In this document: piece by piece, positions 1 through 64,000 of the stretch | Layout of the letters: each line of letters opens with the position of its first letter | Position numbering within the stretch: the first letter of the stretch is position 1 | Assembly (NCBI GenBank): GCA_011390885.1 | Contig: JAABRO010000033.1 | Span: forward strand, 17,389-81,388 | Source: Gemmatimonas sp. | Lineage (GTDB): Bacteria > Gemmatimonadota > Gemmatimonadetes > Gemmatimonadales > Gemmatimonadaceae | DNA: 64,000 bases | Direction of reading: 5' to 3' | The notes under the pieces: generated by a model | Database searches by the model: none | What the model was told of the DNA's origin: nothing | What the model saw: the letters and a program-made list of their open reading frames with translations, nothing else | Made by a program: the position numbers and the translations under genes

Positions 1-1234
1 TGGTCCAGCGCACGAAGTCGAGCGTGCTGAGCCCCGAGTAGCAGCGCGCGAGCCCGGCGGTGGGCAGCACGTGGTTGGCACCGGTCATGTAGTCGCCGTA
101 GGCCACGCTCGCACTCTCGCCCACGAAGATGGTGCCTGCGTGCCGCAGCGCGGCGAGCGTGGCGTCGCGCACGTCGTCACGCACGGCGAGCAGCAGGTGT
201 TCGGCGGCCCACTCGTTGGCGAAGCGCACGCCCGCCTCGAGCGACGCGCAGGTGAGCAGCGCGCTGCGCGCGGCCAGCGCCGTGCGCACGATGTCGGCGC
301 GCGGCGTGGTGGCCACGAGGGTCGCCAGTGACGCCTGCACCCGATCGGCGAACGCCTCGCTGCCCACGAGCACCGCAATCACCGCGGCGTCGGGGTCGTG
401 CTCGGCCTGCGCGAGCAGTTCGCGTGCGATCACGTCAGGGTTCGCGCTCTCGTCGGCGAGCACGAGCAGTTCGCTCGGGCCGGCCGGCGAGTCGATCGTG
501 ACGTTGGACACGAGCTGCAGCTTGGCCTCGGCCACGTACGCGTTGCCCGGGCCCACGATGCGGTCCACGCGTGGCACCGAGTCGGTGCCGAGCGCCATGG
601 CGGCGATGGCGCCGGCGCCGCCGATGGCGAAGACGCGGTCCACGTTGGCGAGCTCAGCGGCGGCGAGCACCACGTCGGTGGGGAGGCCGCTCGGCGACGG
701 CGGCGAGCAGACGATGACTTCGCCCACGCCGGCCACGCGCGCTGGCACGGCGCCCATGAGCAGTGAGCTCGGGTAGGCCGCGCGCCCGCCCGGCGCGTAC
801 ACTCCCACGCGCGCGAGCGGGTCGGGGCGACGGCCGATCACGATGCCGGGCTCCGGCGAGACTTCCACCGTGGTCGGGCGGAACGCGGCGTGCACCGTGC
901 CGATGTTCGCGGCCGCACGCTCGAGGGCGCGGCGCAGCGCCGGGTCGAGTGCATCGAGCGCGCGCGTCCACTCGCGGCGCGGCACGTCGAGCGTGTCGAT
1001 GGACACGCCATCGAAGCGGGCGGCGTACTCGCGGAGCGCGTCATCGCCACGCGTGCGCACCGCCTGGATGATGTCGCGCGTGCGCGCGCGCACCGTGTCC
1101 ACGTCGCTGCCGGCGGCGGCGTTCGTGCCCCCGTCGCGCTGCATGAGCGCGCGCGCGAGTGCCGGCTCGAGTGACTCGAGGGCGCCGCGCGCGCGCCAGG
1201 CGAGCGGCGCGGCGGTCGTCGGCGCGTCGCTCAT
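1..1234 (-). CDS. hisD: Histidinol dehydrogenase (3' end cut by window edge)
   Basis: Catalyses the last two oxidations of histidine synthesis, L-histidinol to L-histidine, in the cytoplasm with NAD+ and zinc. About 411 residues are present and the C-terminus lies beyond base 1. The reading shows the family core: [25 protein letters not shown] (quoted here in part), [12 protein letters not shown] and [11 protein letters not shown], followed by the catalytic AEHD near residue 285. ATG at 1234 is chosen because it overlaps the hisG stop (ATGA, 1231-1234), so the two are translationally coupled. It is the second gene of the operon under the upstream attenuator. Confidence 0.95.
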
Positions 1235-2109
1235 GGCACGAGCCGCTCGATGCGCGTGACGAGCATGCCCTCGGCACCCAGCGCGCGCAGCTGCGCGATG
1301 GTGCGGTACACGGCCTTGGCCGGCACCACGGCGTGCACGGCCACCATGGTGCCGCCGTTCATGATGTCCACCACCGTGGGGCCATTGAGGCCGGGCAGGA
1401 TCTGCTTGACCTGGTCGAGCATGGCGCGCGGCACGTTGGCCATGAGGTAGCGCTGGCCGCGCGCGCGGATCACCGAGGCGAGCGCCGTGGCCAGCTCCTC
1501 GAACTCGGCGGCACGCTCCGGGTCACCGTTGCGTGGTCCGTTGGGCGCCGTGATGAGGCGCGCGGTGCTCGTGAGCACCGTCTCGATCTCGCGCAGGCCG
1601 TTGGTCTTGAGCGTGGAACCGGTGGAGGTGAGGTCGACCACGATGTCGGCGATGCCGAGGTGCGGTGCGATCTCGGCGGCGCCGGACACGGGCACCACGT
1701 CCACCGGGCGCCCGCGCTCGGCGAAGAACTTCGCCGTGATGCGCGGGAAGACGGAGGCGACGCGCACGCGCGCGCCGTCCGCGCCGATCTGGTCCACGGT
1801 GGTGATGCCGGAGTCGTCCTTGGCGGCCACGACGAGGCGGCAGCGGCCGAAGCCGAGGTCGAGTCGGTCGGCGAGGTCGCGCCCCGACTCGTTCACGAGG
1901 TCCCAGCCGGTGACGCCGGCGTCGGCGGCGCCGTCGGCGACGAACTCGGGGATGTCCTGGGCGCGCACGAAGATGGCTTCGAACTCACCGCCCAGGGACG
2001 CGGTCAGGGCCCGTTCGCCGGCGGCGCGGACTTCGAGGCCCGCGTCATTGAAGAGGGCGCGGGTTTCTTCACTCAGCCGCCCCTTGTTGGGCAGCGCGAT
2101 TCGCAGCAT
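1231..2109 (-). CDS. hisG: ATP phosphoribosyltransferase, long form
   Basis: First committed enzyme of histidine synthesis, condensing ATP and PRPP. The 292-residue protein begins MLRIALPNKGRL, the standard HisG start, so ATG at 2109 is preferred over the longer open frame upstream, which crosses the leader terminator. Length and the C-terminal region (about residues 215-292, ending in RIERLVP) fit the long hexameric HisG with the ACT-like regulatory domain bound by histidine. This form does not need HisZ. The region VDLTSTGSTLKTNGL matches the PRPP-binding loop. It is the first structural gene after the attenuator and is coupled to hisD. Confidence 0.95.
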   Translation of the reverse strand: MLRIALPNKGRLSEETRALFNDAGLEVRAAGERALTASLGGEFEAIFVRAQDIPEFVADGAADAGVTGWDLVNESGRDLADRLDLGFGRCRLVVAAKDDSGITTVDQIGADGARVRVASVFPRITAKFFAERGRPVDVVPVSGAAEIAPHLGIADIVVDLTSTGSTLKTNGLREIETVLTSTARLITAPNGPRNGDPERAAEFEELATALASVIRARGQRYLMANVPRAMLDQVKQILPGLNGPTVVDIMNGGTMVAVHAVVPAKAVYRTIAQLRALGAEGMLVTRIERLVP

Positions 2110-2173
2110 GGGACACTCGTGGGGTTGAAGGACCGGAAGGGTGCGGACCGGTCCCGAGGGCGCGCCGGGCAAC

Positions 2174-2202
2174 AAAAAGGCCCGTCCTCGGGAGGACGGG
2201 CC
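2174..2202 (-). terminator. Intrinsic terminator of the his attenuator
   Basis: On the minus strand a 10-bp perfect stem (arms 2193-2202 and 2179-2188, loop 2189-2192) is followed by five T residues (2178-2174). It lies between the histidine-rich leader ORF and hisG, with no other gene upstream to end. An alternative pairing is available: mRNA bases 2275-2268 (GACGGGUC) can pair over 8 bp, with one G-U, with the terminator's own 5' arm (2202-2195). That segment begins just after the last His codon. The geometry is that of a ribosome-stalling attenuator. Confidence 0.88.
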
Positions 2203-2235
2203 AGCGGATGCTGATCGGCGTGGTGCGGAGCGCGC

Positions 2236-2322
2236 TCAGGCGCCCATGGACACGCGCAACAGTCCGCGACCCGTCGGGCCGTGACCATGATGCGCGTGAT
2301 GATGGGCGGTGGTGCGCTGCAT
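2236..2322 (-). CDS. hisL: his operon leader peptide (28 aa, His-rich)
   Basis: ATG at 2322 opens a 28-codon frame that ends in TGA at 2236-2238. Residues 7-14 read HHHAHHGH, six histidines in eight codons, in an otherwise ordinary short peptide. Ribosomes starved of His-tRNA would stall here, leaving the downstream segment free to form the antiterminator and letting transcription continue into hisG. No Shine-Dalgarno sequence precedes the ATG, and the predicted transcript starts at or within 1-2 nt of it, so the leader is probably translated as a leaderless mRNA. The frame is too short for usual gene calling. Confidence 0.9.
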   Translation of the reverse strand: MQRTTAHHHAHHGHGPTGRGLLRVSMGA

Positions 2323-2327
2323 GCCCA

Positions 2328-2357
2328 ATGCTAGTCGGGGTCGGGAGGTGGGGTCAA
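2328..2357 (-). promoter_or_regulatory. Promoter of the his operon
   Basis: Minus-strand -35 TTGACC (2357-2352), an 18-bp spacer and -10 TAGCAT (2333-2328). The expected start point falls on the A of the leader ATG at 2322 or one base later. Confidence 0.75.
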
Positions 2358-2418
2358 GCGGGGGGCGGGGTCATGTGGTTGGCGAGGCGCGGGCGGTCAG
2401 CTCATGACGTCGTCGTCC

Positions 2419-2509
2419 GGCCAGACCGCCTACCGTCTACCGACGCACCGATGCCGAGCACACGGAGTTCTCGGCATCGGTAGACGGTGATCGGTCGATC
2501 GGTCTGGCC
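2419..2509. repeat. 91-nt imperfect inverted repeat
   Basis: The outer arms GGCCAGACCG (2419-2428) and CGGTCTGGCC (2500-2509) are perfect complements. Inside them, a 19-base right-arm segment (CTCGGCATCG then GTAGACGGT, 2470-2488) matches the left arm except for an 8-base insertion, CGCACCGA. No T-run follows on either side, so it is not a standard terminator. The rest of 2358-2598 contains no gene that I can support. It separates the divergent his and cupredoxin promoters. Confidence 0.7.
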
Positions 2510-2598
2510 GAATGCGAGGCGGCACCTCACCGCACCGATCGGTCGTTGGGGCATGAGCCCCCCTCCCCCAATCCCGACCAATCTCCCCGGGAACCCCT

Positions 2599-2632
2599 TT
2601 GACCGCCGACCACTTTGTGAATAGATTCACAA
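2599..2632 (+). promoter_or_regulatory. Cupredoxin promoter with overlapping CRP-type operator
   Basis: -35 TTGACC (2599-2604), 17-bp spacer, -10 TAGATT (2622-2627). The perfect palindrome TTGTGAATAGATTCACAA (2615-2632) covers the -10 box. Its core TGTGA-N6-TCACA is the CRP-family consensus and differs from the FNR core TTGAT-N4-ATCAA. The position over the -10 suggests repression by a CRP/FNR-family protein. Confidence 0.7.
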
Positions 2633-2716
2633 GTCTCGCAGGGATTCTGCGGGCGCAGGCGAATGCCTGTGGACGTCAGTCCTATCCGTCGATCAGGCTA
2701 TTGGAGGCCTTTCGAG

Positions 2717-3220
2717 ATGCGGTTTCTTGGATTTGCAGTGGTGACCGGCGCGGCGATGCTGCTCGGCGCGTGCGGTGGTGGTGACAGCGCTCCGGCGACG
2801 GACGCTCCGGCGACGGAAGCGCCCGCGATGGAGGCTCCGGCGGCTGAGGCCGCGCCGGCTGGTGCGGCGCAGGCGATCACCGGCACCATTCATGAAGTGC
2901 AGATGGTCGGTGACGACAAGGGCTACTACTACTCGCCCGCCGAGATCACCCTGAAGGCCGGCGACGGCATCAAGTTCAAGATGATCAGCGGCGGCCCGCA
3001 CAACGTGGCGTTCGACGCCACGCTCCTGCCGGCCGACGTGAAGGGCCAGCTGGTTGCCAACATGCCGAACCAGGCCAGCGAGCTGATGGGCCCGATGATG
3101 CTGAACGCGGGCGAAGAGTACACGATCTCGTTCGCCGGCGTGACGCCGGGCACGTACGAGTTCTTCTGCACGCCGCACCTCGCGATGGGCATGAAGGGCA
3201 AGGTCATCGTCACCGAGTAA
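2717..3220 (+). CDS. Plastocyanin-like type I copper lipoprotein
   Basis: A probable small electron carrier anchored outside the inner membrane. ATG at 2717 follows GGAGG (2703-2707). The 167-residue protein has a lipoprotein signal with lipobox LGAC (lipidated Cys19), then an Ala/Pro-rich tether to about residue 52, then one cupredoxin domain. Type I copper ligands are visible: His95 in GGPHNV, Cys151 and His154 in FCTPH, and Met159, with the Cys-to-Met spacing of 8 seen in plastocyanins. A single gene between its own promoter and terminator. The redox partner is unknown; a role in respiratory or photosynthetic electron flow is inference. Confidence 0.88.
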   Translation: MRFLGFAVVTGAAMLLGACGGGDSAPATDAPATEAPAMEAPAAEAAPAGAAQAITGTIHEVQMVGDDKGYYYSPAEITLKAGDGIKFKMISGGPHNVAFDATLLPADVKGQLVANMPNQASELMGPMMLNAGEEYTISFAGVTPGTYEFFCTPHLAMGMKGKVIVTE

Positions 3221-3255
3221 GTCGGTTCGACGGACCGGATATGACGGCACGTCCA

Positions 3256-3294
3256 ATCGGGGGTCGGCGCACTGCGCCGGCCCCCGATTTCGTT
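3256..3294 (+). terminator. Rho-independent terminator after the cupredoxin gene
   Basis: A hairpin with arms ATCGGGGG...CCCCCGAT (3256-3288) and a GC-rich inner stem is followed by TTCGTT. It lies 35 nt past the stop codon. Confidence 0.75.
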
Positions 3295-3344
3295 GTGCCC
3301 GCCTACAACGCCCGCGCGCGCGTGCTACGCGCTGTCTCCGCGCG

Positions 3345-4028
3345 CTAGCGGCGCTTCAGCTTCTTGAGCCTGGCGTCCACCGCCCCCATGGTGGCCACGC
3401 CGCTCAGGCGGATGACCGGCGCATCGGGGCCCGGATCGGCATCGGCACTCGCGATCTCGAACGCGCCCATGATGCCCATGCCGGTGCACTCCACGCGCAC
3501 CCCGGTGGGCACGTAGATGTCCACCCCGCCCATGAGCACGAACAGCTCGATCTCGGTCACGCCGGGGCCGAACTGCGCCTCGCGCAGGTCGAGCGTCACG
3601 CCCCCCATCACGGACACGACCCGGAGCTGGCTCGGCACCACCCAGGCGCCCTTCCGCTCGGCGGCGCCCATCACGGCCATGAGCGCCTGGCGCGCGGGGA
3701 CCACATCGGGCCGCGCGCGGACCGCGGCGCCGTACTCGAGCGCGCGAGCGGACAGGTAGGCCGGCAGCTGCGCGGGGTTCGAATCGGCGTACGACGATGT
3801 CGGGCGCATCGGTGCCGATGCCAGGCCCTCGAGTCCGCGGGGCTGCAGGTCGGCGAGCACCTCCGCCAACGCCTGACGGGTGGTGGCCCGGTACACCCGT
3901 GCCATGCGCTGCTCGAGCTCGTCGAGCTCGAGCCGGTCGGCGGCGTAGGCATCGCCGAGCGCGGACAGGACCGCCTCGCGCTCGGCGGCCGACGGTGCGG
4001 CCGGGCGGGGGATGTCGTCGGTGGACAT
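3345..4028 (-). CDS. DUF1707 and LiaF-like C-terminal domain protein
   Basis: A 227-residue soluble protein. Residues about 10-65 (EREAVLSALGDAYAADRLEL then DELEQR) match the DUF1707/SHOCT-like segment. Residues about 125-215 (SVMGGVTLDL, VLMGGVDIYVP, GIMGAFE) carry the repeated GG turns of the LiaF/YvqF cell-wall stress domain. Such proteins are usually tied to envelope stress responses, but no histidine kinase partner is adjacent. ATG at 4028 lies 6 nt after a TAGCTT box (4040-4035), so the transcript is probably leaderless. It is divergent from the next gene. Confidence 0.75.
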   Translation of the reverse strand: MSTDDIPRPAAPSAAEREAVLSALGDAYAADRLELDELEQRMARVYRATTRQALAEVLADLQPRGLEGLASAPMRPTSSYADSNPAQLPAYLSARALEYGAAVRARPDVVPARQALMAVMGAAERKGAWVVPSQLRVVSVMGGVTLDLREAQFGPGVTEIELFVLMGGVDIYVPTGVRVECTGMGIMGAFEIASADADPGPDAPVIRLSGVATMGAVDARLKKLKRR

Positions 4029-4104
4029 GCGCAGAAGCTAGTGCGCCGCGCCGGCTCGTGGTGACCCCTTGGCCGCGTCCGTGCGGGCAACTAGCCTCCG
4101 CCCC

Positions 4105-4545
4105 ATGTGGGCCGACGCGCTCCTCGCACTCGAACGCACGCACCTGCTGCGGCTCGCCCTGTGGGGTGGCGGCAGCGTGCTCGCGGGCACGCTCGTGTTC
4201 CTGCTGCTCGCGCTCCGCCGGCAGCGATCGCCGCTGCTGCAGCACTTCGCCATCCAGACGGCAGCGTGGGGCGCGGTGGACCTGGCGATCTGCACCTGGG
4301 CCTGGCGCGGGCTCGCGCTGCGCGACTTCGACGGCGCGACGTCGCTGGTGAACTTTCTCTGGCTCAACGTGGGGCTCGACGCGGGGTACGTGGGCGTCGG
4401 GGTCACGCTCGCGATCGCGGCGTGGCGACTGGGCCGACGCCTCGGGGGCGTGGGCGCGGGGTTGGGCGTGATCGTGCAGGGGCTGGCGCTCGCGCTGCTG
4501 GACCTGGTGCTGATCGCCGAAATCGCCGCCGCGCGCGCCGCCTGA
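4105..4545 (+). CDS. Integral membrane protein, about four helices, function unknown
   Basis: 146 residues with hydrophobic stretches near residues 15-36, 47-65, 75-100 and 115-140. I do not recognise a catalytic motif. ATG at 4105 is preferred over an in-frame codon 36 bases upstream because TTGGCC (4069-4074), a 17-bp spacer and TAGCCT (4092-4097) would start transcription at the codon itself. It is followed after 44 bp by the GAF protein on the same strand. Confidence 0.65.
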   Translation: MWADALLALERTHLLRLALWGGGSVLAGTLVFLLLALRRQRSPLLQHFAIQTAAWGAVDLAICTWAWRGLALRDFDGATSLVNFLWLNVGLDAGYVGVGVTLAIAAWRLGRRLGGVGAGLGVIVQGLALALLDLVLIAEIAAARAA

Positions 4546-4589
4546 GCACGCCCGGTAACCGTCCTATTCCAAGCACACCGGTTAGCACA

Positions 4590-5081
4590 ATGGAACCCGT
4601 CATCCCCGACCTGCGTGGCACGCCCAAGCGCGAGGCGTACGACCGACTCGCCGAGCTGCAGGCACTGCTGCTCGAGGGCACGAACGACCCGATCGCGGGC
4701 ATGGCCACCACCAGCGCGCTGCTGCACCACGCGTTCGGTCACCTGTGGACCGGCTTCTACCGCGTGGTCGAGCCGGGCCGGTTGCTCCGGGTGGGGCCGT
4801 ACCAGGGCACGCTCGGCTGTCTCGACATCGCCTTCGGACGCGGCGTGTGCGGTACTGCGGCGGCGGAGGGACGCACCGTGGTGGTGCCCTACGTGCACGC
4901 CTTTCCCGGGCACATCGCCTGCGACGGGCGTTCGCAGAGCGAGATCGTGGTGCCGGTGTTCGGGGCCGATGGCGCGCTGCTGGCGGTGCTCGACATCGAC
5001 AGCGCGGAGCCCGCGACGTTCGATGACGAAGACGCCGCCGGGCTCGAACGACTGATGCGCTGGTTCGCGACGCTTCCTTGA
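4590..5081 (+). CDS. msrC: Free methionine-(R)-sulfoxide reductase, GAF type
   Basis: Reduces free L-methionine-(R)-sulfoxide in the cytoplasm, an oxidative-damage repair activity. The 163-residue protein is a single GAF domain with the fRMsr signature: GPYQGTLGC, FGRGVCGTAA, FPGHIACD and SEIVVPVF. The three cysteines (77, 87, 111) have spacings of 10 and 24, the same as Cys84, Cys94 and Cys118 of the E. coli enzyme, and Cys111 would be catalytic. A plain GAF sensor role is unlikely because all three cysteines are kept. Confidence 0.9.
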   Translation: MEPVIPDLRGTPKREAYDRLAELQALLLEGTNDPIAGMATTSALLHHAFGHLWTGFYRVVEPGRLLRVGPYQGTLGCLDIAFGRGVCGTAAAEGRTVVVPYVHAFPGHIACDGRSQSEIVVPVFGADGALLAVLDIDSAEPATFDDEDAAGLERLMRWFATLP

Positions 5082-5143
5082 TCGTGTCCCGCGGGGCATC
5101 TTCTCGGTCCTGTTGACGCTGCGGGATCCTTCACGAGGCAGAC

Positions 5144-5752
5144 ATGACGGTCACCGGCTACTCGGATCGCATCAACCACGCGTTCGCCTTCGCGGCCAAG
5201 CATCACGACCAGCAGGTGCGCAAGGGCACGCGGCTGCCGTACCTCACGCAGCCGGCGAACGTGGCCGTCATCCTCACGCGCTACGCGCAGGATGAGTCCA
5301 CCGTGGTCGCGGGCATCCTGCACGACACGGTGGCCGACGTGGTGCGTGACGGGTGGACGCGTGACATGCTCGACGAGCGCATCGGCCGGAAGTTCGGCGC
5401 CGACGCGCTCGAGGCGATCCTCGCCGTGATCGAGCGGCGCACCGATGACGACGGCGTGGAGCTGTCGCAGGAGGACCGCAAGGCAGATGTCCTGGCGCGC
5501 CTCGCGGACGCGAACGACATGGCACGCTGGGTGTGCACCGCCGACAAGGTGCACGGCGCCTGGTCGCTCGTGCACGACCTCGCGCGCACGTCGTTTCCGG
5601 AGACGGTGTGGGGGCGGTTCAGCGCAGGTCGGGAAGGCACCGTGCGCTGGTATCGCGCGGTGTGCGACCGGCTGCGGGCCGTCGGGTTCGACGCACCGAT
5701 TGTGGCCGAGCTGGAGGAGGCGACGGCGCGGTTGGAGACGGCGGGGGTGTAG
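5144..5752 (+). CDS. HD-domain phosphohydrolase, small ppGpp-hydrolase-like
   Basis: 202 residues resembling the hydrolase domain of RelA/SpoT and the small MESH1-type enzymes. KGTRLPYL (about residues 26-33) matches the start of the domain, GILHDTVADV (about 57-66) is the HD pair, and TADKVHGAWSLV (about 129-140) fits the later ADK motif. One metal ligand looks changed: the usual HP of Y-x-x-HP is QP here (YLTQPANVA). This could alter metal binding or substrate. No synthetase domain is present. Confidence 0.7.
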   Translation: MTVTGYSDRINHAFAFAAKHHDQQVRKGTRLPYLTQPANVAVILTRYAQDESTVVAGILHDTVADVVRDGWTRDMLDERIGRKFGADALEAILAVIERRTDDDGVELSQEDRKADVLARLADANDMARWVCTADKVHGAWSLVHDLARTSFPETVWGRFSAGREGTVRWYRAVCDRLRAVGFDAPIVAELEEATARLETAGV

Positions 5753-5761
5753 CGGGCTGCT

Positions 5762-5928
5762 GCAGTTGAACCCACGAGACTCGCGGCTCGCCGCTTTCCG
5801 CTCGGGTCCGTTCCACGCGATGGCCGCGCCGAGTGTGATGCCACGTGCATGACGCCAGGAGCGGACATCACGCCCAGCCCGGACCCGAGCGAGAAGCGGC
5901 GAGGATCGAGCCTCGAGGGTTCAACTGC
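5762..5928. repeat. Inverted pair of dispersed palindromic repeats (copies A and B)
   Basis: Copy A (5762-5811, plus) starts GCAGTTGAACCCACG and ends CTCGGGTCCG. Copy B (5880-5928) is the same unit inverted. The pair fills the space between two convergent gene ends (HD protein and ispG), where it could also act as a transcription stop or RNA-stability hairpin. Five further copies are present at 8627, 16592, 16699, 41942 and 42043. Confidence 0.8.
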
Positions 5929-5950
5929 CTTCTCGCGCCTAGACGCGGGC

Positions 5951-7159
5951 TCAATACGTTTTGGCCACGTACTCCTCGAGAATGCCGAGAAACTCGGGCA
6001 CGATGTTGTCGCCCTTGAGCGTGGTGAACAGCTTGCCGTCCACGTACACCGGCGCCTTGGGCTCCTCGAACGTGCCGGGCAGCGAGATGCCGATGTTCGC
6101 GTGCTTGCTCTCGCCGGGCCCGTTCACCACGCACCCCATCACGGCCACCTTCATCTCCACCACGCCGGGGCGCGCTTCGCGCCACACGGGCATCTGTTCG
6201 CGCAGGTAGCCCTGGATGTCCTCGGCCATGTGCTGGAAGAAGGTGCTCGTGGTGCGACCGCAGCCGGGGCACGCCGTCACCTGGGGCGCGAAGGAGCGCA
6301 GGCCGAGCGACTGCAGGATCTGCTGCGCCACGAACACCTCCTCGCGCCGGTCGCCGCCGGGCTTGGGGGTGAGCGAGACGCGGATCGTGTCGCCGATGCC
6401 GTCGGCCAGCAGGATGCCGAGCGCGGTGGCGCTGGCGATCACGCCCTTGTTGCCCATGCCGGCCTCGGTGAGCCCGAGGTGCAGCGGGTAGTCGCAGCGC
6501 GCGGCGAGGCGGCGATAGCACTCCACGAGGTCGGGCACGACGGAGATCTTGGCGCTCACGATGATGCGGTCGTGCGGCAGTCCGACTTCCTCGGCCAGCG
6601 CCGCCGAGCGCAGCGCGCTCTCGAGCATGGCGTCCATGTAGACGTCCTTCGCATCGCGCGGTTCGGCCGACGACGCGTTCTCGTCCATCATGTCGGTGAG
6701 CAGCTGCTGGTCGAGCGAGCCCCAGTTCACGCCGATGCGCACCGGCTTGCCATGGTCGATGGCGGCCTGCACGATCGTGGTGAAGTTCGTGTCGCGGTGC
6801 TTCGTGCCGACGTTGCCGGGGTTGATGCGGTACTTGTCGAGCGCGGCGGCCGCCTTCGGGTACTTCGTGAGCAGCAGATGCCCGTTGTAGTGGAAGTCAC
6901 CGATGAGCGGCACGTCGAGCCCGCGGTCCTCGAGGCGCTGCCGAATCTCGGGGACCGCCTGGGCGGCCTCGTCATTGTTGACCGTGATGCGGACCTTCTG
7001 CGAGCCGGCCTCGAAGAGCGCGGCCACCTGGTCGGCGGTGCCGGCGGCGTCAGCGGTGTCCGTGTTGGTCATGGACTGCACGACCACCGGGTGGCCGGAG
7101 CCCACGGGCACACCGCGCACGAGCACGGTGGCAGTCTGGCGGCGAGGACGGAACGTCAC
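5951..7159 (-). CDS. ispG: 4-hydroxy-3-methylbut-2-enyl diphosphate synthase
   Basis: Penultimate enzyme of the MEP isoprenoid pathway, a [4Fe-4S] protein that converts MEcPP to HMBPP. The 402-residue protein has VQSMTNTDT near the N-terminus and the cluster cysteines in CPGCGRTT and [13 protein letters not shown]. The open frame runs on to 7429 but overlaps the divergent gene at 7280. GTG at 7159 (VTFRPRRQT) gives the standard length and follows a promoter at 7213-7240. No clear Shine-Dalgarno sequence is visible, so the exact start is less sure than the identity. Confidence 0.93.
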
Positions 7160-7212
7160 GATCGGAGAGTCGGGAAACGGGGAAGCCGGGAACGGGCACC
7201 AGGAACGGGCGA

Positions 7213-7240
7213 AAGCTAGCCGGGGCCGACGGGCGACCAA
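7213..7240 (-). promoter_or_regulatory. Probable ispG promoter
   Basis: Minus strand: TTGGTC (7240-7235), a 16-bp spacer and TAGCTT (7218-7213). The predicted leader to the GTG start is about 47 nt. Confidence 0.5.
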
Positions 7241-7279
7241 ACCCTTCCGTCGCCGAGGCCGATCCCTGATGTTGAACGC

Positions 7280-7804
7280 ATGACCGATCCGACCGATCCC
7301 GTGCCCGCCGGTCCGCCGGCGGATCCTGCCGCGTCCGCGGGCGGGACACCGGAACCGAACACCGCGTCTGCCGGAACGCCCACGCCCGTGCAGGCGGCCG
7401 CCCCGCGCAAGTCGTTCGCGCGCCGCCATTGGGGCAAGCTCACGCTGGCGGCGTTCATCGTCGCCCCCACGATCGTGTTCGGGATCTGGGTCGCGGTCGG
7501 CCTCAACTTCGTGTATTCGGAGGGGGAGCGCGCCGGCTTCGTGCAGAAAATTTCGCAGAAGGGGTGGCTCTGCAAGACGTGGGAGGGGGAGATGGCGATC
7601 TCCACCATTCCCGGCAGCATGCCGCAGCTCTGGGCGTTCAGCGTGCGCAGCGATTCGGTCGCGCTCGCGATCGAGGCCACGAACGGCAAGCGCGTGGTGC
7701 TCGAGTACGAGGAGAAGCCGTGGGTGCCGACGACCTGCTTCGGCGAGACGAAGTACTTCGTGAGCGGCGTGCGCGTGGTGGGGGAGGCGCCGCAGCCGAT
7801 GTAG
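7280..7804 (+). CDS. Single-pass membrane protein, unknown function
   Basis: 174 residues. The first 45 are Pro/Ala/Thr-rich and disordered, followed by a basic patch ([11 protein letters not shown]), one transmembrane helix at about residues 52-75, and a periplasmic domain containing [17 protein letters not shown]. The KGW-CKTWEGE motif occurs in small uncharacterised membrane proteins of several phyla, and I know of no assigned function. Two cysteines (in LCKTW and TTCFGE) may form a disulfide. Divergent from ispG. Confidence 0.7.
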
Positions 7805-7984
7805 GGGCGACCGCGTGCGCGGTGATTACGCGAGGCGTACGCCGAAAGCATGACACCCCTTTCGGGAATTGGGAATGCGTGCAATGATGTGTGTACGCTG
7901 TCGCGATGCGGGCGATCCTGGCGAAAGCCTCGGTCCCGCGGCGTCGGCGTGCTGGACTACCTGCACTCCTTGGAGGAGTCACAT

Positions 7985-8518
7985 ATGAAGAATCGTGCGC
8001 TCAAGCTCATTGGGTTCGCCGGCGCCCTCGCGCTGCTTCCGGCCATGGCCGGCGCGCAGGAAGCGTCCAAGCTGTCGTTCGGTGTCATGGGCGGCCTGTC
8101 GCTGCCCATGGGCGACTTCGGCGACGGTCTCGAGAGCGGCTACAACATCACCGGCAGCATCTACGCGCCGCTCGGTGAGAAGCTCAAGCTCCGCGGTGAC
8201 GTGGGCTATGAGAGCTTCGGGGCCAAGGTCGGCGACAACAGCTTCAACGTGCTGTCGTTCACGGGCAACGTGATCCTGCCGCTCGGCACGGCGGCCTCCG
8301 AAGGTGGCATCCGTCCGTACGTGATCGGTGGCGCAGGCGCCTTTCGCGGCAGCTGCGACGGCTGCGAATCGAGCACGGACCTCGGCATCAACGTGGGCGG
8401 CGGCTTCGAGTTCCGGCTCTCCGGCTTCACCACCTTCGCCGAAGCTCGCTTCGTGAATGTGTTCAGCGAAGGTGACAGCTCGAACTGGATCCCGATCACC
8501 TTCGGCATTCGCTTCTGA
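7985..8518 (+). CDS. Small outer-membrane beta-barrel protein
   Basis: 177 residues with a cleavable signal ending AMAGAQ (about residues 1-25). Alternating hydrophobic strands follow, and the C-terminus ends in Phe (ITFGIRF), the usual outer-membrane insertion signal. The size fits an 8-stranded OmpA/OmpW-like or opacity-type barrel. A disulfide is possible in SCDGCES. ATG at 7985 follows GGAGGA (7972-7977). Specific function cannot be told. Confidence 0.8.
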   Translation: MKNRALKLIGFAGALALLPAMAGAQEASKLSFGVMGGLSLPMGDFGDGLESGYNITGSIYAPLGEKLKLRGDVGYESFGAKVGDNSFNVLSFTGNVILPLGTAASEGGIRPYVIGGAGAFRGSCDGCESSTDLGINVGGGFEFRLSGFTTFAEARFVNVFSEGDSSNWIPITFGIRF

Positions 8519-8626
8519 TCACATCGGCGATCGCGCGTGCGCGATTCGCCGACTGATGGTTGCCCGGCCCGTCGCACAGTCGTGCGGCGGGCCGGTTTGC
8601 GTATGGCGGATGCACGCAGCAGCTCG

Positions 8627-8664
8627 GCAGTTGAACCCACGCGGCTCGCGCCTCGCGGCTTCAA
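8627..8664 (+). repeat. Single copy of the dispersed palindromic repeat (copy C)
   Basis: Starts GCAGTTGAACCCACG and shares the CTCGCGGCTT core with copies A, B, D and E, but the CTCGGGTCCG end is missing. It lies between two codirectional genes and is the only unpaired, apparently truncated copy. Confidence 0.7.
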
Positions 8665-8706
8665 CCGCACATGCAACTTCGGGGCCCGGCGCTAAGTTCT
8701 TCTCCC

Positions 8707-10014
8707 ATGTCACCCACGGAACCCACCACCGTCGTCATCGGCGCCGGCATCGCCGGCCTCGTCGCGGCCATCGACCTGCACCGTGCCGGCCGCGCGGTCA
8801 CGGTGCTCGAGGCCGCGCCCGAGCCAGGCGGCCGCGTGCGCACCACGGTGCGCGACGGGTTCCGCCTCGACCACGGCTTCCAGGTGCTGTTCACCGCGTA
8901 TCCGGTGCTCAACGCCTACCTCGATCACGCGGCGCTCGAGTTGCGTGAGTTCCTGCCGGCCGCGCGCATCGTGCGCGACAGCGGGGCGCCCGCGCTCGTG
9001 GGCGACGCGCTGGCCGACCGGTCGCTGCTCTTGCCGTCGCTCATGGGGCGGGCGCTCCCGGTGCGCGACCTGTGGCGCATGCTGCAGCTGCGCCGCGCGG
9101 CCATGATGCTCTCGGTGGAGAGCTGCTTCGAGCCGCGCTACGCGCGCATGAGCACGCGCGACTTCCTGCGCGCCTGGGGCTTCTCGGCGCGCACCATCGA
9201 CGGGTTCTTCGCGCCATTCTACGGCGGCATCCTGCTCGACCGCTCGCTGTCCACGCGCGCGAGCGTGCTGCTGTTCACGTTCAAGATGCTGGCCGAAGGA
9301 CGCACGGCCGTGCCAGCCGCGGGCATGGGGGCGATTCCCGCGCAACTCGCTGCGCAGTTGCCGGCCGGCGCGGTGCGCTGCCACACACGCGTGCGCGCCC
9401 TCGACGTGCAGGGCGGCTCCGCGCGCGGCGTGGTGCTCGACGACGGCAGCGTGCTGGCGGCCGACACCATCGTGCTGGCCACCGACCTGCTCACTGCGCA
9501 CGCCCTCACCGACACCGTGCGCGTGCGCCTCGACGAACCGCGCGCGGTGCTCGGCTGCACCACGCTGTACTACGCGTGCGATCGCGCTGTGCTGCCCGGT
9601 CGCGCGCTCTGGCTCAACGCGAGGCGCGACGCCACCGTGAGCCACGCCGTCACGATCACCGACGTGGCGCCGAGCTACGCACCGGCAGGCCGTCACCTCG
9701 TGGCTGCCACCGTGCTGGGGGAGGCCGCTACGCGAGACGACGCCACGCTCGATGCCGCGGTGCGCAGCGACCTCGCGCGCATGGCGCCCGCACCGACTCC
9801 CATGGCGCTCGAACGGCTCGCCATCTGTCGCGTGCCAGTCGCGCAATACGCCCAACCGGTGCTGGACGGCGACGTCGCCGCCCCGACCGCGATCACTCCG
9901 CTGCGTGGCCTCGTGCGCGCGAGCGAAGTGCTGCACTCCAGCTCACTCGACGGCGCGGCGCGCGGCGGCCAGATGGCCGCGCGCGCGGTGCTCGAGCCCG
10001 GAACCGACTCATGA
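8707..10014 (+). CDS. FAD-dependent amine oxidase-family oxidoreductase
   Basis: 435 residues. The N-terminal dinucleotide fold VVIGAGIAGLVAAIDLHRAG (residues about 9-28) is followed by EAAPEPGGRVRT, the flavin-monooxygenase/amine oxidase signature. FYGGILLD and ADTIVLATD match the middle of phytoene-desaturase and protoporphyrinogen-oxidase relatives. The C-terminus (SSLDGAARGGQMAA) fits the FAD-binding close of the family. The substrate is not clear; a carotenoid or porphyrin precursor is possible. ATG at 8707 is chosen over an upstream codon inside the repeat region. It overlaps the next gene by ATGA. Confidence 0.82.
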   Translation: MSPTEPTTVVIGAGIAGLVAAIDLHRAGRAVTVLEAAPEPGGRVRTTVRDGFRLDHGFQVLFTAYPVLNAYLDHAALELREFLPAARIVRDSGAPALVGDALADRSLLLPSLMGRALPVRDLWRMLQLRRAAMMLSVESCFEPRYARMSTRDFLRAWGFSARTIDGFFAPFYGGILLDRSLSTRASVLLFTFKMLAEGRTAVPAAGMGAIPAQLAAQLPAGAVRCHTRVRALDVQGGSARGVVLDDGSVLAADTIVLATDLLTAHALTDTVRVRLDEPRAVLGCTTLYYACDRAVLPGRALWLNARRDATVSHAVTITDVAPSYAPAGRHLVAATVLGEAATRDDATLDAAVRSDLARMAPAPTPMALERLAICRVPVAQYAQPVLDGDVAAPTAITPLRGLVRASEVLHSSSLDGAARGGQMAARAVLEPGTDS

Positions 10015-10640
10015 CCGTTCAGCATCGCCGGCCATCGGCGCGCACACTCCTCACGCTCACCGCGTGCGCCGTCACGCTGTGCATGGCGTCCCCGCTCTCG
10101 GCACAGGCACGCGACCAGGACACGGAGCGGCGCGAACGCGCCGGCACCTTCCTCGAACCCGGATGGCATCCGTACCTCGCGATCGGGCCGGCGGTCACGC
10201 TCGGTCGCCTTGGCGACTTGAGCGACATCGGCGTGAGTGCGCACCTCGGCGCGTGGCTCATCCAGCCCGACGTCGCCTGGCCGGGCCTCGGCATCGAGGC
10301 GTCGTACGCGACCTTTTCGCGCAACACGAGCGAACCGCTGCCGGGACGCTATCAGATCGCGGGCGCCTCGCTGCGCCTGACGTCGAAGGGAAAGCAGCGG
10401 ATCTTCTTCGACTGGCTCGGCGGCTACGGCTCCATTGGCGCGGGGGTGTTCCGCCACGGTGCGCGAGGCGCCACCACGCGCACGGCGGCCGGCGTGAGCG
10501 GGGCCGTCGGCATGCTCGTGCCGATTGCCGGACGCGAGGGGTTCATCGAGACGCGCGTGCAGCATCTCTTCAGCGGCGAGACGCTCGGTACGGGCAACGG
10601 GCTCACGTTCGCGCCGCTGCTGTTCGGCGTGCGCTTCTAG
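10011..10640 (+). CDS. Exported beta-barrel-like protein
   Basis: 209 residues, translationally coupled to the FAD enzyme (ATGA at 10011-10014). A signal peptide ends at SPLSAQA (about residue 32). The mature part has alternating strands and ends in VRF, as expected for a small outer-membrane barrel. No family assigned. The coupling suggests co-expression with the oxidoreductase, but a shared pathway cannot be deduced. Confidence 0.72.
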   Translation: MTVQHRRPSARTLLTLTACAVTLCMASPLSAQARDQDTERRERAGTFLEPGWHPYLAIGPAVTLGRLGDLSDIGVSAHLGAWLIQPDVAWPGLGIEASYATFSRNTSEPLPGRYQIAGASLRLTSKGKQRIFFDWLGGYGSIGAGVFRHGARGATTRTAAGVSGAVGMLVPIAGREGFIETRVQHLFSGETLGTGNGLTFAPLLFGVRF

Positions 10641-10668
10641 GCGGAAGCGATTCGAAGGTGCGCGAATG

Positions 10669-10704
10669 ACGAAGGGCGTCCGCAGACTTGCGGACGCCCT
10701 TCGT
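10669..10704. terminator. Bidirectional terminator
   Basis: A perfect 16-bp stem, ACGAAGGGCGTCCGCA (10669-10684) with its complement (10689-10704) around a GACT loop, sits between two convergent genes. Short T-rich runs flank it. Confidence 0.85.
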
Positions 10705-10733
10705 TCGTTGGGTGCGGCAGCCGACGTGCCGAA

Positions 10734-11258
10734 TCAGAACTTGATGGACACGCCGAGGAACAGCTCCGGGATGTCGCCGATTCCGAGCTGCACGATGCCG
10801 CCGAGCTGCTGCGTGAACTCGTACCGCGCGCCGAGGTTGACGCCGAACGCCGACTTGGTGTCGCTGTCGTCGCGCGGTCCCTCGCCAGGGCCGTCGTAAT
10901 CGAAGGTGCTGCGCACGATGCCGAGCCCGATGCCTCCGAACAGGTCGAGTTGCGGCACCTCGGCAAGACCGAAATGCACGTTCGCGTTGGCCAGGATCGG
11001 GATCGAGGTCACATCCACCCCCGGACCCGAGTCGCCCCAGAAACCGAACGTGCCACCGAGGCCGAGCGTGACCCGGGGGGCAAGTTCGAGCACGCCCACT
11101 TCGAAACCGACCCCGAGGCCGGTGCCGCCGTCGGCGAAGAGCCCGACGTTCAGCAGCTTGCCGCCCACGGCGAGCGGCGCCTGCGCGTGCGCGGTGGCGA
11201 CCGGTGCCGCGAGCACGGCACCGAGGACGAGGACAAGGCGGCGAATGGCAAGTTGCAT
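10734..11258 (-). CDS. Small outer-membrane beta-barrel protein
   Basis: 174 residues with a signal peptide ending TAHAQA (about residue 26), a glycine-rich barrel pattern and a C-terminal Phe (LGVSIKF). DYDGPGEGPRDDSDTKS is an acidic surface loop. ATG at 11258 is chosen because the signal peptide starts there, although the frame is open far upstream through argH. The bases before it are pyrimidine-rich with no Shine-Dalgarno sequence. It lies 101 bp after argH and could be read through from it. Confidence 0.75.
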   Translation of the reverse strand: MQLAIRRLVLVLGAVLAAPVATAHAQAPLAVGGKLLNVGLFADGGTGLGVGFEVGVLELAPRVTLGLGGTFGFWGDSGPGVDVTSIPILANANVHFGLAEVPQLDLFGGIGLGIVRSTFDYDGPGEGPRDDSDTKSAFGVNLGARYEFTQQLGGIVQLGIGDIPELFLGVSIKF

Positions 11259-11359
11259 GGGAGAGGGGAGGGAGTGTGAACGCGTGGTGTGGCCGATGCT
11301 CCGAACGTCACTGCACCGCGTGCCCTGCGCAAGTGACGCCGCGCACGCGCCGTGTGCGA

Positions 11360-12790
11360 TCAGGGCGCCGCAGCGATTCGCGCCCGCGCCTGCTCCACCT
11401 GCCGCGCCACCGCCTCCGGTCCCGTGCCGCCATCCACGTTGCGCGCCGCAAGCGACGCGTCGGCGCCGAGCGCGTCCATGACGTCGTCGCCGAACAGCGC
11501 GTGCGCCACGCGCACCTGCGACACCGGGAGCTGGTCGAGGTCCACGCCCGCTTCCTCGGCTTCGCGCACGAGCCGCCCCACCGCGCCATGCGCCTCGCGG
11601 AAGGTGGCGCCCTTGCGCACCAAATAGTCGGCAAGGTCGGTGGCCATCATGGCGCCGGTGACGGCGGCGCGCATGCGCGCGCGATCGAAGCGCAGTTCGG
11701 CCACGGCACCGGCCATCGCCGGCAGCACGAGCATGAGCGTGTCGTAGGCATCGAACAGCGCGCGCTTGTCGTCCTGCAGGTCCTTGCTGTAGCCGCTGGG
11801 GAGCCCCTTGATCGTGGCGAGCATGGACACGAGGTCGCCGAGCACGCGCGCGCCGGAACCACGCGCGAGCTCGAACACGTCGGGGTTCCGCTTCTGCGGC
11901 ATCATGCTGGAGCCGGTGCTGAAGCGGTCGCCGAACTTCACGAAGCCGAACTCGCTCGAGCCGTACACGATCATGTCTTCGGCAATGCGCGAGCAGTGCG
12001 CCGCCGTCATCGCACAGACGAACAGCGTTTCGGCCACGAAGTCGCGGTCGCCGGTGGCGTCGATGCTGTTGGGCGAGATGGCTTCGAAGCCGAGCGTTTC
12101 GCGCAGGAGCTCGCGCGAGACGGGGAAGGCGCTGCCGGCGATGGCGCCGCTGCCGAGCGGCAGCGTGGCGGCGCCCTTCGCGGCGGCGGCGAGGCGCGTG
12201 CGATCGCGGTCGAGCGGCCAGAAGTGCGAGAGCAGCCAGTGCGTGCCGCTCACCGGCTGCGCGCGCTGCAGGTGCGTGTAGGCCGGCAGGATCGCGTCGG
12301 TGAGCGTTTCGGCCTGCGTGAGCAGCGCTTCCTGGAGTTCGCGCACGGCCGCGTCGAGCTGGCCGATGGCGTGCATGGTCCAGAGGCGCGTGGCGGTGGC
12401 CACCTGATCGTTGCGTGAGCGGCCGGTGTGCAGGCGCGACGCGGGGGTGCCCGCCTCCTCGTGCAGGAGGCGGTCGATCATGGTGTGGATGTCCTCGTCG
12501 GTCGCGATCGGTTGCGCGCCGGCGGCGATGCGCGCGCCCACGCGCTCGAGCCCGTCGTGAATGGCGCGGTGCTCGTCCGCGGAGAGCACGCCGGCCTGAT
12601 GCAGGGCGAGCGCCCAGGCGCGGGAGCCGCGCACGTCGTGCGGCCAGAGGCGGAAGTCGGTGGTGATGGACCGGTTCACCGCGTCGAGCAGCGGGTGCGG
12701 GCCGGCGGCGAAGCGGCCGCCCCACAGCTTGTGCGTGCCTTCAGCGGCCGGGGCCGCCGGCTGCCCGGTGGGCGCGGAGGACGAATCCAT
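11360..12790 (-). CDS. argH: Argininosuccinate lyase
   Basis: Last step of arginine synthesis, splitting argininosuccinate to arginine and fumarate. 476 residues. HTGRSRNDQVATATRLW (about residues 121-137) and the fumarase/aspartase signature GSSMMPQKRNPD (about 292-303) are both intact. The first 20 residues are an Ala/Pro-rich extension before KLWGGRF. ATG at 12790 follows CGGAG (12800-12796). An ARG box covers its promoter, and argR lies directly upstream on the same strand. Confidence 0.96.
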   Translation of the reverse strand: MDSSSAPTGQPAAPAAEGTHKLWGGRFAAGPHPLLDAVNRSITTDFRLWPHDVRGSRAWALALHQAGVLSADEHRAIHDGLERVGARIAAGAQPIATDEDIHTMIDRLLHEEAGTPASRLHTGRSRNDQVATATRLWTMHAIGQLDAAVRELQEALLTQAETLTDAILPAYTHLQRAQPVSGTHWLLSHFWPLDRDRTRLAAAAKGAATLPLGSGAIAGSAFPVSRELLRETLGFEAISPNSIDATGDRDFVAETLFVCAMTAAHCSRIAEDMIVYGSSEFGFVKFGDRFSTGSSMMPQKRNPDVFELARGSGARVLGDLVSMLATIKGLPSGYSKDLQDDKRALFDAYDTLMLVLPAMAGAVAELRFDRARMRAAVTGAMMATDLADYLVRKGATFREAHGAVGRLVREAEEAGVDLDQLPVSQVRVAHALFGDDVMDALGADASLAARNVDGGTGPEAVARQVEQARARIAAAP

Positions 12791-12825
12791 GAAAACTCCG
12801 AGTGTCAGGACCAGATGCAGGAAGC

Positions 12826-12858
12826 TGCATAATGATTCTGTCCCCGGAGCGTGGGCAA
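12826..12858 (-). promoter_or_regulatory. argH promoter with ARG box
   Basis: Minus strand: -35 TTGCCC (12858-12853), 18-bp spacer, -10 CATTAT (12834-12829). The 14-mer AGAATCATTATGCA (12839-12826) fits the ArgR consensus TGAAT-N4-ATTCA with two mismatches and covers the -10 box. Confidence 0.65.
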
Positions 12859-12911
12859 CCCGCGCGTCATCGTTCGTGCGCGGTCATGCGTGCGCGGCTA
12901 TCCGCGCACGG

Positions 12912-13379
12912 TCATCCGTGGGCGGGACGCAGGAGCGGCTCGAGGCGCTTGACGACACGCTCGCGCGCCGGCACGGAGCGACAGATGATGAGCACGGTGT
13001 CGTCGCCGGCGATGGTGCCGAGGATGTCGGCCCATCCCACGCCGTCGAGCGCCGCGGCCACGGGTTGTGCGCCGGAGGGGACGGTGCGGGCCACGGCGAG
13101 CGTCTGCACGGCATCCACGTGCACGAGCAGCTGCGGCAGGAGGCGTTCGAGTGCCGGGGTGGCGTCCTCTGTGCCGCTGTCGGGGAAGGCGTAGCGGGCG
13201 CGCCCCTGCGCGTCGGGGATGCGCGCGAGGCGCAGTTCGCGCAGGTCGCGCGAGAGCGTGGATTGGGTGACGTCCCAGCCGCGCTCGAGCAGCAGGCGGC
13301 GCAGCTCCTCCTGACTCGCGATGGCGCGTTCGGCGACGAGCTCGCGGATGGCGCCGTGTCGGGTGCTCTTGTCACTCAC
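12912..13379 (-). CDS. argR: Arginine repressor
   Basis: 155 residues. The N-terminal winged helix (about 1-75) includes SQEELRRLLLERGWDVTQST and LSRDLREL. The C-terminal oligomerisation and arginine-binding domain includes the conserved GTIAGDDTVLIICR. GTG at 13379 (VSDKSTRHG) is chosen: it gives standard ArgR length, and the frame upstream is an antisense reading of argC. Divergent from argC with 69 bp between the starts. It probably regulates argCBD and argH, and perhaps itself. Confidence 0.93.
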   Translation of the reverse strand: MSDKSTRHGAIRELVAERAIASQEELRRLLLERGWDVTQSTLSRDLRELRLARIPDAQGRARYAFPDSGTEDATPALERLLPQLLVHVDAVQTLAVARTVPSGAQPVAAALDGVGWADILGTIAGDDTVLIICRSVPARERVVKRLEPLLRPAHG

Positions 13380-13413
13380 AGGTCTCGACTCCGCCCCGGG
13401 GAAGGCCGCGCGA

Positions 13414-13446
13414 TTGACAGCGCGGCTGTGCAAGAATATGCATTCA
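13414..13446 (+). promoter_or_regulatory. argC promoter with ARG box
   Basis: -35 TTGACA (13414-13419, perfect consensus), 17-bp spacer, -10 TATGCA (13437-13442). AGAATATGCATTCA (13433-13446) matches TGAAT-N4-ATTCA at 9 of the 10 fixed positions and covers the -10. The predicted start point is the G of the argC GTG at 13449. Confidence 0.78.
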
Positions 13447-13448
13447 GC

Positions 13449-14450
13449 GTGCATAGTATTCCTGTCGGGGTCCTCGGCGCCAGCGGGTACGCCGGACGCG
13501 AACTGTGCGGCCTGATCACGGCCCACCCCCATTGCCACCTGGCCTTCGCCACCGCCAACGAACGGCGGGGGCAGACCCTGCGCGTGCGTGGCGGCGACCG
13601 CGTGCACGACATCCTCATGGTGGGACACGAGGAGGCGCCGCTCGATGCGGCCGCGCTCGTGTTCAGCGCGCTGCCGCACGGCGCCAGCGTGGACTGGGTG
13701 GGACGCGTGCTGGCGGCCGGCGCCAAGGTGGTGGACCTCTCGAGCGACCTGCGCCCCGGCCGCGGCGGCAGCACGCACCCGGTGCCGGACAACGTGCCGG
13801 AGCAGGTGCCGTACGGCCTGCCGGAGCTCTTCCGCGAGGGGATCGGGCACGCGTCCGTGGTGGCCAACCCAGGCTGCTATCCCACGAGCATCCTCGTGGC
13901 GCTGGCGCCCTTCGTGAAGGCCGGCCTCGTGGCACCAGACGGCCTGGTGTCGGTGGCGGCGGCGAGCGGCGTGAGCGGCGCGGGCGCGTCGCCCAAGCCC
14001 GAGCTGCTCTTCGCCGAGGTGACCGAGAACTTCCGCGCGTATGGTGCGGGCAACGCGCACCGGCATCTGCCGGAGATGACCGCGAGCCTGCAGCGCCTCG
14101 GCGGCACGTTCGACCTGCTGTTCACGCCGCACCTGCTGCCGGTGGACCGCGGCATCCTCAGCACGATCACCGTGCCGCTGACCGAGGCGGTGGCCGACCC
14201 GGTGGGCGTGCTGCGCGCGGCGTACGCGCACGAGCCGTTCGTGGAAGTGACCGACGCGCTCCCCGCGCTGGCCGACGTGGTGCACCGCAACGTGGTGCGC
14301 GTGACCGCGGTCACCGTGCGGCACGTGCGCCGCCCCACGCTCACGCTCTTCGCGGCCATCGACAACCTCGTGAAGGGCGCGGCCGGTCAGGCGGTGCAGA
14401 ACGCGAACCTCATGCTCGGCCTCGACGAGACCGCCGGACTGCCGCGGTGA
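13449..14450 (+). CDS. argC: N-acetyl-gamma-glutamyl-phosphate reductase
   Basis: NADPH-dependent reduction of N-acetylglutamyl phosphate in ornithine synthesis. 333 residues. VGVLGASGYAGRELCGLI is the nucleotide-binding start, and VANPGCYPTS holds the catalytic cysteine at about residue 143. GTG at 13449 (VHSIPVG) is chosen because the predicted transcript begins exactly there; further upstream the frame runs through the promoter and the antisense of argR. It would be a leaderless mRNA. The stop overlaps the argB start. A LysY role (lysine by the LysW route) is less likely given ArgR control. Confidence 0.94.
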   Translation: MHSIPVGVLGASGYAGRELCGLITAHPHCHLAFATANERRGQTLRVRGGDRVHDILMVGHEEAPLDAAALVFSALPHGASVDWVGRVLAAGAKVVDLSSDLRPGRGGSTHPVPDNVPEQVPYGLPELFREGIGHASVVANPGCYPTSILVALAPFVKAGLVAPDGLVSVAAASGVSGAGASPKPELLFAEVTENFRAYGAGNAHRHLPEMTASLQRLGGTFDLLFTPHLLPVDRGILSTITVPLTEAVADPVGVLRAAYAHEPFVEVTDALPALADVVHRNVVRVTAVTVRHVRRPTLTLFAAIDNLVKGAAGQAVQNANLMLGLDETAGLPR

Positions 14451-15274
14451 CGCGTCCGCTCGCGCGCACGCACACGGTGACGGCGCACGTGCCGGGCGAC
14501 CATGTGCGCCCCATCGTGGTGAAGCTCGGCGGCCGCACGCAGGGTGATCCGGCGCTGCCGTCCACGCTCGCGTCGCTGAGTGCCGCGTGGCACGGGCGCG
14601 TGGTGATCGTGCACGGAGGCGGCGACCAGATCTCCGAGATGCAGCAGCAGCGCGGCGAGACGCCGCGCTTCGTGGGCGGACGGCGCGTCACCACCGAAGG
14701 CGCGCTCGAAGTGGTGCGCATGGCGCTCTCCGGACTCGCGAACAAGCAGCTGGTGGCCGCGTTCGTCGCGGCGGGGCTGCGCGCCGTGGGGGTGAGTGGC
14801 GAGGATGACGGCCTGCTGCGCGCCACGCCGATCGACGTGGACACGTTCGGCTTCGCGGGCACGCCGGTGCAGGTGGACACGGCGCTGCTCACGCTGCTCA
14901 TGGAGCACGGGTTCCTGCCCGTCGTCTCCCCGGTGAGCGCGCACGAGGACATCACGCGCGTGCAGCCCATGAACATCAACGGGGACGACGCGGCCGCCGC
15001 GATCGCCGTTGCGCTGGGCGCCGAGGAGCTGTTCTTCATGGCCGACGTGCCGGCGGTGCTGGCGGCGGATCGCACGCCGATCGGCACGGTCACGCCCGAC
15101 GAGGCGTTGACCCTCATTGCCGATGGCACGGCCGCCGGCGGCATGGCGGCCAAGCTCGAGGCCGGCCTGCGCGCGGTGGCGCAGGGCGTGACGCGCGTGC
15201 GCATCGGCGACCTGGCCGCGTTGCCGCGAACCGGGGCGGGCACGACGCTCGTCGCGGTGCCCGCCGTCAACTGA
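14447..15274 (+). CDS. argB: N-acetylglutamate kinase
   Basis: Phosphorylates N-acetylglutamate, the step before ArgC. 275 residues of the amino-acid kinase fold: VVKLGGRT and VIVHGGGDQIS near the N-terminus (ATP loop), MNINGDDAAAAIAVAL in the substrate region, and GGMAAKLEAG before the C-terminus. GTG at 14447 overlaps the argC stop (GTGA), giving a length typical of ArgB. The kinase active-site lysines are in place. Confidence 0.93.
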   Translation: MTRPLARTHTVTAHVPGDHVRPIVVKLGGRTQGDPALPSTLASLSAAWHGRVVIVHGGGDQISEMQQQRGETPRFVGGRRVTTEGALEVVRMALSGLANKQLVAAFVAAGLRAVGVSGEDDGLLRATPIDVDTFGFAGTPVQVDTALLTLLMEHGFLPVVSPVSAHEDITRVQPMNINGDDAAAAIAVALGAEELFFMADVPAVLAADRTPIGTVTPDEALTLIADGTAAGGMAAKLEAGLRAVAQGVTRVRIGDLAALPRTGAGTTLVAVPAVN

Positions 15275-15347
15275 CCTCGTCTCCCTCGTGATCGCGTGTG
15301 GCCTGGGCCATGCGCCGCCAACTTCCGGTTCAGAGCCCACGCCTGCC

Positions 15348-16589
15348 ATGTCGACTGCCATCTCTTCCGCGATCCCCGACGTCGTGCCGACCGCTGACGC
15401 CTCCCCATCCGAAACGCCCGCGCAGCCCAACGCGATTCTCGGCACCTACAAGCGCCCCGCGCCGCTCTTCGTGCGTGGTGAAGGCGTGCGCCTGTTCGAC
15501 GACACGGGCAAGTCGTATCTCGACATGGTGGCCGGCATCGCGGTCGTGTCGCTCGGCCACGGCGACCCGGGCGTCGCGCGCGTGATCCAGGACGCGCTGG
15601 CCACCGGGCTCATTCATACGTCGAACCTGTATCGCACGGCACCGGGCGAGCGACTGGCCGCGTGGCTGGTGCAGCATTCATTCGCCAGCAAGGTGTTTTT
15701 CTGCAACTCGGGCGCCGAGGCGAACGAGGCGGCATTCAAGTTCGCGCGCCGCTGGGCGCGGGCGCAGGGGCACGAGGAGAAGAGCGGGATCGTGTCGCTG
15801 CGCGGCGCGTTCCACGGCCGTCTGCCCGGCACGCTCGCGGCCACCGACCGGCCGAGCTACCGGCAGCCGTTCCGTCCGCTCATGCCCGGTGTGCAGATCG
15901 TGGAGCGCGACCTCGACGACCTGCGCGCCGCGCTCGACCCGGAGACGGTGGCGGCGGTGATCGTGGAGCCGATCCAGGGTGAGGGTGGCGTGCGCGTGCT
16001 CGAGCCGAGCTTCCTGCGCGCGCTGCGCGAGCTCACGCACGAGCGCGACATCCTGCTCATCCTCGACGAGATCCAGTGCGGCCTCGGGCGCACGGGTCAC
16101 CTGTTCGCGTACGAGGGCGTGGGTGTGGTGCCCGACATGGTCACCATCGCGAAGCCGATGGCGAACGGGCTGCCGATGGGCGCCGTGCTGGTGAACGAGC
16201 CGGTGGCCGGCGCGATGCAGCCGGGCGACCACGGCACGACGTTCGGCGGCGGACCACTGGTCGCGTCGGTGGCGGAGCACGTGGTGCAGCGGCTGGCCGA
16301 GCCGTCGCTGCTCGAACACGTGCGCGAGATGGGATGCTGGCTGCACGGCGAGCTCACGGCGCTGATGCAGCGCACAGGGAAGATCCGCGCGATCCGCGGC
16401 ATGGGCTTCATGTGGGGCATCGACACGCACGAGCCGGCGGCCGCGATCATCGGGCGCGCGTTCGACAGCGGACTGCTGCTGGTGAGCGCCGGCGAGCACA
16501 CGCTGCGCCTGCTGCCGCCGCTGATCATGTCGCAGGATGAGCTGCGCGAGGCGCTGGGGTTGCTGGAGGCGGCGCTGCAGGGGGAGTAG
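15348..16589 (+). CDS. argD: Acetylornithine aminotransferase
   Basis: PLP-dependent transamination of N-acetylglutamate semialdehyde to N-acetylornithine. 413 residues. FFCNSGAEANEAAFKFAR, FHGRLPGTLAAT, LILDEIQCGLGRTG and TIAKPMANGLPMGA (Schiff-base lysine in AKPM) are all present. ATG at 15348 (MSTAISS) skips a longer, unsupported N-terminal extension. It is the third gene of the argCBD unit, 73 bp after argB. The paired repeat D/E lies just past its stop. Confidence 0.93.
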   Translation: MSTAISSAIPDVVPTADASPSETPAQPNAILGTYKRPAPLFVRGEGVRLFDDTGKSYLDMVAGIAVVSLGHGDPGVARVIQDALATGLIHTSNLYRTAPGERLAAWLVQHSFASKVFFCNSGAEANEAAFKFARRWARAQGHEEKSGIVSLRGAFHGRLPGTLAATDRPSYRQPFRPLMPGVQIVERDLDDLRAALDPETVAAVIVEPIQGEGGVRVLEPSFLRALRELTHERDILLILDEIQCGLGRTGHLFAYEGVGVVPDMVTIAKPMANGLPMGAVLVNEPVAGAMQPGDHGTTFGGGPLVASVAEHVVQRLAEPSLLEHVREMGCWLHGELTALMQRTGKIRAIRGMGFMWGIDTHEPAAAIIGRAFDSGLLLVSAGEHTLRLLPPLIMSQDELREALGLLEAALQGE

Positions 16590-16591
16590 TT

Positions 16592-16758
16592 CGGTTGCAC
16601 GCCCGTGTCTCGCGGCTCGCGGCTTTGCCCTCGGGTCCGTTCAGTGTGAACAGTGCGCCGAGCACCGATGCCCGGCGAGATCGCGGCCGCTGGCCGACTT
16701 CACACTGAACGGACCCGAGGGCAAAGCCGCGAGCCGCGAGGCGCGTGGGTTCAACTGC
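16592..16758. repeat. Inverted pair of dispersed palindromic repeats (copies D and E)
   Basis: Copy D (16592-16650) and inverted copy E (16699-16758) share a perfect 42-bp inverted core (16609-16650 and 16699-16740) around a 48-base spacer. E keeps the full GCAGTTGAACCCACG end, while D's end has diverged. The near-perfect arms suggest recent duplication or gene conversion. The hairpin may also terminate argD transcription. Confidence 0.85.
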
Positions 16759-17093
16759 ATTGCGAACCACACACCGCAACCTCACGCTGGCGCATTGCGT
16801 CACGCGGTTCCATATTGGCGCCACTTCCGCGGCCTCCCGGAAGGACGTGCGATCGGCGCTTCGGCGCGCGCACCGTGACGAGAGTCGGTTCGCCGGCGGG
16901 GTGGTGTCCGTTCGAATGCGTCGATCCGGCGACGCATCCGAGGCTCGATCGGAACCGCCGGCCGAACCGTCTCGTCCGACCGGTGGCAGTCATGCACCGT
17001 GTGATCTGCGGCGTTGTCGCCGCCACGTCACGAGCGCGTGACGACGAGACGGCCATGGGGCAATGACGTGTGGGTGACCGCTAGATTTCACGC
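16759..17093. other. Intergenic region without a supported gene
   Basis: After the repeat pair, about 335 bases carry only short frames on both strands with no recognisable protein. At the downstream end TAGATT (17082-17087) lies 6 nt before the ATG at 17094, a probable -10 for a leaderless transcript. No good -35 is visible. Confidence 0.5.
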
Positions 17094-18800
17094 ATGCGAT
17101 CCGCTCCGTCATTCCGTCGCCATCCCGTGCGTGCCGCGGCCGCCGCGCTGGTCACCCTGTCGCTCGTGCCGGCGTTGCCCGCACCGCTGTCTGCGCAGCC
17201 GTCGCCCGCCGCCGACGCGCCGCCGCAGCTCGTGGTGCTGCTCACGGTGGACCAGCTCCGCCCCGACTACCTCGAGCGCTGGGGCGGCGAGTTCACCGGC
17301 GGTCTCGCCCGCCTGCTGCGCCAAGGCGCGGTGTTCACCAACGCCGTGCACGACCACGCCACCACCGAGACGGCGCCCGGTCATGCCACGCTCGGCTCGG
17401 GGCGTCACCCGCGTCACACCAACATCGTGCGCAACGAGGCCGGCGTGGGCGACCCGCAGGCGCCGCTCGTGAACGGGGCGCGCGGCGGCGGCGCGTCGCC
17501 GTGGCGATTCCGGGGCTCGGCGCTCATCGACTGGATGCGCTCGCGCGACCAGTGGGCGCGCGGCCTGTCGGTCTCCCGCAAGGACCGTGGCGCGATCCTG
17601 CCAATGGGACGCGCGCAGCAGTCGGCGTTCTGGTATTCCCTCGACGGCCGCTTCGTCACCAGCCAGTACTACGCCGACACGCTGCCGTCGTGGGTGACGG
17701 CCTTCAACGGCCGCGACTTCATCGGCGCGCTCGACGGCGCCACGTGGCCGCTGTTGCGCGAGGCGCGGCAGTACCCCGAGCGTGACGACGTCGCGCGCGA
17801 GAATGGCGGCCGCGACTTCGTGTTCCCGCACGCGCTGCCCGCCGAGCGCGCGCGCCGCGCGTCGCAGCTCACCGAGTACCCCGTCATGGACTCGCTCACG
17901 GTGCAACTCGCGCTCGCCGGTGTGCAGGCCATGGAGCTCGGCGCGCGCACGAGCACCGACTTTCTCGGCGTGTCACTGTCCACCACCGACGCGGTCGGCC
18001 ACCGCTACGGCCCCAACTCGCGCGAGCTGCACGACCAGGTGCTGCGCGTGGACCGCTACCTCGGCCAGCTCATCGACTCGCTGTATGCGCTGCGGGATTC
18101 GTCGCGCATCCTCTTCGCCCTGAGCGCCGACCATGGTGTGGCGCCCTATCCCGAGCTGTTCTTCGCCGGCGCGGACAGCGCGCGTGGGCGCGTGGACGTG
18201 CGGCCGGTGTTCGCGGAAGCGCGCAGCGCGCTCGCCGCGCGCGGGCTCGAAGGCGACGTGCTCGAGTTCGAGTCGGGGATCGTGGTGCTCGACACCATGC
18301 GCCTGCGGGCGAAGGGTGTGCCGAGCGATTCGGTGATCGACGCGCTGCGGCTCCGGTTCCGTGCGCTGCCCGGCGTGATGCGCGTGGACGCAGTCGCGGA
18401 GCTGGCCGACCTCGCCGCCCGCAACGACATGTACGCGCGTCGCTGGCGCAACGCGATTCCGGACGATTTCAACGCGGTGCTCACGATCACGCTCGAGCCG
18501 TACCACTACTGGTTCGCCACGACGTACGCCACGCACGGCATGCCGCACGACTACGACGCGCGCGTGCCGCTGATCTTCCTGGGGCCGGCGTTCACGGCGG
18601 GGCGGTACGGAACGCCGGCGCGCACGGTTGACCTCGCGCCCACGCTCGCCCACGTCCTCGGCGTCGTGCCCGGGGAGCCGGTGGATGGACGCGTGCTGCG
18701 CGAGGCGTTCGGTGGTGACATGCGCACCGGCACGCCCAGCGGGTCGAAGCCGGTGCCAGAGCCCGCTCCGTCCCGTGCGGCACCGGCGCGTCGGCGGTAG
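17094..18800 (+). CDS. Secreted PafA-like alkaline phosphatase superfamily enzyme
   Basis: 568 residues with a signal peptide ending PLSAQP (about residue 35). The fold is that of the type I phosphodiesterase/alkaline phosphatase superfamily: VVLLTVDQLRPDYL supplies the first metal aspartate, ATTETAPGHATLGSGRHP has the nucleophile threonine before APGHAT, STTDAVGHRYG gives Asp and His ligands, SADHGVAP gives Asp-His, and ATHGMPHDYD supplies the last histidine. This is the PafA arrangement of a periplasmic phosphatase active on phosphomonoesters. Substrate range is unknown. The C-terminal tail is Pro/Ala-rich. Confidence 0.88.
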   Translation: MRSAPSFRRHPVRAAAAALVTLSLVPALPAPLSAQPSPAADAPPQLVVLLTVDQLRPDYLERWGGEFTGGLARLLRQGAVFTNAVHDHATTETAPGHATLGSGRHPRHTNIVRNEAGVGDPQAPLVNGARGGGASPWRFRGSALIDWMRSRDQWARGLSVSRKDRGAILPMGRAQQSAFWYSLDGRFVTSQYYADTLPSWVTAFNGRDFIGALDGATWPLLREARQYPERDDVARENGGRDFVFPHALPAERARRASQLTEYPVMDSLTVQLALAGVQAMELGARTSTDFLGVSLSTTDAVGHRYGPNSRELHDQVLRVDRYLGQLIDSLYALRDSSRILFALSADHGVAPYPELFFAGADSARGRVDVRPVFAEARSALAARGLEGDVLEFESGIVVLDTMRLRAKGVPSDSVIDALRLRFRALPGVMRVDAVAELADLAARNDMYARRWRNAIPDDFNAVLTITLEPYHYWFATTYATHGMPHDYDARVPLIFLGPAFTAGRYGTPARTVDLAPTLAHVLGVVPGEPVDGRVLREAFGGDMRTGTPSGSKPVPEPAPSRAAPARRR

Positions 18801-18852
18801 CGTTCTATAGGGGGCGCACGTCCGCGCCCCACGGCACCTTTCGCTTCCCGTC

Positions 18853-19470
18853 ATGGCCGCTCCGCGTCGTCGATCCCCGGTTCCGCTGCAGCAGGCGTTC
18901 GACGAGGCGCGTTTCGGGATGCGCGGCACGCTCAACCTGCGGGCCGAGATGCCCACGGTCGAGCAGGCGAAGGACCGCTGTGAGCAGTGGCTGCGCCTGC
19001 GCCAGATCGAGGGGGTGACGGATGTGCTCGTCATCACCGGACGCGGCGTCGGCAGCGTGGGCGGCGTGAGTCCCGTGCGCGAGGCGATCGCCGCGCTGCT
19101 GCCATCGCTCCGCCGTCGCAACGTGGTGCGCGGCTTCCAGGAGCACACGGCCGGCTCGTTCGTGGTGCAGCTCGCGCCGGTGCGCGCGCTCTTCGAGACA
19201 CCACGCCGGCGCCGCGAGAAGCCCCGCGTGGCGCCACCTGTGAGTCCCCAGCTGGCCGCGCTCGAGCCCGACACGCTGGCGCTGCTCGCCGAACTGGCCA
19301 TGCTGCAGCTGGCGACACTCGGCGTGCGCGCTCCGACGGACGTGATCGTGGAGGACGAGATGCTGCGGCAGTTCGTGGCGCTCTCGCCTGCCGTCGGAGG
19401 GGGCGACGACGCGGAGGCGCGGTTGCAGCAGGCGCTGCTGCGCGCGATCGAGGAGGCGGAGACGGCGTAG
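18853..19470 (+). CDS. Smr-domain protein
   Basis: 205 residues. Residues about 24-110 fit the Smr domain found at the C-terminus of MutS2: TLNLRAEMPTVEQAKDRC, VLVITGRGVGS, SPVREAIAALLPS and GSFVVQL. The usual DLHG and HGxG motifs read NLRA and TGRG here, so the nuclease histidines proposed for other Smr proteins are missing. The C-terminal 90 residues are helical and unassigned. It may bind nucleic acid without cutting it. Confidence 0.7.
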   Translation: MAAPRRRSPVPLQQAFDEARFGMRGTLNLRAEMPTVEQAKDRCEQWLRLRQIEGVTDVLVITGRGVGSVGGVSPVREAIAALLPSLRRRNVVRGFQEHTAGSFVVQLAPVRALFETPRRRREKPRVAPPVSPQLAALEPDTLALLAELAMLQLATLGVRAPTDVIVEDEMLRQFVALSPAVGGGDDAEARLQQALLRAIEEAETA

Positions 19471-19522
19471 GGGGTTCGGCGGTGCCCCTTGCTCCGTCTC
19501 GCCACGGGCGCGAAGCTGAGGC

Positions 19523-21697
19523 ATGACCCTCCCTCGCCGCCTTCCCGTTGCTCCCGCGCGTGTGGCCGCCGCGCTTCTCGTGTCTGCCACCGTCTCTGTC
19601 GCACTGCACGCGCAGGGCGGGGCGCCCCCCGACCGCCTGCCCGGCTTCTCACCTGCCACCAGTCGCGCGCAGGCCCAGCTCGAGCGGGAGGCGATCGGGG
19701 TGCCCACCCCGACGCGCGCGCAGGCGCACGCGAAGGTCCTGTCGAGCATGCCGCACGTGGCGGGCACCGACGGCCAGGCGCGTACCCGCGACTACGTGAT
19801 CGACGCGATGAAGCGCATGGGGCTCGAGACCGAGGTGCGGGCCTACGACGTGTTCCTGCCGCACGCGACCACGGCGCGTGCGTGGCGATTCGGCCGCGAC
19901 ACGGTGGAGCTGTCGCTGCCGGAGCCGCCGGTGCCGGGCGACTCGGCCACGGCCATGGCGCAGTACCTCACCGTGAACGGCTTCAGTGCCGCCGGCACGG
20001 CGGAGGGCGAACTGGTGTTCGTGAACTTCGGCCTCATCGAGGACTACGCGGTGCTCGACTCGCTCGGCGTGTCGGTGCGCGGCAAGGTGGTGCTGGCGCG
20101 CTACGGGCGCAGCTTCCGCGGCATCAAGGCGCGCGAGGCGGAGAAGCGTGGCGCCGTGGGGCTGTTCATCTACACCGATCCGCTCGACGACGGCTTCGTG
20201 CGTGGCGATGTGTATCCCGAGGGGCCGATGCGCCCGACCACCGGCGTGCAGCGCGGCAGCGTGTTCAACGGGCAGGGTGATCCGCTCACGCCGGGCTACG
20301 CGAGCGTGCCGGGCGCGCCGCGGGTACCGCTCGAGCAGACGGCCGTGCCGCGCATTCCCGTCATGCCGATCAGTGCGAAGAACGCCGAGATCCTGCTGCG
20401 CGACCTGCGAGGCACCGACATTCCCGCCGGCTGGCAGGGCGGCCTGCCGCTGCGCTACCACGTGGGGCCCGGTCCGGTGCGCGTGAAGCTCACGGTCGAA
20501 GACGATCGCGCCACCACGGGCACCAAGACGATCTGGAACACGCTCGGCACGCTGCGCGGCAGCGAGTTCCCCGACGAGTACGTGTACATCGGCGCGCATC
20601 GCGACGGCTGGGGCGCGGGCGCGGCCGACAACGTGAGCGGTACGGTGACCGTGCTCGAGGCGGCCGAAGCGCTCAGCGCGCTCGCGCGCCGTGGCGAGCG
20701 GCCGCGCCGGTCGATCGTGTTCGCCACGTGGGACGCCGAGGAGTGGGGGCTGATCGGCTCCACGGAATACGTGGAGGATGACTCGCTCAAGCTGCTGAAG
20801 GGTGGTGTGGCGTACCTCAACCAGGACGTGAGCGCGCAGGGGCCGTCGTTCGGGGCCGGTGGCAGTCCGTCGCTGCGTTCCACGCTGCGCTCCGTCGTGC
20901 GACAGGTGCCTGACCCGCAGGGGCGCGGCATGGTGTACGACGTGTGGCGCCGCAACACGGGCACCACGAATCCCGACGCCGAGCCGGCCATGGGTGATCC
21001 GGGGGGCGGCTCCGACTTCGCGGGCTTCTACAACCACCTCGGCATTCCGCACGCGGACTGGGGCTTCGGCGGGCCGTCGGGCACGTACCACTCCGCCTAC
21101 GACACGTTCGAGTGGATGAACACCTGGGGGGACCCGGGCTTCCTCTTCCACGCGACGGCCGCGCGCATCGGCGCCGCCATGGCCCTGCGCCTCGCGAACG
21201 CCGACCTGCATCCGTACGACTACGTGGAGTACGCGCGCACCATGCAGCGCTACGTGCCGCTCGTGACGCGCGGGCTCGCGCGGCAGGGGTGGGACTCCAC
21301 ACTCGCGCAGCCGCTCGCCGAGGCGATCGATGGCATGGCAGACGCCGCCACGCGCTTCACCGCCGCGCGTGATGCGCGGCTCGCAACGCCGCTCCCCAAG
21401 ACGGTGCGTGAGCGCACGAACGCATCGTTGCGGCGTGTCGAGCGCGACCTCACGCGACCGAGCGGGCTGCTGGGGCGTCCGTGGTGGCGCTCGCTCATCT
21501 ATGCGGCCGACGTGGACAACGGCTATGCGACCATGAGCTTTCCCGGCGTGAACGAGGCGGTGCGCAGCGGCGACGCCGCGCGCGCGCGCACGGAGCTCGC
21601 GGATCTCGTGGCCGCCTTCACGCGTGCGACCGCGTCGCTCGAGGCGGCGCGCGAGGCGCTTGGCGCGCCGACCGGCACACCCTCCGGCACACCGTGA
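19523..21697 (+). CDS. Secreted M28 zinc peptidase, glutamate carboxypeptidase II type
   Basis: 724 residues with a signal ending ALHAQG (about residue 32). A PA domain (about 150-290, with GKVVLARYGRSFRGIKAREA) is inserted before the M28 catalytic core. The core holds IGAHRDGWGAGAADNVSG (His and Asp zinc ligands), TWDAEEWGLIGSTEYVE (catalytic Glu and ligand) and TYHSAYDTFEWM (last His). A transferrin-receptor-like dimerisation domain forms the C-terminal 150 residues. It probably removes acidic or dipeptide C-termini outside the cytoplasm. Its TGA overlaps the next GTG. Confidence 0.92.
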   Translation: MTLPRRLPVAPARVAAALLVSATVSVALHAQGGAPPDRLPGFSPATSRAQAQLEREAIGVPTPTRAQAHAKVLSSMPHVAGTDGQARTRDYVIDAMKRMGLETEVRAYDVFLPHATTARAWRFGRDTVELSLPEPPVPGDSATAMAQYLTVNGFSAAGTAEGELVFVNFGLIEDYAVLDSLGVSVRGKVVLARYGRSFRGIKAREAEKRGAVGLFIYTDPLDDGFVRGDVYPEGPMRPTTGVQRGSVFNGQGDPLTPGYASVPGAPRVPLEQTAVPRIPVMPISAKNAEILLRDLRGTDIPAGWQGGLPLRYHVGPGPVRVKLTVEDDRATTGTKTIWNTLGTLRGSEFPDEYVYIGAHRDGWGAGAADNVSGTVTVLEAAEALSALARRGERPRRSIVFATWDAEEWGLIGSTEYVEDDSLKLLKGGVAYLNQDVSAQGPSFGAGGSPSLRSTLRSVVRQVPDPQGRGMVYDVWRRNTGTTNPDAEPAMGDPGGGSDFAGFYNHLGIPHADWGFGGPSGTYHSAYDTFEWMNTWGDPGFLFHATAARIGAAMALRLANADLHPYDYVEYARTMQRYVPLVTRGLARQGWDSTLAQPLAEAIDGMADAATRFTAARDARLATPLPKTVRERTNASLRRVERDLTRPSGLLGRPWWRSLIYAADVDNGYATMSFPGVNEAVRSGDAARARTELADLVAAFTRATASLEAAREALGAPTGTPSGTP

Positions 21698-22851
21698 GTC
21701 GCGTTCCGCCGGCGGTGGAGGCGGCCGCGGCGTCGCGCGCGGCGCAGCTGCACGCGAGCGACGCCCGCTACGCGCGGCAGCGCACCCTGCGCGAGTTCGG
21801 CCCCGCCTCGCAGGCCTCGCTCGCGGCGGCGCGTGTGCTGATCGTGGGCACGGGAGGGCTTGGCTCGCCGTCGGCGCTGTACCTGACGGCGGCGGGCGTG
21901 GGCACGATCGGGCTCGTGGACGAGGATGTGGTGGACGCGAGCAACCTGCACCGGCAGCTGCTGTACGGCACCTCCGACGTGGGGCGCCCCAAGCTCGAGG
22001 CGGCGGCGGCGCGGCTGCGCGACGTGAACCCGCTCGTGCAGGTGATCACGCACGAGACGCGCTTCCGCGCCGTGAATGCGCACGCGCTCGTGGCCGACTA
22101 CGATCTCGTGATCGACGGCACCGACAATTTTCCGGCGCGCTACGCGATCAACGATGCGTGCGTGGCGCGCGGTATTCCGTTCGTGTACGGCAGCGTGTCG
22201 CGCTTCGAAGGGCAGGTGAGCGTGTTCGGCGTGAAGGACAAGCCCTGCTATCGCTGCCTCTTCCCCGACGCGCCGCCGCCGGGCACGGTGCCCACGTGCG
22301 CTGAGGAAGGGGTGCTGGGTGTGCTGCCGGGACTCATCGGGCTCATGCAGGCCACGGAGGCGATCAAGTGGTGCACCGGCATCGGTGAACTGCTCGCGGG
22401 CCGGCTGCTGCTGTACGACGCGCTCGTGCAGCGCACACGGGAGGTGGCGTTGCCGCGGAACGCGGCGTGCCGCAGCTGCGGCGACGCGGCGCAGGCCGCG
22501 CGCGCGGCGGGGCAGGTGGAGGAGCCGGTGCTGTCGCAGGACACCACGCCCACCGCGCTCGCGGCGCGCCTCGCCGCCGGCGATGCGCCGGTGCTGCTCG
22601 ACGTGCGCGAGCCATGGGAGCACGCGCTCGCCGCGCTGCCGGCGTCGGTGCTCGTGCCGCTGGGTACGCTGCAGCAGCGCACGCCATCGCTCGATCCGCA
22701 CGCCGAGTACGTGGTGTACTGCCATCACGGCGGCCGCAGCGCGATGGCGGCCGAATGGTTGCGTCGGCAGGGATTCGCGCGCGTCGCCAATCTCGAGGGC
22801 GGCATCGATGCGTGGAGCCGCGAGGTCGATGCCTCCATCGCACGGTACTGA
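21694..22851 (+). CDS. ThiF/MoeB-type adenylyltransferase with rhodanese domain
   Basis: 385 residues. Residues about 30-270 are the E1-like activating domain: VLIVGTGGLGSPSALYLTAA (ATP site), SNLHRQLLYG, DGTDNFPARY and a catalytic region ending CAEEGVLGVLPG. Zinc pairs are PCYRC and ACRSC. Residues about 290-380 form a rhodanese domain with active-site Cys in YCHHGGRS. This MoeZ-like layout activates a small sulfur-carrier protein (MoaD, ThiS or CysO type) and adds sulfur. GTG at 21694 is coupled to the upstream stop. No carrier gene is in the window, but mog lies at 62.8 kb. Confidence 0.9.
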   Translation: MSRVPPAVEAAAASRAAQLHASDARYARQRTLREFGPASQASLAAARVLIVGTGGLGSPSALYLTAAGVGTIGLVDEDVVDASNLHRQLLYGTSDVGRPKLEAAAARLRDVNPLVQVITHETRFRAVNAHALVADYDLVIDGTDNFPARYAINDACVARGIPFVYGSVSRFEGQVSVFGVKDKPCYRCLFPDAPPPGTVPTCAEEGVLGVLPGLIGLMQATEAIKWCTGIGELLAGRLLLYDALVQRTREVALPRNAACRSCGDAAQAARAAGQVEEPVLSQDTTPTALAARLAAGDAPVLLDVREPWEHALAALPASVLVPLGTLQQRTPSLDPHAEYVVYCHHGGRSAMAAEWLRRQGFARVANLEGGIDAWSREVDASIARY

Positions 22852-22855
22852 TCGA

Positions 22856-23794
22856 ATGCCTCGCATCCTTCGCCCTCGTGGTGCGCGCGAACTCGGCACA
22901 CGCGATCGCGGTTTGCTGCTGGCCGCGGCGGCAGGCCTCGGCACGCTCGCGCTGCTCGCGCGGGAGCGCCTGATCGCGCGCCGGCTCCAGCGCGCCGTGG
23001 GCGAGCGGTTGCGGCTCGGTCGCAACGGCATCGTGGTGGGCGCCGAGCCGGAGACGCTTCTCGCGAGCGAGACGCATGCGGTGCTCGTGCTGCACGGCTT
23101 CGGCGACACGCCGCAGTCGGTGCGCGAGCTCGCGCACCGCATTCACGCGGCGGGCTACACGGTGGAGCTGCCGCTGCTGCCCGCGCACGGGCGCACGCTC
23201 AGCGAGTTCGGACTGGGGCGCGCACACGACTGGATCGAGTTCGTGCGCGACCAGGTGGCGCACCTGCGGCGACAGTATGCGCACGTGTCGATCGTGGGAT
23301 TGTCCATGGGCGCGGCGCTGGCTTCGATCGTGGCCGCCGAGCATGACGACCTCGACGCGCTGGTGCTGCTCTCGCCGTACCTGTGCATGCCCGAGCGCAT
23401 CCGACGTCTGGCGCCGCTGCTGCGCGTGTCCGGCCCGCTCGCGCCGTTCCGGCGCAGCACGGTGCGCGTGCCGTCGATCATGGACCCGGTGGCACGCGCG
23501 GCGGGGCTGGGCTTCGGTGTGGTGTCCGGGCACCTGCTGGCCGAGCTCAACGAGGTGACGGAGGTGGCGCAGGAGGCGATCCCGGAGCTCACGGTGCCCA
23601 CGCTGTACATCGCGGCGCGGAACGACAGCCGGGTGCCGGTGGAGGCGGCGGTGCGCAACTGGCACCGGGTGGGCGCCCCCGTGCGCGCGTTCCGCTGGCT
23701 GGAACGGAGCGGGCACATCTCCACGGTGGACGTGGAGAAGGAGACGGTGTTCCGCGAGGTGCTCGACTGGCTGGCGCGCTGCCGCGGCGCATGA
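22856..23794 (+). CDS. Alpha/beta hydrolase, monoacylglycerol lipase/esterase-like
   Basis: 312 residues. A hydrophobic segment at about residues 18-36 may anchor the N-terminus. The hydrolase core has VLVLHGFGDTP (oxyanion loop), GLSMGAALA (nucleophile Ser), AARNDSRVP (Asp) and RSGHISTVD (His), so the triad is complete. The size and GLSMG motif fit the carboxylesterase/monoacylglycerol lipase group. ATG at 22856 lies just past the ThiF-rhodanese stop. The next gene overlaps by ATGA. Confidence 0.85.
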   Translation: MPRILRPRGARELGTRDRGLLLAAAAGLGTLALLARERLIARRLQRAVGERLRLGRNGIVVGAEPETLLASETHAVLVLHGFGDTPQSVRELAHRIHAAGYTVELPLLPAHGRTLSEFGLGRAHDWIEFVRDQVAHLRRQYAHVSIVGLSMGAALASIVAAEHDDLDALVLLSPYLCMPERIRRLAPLLRVSGPLAPFRRSTVRVPSIMDPVARAAGLGFGVVSGHLLAELNEVTEVAQEAIPELTVPTLYIAARNDSRVPVEAAVRNWHRVGAPVRAFRWLERSGHISTVDVEKETVFREVLDWLARCRGA

Positions 23795-24510
23795 GCGCCT
23801 CCGGCCGGGCCTTCGTGGCGGGTGCGACCGGCTACGTCGGGCGCGAGGTGGTGGCCGCGCTCCGGGCGGCCGGCGTGGAGACGGTCGCCCACGTACGCCC
23901 GGACTCGCCGCGGCTGGCCGAGTGGACGCGGCGGTTCGCGGCGCTGGGCGCCACGGTGGACAGCACGCCGTGGGAGGAGGCGCCGCTGCGTGATCGTCTG
24001 GTCGCCCTCACGCCCACGCACGTGTTCGCGCTGCTCGGCACGACCCGGGCCCGGGCTCGGGCGGCGGATCAGGCGGGAGCCCCGGCGGCCGACTACGAAG
24101 CCGTGGACTACGGGCTCACCGCGATGCTGCTCCGGGCCGCGCAGGCGGTCGGGCCGAGGCCGCGCTTCGTCTACCTGTCCGCCGCGGGGGTGCGCGAGGG
24201 CACGGGCAACGCGTACCTCGCGGCACGGGTTCGCGTGGAGCGTGAACTTCGCGGGGCCGGCGTGCATTACGTCATCGCGCGGCCGGCGTTCGTCACCGGT
24301 GACGACCGGGAAGAATCGCGCCCGGCGGAGCGGTGGGGGGCGATGGTGGGTGACGCGGCGCTGGCCGTGGTGGGACGGCTCGGCGGTCGCGCCCTCGAGG
24401 CGCGCTGGTCTTCCATCACGGGCGCGTCGCTGGCCCGCGGGCTGGTACGGGTTGCCTTCGATCCGACGCTGGTCGACGTGGAGCTGTTCGCCGACCAGTT
24501 GCGGGGCTGA
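23791..24510 (+). CDS. NAD(P)-binding epimerase/NmrA-like protein
   Basis: 239 residues with the extended-SDR fold: FVAGATGYVGREVVAALRAAG near the start (GxTGxxG), FVYLSAAGVREGTGNAYLAA in the active-site region and IARPAFVTGDDREESRPAE later. The YxxxK pair is not obvious, so it may be a regulator or a redox protein of the NmrA/ycfJ-like group rather than a sugar epimerase. It is translationally coupled to the hydrolase (ATGA at 23791). Confidence 0.72.
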   Translation: MSASGRAFVAGATGYVGREVVAALRAAGVETVAHVRPDSPRLAEWTRRFAALGATVDSTPWEEAPLRDRLVALTPTHVFALLGTTRARARAADQAGAPAADYEAVDYGLTAMLLRAAQAVGPRPRFVYLSAAGVREGTGNAYLAARVRVERELRGAGVHYVIARPAFVTGDDREESRPAERWGAMVGDAALAVVGRLGGRALEARWSSITGASLARGLVRVAFDPTLVDVELFADQLRG

Positions 24511-24609
24511 GCGGCGGGGCTGACCCGCCACCCGGTTCGGCGACGGTCTGCCGGGTGCCCGTGCGCCACCGCCCGGACGCGCCGAGCCGGTCGTTCGGCG
24601 TCTGATGGG

Positions 24610-24638
24610 TTGGCGACGGCTCCCGGGTTCTATAGCTT
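24610..24638 (+). promoter_or_regulatory. Probable pnt operon promoter
   Basis: TTGGCG (24610-24615), 17-bp spacer, TAGCTT (24633-24638). This leaves a leader of about 100 nt before pntAA. The same -10 hexamer occurs upstream of several other genes in the window. The rest of 24511-24744 holds no supported gene. Confidence 0.6.
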
Positions 24639-24744
24639 CGCACCGCGCCCCGAATGGTCGCTGCCGACCGTCGCTGCGGTGCTGTCCGATTGTGCGCGCC
24701 CCGCGTCCTCAGGCGCCGCGCGCTTCCTCCTTGCTCACGACGTC

Positions 24745-25851
24745 ATGCGTATCGGTGTCCCCAGGGAAACCGCCGACCACGAACGCCGGGTCGCGCTGGT
24801 CCCCGACAGCATTGCCAAGCTGGTGAAGGCCGGCCACGAGGTGCTGGTCGAGCGCGGGGCCGGCACGGAAGCCGGCTTCCCCGACGACCAGTATGAAAAG
24901 GCCGGGGCCACGCTCGTGGCCGACTTCACCGCGGCGGTTCAGGGCGCGCACGTGGTCGCCAAGGTCCAGCGGCCGTCGGCCGACGAGATCGCGCAGCTCC
25001 CGACCGGGACCGCGCTCGTCTGCCAGCTGGCGATGGCCACGGCCCAGCCTACCATCGAGGCGCTGAACGCGCGCCAGGTGAGCGTGCTCGCGCTCGAGCT
25101 CGTGCCCCGCATCACCCGCGCGCAGAGCATGGACGTGCTCTCGTCGCAGGCCACGGTGGCGGGCTACAAGGCCGTGCTCATGGCCGCCAATGCGCTCCCC
25201 AAGTTCCTTCCGTCGCTCACCACCGCCGCCGGTTCCATCCAGCCGGCGAAAGCGTTCATCATTGGCGCGGGTGTGGCCGGCCTGCAGGCCATTGCCACGG
25301 CACGACGCCTCGGCGCCATCGTGAGCGCCTTCGACGTGCGCGCCGCCGCGCGCGAGCAGGTGCAGTCGCTCGGCGCCAAGTTCGTGGCCACCGACCTCGT
25401 GAGCGCGGGTGCCGAGGACAAGGGCGGCTACGCCAAGGCGCAGAGCGAGGACGAGCAGGCGCGCACGCTGGCCGCCATCGGCCGCCACATCGTGGACCAG
25501 GATCTCGTCGTGACCACGGCGCAGATCCCCGGCCGCGCCGCGCCGCGGCTGATCACGGCCGAGATGGTGCGCGGCATGCGCCCCGGCTCCGTGATCGTGG
25601 ACGTGGCCGCCGAGACGGGCGGCAACTGCGAGCTCACCGTGTACGGCGAGACCGTGGTGGAGGGCGGCGTGTCGATCATCGGCGCGCGCAACCTGCCGGC
25701 CACGCTGCCGCTGCACGCCAGCCAGATGTTCAGCCGCAACGTGCTCACGCTGCTGCAGCATCTCGACAAGGAGGGTGCGCTCACCCTCGACCTCGCGGAC
25801 GAGATCACCGGCGCGATGACCGTCGCCCACGCCGGCACCGTGCGTCGCTGA
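24745..25851 (+). CDS. pntAA: NAD(P) transhydrogenase alpha subunit, part 1
   Basis: 368 residues forming the cytoplasmic NAD(H)-binding domain I. It starts MRIGVPRETADHERRVAL, the alanine-dehydrogenase/PntA signature. FIIGAGVAGLQAIATARRLGA is the Rossmann nucleotide site, and AQIPGRAAPRLIT fits the mobile-loop region. The proton-pumping enzyme moves hydride between NADH and NADP+. The alpha subunit is split, as in Rhodospirillum-type enzymes, with the membrane part in pntAB. Confidence 0.95.
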   Translation: MRIGVPRETADHERRVALVPDSIAKLVKAGHEVLVERGAGTEAGFPDDQYEKAGATLVADFTAAVQGAHVVAKVQRPSADEIAQLPTGTALVCQLAMATAQPTIEALNARQVSVLALELVPRITRAQSMDVLSSQATVAGYKAVLMAANALPKFLPSLTTAAGSIQPAKAFIIGAGVAGLQAIATARRLGAIVSAFDVRAAAREQVQSLGAKFVATDLVSAGAEDKGGYAKAQSEDEQARTLAAIGRHIVDQDLVVTTAQIPGRAAPRLITAEMVRGMRPGSVIVDVAAETGGNCELTVYGETVVEGGVSIIGARNLPATLPLHASQMFSRNVLTLLQHLDKEGALTLDLADEITGAMTVAHAGTVRR

Positions 25852-25879
25852 GGCGACGCACTTCCATCGGACTGCTGCC

Positions 25880-26209
25880 ATGACCGCCACGCAGATCATC
25901 CAGCTCTACGTCTTCATCCTCGCCGGCTTCGTCGGCTTTCTCGTGATCACCAAGGTGCCGCCGCTGCTGCACACGCCGCTCATGGCGGCGACCAACGCGA
26001 TCAGCGGCATCTCGCTCGTGGGCAGCATCGTGCTCGCCGGCGGCCAGTACGGGCAGGTGGCCACCATCCTCGGCTTCATCGCCGTGGTGTGCGCCATGAC
26101 GAACGTCGTGGGTGGCTTCATCATCACCGACCGCATGCTCGGCATGTTCAAGCGCGCCGAGACGAAGAGCGGTCCCACCGACACCACCGGCGCGGGCGGG
26201 GCGAAGTGA
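25880..26209 (+). CDS. pntAB: NAD(P) transhydrogenase alpha subunit, part 2
   Basis: 109 residues with about three transmembrane helices. IQLYVFILAGFVGFLVITKVPPLLHTPLM then ATNAISGI is typical of the short membrane subunit (dII N-terminal part). It lies 28 bp after pntAA, and its stop overlaps the pntB GTG start. The charged C-terminal tail is short. Confidence 0.95.
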   Translation: MTATQIIQLYVFILAGFVGFLVITKVPPLLHTPLMAATNAISGISLVGSIVLAGGQYGQVATILGFIAVVCAMTNVVGGFIITDRMLGMFKRAETKSGPTDTTGAGGAK

Positions 26210-27696
26210 GCTTCCTGCTCCTCATCGCCGGGCTGCCCACGGCCGCGGCGGCCGCGTACCTGCTCGCCACCAGCCCGACCGGCGCGTCGCTCGACGCGAT
26301 CGGCGGACGTGAGCTCGTGGTGCAGCTCACGTACCTCGCGTCGTCGGTGCTGTTCATTCTGGGACTGCGCTCGCTCACCAAGCCCGACGAGGCGCGCCGC
26401 GGCATGCAGCTCGCCGCGCTGGGCATGGTGTTCGCCATCGTGGGCACGCTGCTCAACAGCGAGATCCTGACCTACTCGTGGATCGTGGGCGGCCTCGTGC
26501 TCGGCACGGTGCTCGGCTATCCGCTCGGCAAGTTCGTGCCCATGACGGCGATGCCGCAGCGCATCGCGTTCTCGCACATGTTCGGTGCGCTGGCCGCGAC
26601 GCTCGTGGGCGTGGGCGAGTACTACCACGGCATCCAGGTGCCCGAGGCCACCGGCATCGAGCGCTTCAAGATGGCCGCCATCGGCTTCGAAGTGCTCTTC
26701 GGCGCGCTCACGGTGACCGGCAGCTTCATGGCCTTCGGCAAGCTGCAGGAGTTCATCACCGGCAAGCCGATCACGTATCCGGGGCAGAACATCTTCAACC
26801 TGTCGCTGTTCGCGGCCGCGTTCGGCTGCTTCGTGTGGCTGATCTTCAACCCCGAGAACACGGCGGTCTTCTACGCGATGCTGGCGATCGGCTTCGCGAT
26901 CGGCATCCTGATGGTGATGCCGATCGGCGGTGCCGACATGCCGGTGGTGGTGTCGCTCCTCAACTCGTACGCCGGCCTCGCGGCGTCGGCCACGGGCTTC
27001 GCGATCAACAACGACGTGCTGATCATCGCCGGCGCGCTCGACGGCGCCTCGGGCTTCATCCTGTCGATCATCATGTCGAAGGCGATGAACCGCTCGTTCG
27101 GCAACGTGATCTTCGGCGCGTTCGGCAGCGCCACCACGGCCAGCGGCAAGACGTCCGAAGGGCTCGTGGCCAAGAGCATCAGCGCCGAGGACGCGGCGGT
27201 GCAGCTGGCCTACGCCGGTCGCGTGGTGTTCGTGCCGGGCTACGGCATGGCCGTGGCGCAGGCGCAGCATCAGGTGCGCGAGCTCGCCGAACTCATCGAG
27301 AAGAACGGCGGCGAGGTGAAGTACGCGATTCACCCGGTGGCCGGCCGCATGCCCGGGCACATGAACGTGCTGCTCGCCGAGGCCAACGTGCCGTACGACA
27401 AGATGTACGACATGGAGGAGATCAACGACCAGTTCGCGGAGACCGACGTGGCGGTGGTGATCGGCGCGAACGACGTGGTCAACCCGGCGGCCAAGAACGA
27501 CGAGAGCTCGCCGATCTACGGCATGCCGATCCTCAACGTGTACGAGGCGCGCAGCATCATCGTGCTCAAGCGCGGCATGAACCCCGGCTTCGCCGGCATC
27601 GAGAACGAGCTGTTCTTCGACGAGAAGACGAACATGCTCTTCGGCGACGCGAAGTCGTCGCTCACCAAGCTCGTGTCCGAGGTGAAGACGCTGTAA
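26206..27696 (+). CDS. pntB: NAD(P) transhydrogenase beta subunit
   Basis: 496 residues. The first 290 or so are membrane helices with GGADMPVVVSLLNSYAGLAA, the conserved stretch of the proton channel. The C-terminal 200 residues are the NADP(H)-binding domain III, with VPGYGMAVAQAQHQV, YAIHPVAGRMPGHMNVLLAEA and IGANDVVNPAA. GTG at 26206 (GTGA overlap with pntAB) gives the standard length. It completes the three-gene transhydrogenase that would supply NADPH. Confidence 0.95.
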   Translation: MSFLLLIAGLPTAAAAAYLLATSPTGASLDAIGGRELVVQLTYLASSVLFILGLRSLTKPDEARRGMQLAALGMVFAIVGTLLNSEILTYSWIVGGLVLGTVLGYPLGKFVPMTAMPQRIAFSHMFGALAATLVGVGEYYHGIQVPEATGIERFKMAAIGFEVLFGALTVTGSFMAFGKLQEFITGKPITYPGQNIFNLSLFAAAFGCFVWLIFNPENTAVFYAMLAIGFAIGILMVMPIGGADMPVVVSLLNSYAGLAASATGFAINNDVLIIAGALDGASGFILSIIMSKAMNRSFGNVIFGAFGSATTASGKTSEGLVAKSISAEDAAVQLAYAGRVVFVPGYGMAVAQAQHQVRELAELIEKNGGEVKYAIHPVAGRMPGHMNVLLAEANVPYDKMYDMEEINDQFAETDVAVVIGANDVVNPAAKNDESSPIYGMPILNVYEARSIIVLKRGMNPGFAGIENELFFDEKTNMLFGDAKSSLTKLVSEVKTL

Positions 27697-27813
27697 GCGG
27701 CGCGCGCGGCGCGATCCGACCCGCGTCACGTCGCGGGCACGGTCATCACGGATTGCCCTGCGTACCGTCACGAAAATCGAAGCAGTATCACGCCGCGCGT
27801 CACGCGGTGACAC

Positions 27814-27849
27814 CGAACGCCGCGTCCGTTACCACGGGCGCGGCGTTCG
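27814..27849 (+). terminator. Probable terminator after pntB
   Basis: Stem CGAACGCCGCG (27814-27824) with its exact complement (27839-27849), 14-nt loop, followed by CGTCTTT. It lies about 118 bp past pntB and ends the transhydrogenase unit before the export cluster. Confidence 0.55.
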
Positions 27850-27985
27850 CGTCTTTGACGCACACACGAAGACCACTTCCACGATGAGTCTCGGCAGCCT
27901 GCTCGCAGAACTTGAGCATTTCGTGCCGGGAGCTCGCACCCCCTGCCCCGGTCCCGTGTTTCCAACCAACCAGGAGATACACCGT

Positions 27986-28528
27986 ATGTCCCGCCATGCC
28001 CTGTTCGCCGGCGCCGCGCTTGTCGCCGCCTTCGCCTTCGCGCCCACCGCGTCCGCGCAGCCGCTCACCGGCCCGAGCTGCACCGTCGGCTCGAACTGCG
28101 TGCATACGCTCAGCGGCACCGTACCCGTGCTCGTGAACCTCACGCTCGAGAGCCCGAGCACCGCGATCGGCGCGGTCACGGCTGCGCAGTTCGACAACGG
28201 CCAGCTGCTCGACGGCCCGCGTTTCGAGGTGCGCGCCAACCGCGGCTACAACGTGACCCTGACGGCGGCCGCCGCGACCTTCTCGGGCGGCGGCAACAAC
28301 GCGAAGGCCGCCAGCGACGTGCGGTGGGTGCGTGTGACCGATGCGGCCGGCTGCGCCGGCGCGACGGGTTTCGCGGCGCTGTCGAACGTGACGGCGGCCA
28401 CGATCTTCTCGGGCAGCGCCGGCCTGTCGCCGCGTCAGCGGCTCTGCTTCAACATCGCCTGGAACTACGGGACCGACGGACCGGGCGCGTACACCCTGCC
28501 GCTCAACCTCACGGTCGCCGCGCCGTAA
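27986..28528 (+). CDS. Exported subunit-like beta-sandwich protein 1
   Basis: 180 residues. ATG at 27986 follows AGGAGA (27972-27977). A signal peptide ends TASAQP (about residue 25). The mature domain has four cysteines and a beta-rich pattern. Its C-terminus RLCFNIAWNYGTDGPGAYTL then PLNLTVAAP closely parallels the protein at 34103 (QLCLRVRWHYASDPPGSYAL then PLTISITAP), and NRGYNVTL...ASDV parallels NRGISVTL...ASDV. The two are paralogues. With the chaperone next door, it looks like the main secreted subunit of a fibre or coat system. Confidence 0.78.
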   Translation: MSRHALFAGAALVAAFAFAPTASAQPLTGPSCTVGSNCVHTLSGTVPVLVNLTLESPSTAIGAVTAAQFDNGQLLDGPRFEVRANRGYNVTLTAAAATFSGGGNNAKAASDVRWVRVTDAAGCAGATGFAALSNVTAATIFSGSAGLSPRQRLCFNIAWNYGTDGPGAYTLPLNLTVAAP

Positions 28529-28575
28529 GCGCGCAGTCCGATTCCGTTCAGGCCATCCGGCCAACGCATCGATCC

Positions 28576-28606
28576 GGGGGCGTTCGTGCATCGCACGGAC
28601 GCCCCC
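28576..28606 (+). terminator. Terminator or attenuator between subunit 1 and the chaperone gene
   Basis: Hairpin GGGGGCGTTCGTGC/GCACGGACGCCCCC (28576-28606) with a 3-nt loop and one T-G pair. Only a weak T signal follows. It would let the first subunit be made in excess of the distal genes. The remaining bases to 28819 show no gene. Confidence 0.6.
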
Positions 28607-28819
28607 CTGTGCGTACCGGCACACGCCGGCGAGCGCACCGGGTGGTCGCCATCACACAGCCGGCCGTCGTCGTCACGTCGGACGAGAACGAGGTGCGCGC
28701 CGTTACCGCGCCGGCACAGTCTCGTCCCTCTGTCGGATTCACGCGACACCTCGGTGTCCAGTATCGGCCACTCCCGCCGGAACTTGAGCGACCGGTTGCC
28801 ATCGTCCGTCACTCCCGCC

Positions 28820-29671
28820 ATGTCACGCCTCGTCCGCATCCATTTCCTCGCCGCCGCGCTCCTGTCGGCCGCCGCCGTGTTCACCAGCCCGCGCGTTGCC
28901 GCCGCGCAGCTGACCGTCGACGAACTCGAGGCGCATCTCGTCGTCACCGACGGCGGGCAGGCGGTGCACACCATGCGGGTCCGCAACGAATCGGCGGAGC
29001 GGGTGCAGGCCGTTGTGACCATCGAGGACTGGGAGCGCGACGAGGAGGGGAACAACCGGTTCCTGCCGGCGGGCACCCACGCGCGCAGCTGCGCCGCAGC
29101 GCTCGAGGTGTTCCCCATGACGGTCGCCCTCGATCCCGGCATGTCGGCCACGGTTCGCATCTCCTTCCGCGGCGCGCCGGCACAGGCCGCCAGCTGCTGG
29201 TCGATCGTGTTTCTCGAGAATCGCGCCACGCAGCGCAGCGCGGGCCGCCAGCTGCAGTACACCGTGCGCACGGGTGTGAAAGTGTATGCGGCGACGGCCG
29301 GCGCGGTGCGGGACGGCGCGATCGATGCCATGGCCGTCAGCGAGATGGCAAGCGAGGTGCGCACGCCGCGCCAGCCGAGCGACGGGCCGGCGAGTGGCGC
29401 ATCGGTTGCGGATTCCGCGGCACTCGAGCTGCGCTTCCGGAACGTCGGTGACGTGCAGCTCCAGGTTGCGGGCACCGTGGAGGTGCGGCGCGCCGACAAC
29501 AGCGTGGCGCATCGCGCCGAGCTGTCGACGTTCCCTGTCCTGCCCGCTCAGCATCGCCTCGTGCGCACGGGGCTGCCTCCGCTTCCGCGCGGGCGCTACA
29601 TGGTGCTCGCGATGCTCGACTTCGGCGGCACCGAAATTGTCGCGGGCCAGCTGGAATACGAGGTTCGCTGA
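28820..29671 (+). CDS. PapD-like periplasmic chaperone (divergent)
   Basis: 283 residues with a signal ending VAAAQL (about residue 29). The first domain has the pilus-chaperone pattern: MRVRNESAERVQAVVTIEDW (first strands), FPMTVALDPGMSATVRISFRG (matching P-x-x-x-L-x-P-G-x-x-x-x-R-x-x of PapD relatives) and SCWSIVFLENRA in place of RESLFWLN. The second half (about 165-283) is a second Ig-like domain. The usual PapD arginine/lysine anchor pair is not certain. It is flanked by subunit-like proteins and a large barrel, which supports a donor-strand chaperone role. Confidence 0.7.
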   Translation: MSRLVRIHFLAAALLSAAAVFTSPRVAAAQLTVDELEAHLVVTDGGQAVHTMRVRNESAERVQAVVTIEDWERDEEGNNRFLPAGTHARSCAAALEVFPMTVALDPGMSATVRISFRGAPAQAASCWSIVFLENRATQRSAGRQLQYTVRTGVKVYAATAGAVRDGAIDAMAVSEMASEVRTPRQPSDGPASGASVADSAALELRFRNVGDVQLQVAGTVEVRRADNSVAHRAELSTFPVLPAQHRLVRTGLPPLPRGRYMVLAMLDFGGTEIVAGQLEYEVR

Positions 29672-30226
29672 GTGTACGGCGCGAGTGGCGTGATCGCGCG
29701 CGTGGAGCGCGCCGTCGCGGCGGCCGTGCGGCGCGCGGCGAGCGGGGCCACTGCGCTCGTGTTCGCCGTGGTCGGCCTGGTGGGCAGCGCGCGTGCCGCG
29801 TCTGCCCAGAGCACGGACTTCCTGCTGTCCACCGCGCCCGTGACCTTTCCCACGCCGCGCCTCGAACAGTTCAGCAGCTGGCCACCGAGCGCGACGGGGC
29901 CGGTGACCGATTCGGTGGCGGTGCCGTTCTCGGTGTCACGGCGACAGAACGCCTCCCTGCGCATCGCGAGCGTCCTCGTCCGGTGCACTGGCACCACGGG
30001 GGGCAAGCCGTGCGCCGATATCGAGTGGCGCAGCGGCCCGGTGGGTGCGTGGCGCCCGCTCACGCTCACGGACGAGGTCGTCGAGTCGCGCACGATGATC
30101 CCGCTGCTGTTCAACGAAACGTGGTCCGGCGTGCTGTGGTTGCGCGTTCGCATCCGCTGGGACGATCCCGCCCCGAGCGTGATGACGAGCGGCATCGCGC
30201 TCACCCTCTCCGTGTACCGACCGTGA
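29672..30226 (+). CDS. Exported subunit-like protein 2
   Basis: 184 residues beginning at GTG 29672, immediately after the chaperone stop. A long n-region and hydrophobic segment end ARAASAQS (about residue 48). The mature domain has CADIEWRSGPVGAWRPLTL, then NETWSGVLWLRVRIRWDDPAPS, ending LTLSVYRP. Its W-R/D-P and C-terminal strand resemble subunits 1 and 3 more distantly. It may be a minor or tip subunit. The stop overlaps the start of the barrel gene (GTGA). Confidence 0.62.
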   Translation: MYGASGVIARVERAVAAAVRRAASGATALVFAVVGLVGSARAASAQSTDFLLSTAPVTFPTPRLEQFSSWPPSATGPVTDSVAVPFSVSRRQNASLRIASVLVRCTGTTGGKPCADIEWRSGPVGAWRPLTLTDEVVESRTMIPLLFNETWSGVLWLRVRIRWDDPAPSVMTSGIALTLSVYRP

Positions 30227-33200
30227 CGCCCGCTCGCCGCGGACGCCGCATGGCGGGTCTCGTCCTCGCACTCACCACCGCCGGCGGCATGGCCAGCGTG
30301 CGCATCGCGCATGCGCGCAACGCACCTGCGACCGTTGCGCCTGCGACCAGTGCGCATGCGACGCGTGCGGAGGCGACGCCGCTGGCGACCGGGACGCGCA
30401 CGGCGCGGCGCATCGCCCTCGACCGGAGTGCGCCGCCGCCGGTGAGCGTGCGCATCGCGCCGGCGTACCGCATCACGGTGCGTCGTGGCGAGGCCGTCTC
30501 GCTCGAGATCCCGATTCCCGTGGCGCTGCAGGGGAGGGATTCGGTGGCGTTTCTGGTGAATCGGACGCTGCCCGGGGTCGCGCGGGGAGTCGGCAGCGGC
30601 ACCTTCATGTCGCCATCGGCGACGGTGTCCATGACGGTGCGTGTGCCGGCCGACTTCGTTGCGGGCACCCACCGCCTCGCAGATGTGCGCTTCCGTTCGG
30701 CCGACGGACGCGGCGAGCGCGTCGTCGTACCGGTCGAGCTCACCGTGCCCGAGGCGGACGACGCCGATGGCGCCGACACGCGCCACCTGGCGACGGCGTT
30801 GGGGGCACCGCTCGAGAGCGGCAACGACGACCCGCCTGTGGTGACGGTGCTGCGACCCGCACCGCGTGCGACGTCCGCCCGGGATGCGTTCGCAGCCGAC
30901 CCGCCCGCGGGACCTGCTCGCGCGGTGCGCGTGGCTGCAGCGGTGACGGTCGTCGCGGCCCCTCGCACGTTGCAGGTCGTGTCGGTCTCGGCGCCGGCCG
31001 ACCTCCCAGGCACCCTGTCGTTTACGGTCGACCGCACCGCCGATGCCCCGGGAACCGGTGTCCCCGGGACCGGCGCTTCGGTCGCCGGTCCGGTCACCGG
31101 CCGTGTCGCGAGTGCCACGGGGCAGGTGATGCTCACCGTGTCCGTCCCCAGCCGAGCCCTCGCCGGAACGCAGCGCGTCGCCGCCGTCCGCTTCGAGTCG
31201 GACGTGGCCGATGCGCCCGTCGTGGTGGTTCCCGTCCAGGTGGAGGTGCCGGCCGTACGCGCACTCTCCGTGGCGTCGGCGTCGCCGATGGTGCACGCGG
31301 TGGCGGGCCGCACGACGAGTCTGCGCATCGTGGTCAGCAATGCCGGGAACGTGCACGACACGGTGCTGCTGGCGGTGGCCCCCCCGGAGCAGTGGCGCGG
31401 GGAGCTGACCGAGTCGCCGCGCGTCGGGCTCGCGCCGGGCGCGTCGGTGAGCCGCGAGATCACGCTGACCGCGCCGCGCGAACAGGTGCCGGGTGTCACG
31501 AGCCTCACGCTGCATGCGGTCCGCGGTGGACCGCGCGTCGGCGACGAGGCCGACGCGAGGCAGCGGCAGCTGGTCGTGCCGGTGGAGGTGCTGCCGGCCA
31601 CGCGCGGGCAGAGCTTCGGACCGGTGCTCGGCGTGAGCTACAGTGCGGTCTACGTGGGCGATCAGGCTCCCATCGATGCGATCGGGTTCACGCTCTCCGG
31701 ACCGCTGGTGCGCGGCGTCGTCATGCACGGCGCCTGGACGCAGCGTGCGATCGGTGGCTCACCGGGCATCGCCCGCGTGGGCGGTGGCCAGCTGTTCCCG
31801 GTGCTGTCGCTGCGTCATCCGCGCTGGCATCTGGATGCCGGCAACGCCGCCGCCGACCTCGGGGAGGTGGGCGGCACGCTGCGCAGCGGGCGCGGGCTGT
31901 CGGGGGCCTACGGCGACAGTGCCTGGCAGGTGCAGGCGTTGCTGGCGCGTCCCTTTCTCTTCGGCAGCGAGAGCCTCGACGCGGGGGCGCTCGCCGGTGT
32001 GCGGTTGCGCGCCCGTCGGGGACCGATCGCCTGGTCGGCGGGCGCCGCGCACCTGCGAGATCCGCTGCTGCTGCGGGCGCAGCTCGACGCCGTGTCGGTG
32101 GGGGCGGAGCGTGTCGCGCTCGGTGGCATCGACGCGCGCGGTGAACTCGCGTGGCGGCAATGGGAGGACGGCAGCGCGATCGGCGCCGCCGCCGAGTTCG
32201 GGCGGCGCGCCGATCGCGTGGATTGGCGCCTGCGCGCCACCTACGCGCCCGGAGGCAGTCGCGCCTTCGCCCGCGCGCAGAGCGATGTGACCTTCACCGG
32301 CGGGCTCGCGCCGTCCGCATCGCGCCGGGGCGGCATGCGGCTCGGTTTCGTGGGCTGGTATGCCGATGACGAAACGGCTGATGGCAGCCTCCAGTCGACG
32401 TGGGGCGTCGGCCTGATGCCGCAGTGGCGGCTCGGTCGCCTTGGCAGCCTCGGGTTCGAAGCGCGCACCGGCGCGAGCGAGGCCGGCGGGGACGTCGGCC
32501 GCCAGTCCACTGCGACGCACATCCTGGGCCTCTTCGCGTCCACGCGGCTCGGGATCGCCACGGCCACGACGGGCGCCACGATCACGCGGCTCGATCGCAC
32601 ACTCATGTTCCCCGATCTCGATCGCGCCGAGAGCTCCGAGCAGCAGCTCAACTGGACCGCGCAGCTTCTCGTGCCGCTCGCCCGCGGCACCTTCGATGTC
32701 TTCTCCTCCCTGCAGCGCCGATACGGCGCCGATGTGTTCAGCACCGGGCAGCACGACCTCACGCTGCGCGCCGACCAGATCGCCCTCCCCATGACCGGCG
32801 GGCGCGTCACCTTCGGCGCCGCGATCGGGCGCATCACGAGCCTGGCCTCCGGTGCGCACGTCACCACGCAGCGCGTCGGGCTGGCGGCCGCACTGCCCTT
32901 CGACGTCCAGCTGCGTCTCGACCTCGAGCGGAATCCGTGGATCCGCTCGGCCGCCACGGGCCGCGGCGCGGGATGGGTCACCGCCTTCCGATTCGATCGA
33001 AGCTTCGGCACTCCGCCGCTGCTGCGATTCGGGCGCGGCCGTGGTGTGGTGTTCGAGGATCGGAACGGCAACGGGGTGCGGGACCGTGGGGAACGCGGCC
33101 TGGGCGGGATCCTGGTGCGGGTCGGCGCCGAAGTGGCCGTTACCGACGCGACCGGGACCTACCGCCTGACGCGCCCGGGTGCCGGGATTCCCGAGCTGGA

Positions 33201-33651
33201 CGAACGATCGCTTCCCTTCGGCTACATGCTGGCGCCCCAGGCGGCGCGTGCGACGCACTCGGCGCTGCGGGACGGTGCGACCGATATTCCCGTGGCGCCG
33301 ATTGGCGCCGTGGAGGTGCTGCTCGAGGTCGCGGCGGACTCGCTGCGCGACGCGCGACGGATCCCGCTGGACGCCGTGCTCGTCTCAGCGGTCGACGCCC
33401 GCGGCCGGCGGTTTCTCGCCGCTGCCGTGACGGGTGGCCGTACCGTGTTCACCGCGCTGCCTCCGGGAGAGTATCACCTGGAGGTGGACGCGGCTGGCGT
33501 GTCCGAGCCCCTCGCGCTGGTCGGCGCGCCGCCGGTCGTACGCATCGACGGCACGGCGGCGCGTCAGCAGGTCCGGGTGACGCTCGGACCACGCCGAGTG
33601 CGGCTCTTCCGCGCCGAGCCAGCGACGCGCCAGCGCACGGGGGAACGGTGA
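30223..33651 (+). CDS. Large outer-membrane barrel protein, usher-like by context
   Basis: 1142 residues. An N-terminal signal (about 1-30) is followed by three Ig/NEW3-like domains (about 75-185, 250-345, 350-460; the third has RIVVSNAGNVHDTVLLAVA). A long amphipathic-strand region with GAGW, FGRRADRVDW and similar turns (about 464-935) is typical of an outer-membrane barrel. An SdrD-B/carboxypeptidase-like domain (about 938-1010, VVFEDRNGNGVRDRGERGLG) and a C-terminal beta domain (TALPPGEYHLEVDAAG) follow. Classical FimD/PapC motifs are not seen. Its place after the chaperone and between subunit genes is where the usher stands in archaic chaperone-usher clusters. Confidence 0.65.
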   Translation: MTPARRGRRMAGLVLALTTAGGMASVRIAHARNAPATVAPATSAHATRAEATPLATGTRTARRIALDRSAPPPVSVRIAPAYRITVRRGEAVSLEIPIPVALQGRDSVAFLVNRTLPGVARGVGSGTFMSPSATVSMTVRVPADFVAGTHRLADVRFRSADGRGERVVVPVELTVPEADDADGADTRHLATALGAPLESGNDDPPVVTVLRPAPRATSARDAFAADPPAGPARAVRVAAAVTVVAAPRTLQVVSVSAPADLPGTLSFTVDRTADAPGTGVPGTGASVAGPVTGRVASATGQVMLTVSVPSRALAGTQRVAAVRFESDVADAPVVVVPVQVEVPAVRALSVASASPMVHAVAGRTTSLRIVVSNAGNVHDTVLLAVAPPEQWRGELTESPRVGLAPGASVSREITLTAPREQVPGVTSLTLHAVRGGPRVGDEADARQRQLVVPVEVLPATRGQSFGPVLGVSYSAVYVGDQAPIDAIGFTLSGPLVRGVVMHGAWTQRAIGGSPGIARVGGGQLFPVLSLRHPRWHLDAGNAAADLGEVGGTLRSGRGLSGAYGDSAWQVQALLARPFLFGSESLDAGALAGVRLRARRGPIAWSAGAAHLRDPLLLRAQLDAVSVGAERVALGGIDARGELAWRQWEDGSAIGAAAEFGRRADRVDWRLRATYAPGGSRAFARAQSDVTFTGGLAPSASRRGGMRLGFVGWYADDETADGSLQSTWGVGLMPQWRLGRLGSLGFEARTGASEAGGDVGRQSTATHILGLFASTRLGIATATTGATITRLDRTLMFPDLDRAESSEQQLNWTAQLLVPLARGTFDVFSSLQRRYGADVFSTGQHDLTLRADQIALPMTGGRVTFGAAIGRITSLASGAHVTTQRVGLAAALPFDVQLRLDLERNPWIRSAATGRGAGWVTAFRFDRSFGTPPLLRFGRGRGVVFEDRNGNGVRDRGERGLGGILVRVGAEVAVTDATGTYRLTRPGAGIPELDERSLPFGYMLAPQAARATHSALRDGATDIPVAPIGAVEVLLEVAADSLRDARRIPLDAVLVSAVDARGRRFLAAAVTGGRTVFTALPPGEYHLEVDAAGVSEPLALVGAPPVVRIDGTAARQQVRVTLGPRRVRLFRAEPATRQRTGER

Positions 33652-34106
33652 ATCGCCGTTGGAAGAGGCCTTCCTCGAGGCATCCCCGCACGGGTCGCGC
33701 GCGGCTGCTCGCGCTGCTCGCACTCGGGGCGATGGCCTGCGGGACGTCCTCGTCCGTCGGACCGGCGGGGGAGAGCGAGCGCTGGCAGTACACGGGAGAG
33801 CAGCGTGTGCCGGTGTCGCTGCAGTTGGAGGGGACGCTGACGCTGACGCGGGTCGAGGGGGAGCGGTTCGAAGGGGCGCTCGACCTGCGGAGTACCGATG
33901 CCCTCGGGCAGACGCAGCGTCAGGCCGGGCTCGTGGTGGGTCGGCGGTCGGGCGACTCGATCGACTTCGAGGCTGCGCTGGCGGGTGATGTGCTGCGCCA
34001 CGTCGGCCGCGTGACCGGGGACACCATCCGCGGGACGTGGCTGGATGACGGTGCCCTGGCAGGCGCACTGCGCACCGGGCCGTTCATGCTGGTGCGCGTG
34101 CCATGA
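33648..34106 (+). CDS. Small putative lipoprotein of the export cluster
   Basis: 152 residues from GTG 33648 (GTGA overlap with the barrel gene). A basic N-terminus and hydrophobic segment end GAMAC (about residue 31), a weak lipobox. The mature part is a beta-rich domain with repeated G-x-x-x-G-x-L patterns (LEGTLTLTRVEGERFEGALDL). No family recognised. Tight overlaps on both sides show it belongs to the cluster, perhaps as a periplasmic or outer-membrane accessory. Confidence 0.6.
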   Translation: MNRRWKRPSSRHPRTGRARLLALLALGAMACGTSSSVGPAGESERWQYTGEQRVPVSLQLEGTLTLTRVEGERFEGALDLRSTDALGQTQRQAGLVVGRRSGDSIDFEAALAGDVLRHVGRVTGDTIRGTWLDDGALAGALRTGPFMLVRVP

Positions 34107-34690
34107 GAACTGTGGCGCGCCTCGGGTTCGCGCTCCTGCTCGTACCGCTCGCCGCCGCCGCCGCTGGCGCGCAGGTGGCCTGCAGCACGACGCATCCGGG
34201 CAATCGACAGACTCGTTCCTGTACCGTGGTGCTCTCCGCCACGCTGCAGCTCCCGGCGCAGGCCATGCTGACGCTCGAGCGCAGCAGCACGGATCTCACC
34301 GGGGGTAGTCCCCTCACGGACGCGCGGTTCCAGGCCGCGGCGGACACGGGACTGCTCATCGTCGGTCCGGCGCTCAGCGTCGTCAGCAATCGCGGAATCA
34401 GTGTCACCCTCGTGAACGCGCCGCAGTTCCAGGGACCGGGGATGAAGCCGGCCTCCGATGTGCAGCTCGGCGTGGGGTCGGTGCGCAATGCGTGCGGTGG
34501 CGTGCCGCTGTCTCCGCTCAGCACGAGCCCCGAAGCGGTGCAGCGCACGGCACCGCGGGTGCTGCTTCGAACCTCGGCGCCGCTGAGTCAGACGCTTCGT
34601 CAGTTGTGCCTGCGGGTGCGGTGGCACTACGCCTCCGATCCCCCGGGCAGCTACGCACTCCCGCTCACGATCAGCATCACGGCCCCCTGA
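34103..34690 (+). CDS. Exported subunit-like protein 3, paralogue of subunit 1
   Basis: 195 residues from ATG 34103 (ATGA overlap). A signal ends AAAGAQV (about residue 24). It shares with subunit 1 the central NRGxxVTL...ASDV segment, the paired cysteines and the C-terminal W-H-Y-x-S-D-P-P-G-S-Y-A-L-P-L strand (split in the coding text around residues 178-192). The strong C-terminal conservation would fit a strand used in subunit-subunit or subunit-chaperone contact. Confidence 0.72.
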   Translation: MRTVARLGFALLLVPLAAAAAGAQVACSTTHPGNRQTRSCTVVLSATLQLPAQAMLTLERSSTDLTGGSPLTDARFQAAADTGLLIVGPALSVVSNRGISVTLVNAPQFQGPGMKPASDVQLGVGSVRNACGGVPLSPLSTSPEAVQRTAPRVLLRTSAPLSQTLRQLCLRVRWHYASDPPGSYALPLTISITAP

Positions 34691-34753
34691 ACGAGGCGGC
34701 TGCACGCTCCCGCCTTCTCAACTCTGGCATGCCACCTGCCGATACGGATCGGC

Positions 34754-35302
34754 ATGGGTGCCGTTCCGATCTCTTTTGCCAGCCGCGGGGCCTCCCGCTA
34801 CGGCTGCGTGTGTGTGCTCCGGGTCACCACGCGTGTCCGGGTTGTGGCGCTGGCGCTTCTCTGCGTGGCGTTGGCGCCGCATGGCGCGGCCGCACAGGGT
34901 GCTTCGGGGGCCGTGCAGGTCGTGCGACACGACCTCGCGGGGGCGATCGGGGTGGTGACGCGGGCGGAGTTCTCGCCGGCACGGCGCGCCGCCGTGACGT
35001 TCGCGACCGACTTGCCTGGCTCTGGCGAACTCGCGGGTCGGCTTTGGGAGCTCGACGGCACGGTGCGCACCAATGCGCCGGCGCGGATCGTGGCGGAGCG
35101 GTCCGAGCGCGTCGCGGCGGGTGAGGACCCGGCGGGGTGGCAGGTGCGTACAGCCGACGGTCGGCTCGTGCCGTGGCTCGGTGATCCGCTCGCGGTCTCG
35201 GACTTGATCGCACCTGGTCGCACCGCTGTCCGGATCCATTTCGTGGCACCGTCACCGGCGGCGGGGCCGCCCCCGGTGCGACTGAGGGTCGTCGCGCAGT
35301 AG
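34754..35302 (+). CDS. Exported protein of the cluster, unknown function
   Basis: 182 residues if ATG 34754 is used. GTG codons near 34805 would give a more normal signal peptide, which ends PHGAAAQG. The mature domain is beta-rich (AVTFATDLPGSGELAGRLWEL, then WQVRTADGRLVPWL) and ends VRLRVVAQ. It is related at best distantly to the subunits. It lies 63 bp after the coupled genes and is probably the last member of the cluster. Confidence 0.55.
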   Translation: MGAVPISFASRGASRYGCVCVLRVTTRVRVVALALLCVALAPHGAAAQGASGAVQVVRHDLAGAIGVVTRAEFSPARRAAVTFATDLPGSGELAGRLWELDGTVRTNAPARIVAERSERVAAGEDPAGWQVRTADGRLVPWLGDPLAVSDLIAPGRTAVRIHFVAPSPAAGPPPVRLRVVAQ

Positions 35303-35368
35303 ATTCACGGAGTCGAGGGCAGGGGCACGCATCGCCTCCGCTCACCCCGTTCTCCGGAGTTCCTGCAC

Positions 35369-35653
35369 ATGCCCGACATCACCTGCCAGCGCTGCGGCCA
35401 GACGCGCGCTGGCTTCGACAAGGCCCCGATCGGGGTCGTAGGCGCCACGGCTGAGCGCCTCGTGGCCGAGATCTGCCAGACGTGCTGGGCCGACTGGTTG
35501 AAGCAGCAGACCATGCTCATCAACCACTACGGGCTCAACCTCATGGACCCGCAGGCCCGCACCTTCCTGAGCCGCAACCGCGACGGCTTCCTGTTCAAGG
35601 CGGGGAACGCCGAGGACGTGGACACCTCGAAGCAGGGCACGATCAGCTGGTGA
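35369..35653 (+). CDS. Fe(2+)-trafficking protein, YggX-like
   Basis: 94 residues. QTCWADWLKQQTMLINHYGL and PQARTFLSRN match the small YggX family (oxidative protection and iron handling), and CQRCGQTRAGFDK gives an N-terminal Cys pair. E. coli YggX has a single reactive cysteine near the N-terminus, so the CxxC is a variation that could bind metal. Monocistronic, closed by a strong terminator. Confidence 0.82.
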   Translation: MPDITCQRCGQTRAGFDKAPIGVVGATAERLVAEICQTCWADWLKQQTMLINHYGLNLMDPQARTFLSRNRDGFLFKAGNAEDVDTSKQGTISW

Positions 35654-35660
35654 ACGAACA

Positions 35661-35692
35661 ACGCCCCGGCCATGCGAGCATGGCCGGGGCGT
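35661..35692 (+). terminator. Terminator after the YggX-like gene
   Basis: A 15-bp perfect stem (ACGCCCCGGCCATGC and its complement) lies 8 nt past the stop and is followed by CGTGCCTT. Confidence 0.8.
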
Positions 35693-35740
35693 CGTGCCTT
35701 CGGGGAGTGTCCTGCGGTGTTGCGGGGTCCTGCAGCGGGA

Positions 35741-35950
35741 TCAGCCGTTGCCGGCGATGTAGCGGGCGAAGCGGCCGCAGACGGCGCACTTGAGCGTCAC
35801 GTGGGAGTTGCTCGGCGGCGGATAGAGCGCGGGTTCTCGCGTGATCTCACCGGAGCACGACGGGCATGCCAACGGCAGTCCGCTGCGATCGCTCGCGATC
35901 AAATGCAACGCCTGCGCGGGATTGTAGGTGTTCGGCCTCGGCTTCCGCAT
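35741..35950 (-). CDS. Small zinc-ribbon protein
   Basis: 69 residues from ATG 35950 (MRKPRPNTYN); the frame extends 20 codons further up without support. Two Cys pairs, CPSC (about residue 30) and CAVC (about 56), form a likely zinc ribbon. A basic N-terminus and a short tail RYIAGNG complete it. Function unknown. Divergent from the marR-type gene. Confidence 0.6.
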   Translation of the reverse strand: MRKPRPNTYNPAQALHLIASDRSGLPLACPSCSGEITREPALYPPPSNSHVTLKCAVCGRFARYIAGNG

Positions 35951-36082
35951 GTCCGCCCCTCCTCGGGTGTGCGTGGCGCAGTGCGACCATCGCATTGCGC
36001 GATGCCTCATGATAGCGCGATCCGGTCCATCTCTCTACTGAGTGATGCAAAAATAACCGGATTGGATACATTTGACGGTTAT

Positions 36083-36106
36083 AGTTCGGTCCCAGTGGTC
36101 CGAACT
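36083..36106. promoter_or_regulatory. Operator-like palindrome upstream of the MarR gene
   Basis: AGTTCGG (36083-36089) and CCGAACT (36100-36106) are exact complements, with a further CC/GG pair inside. It lies in the AT-richer region between the divergent genes and about 60 bp before the regulator's start, a plausible autoregulatory site. Confidence 0.45.
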
Positions 36107-36164
36107 TTCGACGTTGGGTCCCCGGGCTTGCGAAACCGTGTGCACAGCCCGAGGCTTGGAGTCC

Positions 36165-36785
36165 ATGACCGTCCGCCGCTCTTCCAACACCGCTTCCTCG
36201 CGCCGCACCGCGGCCGTGCGCCGCGACCCGGCGAGCGTGCCGCGTCCGTCGTCCGCCGATGCAGGAAACGCGCGCGACGCTGAGCCGGGGATCATTGCCG
36301 GCACCGCGCACCCCCTCGAGGTCACGCCGGAGACGGCCGACGCCCTCAAGCTCTGGGTCGTGCTCTCGCGCGCCCAGTCGGCCGTGGCGGCCCACGTCGC
36401 GGCCGACGTGCAGCAGCACGGCCTCACGCTCACCGAGTTCGCCATCCTCGAGGCGCTCTATCATCGGGGCGCCATGCTGCTGGGGGAGGTGCAGCGGCGC
36501 ATTCTGGTCTCCAGCGGGGGCATCACCTTCCTCGTCGACCGTCTCGTGGCCAAGGGGCTCGTGGAGCGCCAGCAGTGCGCCTCCGACCGACGGGCCCGCT
36601 ACGCCGCGCTCACCGCCGACGGCGAGGCGCTCCTGGCGCGCATCTTCCCCGGACACGCGGCCGCGATCGAGCGTGCCGTGGGCACGCTCTCCGCCGAGGA
36701 GCAGCGCGTCGCGATCGGCCTGCTCCGGCGCCTCGGGCGTGGCGCCGCTGCGATCGCGCGGGAGGACGGATCGGGGGAGGGTTGA
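36165..36785 (+). CDS. MarR-family transcriptional regulator
   Basis: 206 residues from ATG 36165 (GGAG at 36158-36161). An unusually long, basic, low-complexity N-terminal tail (about 1-55) precedes the winged helix. The DNA-binding part reads LTEFAILEALYHRGAMLLGE, then VQRRILVSSGGITFLVDRLVAKGLVERQ and DRRARYAALTADGEALL, a clear MarR pattern. The YceI gene follows under a promoter whose -35 overlaps this gene's stop, so it is the obvious candidate target. Confidence 0.88.
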   Translation: MTVRRSSNTASSRRTAAVRRDPASVPRPSSADAGNARDAEPGIIAGTAHPLEVTPETADALKLWVVLSRAQSAVAAHVAADVQQHGLTLTEFAILEALYHRGAMLLGEVQRRILVSSGGITFLVDRLVAKGLVERQQCASDRRARYAALTADGEALLARIFPGHAAAIERAVGTLSAEEQRVAIGLLRRLGRGAAAIAREDGSGEG

Positions 36786-36822
36786 CTCTCGGGTTGTGGT
36801 GTGTATCTTACCACTGAGATAC
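36782..36822 (+). promoter_or_regulatory. yceI promoter with overlapping palindrome
   Basis: -35 TTGACT (36782-36787), 16-bp spacer, -10 TATCTT (36804-36809). GTATCT-N8-AGATAC (36803-36822) is a perfect palindrome over the -10, of the size MarR dimers bind. Confidence 0.65.
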
Positions 36823-36885
36823 TAACAACTGAGCCGCACGCCCGGCGTGCGTCAGCCCCAACACTCATCCATAGGAGCTTCCGAC

Positions 36886-37416
36886 ATGCGCTGGGCCATC
36901 GACCTCACCCACAGCCAGATCACGTTCGCCGTCAAGCACCTCGGCATTTCCACGGTGCGCGGCACGTTCGACGCCTTCTCCGGCACCATCGACGAGCAGG
37001 ACGGCGTGATCAGCGGCGCCGACATCACGATCGACGTCGCCTCGCTCAACACGGGCACGGCCCAGCGTGACGACCACCTCCGGTCGGCGGACTTCTTCGA
37101 CGTGGCGAACCACCCCACGGCCAGCTTCCGCCTGCTCTCCGCGCAGCGCACCGGCGAGGCGCTCACCGCGCAGGGTGAACTCACCATCCGCGGCGTGACC
37201 AAGCCGGTCACCCTCACCGGCGAGATCGGTGGCCCGGCCAAGGATCCGTGGGGCAACACGAAGGTCAGCGCCACGCTGTCCACGAAGCTGCCGCGCAAGG
37301 AGTGGGGCCTCACCTGGAACGCCACGCTCGAAACGGGCGGCCTGCTCGTGAGCGAGGACGTGAAGCTCGACATCGAGCTGCAGGCGGCCCCGGCCGAGGT
37401 CGGCGCGGCGGCGTAA
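36886..37416 (+). CDS. YceI-family lipocalin-like protein
   Basis: 176 residues, one YceI domain: WAIDLTHSQITFAVKHLGI, STVRGTFDAFSGTI, DDHLRSADFFDVANHPTASF and LTIRGVTKPVTL. The family binds polyprenoid-type lipids in its barrel. No signal peptide is present, so this copy is probably cytoplasmic. ATG at 36886 follows AGGAG (36873-36877). The upstream MarR gene and overlapping operator suggest induction by a small ligand or stress. Confidence 0.92.
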   Translation: MRWAIDLTHSQITFAVKHLGISTVRGTFDAFSGTIDEQDGVISGADITIDVASLNTGTAQRDDHLRSADFFDVANHPTASFRLLSAQRTGEALTAQGELTIRGVTKPVTLTGEIGGPAKDPWGNTKVSATLSTKLPRKEWGLTWNATLETGGLLVSEDVKLDIELQAAPAEVGAAA

Positions 37417-37442
37417 GCGGCTCGCGCGATCCCGCACGACAA

Positions 37443-37479
37443 ACGCGCCCGGTCCGCCTTGCTGGCGGGCCGGGCGCGT
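37443..37479. terminator. Bidirectional terminator
   Basis: A 16-bp stem with one T-G pair (37443-37458 and 37464-37479) between convergent genes. On the minus strand it is followed by TTTG. Confidence 0.75.
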
Positions 37480-37513
37480 CTCGCATCACGCTCGCCGTGG
37501 CGTCACGCGTCGT

Positions 37514-37732
37514 CTAGCCGACGTACACGACGTCACCCTCGGCATCGATACCGAGCTCCTGCTCCAGTCCGCACACGCCACACACGAGCGACGCGATCCA
37601 CTCGATGCCGAGCGCGTCCTGCAGCCGCGCCTCGGCCGGCTTGATCGCCAGCTTGCGATAGCTGTACTCGAGGCACCCGCTGCACGCATGCGCGCGCGCG
37701 ATGCGCTCGGCACGCTCCCGCGAAATCGACAT
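37514..37732 (-). CDS. Small cysteine-pair protein
   Basis: 72 residues with CSGC (about residue 17) and CGVC (about 51), a probable zinc-binding pair. It otherwise resembles no family I know. Its ATG shares a base with the stop of the SPFH gene (TGATG at 37730-37734), so it is translated with it. Confidence 0.6.
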   Translation of the reverse strand: MSISRERAERIARAHACSGCLEYSYRKLAIKPAEARLQDALGIEWIASLVCGVCGLEQELGIDAEGDVVYVG

Positions 37733-38829
37733 CAGCCCTCGCGGTCGTCCGACGAGCCGCTGCCGCCTGCTCCGAGCACGCCGCGCAGCGGATCGGGATA
37801 GCCGAGCGACGGGGCGCTGCGCGTGGGGCGCGGCGGGGCGCTGCCGGGTGACGTATCGCTCCCTTCGCGCGCACGCAGCAGCTCGCGCAATCCGCCGAGT
37901 GCGCCCATCACGCCCGACGCCTCCACCGGCATGAAGATCGTGGACCCCTTGCCGGCTGCGAGCTGAGGCAGCGCCTCGAGGTACTTGAGGCCGAGCAGAT
38001 AGGTGGACGCCTGCCCCTCGGGGAGCGCAGCCGCGATGCGGGCGATGGCCGCGGCCTCGGCGTCCGCCATGGCGAGGCGCGCCTCCGCGTTGCCCTGCGC
38101 GCGCAGGATCGCGGCCTCGCGCTCACCCTCGGCGGTGCGCACCTGCGCTTCACGGCGGCCTTCGGCCTCGAGCACCGCGGCGCGCTTGCTCGCTTCGGCG
38201 TTGGTGACGGCGGCGCGACGCTCGCGCTCGGCGCGCATCTGCAGTTCCATGCTCTGCTGGATGTCGCGCGGTGGCTCGATGCTCTGCAGTTCCACGCGCG
38301 TCACGTCCACGCCCCAGCCGATCGACGCCTCTTCGATGACTTCGCGCATGCGCTGGTTGATCACGTCACGGCTCGAGAGCGTGCTGTCGAGCTCCATCTC
38401 GCCCACGATGTTGCGCAGCGTGGTACGCGTGAGCGTCTCGAGCGCGTAGGGCAAGTTGGCCACCGAGTACGTCGCCTTCTGCGGATCGGCCACGCGGTAG
38501 TAGAGGACCGCGTCGATGTCGATGGTCACGTTGTCCTTCGTGATCACCGGCTGGCTCGGGAAGTTGAGCACCTGCTCACGCAGGTCGATGCGCGTGGTGA
38601 CCGACTGCACCACCTTCTTGAGGCCGCCCGGGTCGGTGTCGAAGAAGCGCACCTCGATGGCGCGCGGCCGCTCGATGAACGGGATCAGGATGTTGAGCCC
38701 GGAGCGCGCGATGCGGTCGAAGCGGCCCAGCCGCTCGACGACGAGCACCTCGGCCTGGCCCACGATCTTGACGGACGAGACGATGATGGAGAGGGCGAGA
38801 ACGCCCAGCACGAGGCCTGCGATCAGCAT
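37732..38829 (-). CDS. SPFH/stomatin-family membrane protein
   Basis: 365 residues. An N-terminal helix (about 2-22) is followed by the band-7 domain (VVERLGRFDRIARSGLNILI, VLYYRVADPQKATYSV, LRNIVGEMELDSTLSSRDVI), then a long Ala/Glu/Arg coiled coil (about 200-270) and a Pro/Ser-rich tail. It is closest to the paraslipin/QmcA type, which forms oligomeric cages or scaffolds on the inner membrane. ATG at 38829 starts at the membrane helix. A TAGCTT box lies at 38892-38887. Confidence 0.9.
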   Translation of the reverse strand: MLIAGLVLGVLALSIIVSSVKIVGQAEVLVVERLGRFDRIARSGLNILIPFIERPRAIEVRFFDTDPGGLKKVVQSVTTRIDLREQVLNFPSQPVITKDNVTIDIDAVLYYRVADPQKATYSVANLPYALETLTRTTLRNIVGEMELDSTLSSRDVINQRMREVIEEASIGWGVDVTRVELQSIEPPRDIQQSMELQMRAERERRAAVTNAEASKRAAVLEAEGRREAQVRTAEGEREAAILRAQGNAEARLAMADAEAAAIARIAAALPEGQASTYLLGLKYLEALPQLAAGKGSTIFMPVEASGVMGALGGLRELLRAREGSDTSPGSAPPRPTRSAPSLGYPDPLRGVLGAGGSGSSDDREG

Positions 38830-38968
38830 GGTCGGTGCTCCCGGAGGGTGGTGACGCACGGCGCGGTCGAAACGCGTCCACCGGAAAAGCTAACCGGGCC
38901 GCGCGCACCGAGGGATCGGTGGGCGCGGCCCGGCAGGATCGTGCGTGCAGCGTGTGGCGCGGTACGCC

Positions 38969-40081
38969 CTACTTCCCCACCCAGTCGGCTACGAACACGT
39001 TCGTTTCGCCCTCGACCTTCGCGCCGCGGTTCGACGCCCAGATGAGCTTGGTGCCGTCGGGGCTGAACATCGGGAAGCCGTCGAACTCGGGGTGCGTGGT
39101 GATCTTCGTGAGCCCGGTGCCGTCGAGGTTCACGAGGTAGAGGTTGAAGTCGCGGCTGCGCGGGTTCTCGTGGTTGGACGAGAAGATGATGCGCGTGCCA
39201 TCGGGGGTCCACGTGGGGCCGAAGTTGGCGCCGCCGAGCTGCGTGATCTGCCGGTTGTCGCTGCCGTCGGCGTTCATCACGAACAGCTCCACCTTGCTCG
39301 GCCGGATCATGTTGTTGGCGAGCAGCTCGTCGTACTGCGCGAGCTCGGCGCTGTCCTTGGGGTGATGCGCGCGGTACACGATCTTCGTGCCATCGGGCGA
39401 CCACCACGGGCCGCCGTCATAGCCGCGCGTGTTCGTGAGGCGCTTCACGTTCGTGCCGTCCACGTTCATCGTGTAGATGTCGAGGTCGCCGTCCTTGGTG
39501 GACGTGAACACGATGGAGGTGCCGTCGGGGGACAGGATGCCCTCGGCCGTGTAGACGCCGTAGTTGGTGAGGCGCTGCAGGTCGCTGCCGTCGGGCTTGC
39601 TCGTGTAGATGTCGAACTTGTCGAGCGGCCAGACGTAACCCTGCGACGGATCGGGGCGCGGCGGGCAGGCGGTGTCGGCGTGGTGCGTGGCGGCGAAGAA
39701 GACGCGCGAGTCGCCGTTGTAGAAGTAGCCGCAGGTGGTCTTGCCGCCGGCGGAGATCTTCGTGACCTCGGAGCCGTCGGCGCGCATGACGTACTGCTGA
39801 TCGCAGCTGCGTCCATCGCGCGTGCTCTGGAACGTGATGTACTGGCCGTCGGCGCTCCAGTAGGCTTCGGCATTCTCTCCGCCGAAGGTGAGCTGCCGCA
39901 GATTGGCGAGGTACGGCTGCTCCTCCGCCTCGATCTGCGCGGTGCTGACGGTGGCCGAGTCGGCGGAGGCGTTCTCGGAGGCGCGGGTTTCGGCCGTGCC
40001 GCCGCAGGCGGTGAGCAGGGCGAGGAGCGCCGCGCCGGCGAGCGGGCGCGCGAAAGCTGAAGGCGTGGTCGAGTCAGGCAT
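38969..40081 (-). CDS. TolB-like beta-propeller lipoprotein
   Basis: 370 residues from ATG 40081. The lipoprotein signal ends LLTACGG (Cys about residue 26). At least six blades are visible with the WD40-like PD40 pattern, for example YWSADGQYITFQSTRDG, SPDGTSIVFTSTKDGDLDIY, WSPDGTKIVYRAHHP, WTPDGTRIIFSSNHENPRS and FSPDGTKLIWASNRG. Such lipoproteins are common in this kind of bacterium and are thought to bind other proteins in the periplasm. True TolB is less likely, as no tol-pal genes are near. Confidence 0.85.
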   Translation of the reverse strand: MPDSTTPSAFARPLAGAALLALLTACGGTAETRASENASADSATVSTAQIEAEEQPYLANLRQLTFGGENAEAYWSADGQYITFQSTRDGRSCDQQYVMRADGSEVTKISAGGKTTCGYFYNGDSRVFFAATHHADTACPPRPDPSQGYVWPLDKFDIYTSKPDGSDLQRLTNYGVYTAEGILSPDGTSIVFTSTKDGDLDIYTMNVDGTNVKRLTNTRGYDGGPWWSPDGTKIVYRAHHPKDSAELAQYDELLANNMIRPSKVELFVMNADGSDNRQITQLGGANFGPTWTPDGTRIIFSSNHENPRSRDFNLYLVNLDGTGLTKITTHPEFDGFPMFSPDGTKLIWASNRGAKVEGETNVFVADWVGK

Positions 40082-40141
40082 GCGGGAGCGTACTGTGGCC
40101 GTTTCGCAGCTGCCATCCGTACAATTCCGGACCTGCATGCG

Positions 40142-40175
40142 CCGAGGGCCCGCAGCGTCGGCTGCGGGCCCTCGG
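40142..40175 (-). terminator. Terminator of the Ctp protease gene
   Basis: 14-bp perfect stem CCGAGGGCCCGCAG/CTGCGGGCCCTCGG around a 6-nt loop, about 25 nt past the protease stop on the minus strand. No T-run follows. Confidence 0.65.
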
Positions 40176-40199
40176 GGTCGTCCGGTGTGGTGCGGCGGT

Positions 40200-41807
40200 T
40201 CAGTTGCCGCGGTTGCTCGCGCTGCGGGCGGGGCGCGCCACCTCGGCGCGGGCGGCGGCGAACAGCTCGCTCTGCGTGTTGCCCTTGCGGAGGAGCTCCA
40301 TCGCCTTGCGGAGCTGGTTGTCGTCGCGGATCTCGCGGCGCTTGGCCAGCGTGTCGCCGAAGGCCGCGCGGGCGATGCGGCTCTCGAGGTAGCGGTCGGC
40401 CTCGCGTCGGCCGGCCTCCCAGGTCGCGCGGTCGATCTTCACACCGGCCGTATCGAGGCGGGTGTAGAAGGTGTCAAGCCACTCCGGCTGAATCTCGAAG
40501 TCCGGCTGCACCTTGCCCTTGAGCTCGAGCGCCATCTCGCCGAGCACACTGAAGAAGACGCCCATCTTGGGAAGAATGAGGCGCCGCACCGCCTGCTCGG
40601 CCGCAGGGATCGTGTCCGGCTTGACCATGACGTCGGGGGTGATGCCACCACCGCCGTAGACCACACGCCCCCCTTCCGACTTGTACTGCGGCCGGTTGGC
40701 CAGCGATGTGTCCACGACCGCGGTGTCCGCGATGGCGTCGAGCACGAACGCGTCTCCCTGCTTGCGCTCCTTCTGGATGGAGCGGCCGCTGGGGGTGTAC
40801 CACTTGCCCGTGGTGATCTTGAGCGCGTAGCCGCCGTCGAGCGGATAGAGCGACTGCACGAGCCCCTTGCCGAACGAGGTGGTACCGAGCACGAGGGCGC
40901 GGTCGTAGTCCTGCAGCGCGCCGGCCACGATTTCGGAGGCCGAGGCGGAGCCGCCGTCGGTGAGCACGACGAGCGGCACGTCGGCCGCGAGCGCCGCCTG
41001 GTCGGTGGTGAAGCGCTGCATGTCGCCCCGGCCGCGCACGCTGGCCACTTCCTTGCCCTGCGGCAGGAAGAGGTTGGTGGTGGAGATGGCCTGGTCGAGG
41101 ATGCCGCCCGGGTTGCCGCGCACGTCGAGGATGATGCCCTTGGCACCGCGCTCCTGGAGCGAGCGCACGGCCTTGGCGACGTCGTCGGTGGTGTTCTCGC
41201 TGAAACGCTCGATGGGGATGTAGCCGGTGCGCTCGTCGAGCATGAGCGTGTACCGCACGGCCGGCACCTTCACCTCGGCGCGCCGGAAGTTCATGGTGAT
41301 CGGCTCGGCCACGCCGGGGCGGCCGAAGGTCACGCGCACCTGGGTGCCTGGCAGGCCGAGCAGCTTGTTCTGCACCTGCTGCGTGGTCCAGCCGCGGGCC
41401 GGGAAGGTGTCGATCTGGAGGATCGCGTCGCCTTCCATGACACCACCGCGCTCGGCGGGCGTCTCGGGGAAGACCTTGCCCACGGTCACGTACGCGCCGA
41501 TGGGGGTGATCTCCATGCCCAGGCCGGCGTAGCGCCCGTTGGTGTTGCGGGTGAACTCCTCCATCTGCTTGGGCGAGAAGAGTTCGGTGTAGGGGTCGCC
41601 AAGTTCCTTCACGAGGCCGCGGGCGGCCTTTTCGTACAGCGCGTTGGCGTCGAGGGTGTCGACGTAGCGCAGGTGCACGAAGGTGAGGACCTGGTCGAGC
41701 AGCTGGGCGCCACCGCGCACGTCGCGCGCCTGCAGCGCGAAGCCGCCGGCGAGCACGGGGACCACGAGGAAGCCGGCCACGAGGGCGGCTTTGCGGAAGC
41801 GGGTCAT
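40200..41807 (-). CDS. C-terminal processing protease, S41 family
   Basis: 535 residues. An N-terminal membrane helix (about 7-25) is followed by LGDPYTELFSPKQMEEF, a PDZ domain (about 90-170, GRYAGLGMEITPIG) and the S41 core. The catalytic serine is in GGSASASEIVAGAL and the lysine in TTSFGKGLVQSLYPL. An extended C-terminal region of about 170 residues follows. It would cleave periplasmic or envelope proteins from their C-termini. ATG at 41807 is chosen at the signal anchor; the frame is open further into the repeat region. Confidence 0.92.
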   Translation of the reverse strand: MTRFRKAALVAGFLVVPVLAGGFALQARDVRGGAQLLDQVLTFVHLRYVDTLDANALYEKAARGLVKELGDPYTELFSPKQMEEFTRNTNGRYAGLGMEITPIGAYVTVGKVFPETPAERGGVMEGDAILQIDTFPARGWTTQQVQNKLLGLPGTQVRVTFGRPGVAEPITMNFRRAEVKVPAVRYTLMLDERTGYIPIERFSENTTDDVAKAVRSLQERGAKGIILDVRGNPGGILDQAISTTNLFLPQGKEVASVRGRGDMQRFTTDQAALAADVPLVVLTDGGSASASEIVAGALQDYDRALVLGTTSFGKGLVQSLYPLDGGYALKITTGKWYTPSGRSIQKERKQGDAFVLDAIADTAVVDTSLANRPQYKSEGGRVVYGGGGITPDVMVKPDTIPAAEQAVRRLILPKMGVFFSVLGEMALELKGKVQPDFEIQPEWLDTFYTRLDTAGVKIDRATWEAGRREADRYLESRIARAAFGDTLAKRREIRDDNQLRKAMELLRKGNTQSELFAAARAEVARPARSASNRGN

Positions 41808-41941
41808 GCGGCGCCTCTGGAGCGGGGAACGGGCGGAGGGATTCGGGGCCCGTTGCACGGTGCGCAGCGGGCGGCGGATCCACAAGGGGCTTCTGATTAG
41901 ACGTTGGACCCCGGGGAGGCGTTTCCAGTTCCTCGGTGGGG

Positions 41942-42098
41942 GCAGTTGCACACCCGAGGCTCGGGGCTCGTGGCTTGCCGCTTGCCGCCGTGCTGCGCGA
42001 TGCGGACCGGAGGGTCGGTGTCGGGCGCGGTCATCGCGACAAGACGGACCCGAGGGGAAAGCCGCGAGGCTCGAGCAGCGTGGCGTGTTGGACTGCTC
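41942..42098. repeat. Inverted pair of dispersed palindromic repeats (copies F and G)
   Basis: Copy F (41942-41990) begins GCAGTTGCACACCC and is the most diverged. Copy G (42043-42098, inverted) keeps CTCGCGGCTTT and CTCGGGTCCG. The pair sits between the RepA-like gene's stop and the protease gene. Confidence 0.7.
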
Positions 42099-42140
42099 GC
42101 CCTCGAGGTTCGGGGCGGGTTGGCCCCTTTGTCCCCCACC

Positions 42141-43001
42141 CTACTCCTCGTCCCTTGGCCGCGTGGACAGCACGTAATCCACGAACCAGCTCCGGTCGTA
42201 CTGCCGGATCGCGACATCCCGCACCAGCCCGGCCGAAAGCAGCATCTCGTGCGCGGGCTGCAGCACGCGCTGCAGGTGGCTCGGGTATCGCTGGCTGAGC
42301 GGGAGCTGCTCGGCCAGACGCTCGAGCGGGACGCGCCATGACAGCCGGCCCTCGGCGCGGGCCACCTCGAGCAGCCGGTACAGGCGTCGCGCCACCGGGC
42401 TGGAGAGGGCGTGGTAGCGCGTGACCGACAGCGCCACGATGTGCCGCGAAAACAGGTTGGCGCGCAGGGTGGGGGAGAGCACCACGCGGGCGTCGCCGGG
42501 TTCGCCGGTGGCGAGATTGGCGAACAGGTTCATCTGCTCGCGCTCGGCGGCGCGGCGGCGCTGCACGGCCACGGACGAGAGCAGCGTGAAGGCGAGCTCC
42601 GGGCTGTCGCCGCTCGAGGCCGAGTAGTAGGCCCCGACCGATTCGAGCGTGGTGCGCTCGAGGCGGGTGAGCGCGCCGCGGAGCTGCTCGTACGTGCGCC
42701 CGTCGGCGCGGCGCCCCATGGAGCGCAGGAAGGCGTGCAGCGTGAACGACACGGCGCCATCGGTGGGCGCGCCGGCCTCCTGCCAGCGATGCAGGATCTC
42801 GACGTAGACGTCCTGATCGAAGGTGCCGGGGAGCCGGTCGTCGGGCGCCGGAATGACGCGCCAGCGCCCGCCGTTGTCCGTGGTGAACGTGACGGGCGTG
42901 TCGTCGGCTGAATCACTCAGCCGGAAGAGCGGCAGGGCCTCGAGGGAGCGATCGAGAACGACTCCACGGGTGGCCGGGCGCCGACGCGCGGCGAGGGTCA
43001 T
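42141..43001 (-). CDS. Plasmid-type replication initiator RepA-like protein
   Basis: 286 residues. The pattern ALPLFRLSDS, RWRVIPAPDDRLPGTFDQDV, YVEILHRWQEAG, YEQLRGALTRLERTTLES and the tandem winged-helix region near SSPVARRLYRLLEVARAEGR fit the RPA/RepA family of initiators known from plasmids and phages. It lies among ordinary chromosomal genes with no par or mobilisation genes nearby and no iterons noticed. It may be a domesticated initiator or a regulator built on the same fold. Confidence 0.72.
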   Translation of the reverse strand: MTLAARRRPATRGVVLDRSLEALPLFRLSDSADDTPVTFTTDNGGRWRVIPAPDDRLPGTFDQDVYVEILHRWQEAGAPTDGAVSFTLHAFLRSMGRRADGRTYEQLRGALTRLERTTLESVGAYYSASSGDSPELAFTLLSSVAVQRRRAAEREQMNLFANLATGEPGDARVVLSPTLRANLFSRHIVALSVTRYHALSSPVARRLYRLLEVARAEGRLSWRVPLERLAEQLPLSQRYPSHLQRVLQPAHEMLLSAGLVRDVAIRQYDRSWFVDYVLSTRPRDEE

Positions 43002-43062
43002 CCATCAAAGTTGGTGACCCGGCACACGGAGGGCCAGAGGGGCCCCGGGCTGCGTCCGCGTC

Positions 43063-43785
43063 TCAGGCCAGTCGCAGCACCTGCCCTGTCACGTTTCGCG
43101 CGGCACGGCCACAGAGGAACAGCAGCACATCGGCCACCGACTCGCGCTCCACGTAGCTGTCCTTGTCCCCCATGCTGTCCACGTTCGAGGCGGTGCGAAT
43201 GGCCGTGGGGGCAACGGCATTCGCGCGCACGCCATGCTCGGCTTCGGCGTGGGCGACGCTCTGCATGAGGGCGAGTACGGCGCTCTTGGCGGCGGCGTAG
43301 GCAGCGATGCCCGCCGTGCTGCCGCCCGGCAGCGCCGCGGCACTCGCGAAGTACACCACGCTGCCGCGCGCGGCGCGCAGCGCGGGGAGGAAGGCGCGCG
43401 TGGCGGCGTACGCGGTGTCGGCACTGATCGTGAACTGCTTGCGCCACCCGGCGGGATCGCTCGTGTCGAGCGGGCCGGTCATGCCGAAGCCGCCGGCGGC
43501 GTTGATCAGGGCGTGCACCGCACCGTTCGCGGACGGGTGCGCGGCAAGCACCTCGCGCGCGATCGCCTCGGCGCGAACGGCATCGCTCAGGTCGCCCGCA
43601 TGCGCCGTGGCCACGAAGCCCAGGGCGCGCAGCTCGTCGGCGCGGGCGCGTACCTGCTCCTCTGAGACATCCAGAAGCGCCACGTGCGCGCCGGCCTCGC
43701 AGAAGGCGCGCGCGATGGCTTCGCCGGCCTGGCCGGGCCGGCCGACGCCGGTGATGACGACGAGCTGGTTCATGTATGCGGACAT
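43063..43785 (-). CDS. Short-chain dehydrogenase/reductase
   Basis: 240 residues. VVITGVGRPGQAGEAIARAF is a glycine motif with an insertion, INAAGGFG is the NNAG equivalent, and FASAAALPGGSTAGIAAYAA then AK gives the catalytic Ser, Tyr and Lys. The C-terminus GQVLRLA is typical. ATG 43785 (MSAYMNQL) or 43773 (MNQL) could be the start. Substrate unknown. It is 76 bp downstream of the serine genes on the same strand. Confidence 0.8.
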   Translation of the reverse strand: MSAYMNQLVVITGVGRPGQAGEAIARAFCEAGAHVALLDVSEEQVRARADELRALGFVATAHAGDLSDAVRAEAIAREVLAAHPSANGAVHALINAAGGFGMTGPLDTSDPAGWRKQFTISADTAYAATRAFLPALRAARGSVVYFASAAALPGGSTAGIAAYAAAKSAVLALMQSVAHAEAEHGVRANAVAPTAIRTASNVDSMGDKDSYVERESVADVLLFLCGRAARNVTGQVLRLA

Positions 43786-43861
43786 GGGGGACTCCCGAGA
43801 CGAGGCACCGCGCTCGAGCCGAGCGCACGGCGCCGATGGTGAGCGGAATGAGCGCCGCGAA

Positions 43862-44959
43862 TCAGGACGCGAGGTCGGCCAGGGTCTCGCGCACTGCCGC
43901 CAGACATAGCGAGAGTCCGTCCACGGTGTGATCGCCCATGTGCCCGATGCGAATGTGCGTGGCCTTGAGCTTGCCGTAGCCGCCGCCGATCACGAAGCCG
44001 CGATCAAGTGCGCCCTTCACCACGTCGTCACCCCGGATGCCAGGCGGCAGCGCGATGCAGGTGACCGTGGGCGAACGCTCATGCTCGCGCGCCTGGATGC
44101 AGAACGGCACGCCCAGCGCCTCGCGCGTTTCGGCGAGCCACGCATACGTCAAAGCGGCCATGGCCTCGTGCCGGGCGACGCGCGTGCTGATCGATTCGCG
44201 TTCGATGTACGCGAGCTGTGCGGCCGCAGCGTACAGCAGCGAGGTGGCCGGCGTGTTCGGCGTCTGGTGCTTGTGCACGTACTGCTCGAACTCGAGCACG
44301 TCGAAGTACCGCCCGCGCGCGGGCGCTTCGTGCACCGTGGCAAGATAGCGCTCGCTGGCCACACCGAAGGCGAGCCCCGGCGGCATGGCGAGCGCCTTCT
44401 GCGAGCCGGTGAACACGAAGTCGAGCTGCCAGGCCTCGGCCTGCATGGCCGCGCCGGCCACACCTGTCACGGAGTCCACGAGCGACAGTGCGCCGTGCGC
44501 GCGACAGAGTGCGCCGAACTCCTCGAGCGGCGTGAGCGCACCGGTGCTCGTCTCACTGTGCACCACCGTGACGCCCGCGTACGCGCGCTGTCGCAACTCG
44601 GCCTCCACCTGCTCCAGCGGCACGGTGTCCCCCCACTTCGCCTCGAGCACCGTGACGTCGCGGCCGCACGCGCGCGCGATGTCGGCGAAGCGCTCGGCGA
44701 ACGCACCGTTCACGAGCGAGAGCACGGGCCCCGGCTTCGCGCAGCGCACCGCGGACTCCATGAGGCCGGTGGCCGAGCTCGTGCTCACGTACACGGGACG
44801 CGTCGTGCCGAACACGTGCTGCAACCCCGGCTGCAGCGACGCGAAGAGCGCCTCGAACGCGGCGCCGCGGTGCGGCAGCGGCGGACCGGCCTGCGCCGCG
44901 AGGATGTCGGGGCGGATGTCGGTGGGGCCGGGGAGGAAGAAGCGGCCGAACTCGTGCAC
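43862..44959 (-). CDS. Class V aminotransferase, probable phosphoserine aminotransferase
   Basis: 365 residues of the alanine-glyoxylate/serine-pyruvate aminotransferase family: FFLPGPTDIRPDI, SSATGLMESAVR, VVHSETSTGALTPLEEFGAL, LVDSVTGVAGAAM and the Schiff-base lysine in TGSQKALAMPPGLAF. It stands last in a unit with serA and a SerB-like phosphatase, so the SerC step (3-phosphohydroxypyruvate to phosphoserine) is the likely job, as known for members of this family in archaea and some bacteria. Confidence 0.85.
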   Translation of the reverse strand: MHEFGRFFLPGPTDIRPDILAAQAGPPLPHRGAAFEALFASLQPGLQHVFGTTRPVYVSTSSATGLMESAVRCAKPGPVLSLVNGAFAERFADIARACGRDVTVLEAKWGDTVPLEQVEAELRQRAYAGVTVVHSETSTGALTPLEEFGALCRAHGALSLVDSVTGVAGAAMQAEAWQLDFVFTGSQKALAMPPGLAFGVASERYLATVHEAPARGRYFDVLEFEQYVHKHQTPNTPATSLLYAAAAQLAYIERESISTRVARHEAMAALTYAWLAETREALGVPFCIQAREHERSPTVTCIALPPGIRGDDVVKGALDRGFVIGGGYGKLKATHIRIGHMGDHTVDGLSLCLAAVRETLADLAS

Positions 44960-44970
44960 GACAGAACCTC

Positions 44971-45654
44971 TCAGGGAGCGGTGTGGAACAGCAGGGCCGT
45001 GAGCTCGTCCATGCTGCGGGCCTCGGCGTCGGCCACTGCCACCACGCTGGCTCGGCGCACCACCCCGGTGAACGCAATGAAGCGGTCCACGAGCGGCTGC
45101 GCGGCGGCGTCGGTGGAGCCGTCGCCGACGAACGCGATCGGACGCTTCATCGTGTTTGCGTAGAGCAGGCGTCGCACGATGACCGGCTTGCCACCCTGCG
45201 TGCTCAGCGGCTGGTCGCCGTCGAGTGCGTCGAGTACGTCGTCTCCGCGCGGCGAGCGCAGCGACACCGCATGCACCTGTTCCGGCGACACGCCGAGATG
45301 GGTCGCGAGTGGCAGCAGCGCATCGCGCAGGCCACCGCTGATCACGTGCACCGTGACACCCGCCGCGTGCAGCGCGGCGAACAGCTCTACCGTGCCGGGC
45401 ACGATTCGTTCGATGTAGGCGCGCGCGAGCGCGTCGAGGTCCCTGCGCGTGGGGCGGATGCGCGCGAGGCGTTCGACATACACGTCATCGAGCGGCATGA
45501 GGCCGTTCATGGCGCAATCGGTGAGCACGGCGATCTCGCGGGCCATGTCGGGACCGCGCAGGGTGGCGAGCCAGTCGATTCCTTCGATGGCCGAGAGCGT
45601 GGAGTCGGCGTCGAAGAGCACCGTGCCGACGCGGGGGCGCGCTGGCGTGCTCAC
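44971..45654 (-). CDS. HAD phosphatase, probable phosphoserine phosphatase
   Basis: 227 residues. Motif I is FDADSTLSAIEG (nucleophile Asp in DADST, as in SerB), motif II ISGGLRDALLP, then GKPVIVRRLL with the lysine, and motif IV FVGDGSTDAAA. A cap insertion (about 30-100) is present. GTG at 45654 overlaps the stop of the oxidase gene (GTGA). With serA and an aminotransferase in the same unit, it would perform the last step of serine synthesis. Confidence 0.88.
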   Translation of the reverse strand: MSTPARPRVGTVLFDADSTLSAIEGIDWLATLRGPDMAREIAVLTDCAMNGLMPLDDVYVERLARIRPTRRDLDALARAYIERIVPGTVELFAALHAAGVTVHVISGGLRDALLPLATHLGVSPEQVHAVSLRSPRGDDVLDALDGDQPLSTQGGKPVIVRRLLYANTMKRPIAFVGDGSTDAAAQPLVDRFIAFTGVVRRASVVAVADAEARSMDELTALLFHTAP

Positions 45655-47075
45655 AGCACGTTCCCCGGGGCGAGCAGGCCAAGCGGGTCGAGCGCGTGCT
45701 TGAGGGATCGCATGACATGCACCTGGAGCGGTGTGGCCTGCAGCGGCAGCCACTTCTGCTTGAGCTTGCCGATGCCGTGCTCCGCCGCCACGGTGCCGCC
45801 CATGGCCACCACGCGCGTGAGCGTCTCCGTGAGCACGTGCTGCAGTTCGGCCAGCGCGTCGGCGTCGCGGGCGATGAAGTTCTGGTGCGGGTGGCCGTTG
45901 CCGGCATGGCCGTACGTGACGCTGCGCTCGATGCCAGCGGCATCGGCGAGCGCGTGCGCCATGTCGAGCGCCTCGGCGAGCCGGCGGTACGGCACGGCCC
46001 AGTCGGTGCTCACCTTGCGCCCGCCCTGCGCACGGCAGCGCGCTCCGCGCTCGTTCATGGTGCTGGGCACGGCGTGGCGCAGCCGGCGCGCGTCGGCGAG
46101 CGCGGCGTCGCCATCGTACACGCGGATCTCCTCCGTGCGCGCGGCGTGCGCCTCGGCCAGCGCGAGCCAGCCGTCGAGTGCAGCATCGGTGTCGTGACCG
46201 TGTGCGCCGGCATCTTCCGTGTACACGATGGCGCGCACATCGGCGCTCCATGCGGTGGCAGGGTCGTACGCGCGCACCAGTTCCACCGCGCGCTCGTCGA
46301 AGAACTCGAGGCACCGTGGCGCAATGCCGCCCTCACGCAGCGGTGCCACGATCGGGTTGCCGTCGCCATACGCCGATTCGCGCGCGGCCACGATGAACGC
46401 GAGCGCGTGCGCAGACGACGGGAACGGAATCGCGAGTCCCGTCACCATCTCGGGGAGCGGCAGCAGCCCGAGCTCGGCCTCGACCACCACGCCGAGCGCG
46501 CCTTCACTGCCCACGAACCAGTCCACCGGGTCGTGGGCGATCGGGAAGCCGACGGTGTTCTTCTCGAGGGCGGGGCGTCGCAGCTCGTGTCGCGTGCCGT
46601 CGGCGAGCGCCACGGTGAGCGCGCGCACGTGGGCGCGCGTGGCGCCGTAGCGGAAGGAGCGCGCGCCGCTCGCGTTGCAGGCGATCGCGCCGCCGATGGT
46701 GCTTTCCTCCTCGCTCGTGGGGTCGGGAGCGAAGAGCAGTCCCGCCTCGGCCGCGGCGCGGCGCACGTCGGCCACGCGCGCCCCCGCGCCCACGCGGATG
46801 GTGCGACGCACCACGTCGATGTCGTGCACGCGGTCGAGCGCGACGAGCGAGAGCAGCAGCCCGCGATCGGTGATCGACGCGCCCGTGGTGCTCGACTGCA
46901 GGCCGGCCGCCGTCACGGGCGTGCGCGTGGCGGTCGCTTCCTGCAGGAGTGCGCACACGTCGGCGACGTCACGTGGCCGCGCCACGCCGTCGGCCAGCAG
47001 CTCCATGCCGGACCAGTCGCGCGCGAACGCACGACGCACGTCGAGGTCGGTGGTGACGAGGTCGTGGGTGATCAT
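45651..47075 (-). CDS. FAD-linked D-2-hydroxyacid dehydrogenase
   Basis: 474 residues of the GlcD/D-2-hydroxyglutarate/D-lactate dehydrogenase group. The N-terminal FAD domain (about 25-210) has VTAAGLQSSTTGA, FAPDPTSEEESTIGGAIACN and FVGSEGALGVVVEAEL. The C-terminal domain holds YGHAGNGHPHQNF and AAEHGIGKLK, the metal and substrate histidines. It lies between serA and the phosphatase and overlaps the latter. SerA of other bacteria is known to reduce 2-oxoglutarate to D-2-hydroxyglutarate; this enzyme would reoxidise it. D-lactate or glycolate are alternatives. Confidence 0.85.
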   Translation of the reverse strand: MITHDLVTTDLDVRRAFARDWSGMELLADGVARPRDVADVCALLQEATATRTPVTAAGLQSSTTGASITDRGLLLSLVALDRVHDIDVVRRTIRVGAGARVADVRRAAAEAGLLFAPDPTSEEESTIGGAIACNASGARSFRYGATRAHVRALTVALADGTRHELRRPALEKNTVGFPIAHDPVDWFVGSEGALGVVVEAELGLLPLPEMVTGLAIPFPSSAHALAFIVAARESAYGDGNPIVAPLREGGIAPRCLEFFDERAVELVRAYDPATAWSADVRAIVYTEDAGAHGHDTDAALDGWLALAEAHAARTEEIRVYDGDAALADARRLRHAVPSTMNERGARCRAQGGRKVSTDWAVPYRRLAEALDMAHALADAAGIERSVTYGHAGNGHPHQNFIARDADALAELQHVLTETLTRVVAMGGTVAAEHGIGKLKQKWLPLQATPLQVHVMRSLKHALDPLGLLAPGNVL

Positions 47076-47144
47076 GTCAAGCGCATCGCGTGATGTGGCG
47101 TCGAGCGACCGCGCCCCGATGCGCAGCCGTTCGGCGCGAGCCGG

Positions 47145-48746
47145 TCAGCGGTCCCGCAACTGCACGACGGTGGCGGTGCGGATCTCGGGCACGGCGAGCA
47201 GTGCCTGCCGGACCTCCTCGCTCACGGCGCCGTCCACCGTGATCGCGGCGAGCGCATCGCCGCCCTGCGCGAGTCGCGCCTGGTGATACTCGGCGATGTT
47301 CACTTGTGCTTCGCCGAGCAGCGTGCCCACGCGCCCGATCACGCCGGGCACGTCGTGGTTGGTGAGCACCACGAGCGTCTGCCGCGGGTTCACGTCCACA
47401 TGGAACGCGCCGATGCGCGTGAGTCGCACCGCATCGGGTGTGGCCACGCCGGCCACGGCGAGCTGCTGCATGCCGCCGCCGAGCGACACCTCGATGGCGC
47501 GCGGATGGCCGAGGTCGGATGACACGCCCACCGAGCAGGCGATGCCACGCGCATCGGCCAGCGTGCGCGCGTTGATGAGGTTGAGCCGATCGCCCTCGAG
47601 CACGCCTTCGAGCACGCCCACGGCGGCCGAGGCGAGCAGGGCGCTGCTGCCGCCAGCGAGCGCGGGGCCGCAGCGCACGGTGAGCTGCGTGACGGCGCGC
47701 GTGCCCTGGTCGGCGAGCAGCGCGCGTGCCACGGCGGCCGCGCGGCGCGCGAGCAGCATGGCCGGCTGCATGTCGGTCCAGTCGCCGGTGGCGGCGCTGA
47801 CGTTCACGGAGCGCGACAGGTCCTGTCGCAGCAGTGCGTCGCGCACGCCCACGCACACGTCCTTGGCCACGTTGCGCTGCGCCTCGACCGAGTTGGCGCC
47901 GAGGTGCGGCGTGAGCAGCAGGTTGGGCGCGTGACGCAGCGGGTGGTCGGGGGTGAGCGGCTCGTGCACGAACACGTCCATGACCGCGCCGCGCAGCTGC
48001 TCCGCCTCGAGCGCCGTGAGCAGCGCCTCTTCGTCCACGATGCCGCCGCGCGCCATGTTCACGACCACCGACTTGGACGGCATGCGTCCGAGTTCGCGGG
48101 CGCCGATCATGCCGCGCGTCTCCTCGGTGAGCGGCGTATGCACGGTGAGGATGTTGGTTTCGGCGAGCAGCGCGTCGAGCGTGGCGGCTCGGCGCACGCG
48201 CAGCGCGGTGAAGCGCTCGTCGCTCACGTACGGGTCGTACGCGATCACCGGCATGCCGAAGGCGTGCGCGCGGTGCGCGACCTCACTGCCGATGCGGCCG
48301 AGCCCCACGATGCCCAGCACCTTGCCCTTGAGCTCGCGGCCGAGGAGCTGGCCCCGCTCCCACTTGCCCGCGTGCATGCCGGTGTCGGCGCGCGGGATCT
48401 GACGCAGCAGGCCGATGACCGTACCGAAGAAGAGCTCGGCCACGGCCACGGTGTTGCCGGCCGGCGCGTTGATGACGGCGATGCCGAGCGCCGTGGCGAC
48501 GTCGACGGCGATGTTGTCGATGCCGACGCCGGCGCGCCCGACCACGCGCAGCCGTGGCGCGCGCTCGAGCAGTTCGCGCGTGATGCGCGTGGCGCTGCGC
48601 CCCACGATCGCGTCGTAGTCGGCGATGCGTTCATGCAGCTCGGCCACCGGCAGCGTGGGTACGACATCGACCTGCAGCGACGGCTCCGCGAGGAGCAGGG
48701 CGACGCCTTCAGCGTCGACGTCGTCGGTGACCAGCACGCGATGCAT
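47145..48746 (-). CDS. serA: D-3-phosphoglycerate dehydrogenase, long form
   Basis: 533 residues, the type with an intervening (ASB) domain and a C-terminal ACT domain. The catalytic part has GRSATRITRELLERAP, GVGIDNIAVDVAT, LGIVGLGRIGSEVAHRA (NAD site), VNMARGGIVDEEAL, and the active-site His in LTPHLGANSVEAQ. Residues about 320-450 are the ASB region, and about 460-533 (VVLTNHDVPGVIGRVGTLLG) the serine-sensing ACT domain. ATG at 48746 is used. A TAGCTT box at 48789-48784 suggests a promoter. First gene of the serine unit. Confidence 0.95.
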   Translation of the reverse strand: MHRVLVTDDVDAEGVALLLAEPSLQVDVVPTLPVAELHERIADYDAIVGRSATRITRELLERAPRLRVVGRAGVGIDNIAVDVATALGIAVINAPAGNTVAVAELFFGTVIGLLRQIPRADTGMHAGKWERGQLLGRELKGKVLGIVGLGRIGSEVAHRAHAFGMPVIAYDPYVSDERFTALRVRRAATLDALLAETNILTVHTPLTEETRGMIGARELGRMPSKSVVVNMARGGIVDEEALLTALEAEQLRGAVMDVFVHEPLTPDHPLRHAPNLLLTPHLGANSVEAQRNVAKDVCVGVRDALLRQDLSRSVNVSAATGDWTDMQPAMLLARRAAAVARALLADQGTRAVTQLTVRCGPALAGGSSALLASAAVGVLEGVLEGDRLNLINARTLADARGIACSVGVSSDLGHPRAIEVSLGGGMQQLAVAGVATPDAVRLTRIGAFHVDVNPRQTLVVLTNHDVPGVIGRVGTLLGEAQVNIAEYHQARLAQGGDALAAITVDGAVSEEVRQALLAVPEIRTATVVQLRDR

Positions 48747-48821
48747 AAGCGGGGGCGAAGAGTGAGGAGCCGGCGTTTCCCGCAAGCTAATCCCGCCCGG
48801 CGGCGTCGCGGAGCGGGTCGG

Positions 48822-49367
48822 TCAGCTGGCGATGTCGGTGCGACCCACCGCGGCGCGCACCGCTTCCCGGATGGCGAGCAGCACGCTGTCGCGCGAGGCG
48901 GGGGAGTCGTCGCGGACGTGCACCTCGACCCCGTCGCTCACCGGCACGCGGCGCCAGCTGGCGGGGGCGTCCGAGTGCGCGGTGCCGTTGCCCCCATTGA
49001 GCACGAGCGCGGGCGTGAGCGACTGCGCGACGCGCCGCTCGAGGGCGTCGCCGGTGACTTCGCGCATCTCCTGCTTGATCGACTCCAGCGTCTGTCCCTC
49101 GCGCTGGCGGATCTTGATGGCGAGCAGCTGCAGCAGGTGGCGATAGCCGTAGGTGGCGGCGGTGCCGGCGCCTTCGGGACGGTCGAGCAGGCCGTTGGCC
49201 ACGTAGAAGCGCACGGCGCGCGCGCTGGGCATGGCTCGCGCCGAGGCGTTGGTGGGACGCATGCCGGCCGCATCGACGAGCGCCGAGGCGTGGGACGCGA
49301 GACCGCGCGCATTCCAGGGCGCGTGCCGGGCGTGTGCGCGCAGGAGGGTGACGGGAGATTCAGCCAT
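48822..49367 (-). CDS. MerR-type HTH regulator
   Basis: 181 residues from ATG 49367. A 50-residue leader precedes the MerR helix-turn-helix-wing: SARAVRFYVANGLLDRPEGA, TYGYRHLLQLLAIKIRQREG, LESIKQEM, matching the R-Y-Y-x-x-x-G-L-L pattern. The C-terminal 80 residues are unlike known effector domains and have no cysteine cluster. It lies 75 bp upstream of serA in the same direction; a link to serine control is possible but unproven. Confidence 0.75.
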   Translation of the reverse strand: MAESPVTLLRAHARHAPWNARGLASHASALVDAAGMRPTNASARAMPSARAVRFYVANGLLDRPEGAGTAATYGYRHLLQLLAIKIRQREGQTLESIKQEMREVTGDALERRVAQSLTPALVLNGGNGTAHSDAPASWRRVPVSDGVEVHVRDDSPASRDSVLLAIREAVRAAVGRTDIAS

Positions 49368-49592
49368 GGGACGCCTGAACGGTTTCAGTGAGGCAGGGCC
49401 GGCGCGCGGGCGGCCGCGGCGGAACGCCGTCGGCATCGCGGCGTGAGACGGCCATACGATATATCGGCCGAACGCGTGGTGTCACGATTTCGATCCCGTC
49501 ACTGTCGCAGCAGTTGCGGGCCACCGGTCCGGACCCCCGGGTCCAGCCGGTGCCGCATTGCATTCCGGCCCCGTCCTCCCCATCGTCGTGGC

Positions 49593-50330
49593 ATGCTGCT
49601 CGAGGCGCGAAAGCTCCCCCTGGCCGAACGCGTGGCCGCGCGCTACTTCCGCTTCCTGCTGCGGCGGGCGTTCGCGCGGGTGTGGCTGGGTGGCGTGCCG
49701 TTCCCCGACGGGTCGGCACCGAGCATCGCGTTCCTCAACCACAGCGCGTGGTGGGACCCCATCCTCACGCAGTTCCTCTCGGACTCCGTGCTCGACCGGG
49801 ACTCGTACGGGCTCTTCCGCGGCGAGGAACTGCAGCGCTACCCGTTCTTCCGCCGGCTGGGGTGCTTCGGCATCACCACGGAGCGGCTGGACGACCTGCG
49901 CGCCCTCCCTCCCTATGCGGCCTCGCTGTTGACGGGGGGCCCGAGCCGCACGCTCTGGGTGCTGCCGCAGGGCGAACTCCTGCCGGCGCACACGCCGCTG
50001 GTGTTCCGGTCGCTGCTGGCGCGCGTGGCGCGTCTCATGCCCGAGGTGCCGCTGGTGCCGGTCGCGGTGCGTTACGAGTTCCGCCTCGACCAGCGGGCGG
50101 AGTGTTTCGTGCGTGTGGGAGAGGCGCTGCACGCGCAGCCGGGCGAGACGGCCTCGGCGCTCACGCGGCGTCTGGAGCAGCGACTCAAGCAGGAACTCGC
50201 GCTGCTGGACGCGGACCTGGCGCACGCCGGCGTGCGCCACTTCCGGCTGGTGCTCGAGGGACTGGGCTCGCTGAGCGCGCTCTACGACCACACCTTCGGC
50301 CGGATCCAGTACCTGCGGCGCAACGCCTGA
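49593..50330 (+). CDS. 1-acyl-glycerol-3-phosphate acyltransferase-like protein
   Basis: 245 residues from ATG 49593. The PlsC core is visible: AFLNHSAWWDPILTQFL is the NHx4D catalytic motif (NHSAWWD), GLFRGEELQRYPFFRRLGCF is the second block, and VLPQGELLP stands for FPEGT. PLVPVAVRYEF is the fourth block. It is probably an inner-membrane-associated lipid acyltransferase. The acceptor (lysophospholipid, ornithine lipid or carotenoid glycoside) is not known. Confidence 0.82.
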   Translation: MLLEARKLPLAERVAARYFRFLLRRAFARVWLGGVPFPDGSAPSIAFLNHSAWWDPILTQFLSDSVLDRDSYGLFRGEELQRYPFFRRLGCFGITTERLDDLRALPPYAASLLTGGPSRTLWVLPQGELLPAHTPLVFRSLLARVARLMPEVPLVPVAVRYEFRLDQRAECFVRVGEALHAQPGETASALTRRLEQRLKQELALLDADLAHAGVRHFRLVLEGLGSLSALYDHTFGRIQYLRRNA

Positions 50331-50421
50331 GTCGCGCTGCGCCTGATCGACGCTGCGCCGGCGGGGGCGGCATTTCAGCCTCCCGCAAACGACGAACCGA
50401 CGACGCCTCCGTCCACCAGAA

Positions 50422-50486
50422 GTTGCCAGGCCGCCCGCGTGACACTCCCCAGTATCACCACCACCCCGCGGAACGAACCTGGCAAC
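50422..50486. repeat. Short inverted repeat in the gap after the acyltransferase gene
   Basis: GTTGCCAGG (50422-50430) and CCTGGCAAC (50478-50486) are exact complements 47 bases apart. The 256-bp gap (50331-50586) separates two convergent genes and shows no other feature. Confidence 0.4.
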
Positions 50487-50586
50487 AGACTTCCGGTGTC
50501 GGGGCCGATCGTCGGCTCACCGCACTTGGTCACTCTTCATCAATGCACGACGCACTCGCTTCGTGCCAAACCACAACGCACCCGGA

Positions 50587-51021
50587 TCAGTTTCCAGCCG
50601 AGACCGGTGCCGCACTTGCCGGTCGGCTCTCGCCGAACGCCGTCCCGACGCCCGCATCGCTCGCCAGCGTGGCGATGGTGTGCAGGTCCACCGGCTTCTC
50701 GAGGAAGTGCAGTGCCCCGAGCCGGTTGGACGCCTGTCGGTTGGCGTCGTCCGGGTAGGCCGTGAGCACGAGCACGGTGGCGTTGTACGACACCATGCCG
50801 GCCATGGCCATGACCTGCAGTCCACCGTCCCGCTTGCCACCCAGTCGCAGGTCGGTGACGATCAGGTCGAACTGCTTCGTGCGCAGCGCTTCGAGCGCCT
50901 CCGGCAGCGATTCGCACGCCGTGAGGACGTTCCCCTCCACTTCGAACAGCTCGACGAGGATGTCGCGGATCGACTGTTCGTCCTCGACCACCAGGACATG
51001 CTTCACGCTTTCGTTCGACAT
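50587..51021 (-). CDS. Single-domain response regulator
   Basis: 144 residues, a receiver domain only: VLVVEDEQSIRDILVELF (acidic pair), LIVTDLRLGG (phospho-acceptor Asp), VLVLTAYPDD (Thr) and FLEKPVDLHTI (Lys). There is no output domain; the 20-residue tail is Ala/Ser-rich. ATG at 51021. It follows the NtrC-type regulator and kinase on the same strand after a 190-bp gap, so it may share the kinase as a phosphate sink or act by protein contact. Confidence 0.85.
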   Translation of the reverse strand: MSNESVKHVLVVEDEQSIRDILVELFEVEGNVLTACESLPEALEALRTKQFDLIVTDLRLGGKRDGGLQVMAMAGMVSYNATVLVLTAYPDDANRQASNRLGALHFLEKPVDLHTIATLASDAGVGTAFGESRPASAAPVSAGN

Positions 51022-51211
51022 GCCAACAACAAATGCGAGGAGCGGGCCGCGATTGGCATGATGCGCGCATGCCATTGCTCGGCAACGACTTATGTGAATA
51101 CAGGAGCACAAAAGTGCTCGTTGTCGGTGTGCGGAAATCGGACGATAGACCGAGGTGCCGTCCGGTTTTCGGACAGCGGTTTCCGCACGGGTCGCGGCCC
51201 GCGGCCCCCGA

Positions 51212-52543
51212 TCAGGCTGGCTGGCCCATCCGCCGCAGCTTCTCGATGAGCGTGGAGCGGGCAATGCCGAGCAGCTCGGCGGCTCGGGTGCGATTACCTT
51301 CGGCCGCGTGCAGCGCCGCCGAGATGGCGCGCCGCTCCGCCTCGGCGAGCGACAGCACCGACTCGGGGGCGCGGTCGTCGACCGTCGCGTCGGGGGCCGC
51401 CGTGGTGAGCCCCAGGTGCTCCGGGCCAATCGTGCGCCCCTCCGCGAGGATGCTCGCCCGCCAGAGCGTGTTGCGCAGCTCGCGAATGTTGCCGGGCCAC
51501 GGGTAGGCCACGAGCGCCGCTTCGGCGGCCGCCCCGAGCACGGCGCCGCGCGGGAGCAACGCCCGGGCGAGGGCACCGATCTCTTCGGTGCGCTCCCGCA
51601 GCGGCGGCAGGAAGATCGTGAGCACCTGCAGCCGGTAGTAGAGATCAGCGCGGAAGCGCTTCGCCTCCACGGCGGCGGCCAGGGGTTCGTTGGTGGCCAC
51701 GATGAGCCGGGCCGAACTGCGCAGCGTCGTGGTGCCGCCCAGCCGCCGGAAGGTGTGGTCCTCGATCACCTTGAGCAGCTTCGGCTGCACGTCGATGGGC
51801 ATCTCGGCCACTTCGTCCAGGAACACCGTGCCTTCGCCAGCCACCTCGAGCAGGCCGCGCTTGGCGGTGCGCGCGTCGGTGAAGGCGCCCCGTTCGTGGC
51901 CGAACAGCTCGCTCTCGAAGAAGGTGCTCGTGAGCGACGCGCAGTTGATCTCCACGAACGGCGCGCCGCTCCGCGCCGACCGATCGTGGATCTGCCGGGC
52001 AATGTACCCCTTGCCCGTGCCGGTCTCGCCCTGCAGCAGCACCGGCGCCTCGGGGTTGCGCGCGGCCAGTGCCACCAACTCCTCGAAGGTGCGCGGGAGC
52101 GGGTTGGGCGCCGCGGTGTCCACGCCGCTCTCGGCACGCCGGTCGCGCGCGCGCAGCACGGCCAGCTCCTGGCGCAGTCGGCCGCGCTCGCTGGCCCGCG
52201 TGACGGCGGCTTCGAGCGCCTCGAGGTCGACCGGCTTCTCGAGCACGTCCACGGCACCGCGCTGCATGGCGCCCACCGTGGTGGGCACGTCAGCGAAACC
52301 GGAGAGCACGATCACGCCCACATCGGGGTCGTCGGCGCGCAGGGCGTCGAGCAGCAGCAGGCCGCTCGCATCGGGGAGGCGCAGGTCGAGCAGCACCACG
52401 TCGGGGGCGTGTTCGGCGGCCATGGCGCGCGCTTCGTTGGCGGTGCCGGCGCCGCGTGCGGTGTGCCCGAACGTCTCGAAGAACTCCACGAGCGTCTCGC
52501 GCACCGTGGTGTCGTCGTCCACCACGAGCACGGAGAGCGTCAC
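51212..52543 (-). CDS. NtrC-family sigma-54 response regulator
   Basis: 443 residues. Receiver domain (about 1-120; VLLDLRLPD holds the phosphorylated Asp), AAA+ domain (about 150-365; Walker A GETGTGKGY, the sigma-54 contact loop GAFTDA, Walker B GTVFLDEV) and a Fis-type helix-turn-helix (about 405-440; NRTRAAELLGIARSTLIEKL). It activates sigma-54 promoters after phosphorylation. Its partner kinase is directly upstream, 46 bp away. The target genes are not identifiable from the window. Confidence 0.92.
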   Translation of the reverse strand: MTLSVLVVDDDTTVRETLVEFFETFGHTARGAGTANEARAMAAEHAPDVVLLDLRLPDASGLLLLDALRADDPDVGVIVLSGFADVPTTVGAMQRGAVDVLEKPVDLEALEAAVTRASERGRLRQELAVLRARDRRAESGVDTAAPNPLPRTFEELVALAARNPEAPVLLQGETGTGKGYIARQIHDRSARSGAPFVEINCASLTSTFFESELFGHERGAFTDARTAKRGLLEVAGEGTVFLDEVAEMPIDVQPKLLKVIEDHTFRRLGGTTTLRSSARLIVATNEPLAAAVEAKRFRADLYYRLQVLTIFLPPLRERTEEIGALARALLPRGAVLGAAAEAALVAYPWPGNIRELRNTLWRASILAEGRTIGPEHLGLTTAAPDATVDDRAPESVLSLAEAERRAISAALHAAEGNRTRAAELLGIARSTLIEKLRRMGQPA

Positions 52544-52589
52544 GAGGCGCGCCCCGTGGCCGTGCGTCCGCGCGGGCGGGCCGCCACGC

Positions 52590-54134
52590 TCACGTGGCCG
52601 CCGTGGGCGGCAGGGCGAGCGTGACCGACGTGCCGGTCTCGGGGGCGGAATCGATGAAGATCGAGCCGCCGTGCTCGTCCATGATGCGCTGGCACAGGGC
52701 CAGCCCGATGCCCGTGCCGCCGGGCTTCGTGCTGTAGAAGAACTCGAAGACGTGCGGCAGCACCTCCGGCGGAATCGCGGGGCCGCCGTTCGTGAGCCGG
52801 CAGCGCCAGCCGCCGTTCGGGAGCACGCTGGAGACGAGCGAGAGTTCGCTCCCTTCCGGCGCGGCGTCCACCGCGTTCACGAGGATGTTCAGGTACACCT
52901 GCTTGAGCTGCTCCGCGTCGATGAGGCAGCGCACGCCGTGCTCCGGACGCGCGCGTCGCAGCGACAGGCGGTGCTGCGCGAGGCGCTCGCGCTCGAGGTC
53001 GAGCAGTTCGTCCCAGAGCGCTTCCGGATCGCCGGGCGCCAGGTGCACCGACGCCGGCCGGCCGAAGTCGAGCAGCGAGGTGACCATGCGATTGAGGCGG
53101 TCCACTTCGCGCAGGATGCGCGTGACGTTCTTCTCCACGACCGGGTCTTCGCGGGCGCGGAACCGCAGCAGCTGGGCGGCGGAGGAGATGCCGAACAGCG
53201 GATTGCGCAGCTCGTGCGCCACGCCGGCCGCCACTTCGCCGATCGCCTCCAGGCGGCGCTTGTGCTCCACGCGCCGCACCAGCCACGCGCGCTCGATGGC
53301 GACCGCCGTCTGCGCGGCGATCACCGACAGCACCCGCTCCGCCTCTTCGAGCTCCTGCTCCGTACGGATGGACTCGGTGGTGAGCGTGATCGCGCCGAGC
53401 ACCCCTTCGGCGCTCGTGAGCGGCACGGTGATCTCGAGCTCTCCGCCCATGTCGCCGCGGCGCACGATGTGGCCGTCGGCGAGGGCTTCGAGCCAGTTGG
53501 GCATGAGATGGGCTTCCAGCGCGGCCGACGGCCCCGCGCCCGCGAAGCCCCACCGGTGCACGATGCGGATCTCGGCCGTGTCGTCGTCCGCGACCGCAAT
53601 GACGACGCCGGTGCTCGGGAAGGCGCGCCGCACCTGACGGGACACTTCCTCGTAGACGCGGGCCACGTCGATGGCGTGCGAGAGCGCGATGCCCGTCTCG
53701 ATCAGCGCCTCGCGCGAGCGGTGGCTGGCCGAGATGTCGACGGTTGAGAAGACGTAGCCGTCCACCCCCGCGGGGCCGCGCAGCGCCGAGATGTGCATGA
53801 GAAAGATGCGCTCCTCGTCGGGGGAGGAGCAGGGGAACTCCCAGCGCACCGTGGGCACGCGCTCGTCGCGCAGGAGTTCCATGGCGCGCTCGATCTGCGT
53901 GCGCGAGGCATCGTCGGCCACGGCGTCGAAGATGGAGCTGCCGATGACGTCGGTTTCGACGGCAAGCTCGCACGCCCCGTTCTCCTCGGCGAACCGGGAC
54001 CAGGAGCTGTTGGCGGCCGTGATGCGCCCGTCGAGGTCGATGGAGTAGATCGTGAGCGGGAGGGCATCGAGGACGCGGCGTGCGAGGGCGGGGCGCTCGC
54101 CGGTGACGGTCACGGAGTCAGAGCTGGACGGCAT
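52590..54134 (-). CDS. Soluble PAS-GAF sensor histidine kinase
   Basis: 514 residues. PAS domain (about 18-140, [17 protein letters not shown]), GAF domain (about 145-300), HisKA with the H-box [12 protein letters not shown] (about residue 320), then HATPase (N-box [15 protein letters not shown]1/G2 [16 protein letters not shown]). There is no transmembrane segment, so it senses a cytoplasmic signal. ATG at 54134 lies 6 nt after TATTGT (54146-54141), again suggesting a leaderless transcript. It forms a pair with the NtrC-type regulator. Confidence 0.92.
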
Positions 54135-54212
54135 ACCCGAACAATACCGCGCCCGGCCGTGCGATGTTGCACGACCGGGCGACGGACGGACTCGAACCGG
54201 GGTGACTGCCGC

Positions 54213-55139
54213 TCAGCGGCGACGCGCCTTCGCGGCCTTCTTCGCGGGTGCCTTCCTGGCCGGCGCCTTCTTGGCGGGCGCCGCCTTCTTGGCCGGCGCC
54301 TTCTTCGCGGGCGCCGCCTTCTTCGCCGGCGCGGCCTTCTTCGCGGGTGCCTTCTTGGCTGGGGCCTTCTTGGCGGGCGCCGCCTTCCTGGCCGGCGCAG
54401 CCTTCTTCGCGGGCGCCGCCTTCTTGGCCGGCGCCTTCGGAGCGGCGGCCTTCGCCGGCTTCTCGGCCTTCACCGGCTTCTCGGCCTTCGCCGGCTTCTC
54501 GGCCTTCGCCGGCTTCTCGGCCTTCGCCGGCTTCTCGGCCTTCACCGGCTTCTCGGCCTTCGCCGGCTTCTCGGCCTTCCCCGGCTTCTCGGCCTTCACC
54601 GGCTTTTCGGCCTTCACCGGCTTTGAAGCCTTCGCCGGCTTTTCGGCCTTCGGCGCACGCTTCGCGGGCGGCGGCCCGTCGAGGTCGTCGTCACCGATGT
54701 CGTCACCGAGGTCGTCGTCGCCGAGATCCTCGTCGTCGCCCTCGGCATCGTCCGAGGCGTCATCGGCATCGTCCGCGAGGTCGTCGTCGAGTGTCAGATC
54801 GTCGTCGCCTTCGTCGTCCGACTCCTCGACGATCAGCGGCTCGACCTTCTTTCGGCCAGGCGGACGCCCACGGCGGGCGGGCGGGCGGCCGAAGATGTCC
54901 TCCTCCTCTTCCTCCTCTTCCTCTTCCTCCTCGACCACGGTGACGCCGTAATCCTCATCCTCGTCGTCGTCGCTGTCTTCGGCGCTGTCCCACAGGCCGT
55001 TGCCATCGTCGTCGTCGGGGATGCGGTAGCTGTCCTCCTCTTCGTCGTCGTCGTACCCGCCGTAGCCGTCCATCCGAAGCACGGGTTCGTCGCGGTCGAG
55101 GGACTGCTCGTCCCCAAAGACTTCGTCACTGCGCGGCAT
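54213..55139 (-). CDS. Bipolar acidic/basic histone H1-like protein
   Basis: 308 residues of two opposite halves. Residues 1-155 are strongly acidic (runs of Asp/Glu, including eleven consecutive Glu at about 70-80), interrupted at about 87-98 by [11 protein letters not shown], which holds an AT-hook core RGRP. Residues 159-308 are almost only Lys, Ala and Pro in tandem units of the [13 protein letters not shown] and [12 protein letters not shown] types, like bacterial histone H1 and AlgP tails. A nucleoid protein whose acidic arm tempers the basic tail is the simplest reading. The repetitive DNA could slip in length. ATG 55139. Confidence 0.75.
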
Positions 55140-55336
55140 GACCGCCTCCTCTCGGGTTGCGTCGGACTCGGTGAACGACTCGGCGCCAGCACATGACGGC
55201 CAACTCGGCACGGGTCGGGAGTGCCGGTTCCGGTGCCGCGGCGAGGCTCGCACACCGCGCGCCACGACTGCTACACGAAACCGTGCTCCCCCTAGTACAC
55301 GAACGGAAGCGCGGAGTCAAGCACCCGGAACGAAAT

Positions 55337-55363
55337 AGGCGACCGACGCGGAGCGTCGGTCGC
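55337..55363 (-). terminator. Terminator of the zinc-ribbon membrane protein gene
   Basis: 12-bp stem GGCGACCGACGC/GCGTCGGTCGCC with a 3-nt loop, followed on the minus strand by TATTTCG. Confidence 0.75.
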
Positions 55364-55400
55364 CGAACGGGCGGCCTGGGCCGCCACGGGACAACGAGGA

Positions 55401-56195
55401 CTACTGCGGCGTGCGGGCGCGTGTGAGCGCGAGCTCGATCTCCGCGCGGTGCTGCTCGTACTCGGGGAGCTGGCGGGCGCGTTCCGCGTCGACGGCGGCG
55501 AGGAGCTTCTGCTCGAAGCTGCGGGCCTTGGCCTCGTCGTTGCCGAGCCGAGCGGCCCGTGCACCGAGGATGAGTCCGAGCAGGTGGTTGGCGTCCTGCT
55601 GCAGCATCGTGTCGGCCTGGGCCAGCGCCATGTCGGCCAGCCCCGCCACCTCGGCGATGCGGCCGGCGTGATAGCGGCTGTCGAGGTCGATGTTCTCGAG
55701 CAGTTCGTGCGCGGCCAGCGCCATCGGGGCGAAGATCACGACCGAGTCGCGCTTGCCCGCTTCGTCGTACACCATGACGCGCTCGTACAGCCGGAGCGCC
55801 CGCTCCTCGGGGCTCATGCTGGAGATGTCGGGCGCGCGCGCGCCGCTGCCCGGCGGGCCGGCACCGAGCGCCGGCCCGTCGATGCTGGGCGTGGGCACGG
55901 CGTTCGCGGAGCCGTCGATGCGGCTGCCCTTGGCGGCGCCGAAGTTCTGGCCGGCGACCATGGCCACGAGCGCCATGAGGGCGACGAACGCGACGCCCCA
56001 GGGGAGCACGCCGGCGAGACCGCCGGATGACGCCGGGGACGCCGCGGCGGCGGCCACGACCGGCGCGGCCTCACCGGCCGGCGTGCCGCAGCGATGACAG
56101 AAGCGCGCACCGCGCGCGAGGCCAGCCCCGCAGGCCGCGCAGAAGCTGGCGGGGCCGAGGGCCGAGGAGGCGGAGGATTCAGGCGAAGAAGGCAT
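55401..56195 (-). CDS. Zinc-ribbon membrane protein with helical periplasmic domain
   Basis: 264 residues. An N-terminal zinc ribbon (FCAACGAGLARGARFCHRCG, about 18-37) is followed by an Ala-rich linker, one transmembrane helix (about 62-82) and a helical C-terminal domain with TPR-like spacing (EERALRLYERVMVYDEAGKR, ADMALAQADTMLQQDANHLL). Function unknown. It begins 9 nt after a TAGCTT box (56210-56205), so its leader is at most a few bases. Confidence 0.7.
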   Translation of the reverse strand: MPSSPESSASSALGPASFCAACGAGLARGARFCHRCGTPAGEAAPVVAAAAASPASSGGLAGVLPWGVAFVALMALVAMVAGQNFGAAKGSRIDGSANAVPTPSIDGPALGAGPPGSGARAPDISSMSPEERALRLYERVMVYDEAGKRDSVVIFAPMALAAHELLENIDLDSRYHAGRIAEVAGLADMALAQADTMLQQDANHLLGLILGARAARLGNDEAKARSFEQKLLAAVDAERARQLPEYEQHRAEIELALTRARTPQ

Positions 56196-56309
56196 GGACC
56201 GGGTAAGCTAGGGGAGCGCCCCCTCCACTTCCATTGATCGGGGCCACGTTCTAGTTCTCGGCAGCACTCCCACGCTGCCCCTGAACGCTCCGTCCCGCCT
56301 CCCCGGTTC

Positions 56310-57677
56310 GTGTCTCCGACCACCCGATCGCTCGTTGCCGGCGACCTCAGCGGCGCCACGGCTGCCGACATCCTCGAGCTCACGGAGGCGCACCAGGTCC
56401 GCTTCCTGCGCCTGCAGTTCACCGACATTCTCGGCGTCATCAAGAACGTCGAGATCCCGGCGTCGCAGTTCAGGAAGGCGCTCAAGGGCGACATCCTCTT
56501 CGACGGGTCGAGCATCGAGGGGTTCGTGCGCGTGGAGGAGTCGGACATGCTGCTCGCGCCCGACCTCGCCACCTTCCAGATCTTCCCGTGGGGCGACCCG
56601 GCGTCGCGCGTGGCACGCATCATCTGCGACGTGAACCACCCCGATGGTCGCCCGTTCGAGGGCGATCCGCGGCAGGTGCTCAAGCGGCAGGTGGCCGCTG
56701 CCGCGTCGCTCGGGTTCACGATGAACGCCGGCATGGAAGCGGAGTTCTTCCTCTTCAAGGCGAACGCCGACGGCACGCCGAGCACAGCCACGCACGACGT
56801 GGGCAGCTACTTCGACCTCGCGCCCATGGACCTCGGCGAGGACGCGCGCCGCGCGATCGTGGATGTGCTCGAGCAGCTGGGCTTCGAGGTGGAAGGCGCG
56901 CACCACGAGGTGGCGCACGGACAACACGAGATCGACTTCCGCTACGCCGACGCGCTGCGCACGGCCGACAACATCGCGACCTTCCGCTTCGTGGTGAAGC
57001 AGGTCGCGCGCCAGTTCGGGCTCTTCGCGTCGTTCATGCCCAAGCCCGTGTTCGGGCAGAACGGCAGCGGCATGCACACGCACCAGTCGCTCTTCCGTCT
57101 CGGACAGAATGCGTTCTGGGATCCGCAGCGCGAATGGGAGCTGTCGCTCACGGCGCTGCACTACATCGGCGGGCTGCTGCGGCACGCGCGCGCGTTGTGT
57201 GCCGTCACCAACCCGCTCGTGAACTCGTACAAGCGGCTCGTGCCGGGCTACGAGGCACCCGTGCATGCGGCGTGGAGCATGCGCAATCGCTCGCCCATGA
57301 TCCGCGTGCCGGACCGTCGCGGCGCGGGCACGCGCCTCGAACTGCGCACGCCCGACCCGAGCGCCAATCCGTACCTCGCGCTGGCCGCAATGCTCGCCGC
57401 GGGGCTCGACGGCGTGCGCACCGAGGCCGACTGGCGCGAGCCCGTGCACGCGAACATCTGGGAGATGTCGTTTCGCGAGCGTCGCCGCCTGCGCATCGAC
57501 GACCTGCCGCGCACCCTCGACGAGGCCTGCGACGAGCTGGAGAAGGATGACGTGCTCACGGATGCGCTCGGCGCGCACGTGACTGAACACTTCCTTGCGG
57601 CCAAGCGCGCCGAATGGCGCGAGTATCATGCGCAGGTGTCCGGCTGGGAACTCGACCGGTACCTCGCGAGGTACTGA
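56310..57677 (+). CDS. glnA: Glutamine synthetase, type I-alpha
   Basis: 455 residues. DGSSIEGFVRVEESDM, MEAEFFLF (catalytic Glu), VFGQNGSGMHTHQSL (His/ATP region), NSYKRLVPGYEAPV (Glu flap) and RLELRTPDPSANPYLALAAM (Arg, metal Glu) are intact. The C-terminal part reads ANIWEMSFRERRRLRIDDLP, as in Bacillus-type GSI-alpha, and lacks the Tyr of NLYDLPPEE that is adenylylated in GSI-beta. Control is therefore probably by feedback or a binding protein. GTG 56310 is the likely start. Confidence 0.95.
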   Translation: MSPTTRSLVAGDLSGATAADILELTEAHQVRFLRLQFTDILGVIKNVEIPASQFRKALKGDILFDGSSIEGFVRVEESDMLLAPDLATFQIFPWGDPASRVARIICDVNHPDGRPFEGDPRQVLKRQVAAAASLGFTMNAGMEAEFFLFKANADGTPSTATHDVGSYFDLAPMDLGEDARRAIVDVLEQLGFEVEGAHHEVAHGQHEIDFRYADALRTADNIATFRFVVKQVARQFGLFASFMPKPVFGQNGSGMHTHQSLFRLGQNAFWDPQREWELSLTALHYIGGLLRHARALCAVTNPLVNSYKRLVPGYEAPVHAAWSMRNRSPMIRVPDRRGAGTRLELRTPDPSANPYLALAAMLAAGLDGVRTEADWREPVHANIWEMSFRERRRLRIDDLPRTLDEACDELEKDDVLTDALGAHVTEHFLAAKRAEWREYHAQVSGWELDRYLARY

Positions 57678-57683
57678 CGCATC

Positions 57684-58376
57684 GTGTCCGCGCCCGCCTC
57701 CGAGGCCTCGTCGCGTCAGCGGCAGTCCGCCCAACGTCGCCTGCCGCAGGCGCTCGCCGGGCTGCTCGCGATCGTGCTCGTGACGACCGGGCTCGGGTGG
57801 GCATTTCTTGGCCTGTCGCTGCGCAGCCTCGAGAGCGTGCTCAACGACCGCGTCGAGGCGCTGGCACTGCTGCACACCGTGAACGACGAGATGCAGCACC
57901 TCGTGGCCGACGTGGCGATCAAGGCCGAGCGCGGCGCGGTGCCGTACGACTCGGCGGCCCGCACGGTGCGCGAGGCGCAGGCGCGCGCGGATTCGGCGTG
58001 GCAGGCCTACCTGCGCACGTGGTTCACGGCGGCGGAGTCGTCGCTCGTGACGCGTGTGCAGCCCGTGGTGGCGCACGGCTTCGCGCAGGCCGCGCACCTG
58101 GCCGATACGCTGTCGGTCGGCGACCGGGCGCAGATTGCGCGCTTCCTCGATGGCGAAGTGTTCGGTGACCTCGATGCACTGTCGGCGGGTGTGCGCGAGA
58201 TCGTGGCGCTTCAGGTGTGTGTCACCCAGGAGGCGTACGCGCTGTCGCGCGCGCGCTACAGCATTGCCGGACAGGCCTTCCTCGGGGCCGTCGTGGGCGC
58301 GTGCGTGCTCGTGCTGGTGGCGCTGCTCGCGGGTGGTCGGCGCTCCCCCATTCCGCTGCGTCGCTGGGGACGCTAG
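57684..58376 (+). CDS. Membrane protein with four-helix-bundle sensor-like domain
   Basis: 230 residues: a transmembrane helix at about 23-45, a helical periplasmic segment of about 145 residues (RVEALALLHTVNDEMQHLVA onward) and a second helix at about 190-215. The layout matches the ligand-binding half of chemoreceptors or sensor kinases (4HB_MCP type), but the protein ends 15 residues after the second helix with no HAMP, kinase or MCP signalling domain. GTG 57684, 6 nt after glnA, suggests co-transcription. Confidence 0.65.
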   Translation: MSAPASEASSRQRQSAQRRLPQALAGLLAIVLVTTGLGWAFLGLSLRSLESVLNDRVEALALLHTVNDEMQHLVADVAIKAERGAVPYDSAARTVREAQARADSAWQAYLRTWFTAAESSLVTRVQPVVAHGFAQAAHLADTLSVGDRAQIARFLDGEVFGDLDALSAGVREIVALQVCVTQEAYALSRARYSIAGQAFLGAVVGACVLVLVALLAGGRRSPIPLRRWGR

Positions 58377-58385
58377 GATCGCGTG

Positions 58386-59450
58386 ATGTCACGCGCCCTG
58401 CTCGTCGTTCTCGCGCTCGTCCTCACCGCCTGCGGCGGTGCCGAGGTGCCGCCGCCGGTGGTCACCGACGAGGTGCCCTCCGAACTGCTCGACATGACCG
58501 ATGCGGCCCCGTACCTGGCCGATGAAGTCGAAGAGCTGCACGAGGACGCGGACGGGCGCGTGTGGCTCGCGCTCTACCAGCGACCGGCGCTCGTGCGCAT
58601 CACGTTCGGCGAGGCGACGACCGCGGACACGCTCGGCGCGCTGGGCAATGCGCCGGGGCAGTTCCGCATGCCGTTCGCCGTGATGCATGCGCCCGATGGC
58701 GGCGTGTACGCGCTCGACGGTGTGGCGCGTCGGCTGGTGGGCTTCGCGCGCGACGGCTCGCCCGCCGAGGTGCTCGCGCTGCCGGAGTCGGTGGACCAGT
58801 TCACGACGCGGCGCGACACTATGGGGGGGTGGGTGTCGGCGCTGAGTGAGCGCGCGCGCGGCGACTCCGTGCCGCTGGTGCGCGTGACCGACACGGCGAT
58901 GGACACGCTGGGGCGCGTGCACGTGCCGGCCGCCACCGTCACGATACCGATGGGCGCGCGGTCCTACGTCGCGGCGCCGGAGTACGCGCCGCGCGACCTG
59001 TGGGGCGCGCTCGCCGACGGCACCGTCTGGGTCGCGCGGGGCGGCGCGCACGCCGTGGACTACACACTGCCCGATGGCACGCGCACGGTGGGCGGTCCGC
59101 GCCCGTACGCCGAGCTGCGTAGCAGCGAGGCCGATCGCGGCAGCATGCGCGGCCTGCCGGCCCCCGCGGGGGTGCCCGTGAGCGCGCTGCAGTACGCGCC
59201 GGTGAAGGGGCCGTTCATCGAGGCGCGCGCGGCGCAGGACGGCAGCGTGTGGACGTGGCGCACACAGGACGCGGACAAGTCGGAGGAGCGCTACACCGTG
59301 TTCCGCCCAGGCGTGGCCGAGACGTTCGATGTGGTGCTGCCGTTGCACCACCGGGTGGTGGGGCTGGGCGCGCAGTCGGTGTATGTGGCCGAGCGACTCG
59401 ACGATGGTCGCTGGCGTGTGACGCGGCATCCGAGGCCGCGCATCAACTGA
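58386..59450 (+). CDS. Lipoprotein with NHL-like propeller
   Basis: 354 residues. The lipoprotein signal ends VLTACGG (Cys about residue 16). Repeated segments such as FRMPFAVMHAPDGGVYALDG and GRVWLALYQRPALVRI resemble the 6-bladed NHL/peptidyl propeller often seen in exported lipoproteins of unknown role (6-bladed beta-propeller family). No catalytic residues identified. ATG 58386. Confidence 0.7.
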   Translation: MSRALLVVLALVLTACGGAEVPPPVVTDEVPSELLDMTDAAPYLADEVEELHEDADGRVWLALYQRPALVRITFGEATTADTLGALGNAPGQFRMPFAVMHAPDGGVYALDGVARRLVGFARDGSPAEVLALPESVDQFTTRRDTMGGWVSALSERARGDSVPLVRVTDTAMDTLGRVHVPAATVTIPMGARSYVAAPEYAPRDLWGALADGTVWVARGGAHAVDYTLPDGTRTVGGPRPYAELRSSEADRGSMRGLPAPAGVPVSALQYAPVKGPFIEARAAQDGSVWTWRTQDADKSEERYTVFRPGVAETFDVVLPLHHRVVGLGAQSVYVAERLDDGRWRVTRHPRPRIN

Positions 59451-59505
59451 CGGGAGGGCGGGCAGCGCCGCGATGTGCGTCGGCTGCCGCTTTCAGGAGG
59501 TGGAC

Positions 59506-60174
59506 ATGGTGTCGAGTGTGCGTGTGATGGGACGGATGGGTCGTGAGAGCGCGGCTGCGCTGGCGCTGTTCGCGCTGGCGGCGTGCGGCGGCGGGGAGCA
59601 GGCGGAGACGCCGGCCGAGGAGGTGCCGGCTTCGGCCGAGGTGGTGGAAGCCACCGAACTGTCGGCCGTGGACAGCGCCTCGCTGGTGTCGGTTCGGGGC
59701 GCCGCCGACGCGCTGGGCAAGGGGCTGATGACGGCACTGCTCGGCGAGATGGAAGCTGGTGGCCCGACCGCGGCGTTGGCGTTCTGCGCCGATTCCGCGC
59801 AGGCGCTGACGGCGCGCTACCAGCAGGATGGCATCGACGTGCACCGCACGAGTCTCAAGGTGCGCAATCCGCGCAACGCGCCCGACTCGGTGGAGGTGCG
59901 GGTGCTCGACCGACTGGCGGAACTGCACGCGACGGGGGCGCTGCCGCCGGAGTACGTGGAGATTCGCCGGCTGGCCACGGGCACGCGGGAGCTGCGGTAC
60001 TTCCGGCCGATCCAGGTGCAGAAGGGGTGCCTGACCTGTCACGGTCCGTCGGACGGCATCGCGCCGGAGATCCGGACGGTGCTCGCGGAGCGGTATCCGG
60101 ACGACGCGGCGGTGGGCTACGCGGAGGGGGACCTGCGGGGCGTGATTGCCGTGAGGCGGGCGCTGCCGGAGTAG
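59506..60174 (+). CDS. DUF3365 haem-binding lipoprotein
   Basis: 222 residues from ATG 59506 (AGGAGG at 59496-59501). The lipobox ALAACGG places the lipidated Cys at about residue 27. The domain is the Tll0287-like/DUF3365 type: CADSAQALTARY, HRTSLKVRNPRNAPD, and one c-type haem site CLTCHG (about residue 180) with GYAEGDLRGVIAVRR near the end. The family is found alone or as a sensor domain and is thought to respond to redox state or gases. No kinase is fused here. Confidence 0.85.
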   Translation: MVSSVRVMGRMGRESAAALALFALAACGGGEQAETPAEEVPASAEVVEATELSAVDSASLVSVRGAADALGKGLMTALLGEMEAGGPTAALAFCADSAQALTARYQQDGIDVHRTSLKVRNPRNAPDSVEVRVLDRLAELHATGALPPEYVEIRRLATGTRELRYFRPIQVQKGCLTCHGPSDGIAPEIRTVLAERYPDDAAVGYAEGDLRGVIAVRRALPE

Positions 60175-60205
60175 GCTGACCGCGCGCGGCCGGAAGAAGC
60201 GCCTT

Positions 60206-60237
60206 GGCGCCGCTCACCCTGGGGGGTGGGCGGCGCT
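60206..60237 (+). terminator. Terminator after the haem lipoprotein gene
   Basis: Stem GCGCCGCTCACCC (60207-60219) with GGGTGGGCGGCGC (60224-60236), one T-G pair and a short loop, 32 nt past the stop. Confidence 0.65.
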
Positions 60238-60280
60238 TCGTGCACGGACGGACTTGTGACGTGGGAGCGGGATGTTTAGT

Positions 60281-60306
60281 CTCTCCTAAAACCATTTCTA
60301 GGAGAG
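60281..60306 (+). promoter_or_regulatory. Hairpin covering the ribosome-binding site of the TonB receptor gene
   Basis: CTCTCCTA (60281-60288) and TAGGAGAG (60299-60306) are exact complements around a 10-nt AT-rich loop. The right arm contains the Shine-Dalgarno AGGAGAG, 3 nt before the GTG start at 60310. A formed hairpin would hide the ribosome site. As DNA it could also be an operator for a dimeric repressor. TTGTGA (60254-60259) and TTTAGT (60275-60280) are a possible but poorly spaced promoter (15 bp). Confidence 0.6.
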
Positions 60307-60309
60307 CGT

Positions 60310-62565
<2,256 letters not shown>

Positions 62566-62652
62566 CGGTGCGCGGATGGCTGGACGACGCCGACGCGCGG
62601 GTGCATCGTGAGCGGGACGAGACTCTCACCTCCACGCGCCCCCACACCCGCC

Positions 62653-62832
62653 ATGAGCAATCCGCGCTTCCAGCTCCTCTCCAAGATCCTGCTCGGCAGC
62701 GCGCTGCTCATGGCGCTGCTCGGCCTGTACATGCTGTTTGCGAAAGCGAATGTGGTGGCGGGCTCGGTGCTCCTCTTGGTAGCCGTGAGTGACGTGGTGC
62801 TGGCGCTCGTGTTCGCGCGGAAGACCACCTGA
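62653..62832 (+). CDS. Small two-helix membrane protein
   Basis: 59 residues from ATG 62653. Two hydrophobic helices (about 10-30 and 34-53) with a short basic tail (FARKTT). No family recognised. Its stop shares a base with the mog start (TGATG at 62830-62834), which supports real translation and coupling. Confidence 0.6.
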   Translation: MSNPRFQLLSKILLGSALLMALLGLYMLFAKANVVAGSVLLLVAVSDVVLALVFARKTT

Positions 62833-63389
62833 TGACGGTGCCGCCCGAAGCGACGCCGGTGCGCATCGGCATCGTGACGGTGTCCGATCGCGCGGCGGCG
62901 GGCACGTACGACGATCTCTCGGGCGCGGAGATCCGTGCCTGCCTGTCGCGGTGGATCGCCTCGCCGTGGGAGGAGACGTACCGCTGCATTCCCGACGACC
63001 GGCCGCTCGTGGAGGCGACGCTGCTCGAACTGGCTGACTGGCACGAGTGCCGACTGATCGTGACCACCGGCGGTACCGGGCCAGCGCTGCGCGATGTGAC
63101 GCCCGAGGCAACGGAGGCGGTGTGCGACCGGCTGCTGCCGGGGTTCGGTGAGGCGATGCGCGCCGAGTCGCTGCGCACCGTGCCTACGGCCATCCTGTCG
63201 CGACAGCTGGCGGGCACGCGCGGCAGCACGCTGATCGTGAACCTGCCCGGCAAGCCGCGCTCCATTGCGGTGTGTCTCGCGGCGGTGTGGCCCGGGATCG
63301 CCCCCTGCCTGCGGCTGCTCGGGGGGGAGACGTTCACGAACTCGGCGGCGGCGCCGGTGGACGGGCGGTTGCCGCCGTCGCCAGATTGA
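62832..63389 (+). CDS. mog: Molybdopterin adenylyltransferase
   Basis: 185 residues of the MogA/MoaB fold: IGIVTVSDRAAAGTYDDLSG near the start, VTTGGTGPALRDVTPEATEA (nucleotide and MPT-binding loop) and STLIVNLPGKPRSIAVCLAA. It adenylylates molybdopterin before molybdenum insertion. The rhodanese-ThiF protein at 21.7 kb could act in the same pathway. Other cofactor genes are outside the window. Confidence 0.9.
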   Translation: MTVPPEATPVRIGIVTVSDRAAAGTYDDLSGAEIRACLSRWIASPWEETYRCIPDDRPLVEATLLELADWHECRLIVTTGGTGPALRDVTPEATEAVCDRLLPGFGEAMRAESLRTVPTAILSRQLAGTRGSTLIVNLPGKPRSIAVCLAAVWPGIAPCLRLLGGETFTNSAAAPVDGRLPPSPD

Positions 63390-63423
63390 ACGCAGTGCAG
63401 GCCTTCATCACCCCGAGGTATCC

Positions 63424-63627
63424 GTGACGCTGTCTCCCGACCTGCTGGCCCTGCTGGTGTGCCCCAAGAGCAAGGCGCCGCTCGAGTATCACGCTGGTCC
63501 GCCGGAGGTGCTGGTGTGTCGCGCGTCGCGGCTCGTGTACCCCGTGCAGGACGGCATTCCGATCATGCTGATCGACGAGGCCACCCCGCTCGACGAGTCG
63601 GTGTACCCGCCGCCGGCGGCGGTGTGA
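63424..63627 (+). CDS. Trm112-family small protein
   Basis: 67 residues from GTG 63424. LLALLVCPKSKAPLEYH, LVCRASRLVYPVQDGIPIML and IDEATPLDE match the YcaR/Trm112 family. Eukaryotic Trm112 activates methyltransferases; the bacterial role is not settled. One cysteine of each zinc pair is present but the partners read Ser (CPKS, CRAS), as in many bacterial members. Confidence 0.88.
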   Translation: MTLSPDLLALLVCPKSKAPLEYHAGPPEVLVCRASRLVYPVQDGIPIMLIDEATPLDESVYPPPAAV

Positions 63628-63698
63628 GACGCATGCGCGCGGCGGCCAGCGGGTGCATGACCGCATGACCGTGCGCGTGCGGCTCGGATAGCCTCGCC

Positions 63699-64000
63699 AT
63701 GGCGCCGTCACCCGACCGGGCGCATGGCCCGCAGTACCCCGCCGGCGCGCGACGCCAGCGGCTGCACGAGATCGTCTTCGAGGCGGAAACGCCAGCCGGC
63801 CGCGCCTTCGACCTCGTGCTGCTCGTGGCCATCGTCGCCAGCGTGGTGGTGGTGCTGTACGAGAGCGTACCGAGTGTGCGCGAGCGCTTTTTTCGCGAAC
63901 TCTATGTGCTCGAGTGGTTCTTCACGGGGCTGTTCACCGTGGAGTACGCGCTGCGGCTGTACGCGGTGCAACGGCCGCTCCGCTATGCGCGCAGCTTCTT
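63699..64000 (+). CDS. Voltage-gated ion channel family protein (5' part only)
   Basis: About 100 residues before the window ends. ATG at 63699. A 35-residue cytoplasmic N-terminus (HEIVFEAETPAGRAFD) leads into S1 (about 37-55, LVLLVAIVASVVVVLYES) and S2 (about 71-90, WFFTGLFTVEYALRLYAV), followed by QRPLRYARSFF. This is the start of the Kch-type potassium channel family in bacteria. The pore is not in view. Confidence 0.8.
   Translation, partial: MAPSPDRAHGPQYPAGARRQRLHEIVFEAETPAGRAFDLVLLVAIVASVVVVLYESVPSVRERFFRELYVLEWFFTGLFTVEYALRLYAVQRPLRYARSF

Follow-up and report, generated by a model that had tools for sequence, protein, structure and literature searches.

The hisG gene of a Gemmatimonas species lies behind a small reading frame rich in histidine codons and a strong intrinsic terminator, an arrangement that raises the question of whether the his operon is controlled here by ribosome-mediated attenuation. 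A second question comes from the promoter, whose predicted -10 element sits so close to the leader ATG that a ribosome would have to begin translation at, or almost at, the 5' end of the mRNA. The locus is part of a 64,000-nucleotide stretch of DNA (the window) from a draft genome assembly (4.07-Mb, 95% complete), and its nearest named relatives by HisG comparison are Gemmatimonas MAGs.

On the minus strand the elements follow one another in the order promoter, leader ATG, strong intrinsic terminator and hisG. An earlier note, made from the letters alone, had described each of them; when the minus strand was re-read, its coordinates proved correct for every element, and the six His in eight codons of its 28-codon leader frame were found to lie at codons 7-14. 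The features are as follows.

2352..2357, minus strand: -35 hexamer TTGACC, from a sigma70-like promoter scan and at the TTGAC position of the leader set
2328..2333, minus strand: -10 hexamer TAGCAT, after an 18-nt spacer from the -35 and 5 nt before the leader ATG
2236..2322, minus strand: leader peptide ORF MQRTTAHHHAHHGHGPTGRGLLRVSMGA, 28 codons, predicted to start at the mRNA 5' end, conserved before hisG (ATG 2322-2320, TGA 2238-2236)
2281..2304, minus strand: putative regulatory His codons 7-14, HHHAHHGH, six His in eight
2266..2281, minus strand: local 6-bp hairpin CGGCCC-GAC-GGGUCG (regions 1:2), a competitor of the antiterminator, from folding, its pairs partly conserved
2268..2275, minus strand: region 2 core GACGGGTC, coding for P-T-G-R of the peptide, recognized by GGT codon bias and in relatives
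2195..2275, minus strand: antiterminator, a single long hairpin of ~81 nt from region 2 to the terminator 5' arm, from folding and arm co-variation
2179..2202, minus strand: intrinsic terminator hairpin (regions 3:4), GGCCCGTCCT-CCCG-AGGACGGGCC
2174..2178, minus strand: terminator T-run TTTTT
1231..2109, minus strand: hisG (ATG at 2109), long-form ATP phosphoribosyltransferase of 292 aa, the predicted regulated gene

Two sigma70-like sites were detected in 5 kb, the his promoter among them (shuffles: 0.1), and the terminator of the hisG leader is the only intrinsic terminator detected in the same 5 kb, where shuffled sequences yield about one by chance. We are confident in reading this locus as a his operon attenuator that acts on transcription through a ribosome, with a leader peptide that would be translated from a leaderless mRNA. 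The histidine attenuator had already been proposed in the earlier note, and it is now supported by the parts themselves, their conservation, pairings that exclude one another in silico, and co-variation between the arms of the antiterminator.

Conservation of the histidine leader

To follow the leader across genomes we used the upstreams of related hisG genes, drawn both from within the phylum and from a public collection of genomes, and counted short ORFs in which four or more of ten codons encode His. Among 186 upstreams 300 nt or longer (some genomes being entered twice), 181 have such an ORF, whereas the reverse strand yields 4 and dinucleotide shuffles 1-6. Conservation of the leader is therefore far beyond chance, and we rejected the idea of a chance His run; the possibility that the leader is a coding part of hisG was likewise considered and rejected. 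Of the five upstreams that fell short of this count, one carries a three-His leader, MLAARTHHHRPRPTGPRGPHVRR, with promoter and terminator unchanged, another has an assembly gap with Ns within the leader, and a third was taken as a second record of the three-His-leader genome, so that a His leader is absent outright from only two of the 186. The earlier note had named one observation that would count against an attenuator, close relatives in which the His run or either stem is gone. This was looked for and did not occur: each of the three same-genus relatives found still has its His run and T-run as well as region 2 and the terminator. The wider comparison of hisG upstreams that the note had recommended gave the same picture, with the His leader retained in nearly every relative that has a long-form HisG.

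Among relatives the leader reading frame and its His residues are kept despite variation of the third base, the His codons of the leader ORFs upstream of hisG being evenly split between CAC and CAT (491/467). That His is retained while the third base varies points, indirectly, to selection on translation. The number and spacing of the His residues vary freely from leader to leader. CAT makes up about half of the His codons in 150 leader ORFs and about 20% of those in the window's long ORFs, an enrichment that perhaps reflects slower decoding or the avoidance of structure.

The His leader accompanies long-form HisG in nearly all cases and is missing from most loci with a short HisG; judging from these loci, the form of the enzyme and the attenuator seem to go together. 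Two families (f9 and f11) have a long HisG, yet no His leader in the stretch searched. Most of the short-HisG loci L111-L127 (families f2 and f6) have no His leader in the sequence searched. In a HisG tree whose deep nodes have modest support, most Myxococcota HisG branch among those of Gemmatimonadota, and transfer of hisG together with its attenuator is possible. Two assemblies titled Candidatus Kuenenia and Comamonas (L036 and L082) carry hisG genes and leaders that group with those of Gemmatimonadota and Myxococcota, and these assemblies are probably mislabelled or contaminated.

Promoter spacing and a predicted leaderless start

All distances were taken from the nearest in-frame start codon preceding the His run. 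Of 150 distinct leaders, 123 have a TTGAC 34-40 nt upstream of this codon, and the motif hardly occurs at other positions in the vicinity. In 136 leaders the end of the -10 (TAnnnT) lies 4-11 nt before the start codon, although the selection of this set scored promoters near the start, and the unbiased TTGAC count is the stronger evidence. A motif resembling a Shine-Dalgarno (SD) sequence precedes the leader start codon in just 6 of the 136. In Streptomyces lividans, measured spacers between the -10 and the transcription start are 4-9 nt (PMC8079986), and by this yardstick the spacing in the leaders predicts a 5' UTR of zero to a few nucleotides.

The earlier note had read the -10 as placing the transcription start on the leader ATG, and the fixed distance from promoter to ATG gives this predicted leaderless leader strong comparative support. 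Judged from promoter spacing, transcription probably starts at, or a few nucleotides from, the leader start codon; in some relatives gaps of 8-11 nt leave room for a 5' UTR a few nucleotides long. The predicted leaderless layout is conserved in Gemmatimonadota and is found also in Myxococcota and Eisenbacteria, with weaker -10s; in the Myxococcota leaders, the weaker -10 matches are accompanied by GTG starts. Loading of the leader by a 70S particle, likewise put forward in the earlier note, would be in keeping with what is known of leaderless mRNAs.

The host's own genome holds 13 TTGAC-TAnnnT-ATG arrangements (L221-L233), compared with 1 for a reversed-pattern control. The reading frames that follow them include one that we take by eye to be HrcA-like and several that presumably encode antitoxin-like small proteins. 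Genes of the leaderless type thus seem ordinary in this organism, and the pattern suggests that many of its mRNAs are leaderless.

Competing hairpins and the proposed mechanism

A terminator-like hairpin with a T-run is present in 149 of the 150 leaders, and most of the 150 share the motif GGCCCGTCC...GGACGGGCC at the terminator, of which the host genome has one copy only. Region 2, GACGGGTC, is encoded by P-T-G-R within a conserved HGPTGRG. Its Gly codon is GGT in 41 of 55 motifs, while GGT accounts for ~12% of the Gly codons in the window's long ORFs, a preference that points to a constraint on the RNA.

Pairing of region 2 (2275-2268) with the 5' arm of the terminator (2202-2195) over 8 bp had been suggested in the earlier note. 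This pairing exists, with one G-U, but it is merely the base of the longer antiterminator that spans 2275-2195. When the nascent RNA of the window is folded with the A site of the ribosome on His codons 7-12, it forms this one hairpin, at about -46 kcal/mol, with the leader stop codon in its upper part; with the A site at codon 14, the region 2 core is partly covered. Without a ribosome, the window leader folds on itself in silico and the terminator forms. Simulated stalling at the first His codons produces the antiterminator in all 149 leaders, in which a mean of 0.8 of the terminator 5' arm is paired to the leader with a stalled ribosome vs 0.45 without one. In these foldings, antiterminator and terminator are mutually exclusive, and a stall on the His codons yields the antiterminator. 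Measured against shuffles of single leaders, the antiterminator pairing reaches p<=0.05 in 66 of 149, a weak signal of the kind expected in GC-rich sequence.

In free-register and whole-arm tests, the antiterminator arms of a leader pair better with each other than with swapped arms, whether the core is included or left out. With the cores omitted, own arms give -20.6 and swapped arms -16.9 kcal/mol over 97 sequences, and 0 of 5000 permutations were as good (p<1/5000); for 16 very different sequences p=0.0016, in a test that partly controls for the relatedness of the sequences. Most of the gap between own and swapped arms is gone after shuffling within arms, so composition does not explain the match. 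The 8-nt cores, swapped in fixed register, exhibit no co-variation (p=0.64) because they are almost invariant, and the co-variation signal comes from the extended arms, not from these cores. RNAalifold reports one co-varying pair, near the antiterminator base, and is limited to that base in the Gemmatimonas set because MAFFT aligns the upper part poorly.

From these parts and pairings we infer a course of events that runs from a leaderless start to histidine-responsive readthrough. Transcription would begin on the leader start codon or a few nucleotides away from it, and a ribosome would load on the 5'-terminal AUG and read the six His codons. In a cell short of charged tRNA-His, the ribosome would stall with one of codons 7-12 in the A site and hide the 5' half of the local hairpin, leaving region 2 (GACGGGUC) free to pair with the terminator 5' arm as it emerges; the long antiterminator hairpin would then allow RNA polymerase to continue into hisG. 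With ample His, the ribosome would continue past the antiterminator 5' arm, or region 2 would refold locally behind it, and the terminator would form. With a ribosome at the stop codon, region 2 is uncovered, and equilibrium folding of the window RNA still permits the antiterminator base. Since a ribosome at that position leaves region 2 free, the off state would have to be kinetic or to go through the local hairpin, which is to say that termination in fed cells would depend on the timing of the moving ribosome or on CGGCCC-GAC-GGGUCG.

Several other readings deserve to be weighed against a leaderless attenuator. A his attenuator might instead have a short 5' UTR, some 5-30 nt long, if transcription began elsewhere or at a shifted position, and initiate in a manner that is not leaderless; the -10 is after all a prediction, and its spacing differs by several nt between relatives. 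We consider such an attenuator improbable, given that the promoter hexamers keep a fixed distance to the start codon across the phylum, that SD-like motifs are so scarce, and that the 13 arrangements (1 in the control) make leaderless-type genes seem usual in the host.

Less probable still is a reading in which the His-rich peptide is itself the product, a small protein that binds metal or serves in signalling, with an ordinary terminator between the peptide and hisG. Metal binding is conceivable for HHHAHHGHG-like sequences, and the peTrpL peptide of S. meliloti acts in trans (PMC7298713), but the leader lies directly before hisG and is missing at most short-HisG loci, its His count and spacing are freely variable, and its non-His part is tied to RNA pairing by the GGT codon bias and the arm co-variation. 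Finally, the operon might be governed by a T-box riboswitch or a protein repressor, both of which regulate his genes in Gram-positive bacteria (PMC9413887). The T-box covariance model of Rfam gave no match in the host's own region or in 14 related loci, the element as a whole is without any Rfam match in the same sequences, and a leader ORF is foreign to the T-box architecture; we rejected both devices as scarcely credible here.

Relation to known attenuators and wider meaning

The leaderless attenuator proposed here resembles the his attenuator of E. coli and Salmonella (hisL; Rfam His_leader) in having a leader ORF with His codons, competing antiterminator and terminator structures, and a position directly before hisG. 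It differs in that it has no SD and a predicted leaderless start, that its antiterminator is a single long hairpin starting just past the His codons, and that it matches no Rfam family in sequence or structure; the His_leader covariance model found nothing in 801 bases (E<=1) or in 14 related loci (E<=0.5). Attenuators of his genes are on record for Proteobacteria and for some Firmicutes (PMC9413887, PMC2965389), the latter including candidates in the B. cereus group, Peptostreptococcaceae and Erysipelotrichales (PMC9413887) and the hisS/hisZ His leader of bacilli (PMC2965389). These Firmicutes elements, also discovered by comparative genomics, share the His-rich leader peptide, antiterminator and terminator, but belong to another phylum and have three to five consecutive His codons, and PMC9413887 makes no mention of leaderless initiation.

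The earlier note called the leaderless form unusual, a view that needs to be narrowed. Leaderless leader peptides are already known from S. meliloti trpL (PMC7298713), Streptomyces lividans leuL/trpL/ilvL (PMC8079986) and Corynebacterium glutamicum ilvBNC (PMC11857589), although we found none for histidine: these attenuators sense Trp, Leu or branched-chain amino acids, and they come from Alphaproteobacteria and Actinobacteria rather than Gemmatimonadota. Both halves of the design, his attenuation and the leaderless leader peptide, have precedents in other lineages. Like the earlier note, which knew of no description for such bacteria, we found no account of his attenuation in Gemmatimonadota or Myxococcota in the open-access literature, so an earlier one may exist, and no paper there on leaderless Gemmatimonas transcripts. 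A sister Trp attenuator upstream of trpE was looked for in the same genome and not found, and a LeuA family search gave no match.

These observations would bring Gemmatimonadota, Myxococcota and Eisenbacteria into the known range of leader-peptide attenuation of histidine synthesis, and would do so with a predicted leaderless sensor peptide that is kept from phylum to phylum. They suggest a missing Rfam family and provide an annotation for a conserved small ORF. Furthermore, the cultivable Myxococcus xanthus offers a way to ask how a ribosome without an SD couples closely enough to RNA polymerase for termination control. A more tentative proposal, which we regard as possible although unlikely, is that this is a separate, deeply conserved lineage of his attenuators that spread with long-form HisG over the three phyla, and that its leaderless sensor is kept for a functional reason, namely that the ribosome engages once the 5' end leaves RNA polymerase. 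Translation would then be locked to transcription from the first nucleotide, and his expression would depend both on histidine and on the condition of leaderless initiation (70S, IF2/IF3, stress).

The single Rfam match that we obtained, to a miRNA family at E=0.64, sits at a palindromic repeat outside the element and was rejected as chance. Window positions 2412-2516, immediately before the his promoter, form a long imperfect palindrome (DNA fold z -6.6). It has 12 matches in the genome, at 71-100% and in both orientations, and looks like a REP-like dispersed repeat.
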